A stretch of 20,456 bases of DNA from a virus, in IMG/VR virus record IMGVR_UViG_3300034104_004659, positions 1 through 20,456 of that record. One strand, given 5' to 3'. The notes beneath the pieces were generated by a model that saw only the letters and a list, made by a program, of their open reading frames with translations, made no database searches and was not told the origin of the DNA. Shown one piece after another: positions 1-20,456 of the stretch. Every line of letters starts with the position of its first letter. Positions within the stretch are counted from its first letter, which is position 1. The position numbers and the translations under genes are program-made.

Positions 1-591
1 GGCTAAATAATTTACATCAGGCGTTGGACCAACAATGAATGTCAATTCATTTACATTAGAAATATTTGGTCCAAATATTGCATAGTATTTTGGCTGAGCA
101 CGGTAATTGGCCGCTGGGTACACTTCGCGAATAAAGTTCACATCCTTGTTCAATAAGTATGTGTAATCCCCTTGGATAGCCATGGTGCCAGATACTGTGC
201 CGCTGTTTGCAACAGACAATGTCAACGTTGTGCCATTAATTAATGTAATTGCAGCGGCTGTACCAATTCCGGTACCTGTAACAAATTGCCCTACTGCTAA
301 ACCAGAAGCACTAGACACCACAATTGTAAAAGCACCTGAAGTACCGGTAGCTGTTGGTGTGTTGTATGGATAAACAGCTAGTGAATATGCTGACAAAAAG
401 TCTTGAGGGCATGCAATATATTTATTGCCTGCTTGCAGATTTCCCGTCATGTTTCTGCGCAGATTAGAAATCTGCACTGTGTTATAGATGCGCTGCTCCG
501 CCTGCTTGGTAAAAGTGGCAAGATCAGTTGCACTGAAACTCGTGTTTTCAGTGTAGGCTTCAATAGCAGCAACAAGTTCCGTGTATGTCAT
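1..591 (-). CDS. Head-tail adaptor-like protein, partial (runs off left edge)
   Basis: The reading frame opens with ATG at 591 and stays open to base 1, giving 197 residues without a stop. It begins MTYTELVAAIEAYTEN and continues with an AEQRIYNTVQ helix and a segment YTYLLNKDVNFIREVYP. This pattern is familiar from SU10-type phage adaptor proteins, which join portal and tail in many environmental phages; this assignment is from memory of the family. Residues about 76-138 are a Thr/Ser/Gly-rich, Ig-like stretch (VTGTGIGTAAAITLINGTTL) that sits inside the adaptor framework and looks like an inserted beta domain. The start overlaps the stop of the zinc-ribbon gene by 4 bases (ATGA), so translation is probably coupled. 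Confidence 0.7.
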   Translation of the reverse strand, partial: MTYTELVAAIEAYTENTSFSATDLATFTKQAEQRIYNTVQISNLRRNMTGNLQAGNKYIACPQDFLSAYSLAVYPYNTPTATGTSGAFTIVVSSASGLAVGQFVTGTGIGTAAAITLINGTTLTLSVANSGTVSGTMAIQGDYTYLLNKDVNFIREVYPAANYRAQPKYYAIFGPNISNVNELTFIVGPTPDVNYLA

Positions 592-917
592 GTGATGCTC
601 GTCGTAACGGGGGATAGCACTGCAGCAACCCACAAGGGCTTTGCATACGGCATCGGCATCATTCCGATACTAGCAAACGAAGTATCAGCCGTGAACCCGA
701 CGTAGACGGTAACCCCAAGTCTACTCTCTGGACGAGGCTGTTGCAAGGCCTGTGGCTCATTTATTGAGCGTTTTGGTTCCAACTGTGGATGCTTGGGCTC
801 ATAGCACTCAGGACAAACTTTAAAACCTGTCCATTCTTTGATAAGCGTATTGAGCTTGTACCGTTGGCCACACCTGTCGCACAGCGCAATTGCAAATTTG
901 CCTGATACATAGGCCAT
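588..917 (-). CDS. Small zinc-ribbon phage protein
   Basis: This 109-residue protein has two CxxC pairs near its N-terminus (C13-x2-C16 in ALCDRCGQRY and C35-x2-C38 in KVCPECYEP). That is a compact zinc-ribbon arrangement. After them comes a Pro/Gln-rich linker and a hydrophobic C-terminal third. Similar short zinc-ribbon proteins lie beside adaptor genes in many environmental phages; their role is unknown to me. It could stabilise a connector protein or bind nucleic acid. It starts 3 bases after the stop of the upstream 225-residue gene, and its own stop overlaps the next start, so the three genes form one translational unit. Confidence 0.75.
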   Translation of the reverse strand: MAYVSGKFAIALCDRCGQRYKLNTLIKEWTGFKVCPECYEPKHPQLEPKRSINEPQALQQPRPESRLGVTVYVGFTADTSFASIGMMPMPYAKPLWVAAVLSPVTTSIT

Positions 918-920
918 GGC

Positions 921-1598
921 TTACCTCTGCGTGTACGTAGGTACCACAAAGAAGCCCGAACGCTCGCGGTCTTCAGAAGCTGCACGCATAAACTCTTCTT
1001 CGTACATTTGCTTAAGAAACATGGCACGTTCAGGCGCTTTCTTGACCGACAAATAGTACGCCAAAGCGGCTACCAAGCAGGGCAGGAAACGGAAAGAAAT
1101 ATCCGCTGTATTGCTAAAGCCACCAGCATTGTCCATGCGGCGAATTGCGTAGTAGACAAACGTCCACGTCTGCGTTGCATCAGGAGAAGGATACAAAAAT
1201 ACCTTGGCGGGGACCGTGCGTTGAATATAGTACTGCGCAGGGCGAGACTGGGTCAACTTGTTAGGCACATGGAGCCACTCAGCACGGCCTATACGGTCGA
1301 TTGTGATGTCCTGCTGGGTAGACTGGCCTGCATTGGTCCGAATCACGGCTGAGAGGCCGTCAATCGTGTCTGCGGGTAGGTCATACTCATACACCCCGGG
1401 CGTCAGCACCTGCTGGCGCTGCTCAATGGTCCAGAGATTAAGGCCGCGGTTAGCCCATTCTGCAAAGATTAAGTTGACGGAGCGAAGCGCCGTCTTCATG
1501 TCGTAACCGTCGCGCACCTCAATACCGCAGCGCTCATACGCCTCAGCTATGAGGTCGTCAAACTGCAGATCGAAATCGGATACGCCGGAAACAGCCAT
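921..1598 (-). CDS. Putative head-tail connector / tail-tubular-A-like structural protein
   Basis: This 225-residue protein is mainly helical at its N-terminus (FDDLIAEAYERCGIEVRDGY, then MKTALRSVNLIFAEWANRG). A beta-rich core follows (QVLTPGVYEYDLPADTIDG, VFLYPSPDATQTWTFVYYAI), and the C-terminus is helical again (LVAALAYYLSVKKAPERA). The combination of LNLWTIEQ, a YDLPAD strand and a WTFVYYA strand is typical of phage adaptor / tail-tubular-A-like connectors; that is a family impression, not a search result. Its place just before the zinc-ribbon and adaptor genes fits a neck component. It starts one base after the stop of the upstream gene, with no clear Shine-Dalgarno sequence, so coupling is likely. 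Confidence 0.65.
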   Translation of the reverse strand: MAVSGVSDFDLQFDDLIAEAYERCGIEVRDGYDMKTALRSVNLIFAEWANRGLNLWTIEQRQQVLTPGVYEYDLPADTIDGLSAVIRTNAGQSTQQDITIDRIGRAEWLHVPNKLTQSRPAQYYIQRTVPAKVFLYPSPDATQTWTFVYYAIRRMDNAGGFSNTADISFRFLPCLVAALAYYLSVKKAPERAMFLKQMYEEEFMRAASEDRERSGFFVVPTYTQR

Positions 1599-1599
1599 A

Positions 1600-1797
1600 T
1601 CAATAGATCATTGCTGTGCGGGCACGGGCTGCACCAACGCCACGGACGGCAACTTTATCGCCTTCCAATTTTTTGACGTTTTGATTCAAGGTTTTACCCT
1701 GTGACTGGCCCATGCCAGCAACCATGCCGCCACTGGCAAAGCCTTTTTTAGCAATGCCTTCGCCTTTTTTTGCGAGTCCACCGTCTTTATGTTTCAT
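1600..1797 (-). CDS. Tiny basic Gly/Lys-rich protein with DGG motif
   Basis: This 65-residue basic protein begins MKHKDGGLAKKGEGIAKKG and ends RGVGAARARTAMIY. It has no recognised domain. A good ribosome binding site (AAGGAT, 7 bases before the ATG) lies within the last codons of the upstream gene. The KDGGL and SGGMV motifs echo DGG motifs in the large 1305-residue protein. The C-terminal RGVGxA...Y pattern echoes the 60-residue protein at 2301-2483. Such peptides are common between head and neck genes of environmental phages. A virion-packaged or DNA-binding role is only a guess. Confidence 0.6.
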   Translation of the reverse strand: MKHKDGGLAKKGEGIAKKGFASGGMVAGMGQSQGKTLNQNVKKLEGDKVAVRGVGAARARTAMIY

Positions 1798-1801
1798 TTT
1801 G

Positions 1802-2044
1802 CTATCCTTTTAAAGTTGTTGCCATTAAACGATCTAACTTTTCATCCAATCTGTCTAACCTGTCTAAAACACGGTTGATGTCTGCATGAACTTCGGCTTT
1901 GGTCACATATTCCTTGGCAATTTCTTCGCGGGTGCGATTGAGCAAAATTTGAAGACGATTAATCTCAGATGCTTTGTCGCGCAATACCCAACCCACAAAT
2001 CCTATACCTGCCGTTAGGATCATGTTCCAAACAACGCCTTCCAT
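1802..2044 (-). CDS. Membrane-anchored coiled-coil small protein (holin- or XhlA-like candidate)
   Basis: This 80-residue protein has one N-terminal hydrophobic segment (residues about 5-21, VWNMILTAGIGFVGWVL) followed by a charged, heptad-like helix (EINRLQILLNRTREEIAKEYV... ADINRVLDRLDRLDEKLDRLM). The layout predicts one membrane pass and a cytoplasmic or periplasmic coiled coil. It recalls XhlA-type hemolysin/holin accessory proteins and small phage membrane proteins, but I see no diagnostic motif. The ATG directly follows the TAA stop of the upstream gene. Lysis, or membrane anchoring of a virion part, are both possible. Confidence 0.65.
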   Translation of the reverse strand: MEGVVWNMILTAGIGFVGWVLRDKASEINRLQILLNRTREEIAKEYVTKAEVHADINRVLDRLDRLDEKLDRLMATTLKG

Positions 2045-2299
2045 TTAGCACTTCCACTTCTTCAAGCTTTTGTTAATCCTGCTATCTGGATCCTTGGCTG
2101 TTTTCGCGCTTGTCAGCTTCTTTTTCATGCCTTCCATACGGGCACAGAAGCTGTCTTTGCGAGAGCCTCCCTCTGGCTGCGGGGCCTTTAATCCGGGTTT
2201 ACCCGGATTGGCCTTGTTGTAAGAAGCACGGCCCTTGGCGTTTAATCCGCCACTGGCACTTTTGCCTTCTTTACGCTGCCAAGCAGGAGATTTAGCCAT
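2045..2299 (-). CDS. Small conserved phage protein (DUF6321-like)
   Basis: This 84-residue, strongly basic protein contains AWQRKEGKSASGGLNAKGR near the N-terminus, then SRKDSFCARMEGMKKKLTSA, and ends DPDSRINKSLKKWKC. I recognise the pattern AWQRKEGKN..GGLNAKGR...SFCARM.GMKKKLTS as a very common environmental phage protein, which I recall as DUF6321. Its function is unknown. High Lys/Arg content and lack of a hydrophobic core suggest it binds nucleic acid or packs with DNA in the virion; that is inference. It starts one base after the upstream TGA and ends next to the downstream ATG, inside a tight chain of four small genes. Confidence 0.75.
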   Translation of the reverse strand: MAKSPAWQRKEGKSASGGLNAKGRASYNKANPGKPGLKAPQPEGGSRKDSFCARMEGMKKKLTSAKTAKDPDSRINKSLKKWKC

Positions 2300-2300
2300 T

Positions 2301-2483
2301 TCAATACAGCTTGCAGGGCTTGTTCTTTGCCAAGCCTACACCACGGGGCGTAGTGGAACCAGAAGGAGCCACTGTCTTACGTGCTGTTTGCTTGGGGCCG
2401 CCTTTAGCCATATCTTGTTTCTGTGCACCGGGCTGAACTTCGCCTTGGTACTGATCATCCGCCATTTTTGCTGCTCGTCCCAT
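2301..2483 (-). CDS. Tiny basic hypothetical protein
   Basis: This 60-residue protein (MGRAAKMADDQYQGEVQP... PRGVGLAKNKPCKLY) has a strong ribosome binding site, AAGGAG, 6 bases before its ATG. That supports both the gene and the start, although a second ATG lies at residue 7. It is Lys/Gln/Gly-rich with no predicted domain. The C-terminal RGVGLA...Y segment resembles the end of the protein at 1600-1797, so the two may be diverged relatives or share an interaction motif. It is the first of four closely packed small genes downstream of the surface-protein genes. Confidence 0.6.
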   Translation of the reverse strand: MGRAAKMADDQYQGEVQPGAQKQDMAKGGPKQTARKTVAPSGSTTPRGVGLAKNKPCKLY

Positions 2484-2505
2484 TTTGGACTCCTTATTTA
2501 AAAGT

Positions 2506-3000
2506 TTATGTTACTTCAGTAACTGTTACGATGATAGAAGGTGTTTCAGGGCGTGTTGGGTTTGACCCAGCCGCAATGTACAACAACTCAATGTTTGCAT
2601 CTGTGCTTGACCAATATAGTTGAAAATAGTCGCCTGAATTAGCTTGTATCAAGTAATTCCATGCTGCCATGTTTTTTCCACCGCTTTGGGGAACGTTTAC
2701 TTGACCGTTAGTATCTGCAACATTTGCACCGTTTTTGGCTAACCAAACATCCACGGTGGAAAATCCAGTACCAGCAACGCGAGAAAATTGAGCAGAAAAT
2801 TGAAGGTTATAAACACCCGAAGTTGCAATGGTTATACGTGAATCATTTGCAATTGATACCCCATTGGCAAAATCGGTTGTACGCAACAACATTAAGTTTG
2901 CGCTAGTAGCGCCGCCACTAACTTGCGTGTTGTTGTCTTGAAACATGCCATAGTTTCTTGCAACATGGCCAGCTACGGGGTTATTAATTAAAACAGCCAT
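2506..3000 (-). CDS. Putative C1q/TNF-like beta-sandwich virion surface protein
   Basis: I place the start at ATG 3000, giving 164 residues, because AAGG sits 6 bases upstream. The in-frame TTG at 3006 would be a poor start. The protein shows alternating beta strands (VYNLQFSAQFSRVAG, FSTVDVWLAKNGANV, YFQLYWSSTDANIELLYI) and a run ending RPETPSIIVTVTEVT. The strand pattern (GVYNLQFSAQF..., VWLAKNG..., GDYFQLYWSS) is that of C1q/TNF-like jelly-roll modules used in phage head fibres or decoration. It follows a 108-residue beta protein, and the two genes are separated by only two bases. Confidence 0.6.
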   Translation of the reverse strand: MAVLINNPVAGHVARNYGMFQDNNTQVSGGATSANLMLLRTTDFANGVSIANDSRITIATSGVYNLQFSAQFSRVAGTGFSTVDVWLAKNGANVADTNGQVNVPQSGGKNMAAWNYLIQANSGDYFQLYWSSTDANIELLYIAAGSNPTRPETPSIIVTVTEVT

Positions 3001-3002
3001 GA

Positions 3003-3329
3003 TCAACCTTTCATGTACACGGAGACCTTTGCCCCAGTACCTGATATTGCCGATAAATTAGCCCTGTAAAAGTTCCAATTGTTAATAACCGCAAACCCAT
3101 CTGTCGTAACAGCCGTCCCCAATGTCAGGGTAATGGTTCCCATTGTTAAATAATTCACGCCATCATTGCTGACTTGAATTAAAACAGTGGCTGCCCCTGT
3201 AGACGCAGAAGTATTTCCAATAGCCTGAAACGTATGGAAATTGTACGTTGAGTTAGCCGTTGTATCGCGCTCATTCCATGACAGGCCTGCGCCTGTGCTA
3301 GTTGCTTCATCAAGTAAAAGTTGTGCCAT
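3003..3329 (-). CDS. Small beta-rich putative virion decoration protein
   Basis: This 108-residue protein is made of Thr/Gly/Ser-rich strands (AATVLIQVSNDGVNYLTMG, ITLTLGTAVTTDGFAVI, NNWNFYRANLSAISGTGAKV). The pattern VLIQVSNDGVNY...Y.RANLSAISGTGA is seen in small phage proteins that form a single beta-sandwich. A GGAG motif lies 7 bases before the ATG. The start lies 20 bases inside the end of the preceding 56-residue gene, so the two are likely co-translated. Role is inferred only from composition and position between two other surface-type proteins. Confidence 0.55.
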   Translation of the reverse strand: MAQLLLDEATSTGAGLSWNERDTTANSTYNFHTFQAIGNTSASTGAATVLIQVSNDGVNYLTMGTITLTLGTAVTTDGFAVINNWNFYRANLSAISGTGAKVSVYMKG

Positions 3330-3480
3330 CTTGTTGCTCCGGTTCTGGTGCGTCTAACATGCGGGCTTTTAACTCCGCATTTTCTTTTGCCATCGCCGCT
3401 ACAAGTCCCATAGCGTGATCTCTTTGACTTTCCAGAAGCCCAAGCATGGCTTGAACCTCTGGGTCTTTATGTGTCAACAT
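3310..3480 (-). CDS. Small coiled-coil hypothetical protein
   Basis: I set the start at ATG 3480, where TAATG joins the stop of the upstream decoration gene to this start. A longer version from 3507 would run into the upstream gene without a better ribosome site. The 56-residue product (MLTHKDPEVQAMLGLLESQR... ENAELKARMLDAPEPEQQ) is a short amphipathic helix with an acidic tail. Its last 20 bases overlap the next start. The composition fits a small oligomerising helix or chaperone for the adjacent fibre proteins, but no function can be assigned. Confidence 0.55.
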   Translation of the reverse strand: MLTHKDPEVQAMLGLLESQRDHAMGLVAAMAKENAELKARMLDAPEPEQQDGTTFT

Positions 3481-4220
3481 TAGGCAGCGCGAGTGACTAA
3501 TTTCCAAACGGGGCTGGTAATCGCCCCTGTCTGGAGATAAAGGTTTCCAGCGGTGCTGTCAATATACATGGAACCGGGGCCAGCAAAGTTGTCACCCGTT
3601 GTACCGTCAGTAGGAACACCCGTGTTCACCATAACCACAACATCATCTTCCATGCGGATGTTGGCTTTGGTGTAAGGAATAACGCTAGAAGGGCCACCAC
3701 CATCAAGAACGGGGTCTTGCATCTTCAAGTCAATACCATACTCAAAACCGGAACCGCCTGTGGTTTGAGCCATCGCAACACCGAAGGCCGCACGGCAGGT
3801 TGTTACGCCAGAATCACCGGCCATAAACGCCATCACCGCAGCATCGCCAGACAAAGTGTTGGTGTTGATAATACCCATTACACCAGCCATCAAGCCGTTG
3901 TTAGAGTAGGTGCCAATTACCGCAAAATTACCAACAACACCCGCCATGTGGTTAAAGTTGGTTGAAGGAACTGTTGCAAAGGGAGCACCGGACTGGGTAC
4001 GGCCAAACATGCCGTAAGACTCGCCGGGTGTTAAATAACTGCTAGACCCAAACCCTACAGTTGGTTCAACACGGGTATAAAAACCATAAGCACCGCTGCC
4101 TTGGTTGACTTCAATAACTGTACCAGTATTGATATTTGTGGGAGTGATTGGCTGTTGAGTGCCTGCGCTGCCGCCTTGATAGCCAGCCCGGACTGGGCCC
4201 GAAAAAGTAGTACGTGCCAT
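3480..4220 (-). CDS. Putative head decoration / surface protein
   Basis: This 246-residue protein starts MARTTFSGPVRAGYQGG and ends GPGSMYIDSTAGNLYLQTG followed by VWKLVTRAA. It is Gly/Ala/Thr-rich and beta-predicted throughout. The opening (TTFSGPVR) and closing (PGSLYIDSTAG..L.) patterns are common in environmental phage virion proteins placed just after the capsid gene. I read it as a capsid-surface or fibre protein. AAGGA lies 6 bases before the ATG. A long leader with a terminator and an inverted repeat separates it from the capsid gene, so its expression may be tuned separately. Confidence 0.6.
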   Translation of the reverse strand: MARTTFSGPVRAGYQGGSAGTQQPITPTNINTGTVIEVNQGSGAYGFYTRVEPTVGFGSSSYLTPGESYGMFGRTQSGAPFATVPSTNFNHMAGVVGNFAVIGTYSNNGLMAGVMGIINTNTLSGDAAVMAFMAGDSGVTTCRAAFGVAMAQTTGGSGFEYGIDLKMQDPVLDGGGPSSVIPYTKANIRMEDDVVVMVNTGVPTDGTTGDNFAGPGSMYIDSTAGNLYLQTGAITSPVWKLVTRAA

Positions 4221-4244
4221 GATGTTTCCTTACATACAAGTGAA

Positions 4245-4287
4245 GTGCATCAATCTGTATGTCGTCAGCCGGGACTGTTTGATGCAC
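4245..4287 (-). promoter_or_regulatory. Inverted repeat in the leader of the decoration gene
   Basis: GTGCATCAA at 4245-4253 is matched by TTGATGCAC at 4279-4287: 9-bp perfect arms and a 25-base loop. It lies between the capsid terminator and the ATG at 4220. It could be an mRNA hairpin limiting translation or protecting read-through transcripts, or an operator. I see no convincing promoter in the same gap. Confidence 0.45.
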
Positions 4288-4315
4288 CGGATAACCCCGG
4301 AGTGCTATCAATATA

Positions 4316-4348
4316 CAACAAAAGAAAAGGGGGCACAAGGCCCCCTTT
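4316..4348 (-). terminator. Rho-independent terminator after the major capsid gene
   Basis: On the minus strand AAAGGGGGC (4348-4340) pairs perfectly with GCCCCCTTT (4334-4326) across a 5-base loop and runs into a T-rich tail (TCTTTTGTTG). It starts 20 bases after the capsid stop codon. It should end most capsid mRNAs and set a lower level for the downstream surface and connector genes. Confidence 0.85.
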
Positions 4349-4368
4349 CAAATATTTCCAAAGAAATA

Positions 4369-5280
4369 TTATGCGCCGGGCGAACCGTAAGCGCCACGTG
4401 GGTCAGACCAGCCGAAGCTGTAACGCTCACGAGCCTTGTAACGAACGTTACCTGTGTCAAAGTCGCCTTCAAAGGCTGTTTTGATAGGTGAACGCTGGAA
4501 CATTTTCAAGCCGTTAGGTGCATCAGTAATGATGAACCAAGCGTTGACGTCAGTCAGGTAGTGATTGACGGCATAGCCTTCTGGGAGCATGCCCATGGAC
4601 TTGATAGCGTTGATGTCGTTATCAGCAGTGCCAGTACGCAAAGTGCTCTTCATCAGGCGCTCTGCAGTGAACTGCAGTTCCTTAGGAACAATCATCTTGC
4701 GGCCAGTCAAAGCGACCTTCAAACCACGCTCGTCGATGAACGCGGCAATGTCGATCAAACCTTGCTCCAAAGATGTCTCGTTCAAATCTGCAGGCACTGC
4801 GGGAGTGTTTGCATAGTTTTGAGCCAAGGCAGTTGGGTGGGCTGTAGAGAACAATGCAACGCCGTCGCCGCCGGCATAGTTGCCGCCAGTGAAACCGTTG
4901 TTCAACACAGAAGCAGCTTTTACTTGCTTTGTGAAGCTCATTGAACGAGCCATAGCTTTGGTGTAACGACCTGACAAGCGGTCATACAAGTTATCTTCCA
5001 CAGCTTCCTCTGTCAACGCGAAAGCCATAGCGATGGTTTCGTGTGTGTAGCGGGCTGTGAAGGATTCCAGTGCTGTGTCGTACTGAACACCGGCACCCTC
5101 GGTTTTCACCGGGGCTTGACCGAAGCCAGTCAACATGACCTCTTCTTCAAATGCACGATCAGATGTCTCAATAGAGAAAATCTCTTCGTGCTCGTTTTCG
5201 TAACGCTTGTACTCTAAACCGAACAGTGCGTTCAGGCCGGGCTCAAGTTCTTTTACTAGTTGGGAACGGGTGATTGCCAT
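4369..5280 (-). CDS. Major capsid protein (HK97-fold)
   Basis: This 303-residue protein (MAITRSQLVKELEPGLNALF...) has the features of an HK97-type major capsid protein. It has an N-terminal helix, then EEIFSIETSDRAFEEEVM and AMAFALTEEAVEDNLYD, which match the Mu gpT-like/HK97 group as I know it. The later part includes ALFSTAHPTA, GRKMIVPKELQFTAERLM and a C-terminal RARERYSFGWSDPRG-type end (ARERYSFGWSDPRGAYGSPG). It follows scaffold and decoration genes and is itself followed by a strong terminator, as expected for the most expressed virion gene. GGAG lies 7 bases before the ATG, inside the upstream gene's last codons. No separate protease gene is visible. Confidence 0.9.
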   Translation of the reverse strand: MAITRSQLVKELEPGLNALFGLEYKRYENEHEEIFSIETSDRAFEEEVMLTGFGQAPVKTEGAGVQYDTALESFTARYTHETIAMAFALTEEAVEDNLYDRLSGRYTKAMARSMSFTKQVKAASVLNNGFTGGNYAGGDGVALFSTAHPTALAQNYANTPAVPADLNETSLEQGLIDIAAFIDERGLKVALTGRKMIVPKELQFTAERLMKSTLRTGTADNDINAIKSMGMLPEGYAVNHYLTDVNAWFIITDAPNGLKMFQRSPIKTAFEGDFDTGNVRYKARERYSFGWSDPRGAYGSPGA

Positions 5281-5282
5281 GA

Positions 5283-5870
5283 TTATGCTCCGTTAGATGC
5301 AACACCGACGCTACCGTACTGATGCTGATTAAGTTTAACAACAACAACGGTATAGAGACCTAACTCGTTGTCGGGCTGCTCGCTAATACCGATGATCTTG
5401 AAAGTCAAGGCGGCATCTTTAGCGATGGAAGCAGAGCTCAATGCACCAGCAGAAACACCAGTCACCGTGCTACCAGTTGTACCGGAAACAGGATCAGCGT
5501 TCTTGCCAATATTAGCTTGAGTAATTGTTCCGTCGGCTTGCACCAAGAACAATTGTGATGGGTCGTCTAACACTTCACAAGCAATAATGCCTTGTGTAAC
5601 GTCAATACTACCGGGGTAGAAGTTTTTCCATGTGGGCTTGCCCGCACGGGTTGGGTCGTTGTATTGAACACCGTTAAACACGCCTGTGGGGGCACTGTGC
5701 GTAGATGCGTCATACTTAATGATAAAGCCGTCATATACGACAACTAAATCGCCTTGGAAAATTGCTCCGGCTTGGTTGTCAGCAATCTGATAGCCGTACT
5801 GTTTCTGAGCACCAGTAGCGGACAGGTTACCAACGGGACGCAAACCAAAAGGCTTATTGATATTTGCCAT
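5283..5870 (-). CDS. Capsid decoration (cement)-like protein
   Basis: This 195-residue protein starts MANINKPFGLRPVGNLSATG and has a Y..A.D..G.IFQGDLVVV segment. It continues with a DDPSQLFLVQADG strand, ANIGKNADPVSG, and a C-terminal FKIIGISEQPDNELG. The signature PFGLRPV...D..FEVQ.DG...LGNN.D.V.G....S.F.ILGL...PDNE is widespread in phages next to the capsid gene, and the product is generally viewed as a beta-barrel decoration protein. It sits two bases upstream of the capsid gene. GGAG is 6 bases before the ATG. Confidence 0.7.
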   Translation of the reverse strand: MANINKPFGLRPVGNLSATGAQKQYGYQIADNQAGAIFQGDLVVVYDGFIIKYDASTHSAPTGVFNGVQYNDPTRAGKPTWKNFYPGSIDVTQGIIACEVLDDPSQLFLVQADGTITQANIGKNADPVSGTTGSTVTGVSAGALSSASIAKDAALTFKIIGISEQPDNELGLYTVVVVKLNQHQYGSVGVASNGA

Positions 5871-5896
5871 TTGTAGCTCCTACAAAAATTAAAGAA

Positions 5897-6367
5897 TCAA
5901 CCTTGCGGCTGACGGAATGAAGTGCGCGAACTCCTCTCGGGGTTCTGGATCCGCATTGTAGAGTGAGCGTTTTCTCGCATCATCTCGTTGTCAACAGCGT
6001 GTAACTGTTCCTGAGCCTTACGACGGTAATACTCGTTGCGTTCTGCAATCGTTTCATCAGGCACCCTTGCAAGCAAGAGACCACCAACAGAAACAACTCC
6101 AGCATGCTTACCGTCATCAACGGTAGGCATCATGCCTTGGTATTCTTCGGGCAACTCTTCAAGACGGACTAGTTCATAGCCTTCACGAAGACGACTGTAG
6201 ACGTTAGCCTTGTCCAGTTGACCGTTTACTTCAGCACGAATCCAACGATGCTTAAACCCTTCAGGGGCAGGAGGCGCGTCAAGACGTGAGGGAGGGGTCC
6301 AAGGACGGCGACGTTTTTCCGTATCGCGTGATGCGCGAGGGGCTTTGTCGATAGTAACTTTAGTCAT
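5897..6367 (-). CDS. Conserved head-module protein of unknown function
   Basis: The start is ATG 6367: AAGGAG lies exactly 7 bases upstream. The alternative ATG at 6403 would overlap the scaffold gene. The 156-residue product has a basic N-terminus (KVTIDKAPRASRDTEKRRRPW), then PAPEGFKHRWIRAEVNG, LREGYELVRLEELPEEY, and VVSVGGLLLARVPDETIAERN followed by a charged helix. The pattern HRWIR...REGYE.V......GV...GGLLLAR.P.E.A.ERN is a conserved phage protein found between scaffold and capsid genes. Its job is unknown to me; a head-assembly role follows from position alone. Confidence 0.65.
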   Translation of the reverse strand: MTKVTIDKAPRASRDTEKRRRPWTPPSRLDAPPAPEGFKHRWIRAEVNGQLDKANVYSRLREGYELVRLEELPEEYQGMMPTVDDGKHAGVVSVGGLLLARVPDETIAERNEYYRRKAQEQLHAVDNEMMRENAHSTMRIQNPERSSRTSFRQPQG

Positions 6368-6371
6368 TGTT

Positions 6372-7286
6372 TCACTCCTTAACATACTTGGCATACTCTT
6401 CAAGAGGAACGCCCAGTTTTTTTGCTATAGCAACCTGACTCGGCGAAAGCCGGACAGTACGGCGCGCACTATTAATTCCCGAACTACGGGCGGCAGGGGC
6501 AACAGCAGGCGCGGAACGCTGTTGTCTGGATTGGCTAAACTTGTCTGGAAATGTACTCCGGACACGCTTGTCAAGTTCAGTATAGTACTCCTCGGAGTTA
6601 GGGTCAACACCTTCTTGTTCAACAAGTGTTTGGTGTATGCCCCAAGCAGCATAAGTCATCACGCGGTCTTGGCCAAACCAAGAGTTTTGTTCCGCCCAGT
6701 CTTCTGCACGAGGGTTAGGTTGAGGACGTTGTTGTACAGGAGCGGCCGCTGGTTGCGCTTGCTGGTAGCTCTGCTGCTGAACAACTTCCTGTTGTGTTTG
6801 CAACCAGCCTGCCACTTGACGCTGCTCACCAACCAAGGCAGACAAACGCTCTTGCGCTTCCAACTCCGTGTTAATGTCATTCTCTTCACGCGCTTTGGCG
6901 ATGATTTGACGCAACTGGGTCTGTTGGGTATCCAAACGTGTTTTGGCTTCGTTCAAGCGGCTGTAATCCGTCTGTACAAGCTTCTGCTGGAGGTTCTGCG
7001 TCTGATTCTGCAGACCTTTAGCGTACTCAAGGGCTGCCTGCTCACGGCGCTCTGCTTCGCGCATGCGCGCAGTGAGTTTTGAGATGCGTTTTTGCACACC
7101 TTCACTAATCTCATCCAACTCATTCTTAGGAGCAGCCTCCTGTTCAGGCTTTTGGAAGATTTTTGTTTCTTGCTCAGGTGCCTCAGGACTCTCGTCGCCT
7201 TCAGGACGGTCAAAGCTCACATCTGTGGCTTTCTCACCTTCTCCAAGGTCAAATTCAAGTTGCGAATCGTTCATTACTTGCGTCAT
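6372..7286 (-). CDS. Putative capsid scaffolding protein
   Basis: This 304-residue protein is acidic at the N-terminus (SFDRPEGDESPEAPEQE). It has a long predicted coiled coil (residues about 55-160, KRISKLTARMREAERREQAA onward), a Gln/Pro/Ala-rich linker (about 160-195) and a basic C-terminus (INSARRTVRLSPSQVAIAKK). This is the usual make-up of phage scaffolds: acidic disordered start, helical middle and a positive tail that contacts the coat protein. It lies between co-chaperonin and capsid genes. AAGGA is 5 bases before the first ATG. A second in-frame ATG (7274) could give a product four residues shorter. Confidence 0.75.
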   Translation of the reverse strand: MTQVMNDSQLEFDLGEGEKATDVSFDRPEGDESPEAPEQETKIFQKPEQEAAPKNELDEISEGVQKRISKLTARMREAERREQAALEYAKGLQNQTQNLQQKLVQTDYSRLNEAKTRLDTQQTQLRQIIAKAREENDINTELEAQERLSALVGEQRQVAGWLQTQQEVVQQQSYQQAQPAAAPVQQRPQPNPRAEDWAEQNSWFGQDRVMTYAAWGIHQTLVEQEGVDPNSEEYYTELDKRVRSTFPDKFSQSRQQRSAPAVAPAARSSGINSARRTVRLSPSQVAIAKKLGVPLEEYAKYVKE

Positions 7287-7294
7287 ATGCTTCC

Positions 7295-7753
7295 TTACAT
7301 GTGCAGAATGTCATCTGGATCGCTAATGCGGGCCAGAATCTCGTCATCATTGAGAATACGGATCTCTCCGCCATCAATGCCCATACGTGCGCCTGCGTAA
7401 CGACCAAAAATGATCCAATCGCCTTCTTTACACCAAGGACCGTCCGGAAACTTGTCGGTGTCTTTGTAAGCAAGTGGGCCAACGGCCAAAACGTAAGCAC
7501 ATGTGGTAGTGAGTTGCTGTCGTTCCAAGGTTTCTTCGGCTAATTCAATGCCGCCCTTGGTTTTCTTAGCGCCTCTGTAGGGCAACACAACAATCCGCCA
7601 ACCTGTAGGCTGTGGAAGGTGTTCCTTGATGTTTTCGATGCGCTGCTCTTCTTCTGCCTCTTCAATCTTGGCAGCCTCAGCAGCAGAAGCTTCAGCGGCG
7701 GCTTTTTCAACCGCTTCCTCAGCCCATCGCTTCTCTAATGCAGTCATTTCCAT
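7295..7753 (-). CDS. GroES-like co-chaperonin with N-terminal helical extension
   Basis: Residues about 49-145 match GroES. GWRIVVLPYR is the first strand. TKGGIELAEETLERQ corresponds to the mobile loop, with GGIEL in place of the GGIVL that docks GroEL. AYVLAVGPL follows, then KEGDWIIFGRYAGARMGIDG and EIRILNDDEILARI. This is the canonical order and spacing. Residues 1-45 form a Glu/Ala-rich helix (EEAVEKAAAEASAAEAAKIE) absent from standard GroES. No GroEL gene is visible, so it probably caps host GroEL to fold the capsid protein, as T4 gp31 does. It sits between portal and scaffold genes. AAGGA lies 9 bases before the ATG at 7753. Confidence 0.9.
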   Translation of the reverse strand: MEMTALEKRWAEEAVEKAAAEASAAEAAKIEEAEEEQRIENIKEHLPQPTGWRIVVLPYRGAKKTKGGIELAEETLERQQLTTTCAYVLAVGPLAYKDTDKFPDGPWCKEGDWIIFGRYAGARMGIDGGEIRILNDDEILARISDPDDILHM

Positions 7754-7765
7754 CTGTTTGGTCCT

Positions 7766-7951
7766 TTATTGATCAGAGTTCTTGTTCAAGACATCCTGTA
7801 TGGCTTCCTGAACAAACGTATAACCCTCTAACCGGCCCATCAAATGTTTGTACTGCTCCATCGATTTGACATTGCCGCTGCTAACGAAGTCTTTAGTTTC
7901 GTTTTCAAGCCTGCGAATGGCAAATATGACTTTCTCTGCAAATTCAAGCAT
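7766..7951 (-). CDS. Small helical hypothetical protein
   Basis: I choose ATG 7951 because GGAG lies 6 bases upstream; the TTG at 7963 has no such support. The 61-residue product (MLEFAEKVIFAIRRLENETK... HLMGRLEGYTFVQEAIQDVL) is an all-helical, amphipathic protein. I do not recognise a named family. It sits between the portal-associated small gene and the co-chaperonin gene, within the head module, so a head-assembly or regulatory role is plausible but unproven. Confidence 0.6.
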   Translation of the reverse strand: MLEFAEKVIFAIRRLENETKDFVSSGNVKSMEQYKHLMGRLEGYTFVQEAIQDVLNKNSDQ

Positions 7952-7998
7952 GGATAACTCCAATGAAGCAGACAGATAGACCCCTGTCCGAAGGTTAC

Positions 7999-8015
7999 GT
8001 GTGCATTATGCACAC
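7999..8015. repeat. Short palindrome between two small genes
   Basis: GTGTGCA (7999-8005) and TGCACAC (8009-8015) are perfect arms around a 3-base centre. The element begins two bases after the stop of the 47-residue gene. It lacks a T-run, so it is not a typical terminator; an operator or an RNA-processing hairpin is more likely. A weak CATAAT -10-like box overlaps it on the minus strand. Confidence 0.45.
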
Positions 8016-8017
8016 TA

Positions 8018-8161
8018 TTACGCTAGTTTTACCTTCTTAAATGCATCTTTTCGGTAAACATACGTTACTCGTGGATCATTTTGTGGTGTTTTTACACTTT
8101 TTGGCGCTCCGGACATCTCCTTAGGCGCTTTTTTAGGCTTTTTTGCTGCTTTGGTTTGCAT
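8018..8161 (-). CDS. 47-residue basic protein overlapping the portal 3' end
   Basis: A short frame starts at ATG 8161, inside the last 29 bases of the portal gene, and ends with TAA at 8018. AAGGAG lies 6 bases before the ATG, an almost ideal ribosome binding site. The product begins MQTKAAKKPKKAPKEMSG and ends YVYRKDAFKKVKLA, so it is rich in Lys and has an unstructured N-terminus. No family is recognised. Without this gene the gap from portal to the next gene would be about 180 bases, unusually long for this tightly packed module. Confidence 0.6.
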   Translation of the reverse strand: MQTKAAKKPKKAPKEMSGAPKSVKTPQNDPRVTYVYRKDAFKKVKLA

Positions 8162-10517
8162 TTTTTGCTCCTTGTTGGGCATTTCGTATAGCATCTTGCG
8201 AATTCTTCTGTGCAGCAGCCTGTTGTTGCAGTGCTAGGCGTGCAGAATCAAACTGAACATCGGCTTGTTCCTTTTGTTGATCCAATCCAAGGCGTTGCTG
8301 ATCCACTTGTAACTTGGCTTGGTCGCGCTGAGCGCTCTGAGCAAGCTCTTGTTCTTTCAACTTGACCAAAGGATCGTCCTGTGGGCCCATCATTTGGGTC
8401 TGAAGGCCCTTGACTTCTTGATAACCCTGTGCAACCTTCATTGCAACCATTCCTTCGCGCTGCAGCGCAGATACCATGCCTTCAGGATCAGTGCCGTAAT
8501 ACTGGAACAACTCAGCTTCCACCTCTTCTTCCGCCTTCAAACGGATGTGATCGAAGATGTGCTTTTGCATTGTGACTGCAACATTAGGCATTGACTGCAT
8601 CATGGGGCTCAAGCCAAACAAAATGTGCGTCATGATATGCGCATCGTGCTGCTGGCCAGCAAAAGCCTTCAATGGTGAGCCGTCCAGCGCCTGTGCGTTC
8701 TCGCTTGCAGGATCCTTTGGCTTGTCCACGTTCTGTGTGTTCAAAATCTGATCAATATCCCGCACACCAATGGCTTCATACATGCGGCGATAGGCCTCAT
8801 ACATGTTGTGCATCTGCGGTGCGCTCTGAGCCAGTTGCAACTGCGTCTGCGCCATCGTGATACGCTGTGCAACAGAGAAGATGTTGGGGTCAGAGACTGG
8901 CAATACATCAATGCGGTCATCAAAGTCACGCGCCTTAATCCTGCGGCTCTCACCGGGCACATCGTATGGGTACTCAGCAGGCAAATAGTCTGCAAAACCC
9001 TTGGCCAACAACTGAAATTCCATGCGTTGGCTGTAGTGCAAACGCTTGTGAATTGCCGACATCACCGCACTGCCCTTTTCAAGCAACGCAATCGTCGTTC
9101 CCACAGCAGCATTTTGGTTGCTGTCACCCACTTGCATGTCGGTGATGCTTGCCAAACGGCGGCCAGCATCTACGCAGAAACCAAGCAGCGCAAACAGTGT
9201 CTGGCTAGGCTCTTTGTACGGCAATGGCAACAAGGATGCAGACAACTCTGCACCACCAGCATCCATGTCCCTGAACTCACCGGGTGACAAAGGTGTATCG
9301 TCGTTTGCAATGCGCGCACCCTTGGCTTTAAAGCCGGCAGGAAGGTTTGCCAGTGTTCCAGCGTCCACCAATTGCTGCAATGCAGACGTTGCTGTCTTTG
9401 TAAGACCTCCAACCAAGTGCAAAAATCCCAAACCATAAGCACCGGGGCCTTGGACCAGCAAGTAATGCACGTAGTACTGCTTGCGGGCAAACAGGGGATC
9501 AGCTTCTTTCCAGTTGCGGCGCACACCCACAACAGACTGAGAGATTTCGTCAATGGTGACGATGTAAGGCAGCTTAATACCTGTCTCTTCGCCGTCTTCA
9601 TCCTTGTGCTCAAAGCCTCTGATGTCCAGATCAACCAAGAACTCCAGCAAACAGATCTCTTCTTCCACACCAGTAGGATCAACGCCTGTTGTGCGGTCTG
9701 TTTCCTTCTTAATAATGCTCTGGCCTGTCTCTGCCGCAGTCGTCATCTGCGCTGTATCCAAGTACTGACCACGTATCACCGCTTTGCGGTAATCGTTGGT
9801 GGACATCGGTACGCGGTGCGTGATCCGCTGGCATTCGCTCATCACCGATGAGCCTGTGTAGGGGATATAAAGGTTATCAGGCAGCACCAAAGCGCTTACC
9901 ATGCGGCCTTTGGCCTCGTCGTAATAGACTTTCTTAAACGCTGAGCCACCAAAACCAACATAGAACAGCAACTGATCAAAGTCAGGTGTGTACTCTTCCA
10001 TCACCGTGGTGATTTGGTAGTTCATGAAGTCCTTGACGCGGTCTGCCTGCATCAATTTCTCACGCGTTTCCTTGCCCAGCACTTGCGTGCGCACAGGACC
10101 GCCCGCAGGCATCAATTCCTTAAGCGCTTGGGCTTGGAACTGCACAATACTCTCTGTTAAAAGTGGGTGCTGCACGCCGCACGCGCCCTTGAATGGCTTG
10201 GTACGCTCTTCAAACGTGAAGCCCAGCATCTTCATGCCCTTGCTGTACTGCTCTTCCCACTCTTTGCGTGAAGACTTGTCAGCATCAAACAACGACATCA
10301 AGTCAGACGAGATAAGCTGCAAGACATCAGGCTCAATGACCTCGGCCAAGTTGCTGTCATAGGCAACATCGTCGTCTTCTGCGCCAATGTTGATAACTAC
10401 CGCCCCAGTTTCTGCATCAAACTCAATGTCAATATCCGAAGGTAGCTCGTCTTCCATCTCAATGGCGACATCGCCACCGGGCAAGTCGTCGATTGTCATG
10501 TTCTTTTCAATTGGCAT
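8133..10517 (-). CDS. Portal protein
   Basis: At 794 residues it has the size of the larger podovirus-type (P22-like) portals. After an acidic N-terminus (MTIDDLPGGDVAIEMEDELP) come MSLFDADKSSRKEWEEQYSK, FEERTKPFKGACGVQHPLLT and LKELMPAGGPVRTQ, then FYVGFGGSAFKKVYYDEAKG and ALVLPDNLYIPYTG. This series is typical of that portal group. The C-terminal 100 residues are Gln-rich coiled coil (KLQVDQQRLGLDQQKEQADV) and end SSKKA. The portal forms the dodecameric DNA channel at one capsid vertex and binds terminase. AAGGAC lies 5 bases before the ATG. The position, ten bases after the large multidomain gene, is consistent with a late head operon. Confidence 0.9.
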   Translation of the reverse strand: MPIEKNMTIDDLPGGDVAIEMEDELPSDIDIEFDAETGAVVINIGAEDDDVAYDSNLAEVIEPDVLQLISSDLMSLFDADKSSRKEWEEQYSKGMKMLGFTFEERTKPFKGACGVQHPLLTESIVQFQAQALKELMPAGGPVRTQVLGKETREKLMQADRVKDFMNYQITTVMEEYTPDFDQLLFYVGFGGSAFKKVYYDEAKGRMVSALVLPDNLYIPYTGSSVMSECQRITHRVPMSTNDYRKAVIRGQYLDTAQMTTAAETGQSIIKKETDRTTGVDPTGVEEEICLLEFLVDLDIRGFEHKDEDGEETGIKLPYIVTIDEISQSVVGVRRNWKEADPLFARKQYYVHYLLVQGPGAYGLGFLHLVGGLTKTATSALQQLVDAGTLANLPAGFKAKGARIANDDTPLSPGEFRDMDAGGAELSASLLPLPYKEPSQTLFALLGFCVDAGRRLASITDMQVGDSNQNAAVGTTIALLEKGSAVMSAIHKRLHYSQRMEFQLLAKGFADYLPAEYPYDVPGESRRIKARDFDDRIDVLPVSDPNIFSVAQRITMAQTQLQLAQSAPQMHNMYEAYRRMYEAIGVRDIDQILNTQNVDKPKDPASENAQALDGSPLKAFAGQQHDAHIMTHILFGLSPMMQSMPNVAVTMQKHIFDHIRLKAEEEVEAELFQYYGTDPEGMVSALQREGMVAMKVAQGYQEVKGLQTQMMGPQDDPLVKLKEQELAQSAQRDQAKLQVDQQRLGLDQQKEQADVQFDSARLALQQQAAAQKNSQDAIRNAQQGAKNANQSSKKA

Positions 10518-10526
10518 GTTGTGTCC

Positions 10527-13500
10527 TTACAGATATCTGCGGTTATCGTTGGGTTGGCGCTCGATCATACCCCCATCAGCGCGTTGTGTGGGCATCAAAC
10601 CTTTGTCCTGAAATAGTTGCTTAATGCTGAACGGTATGTCTTTAGGGTTTAATGCATTGACCAAATCTAACATTTGTTCTGCATAGTCTTCTGGCACCAC
10701 GTTGCCTGTTCTAACGCCGTTGCCATTCATCTGGGTAATGGTGTTTGCTTTGTGTGGTAATTTGTTGGCTACCTTGGGCGTCACAAATTCAACGTTGTTA
10801 ACAGCGTGGCCATTCTTATCGTACAAGCTAAACAAGCGAACTTCCCCGTTCTTTAGCGCATTAATACCATTGTCCATTGGACCGTAAGTGCCAGCTTCCG
10901 CGTAGCCACCTATTGAATTACCTAAAAACTTTGCTTGAATTAAAGAGGCTTGCGGATTAGTAATTTCGCGCCATGTCATGCCGCTTGAGTCGGTTGGCAA
11001 AAATTCCTTGGTTCCAAATTGACCAAGTTCGGCAGGCACCGGTTTTCCTGCTGAGGCTAACTTATCTACAGTGCGAACTTTTTCTTTAAATACTTCCGCT
11101 TTTGCAAAGGATGGAATAGCCTTAGCATAAAACTCAGGCACGCTCATCTGTGCAAGATCTTTAGGATCCATTTTCATTATTTCTTGTGCAAACTCATACC
11201 TCTGCATGCCAAATGCATCGGGAATGCCCATGTACGTTAAATCCGTAATGGGCACATCTGCCTGTAACGCCATAATTCCTTCTTGCCGCTTTGGTGCATT
11301 TGCTAAAGCGGGATACAGATCCGCATATTGAGCAACGCTACTTGGGCTTACATTTTCAACCAGTTGATCATCTATCAAACGAGTCATCTTTGGCTCAATC
11401 ACTGTGTTAAACAGTGTCGGATTATCGGCAAGCTTTTGCCGAATACCGGCAACTTCTGCCGCTTGTTCCTGCTTAGACAGTTTGCTTGTGTCTTTCTTTG
11501 CCAATCGCAACAAAAACTCATCCGGAATAACGCTCGGATTAGCTTTCATCTGTTGCAAAATTGTCTGCTTAAACGACTCTGCTACCACCCTGTCGTCTAC
11601 CCCAGCCCCTGCCTGCTTAACACGGAAATTACTTACATTCATCATCCGGTCAAAACGTTTTTCTATTTCCTTCATCGCCGTAACATCGCCTGCCCTTGAA
11701 GCATTAATCAGGGCTTGTGGAAATTGTTCTTCTAACGGAGAATCTTTTGGAAGTTTAATGCGGCCACTAATCAAAGCTTCGCGTAAAGGATCCGATACGC
11801 TGCCTGCCTTAGTCTTAAAGTAGTCGCGAAGTTTTGTATCAATAAACTGCTTTGCCGCTTCTTTGTTTTCGGCTGGTGCTCTAATAAGGTCTAACGTTCC
11901 TATATAACCTTTTATTGCCGTATCCAACGAAGATACTGGCTCGTCTTCCACGCTCTTTGCCGTTGGGAACACCCCGCCAGCAGGGCGGCGGATGTAGGAA
12001 GCACCGGGAACTGCAAGTTCTTGGTTGTACTGCTGGAAATCCTTGGCCAACATCTTGGCTGCTTCCCCTGTTTTTTCGCCAGCTTTGACGCCCGCGCGCG
12101 TAGCACCTGCAGGATTGACAAGGTTACTGGTTATATCACCAGCGCCGTAGAAACCGGCTAGGGTTGGATCGGTAGATGGGGTGAATCCAAGGCCCGCGGC
12201 CCGTGATTGTTCTTTCAGATACTCACTGCCCATAAACGGCTTCTCAACATCGTAGCCAAAAGGACGCATCGCCATCGTTGCAAGATCAACAGGCGCACCC
12301 AAAATATTCTGCGGTACGTTGGTCATGCCTTTGAGAAACTCTATCTGCCCCTGACCAGACTGCAGAGCCTGAGAAACAGGGCCTGCCTTGCGACCAATAC
12401 CAGACTTTTGCGCAATAAATGCAGCATTGCTTGCCGCTTCGCGCTCTGCTGTTTCTTGGGCCGCGATTCTTTCTATCTGCTGCGGGGTCAGGCGCTCTTG
12501 CTCCACCTCTCCGCCGTCCGCGTAGCCATACACATCATATTCCAAATCACCAATCTGCCTGTCAGGGCGCGAACCCATCTTGTTCATTTCCAAAATATTG
12601 GCAGGATTAATACCTAATTGCTGCATTGATGCCTCAAGCGGCGTTGCTTTAAGCTCTTCCGGCGTCAAATTACCGCGAATACGAGCCAAGTCCGCCTGTA
12701 CTTCACCCGGCATGTGCCTGTACAAAGCTTCCCCTACGCGCTTGTCTGACGGAAAAACTTTGCCGTATTTAGCTTTAAGATCCTGCCCTATCCTGTCTGT
12801 AACTTCAGGCAAATTAGGGTATGCCCTTTCCATCTCCCGAATAACATTTTCGTTGACCGTAGGATCCTCGTGGTACAAACCGCGCTTTGCTTTGATGTAA
12901 GCAACAAATGCACTGGGGTTTGCACCCTCTGTAAAACCTTCTATGGACTGAATTGCATGCTGGCCTTCATGCAACAAAGTTCCGCGGACCGTGTTCCTCG
13001 CATCATCGCCCGGCAAATCACGCACTGTTCCTTGAATTCCTTCTCTTTCTCCAAAAGAAGCCGAAGCCAACGGTGCATTCTTGCGCCTTGTTGTTCCTAT
13101 CCGCACATCAGGCATGTCATATCCGGGATAAATGCTCTTAAGCTCCGGATGCGCCAGCATATCGTAGAAATTACGCGGCACAGAAGCTGTCTTTTGCTGC
13201 AAAACTGCCGGCGCATCACTGATCTCTTCAATCAAATTACCGCGGTTATCAACCAACGTCAAATTCTGCGCACGGATTTCCTCTGGTGACAAGCCCTTAG
13301 CCTGCAGGTCCGCGTGCCGCGCTGCTGCTTCCGGTCTTGCACGAACAAACATCTGTGATGGGGGAGCTGCCAAAGCCTGCAACATCTCAGATGCCTTACC
13401 ACCACCTTCCAATGTTCTGCGTACCGCTGGCTCCAAAGCTCTTTCCGCAGCACCCACCATACGTCCCATGCCGGGACCTTGAGCAACAGGGGCTATTTGC

Positions 13501-14444
13501 AACGCCGTACCCGTATAAAAAGCAGGATTGGCAACATCCATTATCTCTTTGTACTTGGGATTCAATACACTAAAGCCCATTTGATCGGGCCGAGTGCCAA
13601 GGGCCCCGGCTACCGCTGCGTATGTCTTAGGATCGGGTAATGTGTTGACATCCCGCATCGCAGCAAGTCTCCTTGCTGCCTCGCCTTGCTTGCGAATGTT
13701 AGGATTGCCAAAAGATGGCTTTGTTAGATCTTCACCAACTTCGCCACCATCTTTCATCATCACAGGCGTAACGCTTAAATCAAGCGAAGCTAATTTATTG
13801 ACAGGCTTGTAGTTAGCAAAAAACTCTTCTGTTTCCGTGCTCTTGTTCTCGTTATATACCCGATCATCCTCTTCGTCCTGCGCATCAGCCAAAGCTGCTA
13901 AAGCAAAAGCAGCCTGATAGCTGGCGGGCATGGACTTGACATCCATCTTTGCCATGACTGTTGCTTTGGCAGGAGTTGCCTGATCGGCTTGGGCCATTGG
14001 GGGCAGGGACGGCGGCAGAGGCTCACGGTCTTTTTTGGCCATTGTTTCACGTGGAACATCCTTGCCAAGAAATCCCTTGACACGCTCCACATAAGTGCGG
14101 GTTTCCGCCGGCAACTTCTTTGGGTCAGCACCGGCAGCAATCCATTTGTCCGTGGATCCCGGTCCCCAGTTATACGCAATCAAAGCCTTCTCTGTATCAC
14201 CATACTTTTGCTTCATGGCCTGCAAGTAATCCACACCCACACGCGCAATCTCATCAGGGGACTTATCTTTAGCAGGAGCTACACCAAAACCCGGATCCGT
14301 AATAGTCTTGGGCATGACCTGCATCTCACCAAGGGCACCCTTGGGACTGGTGGTCAGAGTTTTACCGTCTGCTGCGTACCGCTTACCACGGCTCTCCGCT
14401 TGCTTAACAGCAGCAACTATCTCTTCAAACGTCTGTTGGGCCAT
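10527..14444 (-). CDS. Large multidomain protein: lytic transglycosylase, HEXXH metallopeptidase-like region, GGY-type C-terminal domain
   Basis: This 1305-residue protein combines several modules. Residues 1-130 are a lytic transglycosylase: E17 in AESRG is the likely catalytic Glu, followed by GALGEMQVMP (36-45) and AYNWGPG (90-96). Residues about 300-630 hold H492-E493-x-x-H496 (LLHEGQHAIQ) and E581 in PGEVQAD, the spacing of a zincin-like domain seen in large polyvalent proteins. A long helical region follows, containing YIRRPAGGVFP. Residues about 1165-1270 (NSIGGYAEAG, VRLFSLYDKNG, ITQMNGNG) resemble a degenerate HCVGGY/YSLRD domain of phage polyvalent proteins. DGG motifs occur at D232, D643 and D1290. 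It is probably a virion protein that cuts the cell wall during DNA entry. It lies between terminase and portal genes. Confidence 0.8.
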   Translation of the reverse strand: MAQQTFEEIVAAVKQAESRGKRYAADGKTLTTSPKGALGEMQVMPKTITDPGFGVAPAKDKSPDEIARVGVDYLQAMKQKYGDTEKALIAYNWGPGSTDKWIAAGADPKKLPAETRTYVERVKGFLGKDVPRETMAKKDREPLPPSLPPMAQADQATPAKATVMAKMDVKSMPASYQAAFALAALADAQDEEDDRVYNENKSTETEEFFANYKPVNKLASLDLSVTPVMMKDGGEVGEDLTKPSFGNPNIRKQGEAARRLAAMRDVNTLPDPKTYAAVAGALGTRPDQMGFSVLNPKYKEIMDVANPAFYTGTALQIAPVAQGPGMGRMVGAAERALEPAVRRTLEGGGKASEMLQALAAPPSQMFVRARPEAAARHADLQAKGLSPEEIRAQNLTLVDNRGNLIEEISDAPAVLQQKTASVPRNFYDMLAHPELKSIYPGYDMPDVRIGTTRRKNAPLASASFGEREGIQGTVRDLPGDDARNTVRGTLLHEGQHAIQSIEGFTEGANPSAFVAYIKAKRGLYHEDPTVNENVIREMERAYPNLPEVTDRIGQDLKAKYGKVFPSDKRVGEALYRHMPGEVQADLARIRGNLTPEELKATPLEASMQQLGINPANILEMNKMGSRPDRQIGDLEYDVYGYADGGEVEQERLTPQQIERIAAQETAEREAASNAAFIAQKSGIGRKAGPVSQALQSGQGQIEFLKGMTNVPQNILGAPVDLATMAMRPFGYDVEKPFMGSEYLKEQSRAAGLGFTPSTDPTLAGFYGAGDITSNLVNPAGATRAGVKAGEKTGEAAKMLAKDFQQYNQELAVPGASYIRRPAGGVFPTAKSVEDEPVSSLDTAIKGYIGTLDLIRAPAENKEAAKQFIDTKLRDYFKTKAGSVSDPLREALISGRIKLPKDSPLEEQFPQALINASRAGDVTAMKEIEKRFDRMMNVSNFRVKQAGAGVDDRVVAESFKQTILQQMKANPSVIPDEFLLRLAKKDTSKLSKQEQAAEVAGIRQKLADNPTLFNTVIEPKMTRLIDDQLVENVSPSSVAQYADLYPALANAPKRQEGIMALQADVPITDLTYMGIPDAFGMQRYEFAQEIMKMDPKDLAQMSVPEFYAKAIPSFAKAEVFKEKVRTVDKLASAGKPVPAELGQFGTKEFLPTDSSGMTWREITNPQASLIQAKFLGNSIGGYAEAGTYGPMDNGINALKNGEVRLFSLYDKNGHAVNNVEFVTPKVANKLPHKANTITQMNGNGVRTGNVVPEDYAEQMLDLVNALNPKDIPFSIKQLFQDKGLMPTQRADGGMIERQPNDNRRYL

Positions 14445-14490
14445 GGTCCGAGGTCCTTGATCAAATATTCAAGACATTTTATGCGGCATT

Positions 14491-15960
14491 TCAATAATAC
14501 TCAACCGGTGTTGTATCAGGCTCGTCTTCCGTATCGTCATCCGTGTCCAACGCAATAAAGTTACCAGCACGAAATCTCGTCCAAGCCATCACCGCAGTAT
14601 CCACTTGGTCGTCATTGTTCCCATTAGGAAAAGCCGCGCATTCCTCTACAAGGTCCTCGGCCCACTCCTTACCTTCAGGGTACCAGATCATGCCGGACTC
14701 TAAGAGCGGAGCAACGGCATTGGCGCGGCTGACCTTATCTTGACCGGACCTTCGACCGCCGGGCGAGAACATCGTGACAGGAATGCCCATTTTACGCAGT
14801 TCCTGTTGCAGCGGAGTACCAGTAGCTTTTGCCTCAATCAAAACATTGTCCGGCTTCCAATACATGTATTCATCTTTAGCCATGCGCTTTAGCTCAGGGA
14901 AATCCCAACGGCCCTTGCGCACGTTAAGCAGCATCAGATTGGCACCCGAGTCAGCATCAGGATAGAACACGCCCCACGTCGAGATGACAGAGAAGTCAGC
15001 AGTCTCTTTCTTCGAGTACGCCGTATCGTATACCTGAATCAGATACTCACACTCCGGTGGATCATCGTACTTCCACTTGCGCCACCAGTTACGCTTCAGA
15101 ATAGCACCCTCATCATTCGTTGGCTGCTGCTGCCACTGGGCGTTCCACTTCTTCAAGCCAATGGAGACTTTGACCTTTTCTAATTCATCAAGGCTCCAGT
15201 AGTCGGGCCACAGTGGTTTCCCGGACGGCAGGATGGCAGGGAACTCCAAGATCTCCCACTGGTCAGACTTCAAATAGCCCTGCTGTTTCAAGAGGCGGCC
15301 AGAAAGATCGTCTGTTTTCCAACGCGTATTAATCACAATGATTGCACCACCCGGTTGCAAACGCTGACGAGGACCGGACGTGTACCACTCCCACGTGTTC
15401 TCCATCGCAGTTTCAGACACAGCATCCTGCTCGTCCAAAATATCATCTAGCACGACAACATTACCACCACGGCCCGTCATCGCACCGCCCTTACCAATGA
15501 AGAACGCTTCACCGCCTTGGGCCGTGTTCCACCTGCCCGCCGCTTTACTGTCTACGGACAGGGCCATCTTAGGGAACAGTTCCTTGTACTTCTCGTCATC
15601 GACAAGGTTACGGATCATCCGGCCAAAACGCTGCGCTAATTCAGCAGTGTGGGAGCCGACAATGAGTTTGGTGTCAGGGTTGCGGCCCATCAGATATGCT
15701 GGGAACAGATAGCTACCTAGCTGGGACTTGCCGTGACGGGGAGGCATCGCGATCATCAGGCGTTTGCACTCGCCGGTTATTACACGATCAAGAGCTTTGG
15801 CGATTCGTTTGTGGTGTTCCCCAACAAGCATCTCGGGCCAGACGTACTGGCAGAAAGACAGGAAGTCAGTGGTTGCACGCTCCTGTGCTTCAAGAAGTTT
15901 TAAGCGTAGCTCAAGGCGAAGCTGTTCATCTTGTACGTCATTGGGTTTTGTAGAGTGCAT
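14491..15960 (-). CDS. terL: Terminase large subunit
   Basis: This 489-residue protein carries all expected motor and nuclease elements. The Walker A is MPPRHGKSQ (72-80), the Walker B with catalytic acid is VVVLDD (168-173), and the coupling motif is NTRW (211-214). The nuclease acids are D312 (YDTAYS), E377 (IEAKATG) and D451/D454 (NDDQVDTA). It cuts concatemers and drives DNA into the prohead through the portal. No small terminase subunit is recognisable in the window. The start at ATG 15960 has a weak ribosome binding site. A sigma70-like promoter at 15985-16013 lies just upstream, so this gene may open the late transcript. Confidence 0.97.
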   Translation of the reverse strand: MHSTKPNDVQDEQLRLELRLKLLEAQERATTDFLSFCQYVWPEMLVGEHHKRIAKALDRVITGECKRLMIAMPPRHGKSQLGSYLFPAYLMGRNPDTKLIVGSHTAELAQRFGRMIRNLVDDEKYKELFPKMALSVDSKAAGRWNTAQGGEAFFIGKGGAMTGRGGNVVVLDDILDEQDAVSETAMENTWEWYTSGPRQRLQPGGAIIVINTRWKTDDLSGRLLKQQGYLKSDQWEILEFPAILPSGKPLWPDYWSLDELEKVKVSIGLKKWNAQWQQQPTNDEGAILKRNWWRKWKYDDPPECEYLIQVYDTAYSKKETADFSVISTWGVFYPDADSGANLMLLNVRKGRWDFPELKRMAKDEYMYWKPDNVLIEAKATGTPLQQELRKMGIPVTMFSPGGRRSGQDKVSRANAVAPLLESGMIWYPEGKEWAEDLVEECAAFPNGNNDDQVDTAVMAWTRFRAGNFIALDTDDDTEDEPDTTPVEYY

Positions 15961-16061
15961 AGGCCACGTTTTGAAATTTGCATAAATATAACCCCTGATT
16001 GCATTTAAAACAACAAGGGGGGTCTTTTGGGGAGGCCAAGTTTAAAAAGGTTTGAAATTTG
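15961..16061 (-). repeat. Imperfect duplication of the terminase leader
   Basis: The 11-mer TTTGAAATTTG occurs at 15970-15980 and 16051-16061. Each copy is preceded on the plus strand by AGGCCA plus a GTTT (AGGCCACGTTT at 15961, AGGCCAAGTTT at 16033), the second with an extra AAAAAGG-type insert. The first copy directly abuts the terminase start codon. The duplication may be a relic or may place two equal sites for a regulator. Confidence 0.5.
15985..16013 (-). promoter_or_regulatory. Candidate sigma70-like promoter for the terminase/head operon
   Basis: On the minus strand TTGTTT (16013-16008) and TATATT (15990-15985) are separated by exactly 17 bases. The terminase ATG is 24 bases after the -10 box. 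It lies downstream of a terminator (16315-16341), so a new start for the late genes is needed near here. It lacks the TATAATTCA form of the right-hand promoters. Confidence 0.5.
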
Positions 16062-16160
16062 GCAGAAACAGGGCGAAGGTTTAGCTTGCGCTTGACGGGC
16101 TGTTTATGGCCCTCCCCCCTCTAAAGGATGTAACCCTATACGTAGACAACAGAGGTACAC

Positions 16161-16187
16161 GCGGGCCCACCCACCCCCGCCACCACC
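16161..16187 (-). repeat. 27-bp G-rich repeat element, copy 1 (G-quadruplex-like on minus strand)
   Basis: Identical over 27 bases to 18230-18256 in the same orientation; similarity continues into an A-rich tract (AGGGAAAAAAT) to about 16212. On the minus strand it has runs GG, GG, GG, GGGGG, GGG, GGG separated by single bases, which could fold into a two-tier or bulged three-tier G-quadruplex. It sits between the palindrome cluster and the terminase promoter region, outside any gene. Confidence 0.85.
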
Positions 16188-16225
16188 TATGAGGGAAAAA
16201 ATAAGAAAAAAAGAGTAAGGGTAAA

Positions 16226-16247
16226 CACCGATGGCATGCCATCGGTG
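16226..16247. repeat. Perfect 22-bp palindrome
   Basis: The 22 bases read the same on both strands, with centre GCATGC and arms opening CACCGATGG. It is the leftmost of a chain of inverted repeats. On the minus strand it is followed by TTTACCC and then a T-rich tract, so it could also work as a weak terminator or as an operator. Confidence 0.85.
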
Positions 16248-16259
16248 CCTGTGCTATGC

Positions 16260-16282
16260 ATACTGGGCCACAGGCCCAGTAT
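16260..16282. repeat. Inverted repeat, 10-bp arms
   Basis: ATACTGGGCC (16260-16269) pairs with GGCCCAGTAT (16273-16282) around ACA. Its right arm shares 4 bases with the next repeat. The segment GCCTGTG (16247-16253) can instead pair with CACAGGC (16269-16275), so alternative folds exclude each other. Confidence 0.85.
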
Positions 16283-16305
16283 TACTATACTCTGTATAGT
16301 AATAC
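16279..16305. repeat. Inverted repeat, 12-bp arms
   Basis: GTATTACTATAC (16279-16290) pairs perfectly with GTATAGTAATAC (16294-16305) across the loop TCT. The AT-rich stem differs from the GC-rich neighbours. It overlaps the arm of the repeat at 16260-16282, so only one of the two can form fully. Confidence 0.85.
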
Positions 16306-16314
16306 ACCGGCTGA

Positions 16315-16341
16315 CAAAAAAGGCAGCCGAGTCGGCTGCCT
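16315..16341 (-). terminator. Rho-independent terminator closing the right-hand gene region
   Basis: On the minus strand AGGCAGCCGA (16341-16332) pairs with TCGGCTGCCT (16330-16321) and is followed by TTTTTGTC. It lies 46 bases after the stop of the 103-residue gene and should prevent early transcripts from reading into terminase. The CGGCTG arm can alternatively pair with a second CAGCCG just downstream (16313-16308 on the minus strand), giving an alternative fold. Confidence 0.85.
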
Positions 16342-16352
16342 GTTTGTGATCG

Positions 16353-16378
16353 CTAGGTTGTATGTACATACAACCTAG
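16353..16378. repeat. Perfect 26-bp palindrome
   Basis: A 26-base perfect palindrome with arms CTAGGTTGTATG and centre TA. It begins 8 bases after the stop codon of the 103-residue gene (minus direction) and precedes the terminator. Its half ATACAACCTAG resembles the leader of the gene at 17019-17513 (ATACAACCTTAG), which suggests a common origin. A dimeric protein site or a strong hairpin are both possible. Confidence 0.9.
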
Positions 16379-16386
16379 ACCAGCGC

Positions 16387-16698
16387 TTACTGGTTCACGT
16401 GTAGGCCGATCAGGTCACCGGCCTTGGCCCTTTCTTCTTCGTCCTTCTTGGCCTGATAAACTTCGCGGGCCGTGTTCGCTCTGGTCTTTGCTTCTTCTTT
16501 GCTGACCAGATCCAACTGGTCTATGCTGACCTTTGCACCTTCGTTCGGAAAGTAAAGGCTATCGCCTTGGCCATACATCCACTCATAGTCCACTCTGGTT
16601 AGAGTGATCAGGAAACCGGCCAGAGCTTGAATGTCCTTGTTGGACATTTCAGTTGGTAACACGTAACGGTTGCTATCAATTGTAATGACTTTAGTCAT
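16387..16698 (-). CDS. Hypothetical protein (103 aa)
   Basis: The product starts MTKVITIDSNRYVLPTEMSN. It has a helical part (KDIQALAGFLITLTRVDYEW), a beta turn (GDSLYFPNEGAKVSID) and a charged C-terminal helix (KEEAKTRANTAREVYQAKKD). I do not recognise the family. It is the last gene of the right-hand region and has its own promoter-hairpin-leader cassette (16699-16765), so it is probably transcribed alone as well as by read-through. A leader AGAAAGAAGAGAG lies before the ATG. A terminator and palindromes follow it. Confidence 0.7.
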   Translation of the reverse strand: MTKVITIDSNRYVLPTEMSNKDIQALAGFLITLTRVDYEWMYGQGDSLYFPNEGAKVSIDQLDLVSKEEAKTRANTAREVYQAKKDEEERAKAGDLIGLHVNQ

Positions 16699-16728
16699 GA
16701 TGTTCTCTCTTCTTTCTAGGGTTTAAGT

Positions 16729-16752
16729 TCACTGGACCGGCTAGTCCAGTGA
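16729..16752 (-). promoter_or_regulatory. Hairpin/operator-like inverted repeat at the predicted mRNA start of the 103-aa gene
   Basis: Arms TCACTGGAC (16729-16737) and GTCCAGTGA (16744-16752) flank six bases. The element begins 4 bases after the -10 box, so it would lie at the very 5' end of the mRNA or overlap the start site as an operator. The same CACTGGAC/GTCCAGTG arms recur at 16978-17001. Confidence 0.7.
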
Positions 16753-16756
16753 GTGA

Positions 16757-16765
16757 ATTATAGCA
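16757..16765 (-). promoter_or_regulatory. Extended -10 promoter for the 103-aa gene
   Basis: Minus strand TGCTATAAT, a perfect extended -10, within AAACCGTGCTATAATTCA. It lies right after the stop codon of the preceding gene. I see no good -35 box, which an extended -10 may not need. Confidence 0.7.
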
Positions 16766-16769
16766 CGGT

Positions 16770-16958
16770 TTAACTAAATGTGTTTTGTTCTGCTTGTTTG
16801 CGATACTCTTTGATCATTTGATTTTGAAACTCTTTTACCCACGCATCCCAATACAAGTCTTGTAGACCCGCACCGACTGACCAACGCAGATCGCCTTCAT
16901 CTTCCATGTTTGCCACCGATTGCTTCAGTAACAAACTCAAATCAATTTTTACTTTCAT
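16770..16958 (-). CDS. Hypothetical protein (62 aa)
   Basis: I place the start at ATG 16958, which follows the leader AGAAAGGATAGCGTC shared by its neighbours; a longer reading from 17003 would begin inside the promoter hairpin. The product (MKVKIDLSLLLKQSVANMED... YWDAWVKEFQNQMIKEYRKQ) is short, helical at its C-terminus and rich in Gln and aromatic residues. No family is recognised. Its own promoter and hairpin lie at 16978-17014, and its TAA stop is directly followed by the next gene's promoter. Confidence 0.65.
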   Translation of the reverse strand: MKVKIDLSLLLKQSVANMEDEGDLRWSVGAGLQDLYWDAWVKEFQNQMIKEYRKQAEQNTFS

Positions 16959-16977
16959 GACGCTATCCTTTCTAAGA

Positions 16978-17001
16978 GCACTGGACCGGCTGGTCCAGTG
17001 C
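16978..17001 (-). promoter_or_regulatory. Hairpin/operator-like inverted repeat upstream of the 62-aa gene
   Basis: GCACTGGACC (16978-16987) pairs with GGTCCAGTGC (16992-17001) around GGCT. It begins 4 bases after the -10 box, the same place as in the 103-aa gene, and uses nearly the same arms. The two cassettes look like copies. Confidence 0.7.
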
Positions 17002-17005
17002 ATGA

Positions 17006-17014
17006 ATTATATCA
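17006..17014 (-). promoter_or_regulatory. Extended -10 promoter for the 62-aa gene
   Basis: Minus strand TGATATAAT within AAACCGTGATATAATTCA, matching the 103-aa gene's promoter in all but one base. It directly follows the stop of the 164-aa gene. Confidence 0.7.
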
Positions 17015-17018
17015 CGGT

Positions 17019-17513
17019 TTAGCGTGATACTTCAACAGTAAATGTTAAACAACGTGCCGCATCTGTCACCTTGTCGTCTAGGTTGTTATCCATCCACTGC
17101 TCAATTGCATCGTCCACGTTGTAATCGGTAACGTCAAAGTTATTTGACATCCAGTTACTGATCTGATTATCGATGTCGTCGTTGGCCAAGATGTCCATCA
17201 TCTTGTCGCGCAGGTTGTTATCCATCCAGTCGTCAATGGATGCATTGATTTCCACTTGGGTATTAATCTGCAAAACTGCAATGCGTTTGTCAATGATGGC
17301 AAACAATGCTTCTTCTACGGGGCTCGGGCCTTGGGACTGGGTCACTGCGCTTTCAATGGTGTTCAACAAAACACCGAATGCGGTTCTCACTGCTACCTGA
17401 TCCGTAGCGCTCAAAGTATTGATCATGACTTCTGAATAATCCAGTGCGGACTGAATGTCCATGCCACGTGAACCAAACAGATTATTGCGGAAGGGTGTTA
17501 CTGGGTTTGTCAT
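17019..17513 (-). CDS. Acidic hypothetical protein with three WM(D/S)NN repeats (164 aa)
   Basis: The N-terminal half (residues 15-80) is helical (DIQSALDYSEVMINTLSATD). The C-terminal half has three related units: SIDDWMDNNLRDKM (W96), QISNWMSNNFDVTD (W121) and AIEQWMDNNLDDKV (W140). The first and third are also near-identical at DNA level (17212-17228 and 17080-17096 share 17 bases), so the repeat seems partly recent. The protein is strongly acidic, with far more Asp/Glu than Lys/Arg. I do not recognise a family. An acidic, repetitive early phage protein could be a DNA mimic or an inhibitor, but this is only a suggestion. It has its own promoter and palindrome. Confidence 0.7.
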   Translation of the reverse strand: MTNPVTPFRNNLFGSRGMDIQSALDYSEVMINTLSATDQVAVRTAFGVLLNTIESAVTQSQGPSPVEEALFAIIDKRIAVLQINTQVEINASIDDWMDNNLRDKMMDILANDDIDNQISNWMSNNFDVTDYNVDDAIEQWMDNNLDDKVTDAARCLTFTVEVSR

Positions 17514-17540
17514 TGCGTTCTCTCTTCTTTCTAAGGTTGT

Positions 17541-17560
17541 ATCTAATCGGCCGATTAGAT
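17541..17560 (-). promoter_or_regulatory. Perfect 20-bp palindrome at the predicted mRNA start of the 164-aa gene
   Basis: Arms ATCTAATCGG and CCGATTAGAT meet without a spacer. It begins 6 bases after the -10 box, the same architecture as the two cassettes to the left, but its sequence is different, so structure rather than sequence is conserved. Confidence 0.7.
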
Positions 17561-17566
17561 GAATGA

Positions 17567-17575
17567 ATTATAGCA
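17567..17575 (-). promoter_or_regulatory. Extended -10 promoter for the 164-aa gene
   Basis: Minus strand TGCTATAAT within AAACAGTGCTATAATTCA. The TAA stop codon of the upstream 75-aa gene lies inside the TATAAT box, so the coding end and promoter are fused. Confidence 0.7.
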
Positions 17576-17795
17576 CTGTTTCCCACTTTGCACGAATCTT
17601 CTTAAATTCTTTTTTATAAAAATCTGCGCCAGTCTCATAAATGTTCAACCATTCAGTGGTTGCATTCCAGACGTTTTCCCCCTCATAAATAACCCACCCG
17701 TCAAAGTCACCATGGAGAACGTCCAGAGCATCGTCCAGAGAAAGCGAATACCCAAGGTCCGAGGCGCACTGGATTATTTGATCGGTGTTAATCAT
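17568..17795 (-). CDS. Acidic hypothetical protein (75 aa)
   Basis: The product (MINTDQIIQCASDLGYSLSL... DDALDVLHGDFDGWVIYEGE, ending FKKIRAKWETVL) is a small acidic protein with a basic tail. No family is recognised. Its ATG overlaps the upstream TGA (ATGA), so it is translationally coupled to the 119-aa gene and lacks its own promoter and leader. Coupling suggests the two proteins act together or are needed in equal amounts. Confidence 0.7.
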   Translation of the reverse strand: MINTDQIIQCASDLGYSLSLDDALDVLHGDFDGWVIYEGENVWNATTEWLNIYETGADFYKKEFKKIRAKWETVL

Positions 17796-18151
17796 TTTGC
17801 GCCACCTTCAATTTCTTTTTGCAATTCCTTGGCCACCACTTCGTCCATGTATTCGGCCGCTTCGGCCTCAGTTGCGAAGACAAGGTGGTTACCGGTTTCG
17901 TCAATCCACTCCAAGCCATTGTTGGCAAAGATCCCCCACCCATCGTCCCCATTCCACATGATGGCCAAATCCTTGGGCAAAAAGTCATGCACCGAATAAC
18001 CGAATTCATTCAAGTAAATGTCACGGCAGTATTTTCGGCCTTCAAGCATCGCGTCAAAGTCACGGCCCAAGCCAAGCAAAAAACCAATGTCATTTTCATG
18101 ATTATCGGGCAACAGCTCAAAAGCCTTAGCGCGCAGTACTGGATCAAACAT
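17792..18151 (-). CDS. Acidic hypothetical protein (119 aa)
   Basis: The start is ATG 18151, preceded by the shared leader CCTAGAAAGGATAGAGAAA; the longer frame from 18220 would run through the promoter. The product starts MFDPVLRAKAFELLPDNHEN, contains GRKYCRDIYLNEFGYSVHD and WNGDDGWGIFANNGLEWIDE, and ends in an acidic helix (ATEAEAAEYMDEVVAKELQK). I do not recognise it. It is first in a two-gene unit with the 75-aa gene, under the promoter at 18181-18208. Confidence 0.7.
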   Translation of the reverse strand: MFDPVLRAKAFELLPDNHENDIGFLLGLGRDFDAMLEGRKYCRDIYLNEFGYSVHDFLPKDLAIMWNGDDGWGIFANNGLEWIDETGNHLVFATEAEAAEYMDEVVAKELQKEIEGGAK

Positions 18152-18180
18152 TTTCTCTATCCTTTCTAGGTTGAGCACAC

Positions 18181-18208
18181 AGTATACCACCGCGCCAGCA
18201 CTTTGCAA
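18181..18208 (-). promoter_or_regulatory. Sigma70-like promoter for the 119-aa/75-aa unit
   Basis: Minus strand TTGCAA (18208-18203), a 16-base spacer and TATACT (18186-18181) preceded by TGG (extended -10). The leader AGAAAGGATAG follows. Unlike the other cassettes no hairpin lies at the start site. Confidence 0.65.
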
Positions 18209-18229
18209 CAAATAAAACAAAAAAAGTTA

Positions 18230-18256
18230 GCGGGCCCACCCACCCCCGCCACCACC
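18230..18256 (-). repeat. 27-bp G-rich repeat element, copy 2 (G-quadruplex-like on minus strand)
   Basis: Identical over 27 bases to 16161-16187, same orientation, with the same A-rich neighbour on the right (AAGGGAAAAAAT). It lies between a terminator (18299-18328) and the promoter of the 119-aa gene, so both copies mark the gap between a finished and a new transcription unit. Confidence 0.85.
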
Positions 18257-18298
18257 ATTCAAGGGAAAAAATCAAAGAAAACAAAACCGGCTGCAGAG

Positions 18299-18328
18299 AA
18301 AAAACCCGCGCGCCTAACGGCGCGCGGG
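18299..18328 (-). terminator. Strong GC-rich rho-independent terminator
   Basis: On the minus strand CCCGCGCGCC (18328-18319) pairs perfectly with GGCGCGCGGG (18314-18305) over a 4-base loop and is followed by TTTTTT. It is the second of two terminators after the DUF932 gene. Confidence 0.85.
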
Positions 18329-18348
18329 CCATGGGCCACGGCCCATGG
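18329..18348. repeat. Inverted repeat, 9-bp arms
   Basis: CCATGGGCC (18329-18337) and GGCCCATGG (18340-18348) flank AC. It abuts the terminator stem at 18328 and begins the GC-rich repeat block. Confidence 0.8.
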
Positions 18349-18353
18349 AGCAA

Positions 18354-18407
18354 GGCCCAAGGGCCAAGCGCCACGCCCAAGGGAGCGAGCGTCAGGGGCC
18401 AAGGGCC
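18354..18407. repeat. Iteron-like CCAAGGG repeats
   Basis: CCAAGGG occurs at 18357-18363, 18377-18383 and 18399-18405, spaced 20 and 22 bases, about two helical turns. A shorter CCAAG lies at 18364. The first sits in the small inverted repeat GGCCCAAGGGCC (18354-18365). Regular spacing on one helix face suggests binding of a protein array, possibly at an origin; no coding frame explains it. Confidence 0.6.
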
Positions 18408-18444
18408 TAGTTTATAGGGTATTCATTAACCAACCGATAAGCAC

Positions 18445-18488
18445 AAAAAACCAACCGGCCGAGAGTGAAAAACCATCGGGCCGGTCGG
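18445..18488 (-). terminator. Rho-independent terminator after the DUF932 gene
   Basis: On the minus strand CCGACCGGCC (18488-18479) pairs with GGCCGGTTGG (18460-18451), one G-U pair, across an 18-base loop, followed by TTTTTT. It starts 13 bases after the DUF932 stop codon. Confidence 0.75.
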
Positions 18489-18501
18489 CTAATTGCACTG
18501 G

Positions 18502-19458
18502 TTAAGCGGACAGTAATTCTAAAGCCCTATTTTTAAGGGCCGCACCGGTTCCAAACCACGCCGATTCAATACGGGTGTTGTCAGATCGTCCGCGCTCATG
18601 ATCGACTAATTCAGTGACCGCATTCAAGGCCGCCCACCGCGTGCCGGCCACGCCCACAATATCGGAACCAATAGCGCGCCCGTTAAATAGTTCAATGATT
18701 CGCTTAAATGCTCGGCTATCTTTAATTTCAATTTTGCCGGTGTGGTAGGGCTTCAATAATTCAGTAACGAACGCGTCGCATTCTTCGCCCGTCATACTTT
18801 CACCGGCCAATTTGCGGGATTGAACTAAAAACCGCTCCCACTGGTTGGCCACAATGCCAAGCTGCAGCCGGACATCGTCCGCGTTGAATCGCTCAGAATG
18901 TAAAACCCTAATTTGCGATTCGCTGTTATTGACGGCCGCCGTGATTGTGTTATTGCATACCACGCGCACACTGGTAAATTTTGCAATGGTGGCCATTGTC
19001 CCGTCGTATGACGTGCCAAGCAAAACATAAGGGCGCACTGTGTCACCTTCCACAATGTCGGCCCCTTCGTTCACCTTAGCCAAGGCCCAAACCCTCCGGC
19101 CGTAACTTAGCGCGCCGGCCGTCTCCATTGTGAACCCGCCAAGATCCACAAGCTTACTAAAAAACCCCATTACTTCAGAGGGCTGCACCACGTTATAGCC
19201 TTGCGAGACTACAGCTAACGGCGCGCCGGTGTCGCTTCTATGCAAAACCTTTCTATCAGGCCAAGCTTGCGGAGCACTGGTGGCCGGTGTGTTAAATAAC
19301 ACAGGGCTCTCTAATACGTCATAAGCCAAACCGGCTTGCTGTGTCCATTCTTGAATTGTCGCGCCTGCTGTTAGCTGCTGCCCTAACTTATGCCAAGGGG
19401 CTAACCCTGAGTAAGCTATTGCTGCTGTTCCCGTTGTTGTGTCGATCATGTGGGCCAT
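18502..19458 (-). CDS. DUF932 / phage-plasmid-like (TIGR03299-type) protein
   Basis: This 318-residue protein matches the DUF932 group. It opens MAHMIDTTTGTAAIAYSGLA and PWHKLGQQL, the usual Y.G..PWH.LG signature. LAVVSQGYNVVQPSEVMGFF follows, then RVWALAKVNEGADIVEGDTV, VLLGTSYDGTMATIAKFTSV with RVVCNNTI, and a helical C-terminus. Such genes are common in phages and plasmids near replication or early genes. Their biochemical role is unknown; links to DNA replication or anti-defence have been suggested only by context. The leader AGAAAGGATAGTGAAAA precedes the ATG. A promoter with hairpin lies at 19488-19518, and two terminators follow the gene. Confidence 0.92.
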   Translation of the reverse strand: MAHMIDTTTGTAAIAYSGLAPWHKLGQQLTAGATIQEWTQQAGLAYDVLESPVLFNTPATSAPQAWPDRKVLHRSDTGAPLAVVSQGYNVVQPSEVMGFFSKLVDLGGFTMETAGALSYGRRVWALAKVNEGADIVEGDTVRPYVLLGTSYDGTMATIAKFTSVRVVCNNTITAAVNNSESQIRVLHSERFNADDVRLQLGIVANQWERFLVQSRKLAGESMTGEECDAFVTELLKPYHTGKIEIKDSRAFKRIIELFNGRAIGSDIVGVAGTRWAALNAVTELVDHERGRSDNTRIESAWFGTGAALKNRALELLSA

Positions 19459-19487
19459 TTTTCACTATCCTTTCTGAGTTGATAAAA

Positions 19488-19506
19488 ACCGGTTTTTTGT
19501 GCCGGT
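19488..19506 (-). promoter_or_regulatory. Hairpin at the predicted mRNA start of the DUF932 gene
   Basis: ACCGG (19488-19492) pairs with CCGGT (19502-19506) over a 9-base loop, beginning 6 bases after the -10 box. An alternative palindrome AAAAACCGGTTTTT (19484-19497) overlaps it. The position matches the hairpins of the three smaller genes, though the stem is shorter. Confidence 0.5.
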
Positions 19507-19512
19507 GCTTGA

Positions 19513-19518
19513 ATTATA
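19513..19518 (-). promoter_or_regulatory. -10 box for the DUF932 gene
   Basis: Minus strand TATAAT followed by TCA, the same TATAATTCA as in the other cassettes. No TG extension at the usual place and no clear -35 box. The box lies 55 bases upstream of the ATG. Confidence 0.55.
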
Positions 19519-19563
19519 CATACTTTTTACACTTTGCACGTTTTATTTACAATTATTTTCGAA

Positions 19564-19626
19564 TTATCCGTAATTGTCCAAAAACCACCATACCAAAACC
19601 AAAATAACGATTAGTGCAATTATCAC
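19564..19626 (-). CDS. Possible 20-residue single-span membrane peptide
   Basis: A frame starts with GTG at 19626, overlapping the stop of the DUF7227-like gene (GTGA), and ends with TAA at 19564. The peptide MIIALIVILVLVWWFLDNYG is one hydrophobic span with a short polar end. The stop-start overlap is typical of translational coupling. It is too short to judge by codon use, and AT-rich intergenic DNA can yield such frames by chance, so I hold it as tentative. Confidence 0.35.
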   Translation of the reverse strand: MIIALIVILVLVWWFLDNYG

Positions 19627-20327
19627 GGGGCCCCCACTTCTAGGCCGCAATCGCCCGCAATATGGTGGCGCAAAAAAGATCCATGCGGGAGAGTGCGCAC
19701 AAATTCGCGAAGCGCTGCAGCATCATTTTTAGCGCCGTTTTTTCTCGTGTTGTGCCACTGTATCGCTACCGGTCCGCTTGCAGCATAACACCCGCCGTCT
19801 TCATCTTTTCCCACTTTCTTTTTACCGGTGCCATGGGCAACAAATACAACGACAAAATCACGCGCACCACGTGCGCACAATGGCCGGCCGCCGCCGCACT
19901 GCTGACAACTGAAATTGTCGGCCAATTCTGCGGGACAACGGGCAAATTGTACGCCGTGGATTTTACGCGGCCACTGATCGGCCGATTCTAAGGGCGCAGC
20001 ATATACAGCGGGCCGGCCTAATTCTACGGCGCGCACTGCTTCGGCCGTTGTGTCACAGCTTGCATTTATCACTGTTTTATTTGGCTGAGGGAAGGGGAGC
20101 GCTTCGGCCGTAAAATGCGAATAGGTCCAAGCTTGACCACCACGCGGGACGCTATCAAAAACGGCCTGCAGATAATCGCTGTCTATTTGTGATGTGCCGG
20201 TTTCACTTTTTGGGTGAAGGCTGCAGCTTGTCGGGCACGTGCCATAGGTTTCATGTTCGCCGCTGCGATAAGTAACCGCTATTGGGCCGGTTTTGCTGTT
20301 CGCGCTGATTCTGACTGTTTTTAACAT
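19623..20327 (-). CDS. Cys-rich DUF7227-like phage protein
   Basis: This 234-residue protein has conserved-looking blocks: SKTGPIAV (11-18), CPTSC (31-35), AWTYSHF (66-72), VINASCDTTAEAV (86-98), RCPAE (130-134), CQQCGGGRPLCAR (141-153), VVFVAHGTGKKK (160-171), GCYAASGPVAIQW (179-191) and LPHGSFLRHHIAGDCG (213-228). These blocks match a phage family I recall as DUF7227, of unknown function. Many Cys and His suggest metal binding. In the arrangement I remember, the GCYAxxGPxAxxW and RHxxAGD blocks come near the N-terminus; here they are last, which looks like a circular permutation. The start follows the leader ACAGAAAGGATAGAGAAA. A promoter lies at 20358-20366. Confidence 0.7.
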   Translation of the reverse strand: MLKTVRISANSKTGPIAVTYRSGEHETYGTCPTSCSLHPKSETGTSQIDSDYLQAVFDSVPRGGQAWTYSHFTAEALPFPQPNKTVINASCDTTAEAVRAVELGRPAVYAAPLESADQWPRKIHGVQFARCPAELADNFSCQQCGGGRPLCARGARDFVVVFVAHGTGKKKVGKDEDGGCYAASGPVAIQWHNTRKNGAKNDAAALREFVRTLPHGSFLRHHIAGDCGLEVGAP

Positions 20328-20332
20328 TTTCT

Positions 20333-20452
20333 CTATCCTTTCTGTTGTGAGGGGCCTAGTATATCAACTTTCACGGCCTTTTGCGTATGATATTTTCTAG
20401 GGGTTTTCACGCGTCGCACAATTAAGGGGCTGCTGTTTTCGTCCCATGGCAT
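20333..20452 (-). CDS. Possible small ORF or end of a gene entering from the right edge
   Basis: A frame open at the right edge contains ATG at 20452 and ends with TAG at 20333, giving MPWDENSSPLIVRRVKTPRK... and ending LGPSQQKG, 39 residues from that ATG. It would overlap the promoter and leader of the next gene. The edge prevents judging upstream signals, so it is uncertain. Confidence 0.25.
   Translation of the reverse strand: MPWDENSSPLIVRRVKTPRKYHTQKAVKVDILGPSQQKG
20358..20366 (-). promoter_or_regulatory. Extended -10 promoter for the DUF7227-like gene
   Basis: Minus strand TGATATACT, an extended -10, 30 bases before the ATG, followed by the shared leader. No hairpin lies at its start site and no clear -35 box is seen. 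Confidence 0.5.
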
Positions 20453-20456
20453 AACC

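Follow-up and report, generated by a model that had tools for sequence, protein, structure and literature searches.

Genomic setting of the hairpin chain

The window, the whole stretch of DNA analysed here, is a 20,456-base record from an uncultured, aquatic phage whose genes lie on the minus strand. They include terL, encoding the terminase large subunit (14491-15960, minus strand, 489 aa), together with genes for a large SLT-domain protein, the portal, a GroES-like protein and the major capsid protein. By terL, the nearest named phage is DSL-LC04 (63% identity), followed by Pelagibacter phage HTVC027P (53%). A small minus-strand gene of 103 aa without a family match (16387-16698) lies immediately upstream of a chain of hairpins. 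Along the minus strand, the order is this small gene, the hairpin chain, a conserved non-coding block and terL, which agrees with an earlier note on this DNA that had placed the chain between early-type genes and the terminase. The conserved block ends just upstream of terL in a promoter-like TTGTTT-17-TATATT (15985-16013, minus strand), a putative sigma-70-like promoter recognized by eye and absent from the consensus-scan list. A GGGAGGGCCA element (16107-16116, minus strand) is found in most relatives' pre-terL gaps, even in those that lack the G-rich motif described below.

Elsewhere in the window, an exact parS consensus, TGTTTCACGTGGAACA, is present at 14043-14058, inside the SLT-domain gene. 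Of 70 relatives, roughly half carry perfect copies some 1.9-2.0 kb past the start of terL, and some have further copies at other places. In total, 50 sites were recovered, none of them mismatched though one mismatch was allowed, and none were expected in shuffles. Five long relatives yielded no ParB_N domain. The presence of parS without ParB_N suggests that the phage may use, or interfere with, the ParB of its host.

Architecture of the five hairpins

Five inverted repeats had been reported within 16226-16378, and all five were found there, with perfect arms. Following the minus strand, on which all are described, hairpin A is a 26-bp perfect palindrome, CTAGGTTGTATGTACATACAACCTAG (16353-16378, 13+13, no spacer), located 8 nt past the stop codon of gene 16387-16698. 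Within the close clade its core, TGTATGTACATACA, does not vary, while its outer pairs covary. Hairpin B (16315-16341) has the makeup of an intrinsic terminator, with a GC-rich 10-bp stem, AGGCAGCCGA/TCGGCTGCCT (16321-16341, 10+10), a short loop and a TTTTTT tract directly after it on the transcribed strand. Hairpin C (16279-16305) has 12+12 arms and a 3-nt AGA loop, and hairpin D (16260-16282) has 10+10 arms and a 3-nt TGT loop. Hairpin E, a 22-bp perfect palindrome, CACCGATGGCATGCCATCGGTG (16226-16247, 11+11, no spacer), is found in one of the clade's alleles; many other relatives have a T-tailed hairpin in its place, as the last one ahead of the G-rich motif.

The earlier claim that only one stem resembles a terminator is borne out, as B alone carries a T-tract. 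In the window, no TTTT was found within 2-3 nt past A, C, D or E, and E is followed by TTT only. Equally correct for the window is the 4-base overlap between the arms of C and D (16279-16282), which is shared with close relatives and is not family-wide. The second partners that had been pointed out, GCCTGTG/CACAGGC and CGGCTG/CAGCCG, are likewise present in the window and are not a family feature.

Such a concentration of inverted repeats is far from the background expectation. A first-order Markov model of the whole window (20,456 bases) gave an expectation of 0.1 repeats with arms of at least 10 and loops of at most 8; eight were seen, five of them inside the 153 bases of the chain. Folding of the minus strand from 16130 to 16390, a check proposed with the original description, gave -115.7 kcal/mol, compared with -83.1 ± 4.9 kcal/mol in shuffles (z = -6.6).

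Conservation of the chain among relatives

To place the chain in the context of its relatives, 80 terL loci were fetched and clustered, giving 42 non-redundant 430-base gaps upstream of terL. Perfect hairpins, counted with arms of at least 8 and loops of at most 7, averaged 2.83 per gap in these relatives; Markov shuffles gave 0.08, and 430 bases of coding DNA from terL contained none. Two or more hairpins were present in 40 of the 42 gaps and none in the other two, so that the same gap in related contigs, for which a search had been suggested, does hold hairpins in most cases. Among the distinct hairpins in the gaps, 121 of 139 are perfect. In distant relatives the gap sequences are wholly different and the palindromes unrelated. 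Most relatives thus have a comparable chain in which the sequence, one arm at a time, has been replaced; the chain is a real, widespread feature of one phage group.

The distribution along longer genomes and the occurrence of T-tracts are less uniform. In two long genomes (G001 and G004), arms of at least 9 concentrate in the 2-2.5 kb or so upstream of terL; this is less clear in two others (G002 and G003). The core of stem B, GGCAGC, and a T-tract are kept in all 25 aligned relatives, while a T-tailed perfect stem is absent from the gap in 20 of the 42 relatives. A near-DNA search of the gap among named phages gave no match. The pre-terL gap of DSL-LC04 holds no such chain, with one terminator and few perfect hairpins, and the region before terL in HTVC027P likewise has none, showing an AT-rich repeat only; the chain is therefore not needed across the wider group.

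In one relative (L045), AATCAACCACTTA lies upstream of terL, and an inverted copy that matches it is some 80 bases away. Words like ATCAACNACTTA, similar to this element, recur in L065, L066, L070 and L079.

Covariation and alternative pairings

Covariation was analysed in an alignment of 25 distinct close relatives running from hairpin A to the G-rich motif. Both-sided changes were present in 14 of the 47 pairs of the five helices, and the covariation score was 0.144, versus 0.047 in shuffled alignments and at most 0.034 with slid partners. The arms thus do change with compensation, the behavior that the earlier note had asked to be tested. In helix A, the one helix assessed for compensatory change without intermediates, four pairs are doubly changed with no one-sided standard-pair intermediates, and just two cells are unpaired. 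Helix E is paired in 63.8% of cells, that is, in part of the set only, as there are two main alleles in the clade.

The alternative pairings were examined sequence by sequence in the same 25 relatives with a free search. Here the results do not support the proposal of a structured non-coding RNA, riboswitch-like, that alternates between mutually exclusive folds. The strong fold and the covarying helices are in line with it, and both the C/D overlap and the alternative partners do occur in the window sequence. However, conservation of both pairings among relatives, as expected of a switch, was not seen. The 7-nt GCCTGTG/CACAGGC pairing is found in 2 of 25 sequences (the window and L177 only), the CGGCTG/CAGCCG alternative is in most cases 5 nt long, with a sequence that differs among relatives, and the commoner allele does not keep the C/D overlap. 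Loops freely change or flip, and no Rfam covariance model matched the window at its gathering score. Since neither the alternative partners nor the overlap is kept, switching is unsupported, and we regard this idea as largely refuted and very improbable.

The types of base pairs bear on whether the constraint acts on RNA or on DNA. About 1.5% of pairs are G-U, and these lie mainly at stem ends; such rarity is unusual for a purely RNA-level constraint. Among single internal mismatches, G-U outnumbers A-C (22 vs 9) in counts that have coding background mixed in, an excess that weakly favors coding-strand RNA. As a decisive RNA test, this strand asymmetry was set aside, the excess being weak and stricter passes giving too few mismatches.

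Loop inversions and probable template switching

The most informative result of the analysis came from the loops. We compared homologous hairpin pairs across all fetched loci, requiring that the inner 9-base arms be identical, that the loops be equally long and that no fewer than 9 of 12 bases match in one of the flanks. Among pairs with differing loops, one loop was the exact reverse complement of the other in 7 of 14 cases for 2-nt loops, 7 of 7 for 3-nt loops, 3 of 20 for 4-nt loops and 0 of 17 for longer loops, making 17 inversions with distinct arms. Loops flip inside the chain itself, in hairpin C (AGA vs TCT in relatives such as L019) and in hairpin D (TGT vs ACA in L013 and L207). In most of the inversions, both flanks agree at 11-12 of 12 bases, so these are not hairpins read off the other strand. 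A 3-nt reverse-complement loop would arise by chance in about 1 in 63 pairs, and a chance origin of the 3-nt inversions is very unlikely. Hairpin arms are far shorter than reads, so assembly error is also an unlikely source.

The same signature, a loop replaced by its exact reverse complement with the arms unchanged, is left by template-switch mutations in RNA hairpins (Monttinen and Loytynoja 2022, PMC8794818). We infer template switching as the cause of both the loop inversions and the perfect arms, and the sequences suggest that it probably acts on these hairpins. Template switching alone can yield perfect arms and covariation. Since it can make compensatory changes, covariation becomes weaker evidence for a functional RNA and need not reflect RNA selection alone here.

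Elements neighboring the chain

Hairpins are also present at the other end of the small genes. In three small genes upstream of the chain, a TATAAT is followed about 5 bases on by a perfect hairpin and then by a ribosome-binding site. These hairpins lie on the minus strand at 16729-16752 (gene 16387-16698), 16978-17001 (the next small gene) and 17541-17560 (gene 17019-17513). Among 507 distinct hairpins in upstream regions of the relatives, 79 (about 16%, versus a background of 1.7%) have a -10-like hexamer within 14 bases upstream, and 68 of those 79 also have a ribosome-binding-site pattern downstream. These elements, widespread in relatives, are likely 5'-end hairpins of the mRNAs of small genes, and the phage seems to use hairpins at both transcript ends of such genes. 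Terminal hairpins stabilise mRNA in bacteria. Hairpin D, which follows a TATAGT, was considered as a further 5'-end hairpin and rejected: no gene or ribosome-binding site comes after it, and the other allele has no -10.

On the terL side of the chain, a 27-base G-rich motif, GGTGGTGGCGGGGGTGGGTGGGCCCGC (16161-16187, minus strand), is preceded by a T-rich tract and TTCCCT and is near-invariant in relatives. It occurs in 1-3 copies in the fetched pieces of relatives, usually with a hairpin before it and, in some, directly before a ribosome-binding site. The motif is a candidate promoter or activator site, or a candidate G-quadruplex-forming element. A second copy (18230-18256, minus strand) follows a second module (18305-18348, minus strand), composed of a hairpin (18329-18348) and a terminator with a T-tract (18305-18328).

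Discussion

We propose, with slightly more confidence than doubt, that the chain is a terminator-plus-hairpin 3' boundary of the last small early-type unit, which would insulate the late control region and be rewritten by template switching. In this model, minus-strand transcripts from the small-gene island would first reach hairpin A and next B, the intrinsic terminator. The remaining three, C, D and E, may serve as back-up structures, giving weak or fail-safe termination or acting as barriers to 3' exonucleases, and would thereby shield the conserved G-rich motif and the promoter block before terL. During replication, template switching in the inverted repeats would copy arm onto arm and flip the loop; the hairpins would be rewritten quickly because their arms are re-copied, with selection keeping hairpins present. 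The model is favored by the concentration of perfect hairpins in the pre-terL gap, by the 10-bp GC-rich stem and T6 of B, by the T-tailed last hairpin in many other relatives, and by the repetition of the order hairpin, terminator, T-rich tract and G-rich motif at 18230-18348. The covariation, the loop inversions and, weakly, the excess of G-U over A-C mismatches also favor it, while the rarity of G-U pairs and the missing chain in DSL-LC04 and HTVC027P speak against it. Termination and insulation in vivo, as well as the role of the stems that lack a T-tract, are what we infer from these sequence features. The proposed role appears incomplete: with about half of the relatives (20 of 42) lacking a clear T-tailed stem, intrinsic termination cannot be universal.

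Other explanations of the chain were weighed against this one. The hairpins other than B could be mainly mutational by-products, of little selected function, with template switching making and perfecting inverted repeats in unconstrained non-coding DNA. The loop inversions, the nearly universal perfection of the arms, the rapid turnover of sequence and the inconsistent T-tract are in line with this. However, at least two hairpins occur in nearly every non-redundant gap, the clustering upstream of terL in G001 and G004 is not genome-wide, and hairpins persist through full sequence turnover, which suggests selection. We see the by-product explanation as unlikely. Also unlikely, in our estimation, is a set of DNA-level sites beside the early/late boundary, either palindromes bound by a dimeric protein or cruciform or hairpin signals for replication or packaging. 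The lack of a spacer in A and E, the invariant core of A within the clade, the rarity of G-U pairs and the conserved G-rich motif adjoining the chain are consistent with such sites. On the other hand, the arms of C, D and E vary among relatives, a misfit with the site of one protein, and palindromes in this gap of more distant relatives are unrelated. Palindrome A was also considered as a special operator, which it may be; its core is no more invariant than those of B or D. A related possibility, which we rate as improbable, is that the chain is a DNA-level element of this lineage, forming extruded or single-stranded hairpins in replication or packaging, with arms re-copied and loops flipped by template switching, so that structure is inherited and sequence is not.

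With the proposed 3' boundary, the chain would also show where early transcription probably gives way to late transcription in a group of uncultured phages. The loop inversions have a broader bearing. Covariation is usually held to be the strongest sequence evidence for a functional RNA; where near-perfect stems covary and exact loop inversions are frequent, part of the covariation may stem from DNA copying. This calls for caution in RNA discovery in viral metagenomes. The many closely related contigs also offer a natural system for measuring template switching in phages.

Comparison with known systems

Among known systems, intrinsic (Rho-independent) terminators, including the tandem or fail-safe arrangements at phage operon ends, resemble the chain in the GC-rich stem and T-tract of B and in its placement, past the final gene of one unit and ahead of a new control region. 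They differ in that most stems of the chain have no T-tract, are unusually perfect and occur in chains of 2-5.

Inverted repeats in phage intergenic regions, some just upstream of gene starts, are known from the extended start-associated sequences (ESAS) of Cluster K mycobacteriophages (PMC3203893) and from the 17-bp palindromic repeats of Cluster O phages, whose central three bases are TTT or AAA (PMC4351075). Both have one consensus over many sites, whereas the hairpins of the chain differ from one another in sequence, and the chain follows a gene on its 3' side. The nearby TATAAT-hairpin-ribosome-binding-site elements resemble ESAS in position only.

Template-switch hairpins (PMC8794818) resemble the chain in having perfect stems, compensatory changes and loops that are exactly inverted between unchanged arms. 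That study, in which the word "phage" does not occur, concerns RNA genes, mainly rRNA, whereas the hairpins described here are intergenic, belong to phages and show loop inversions commonly.
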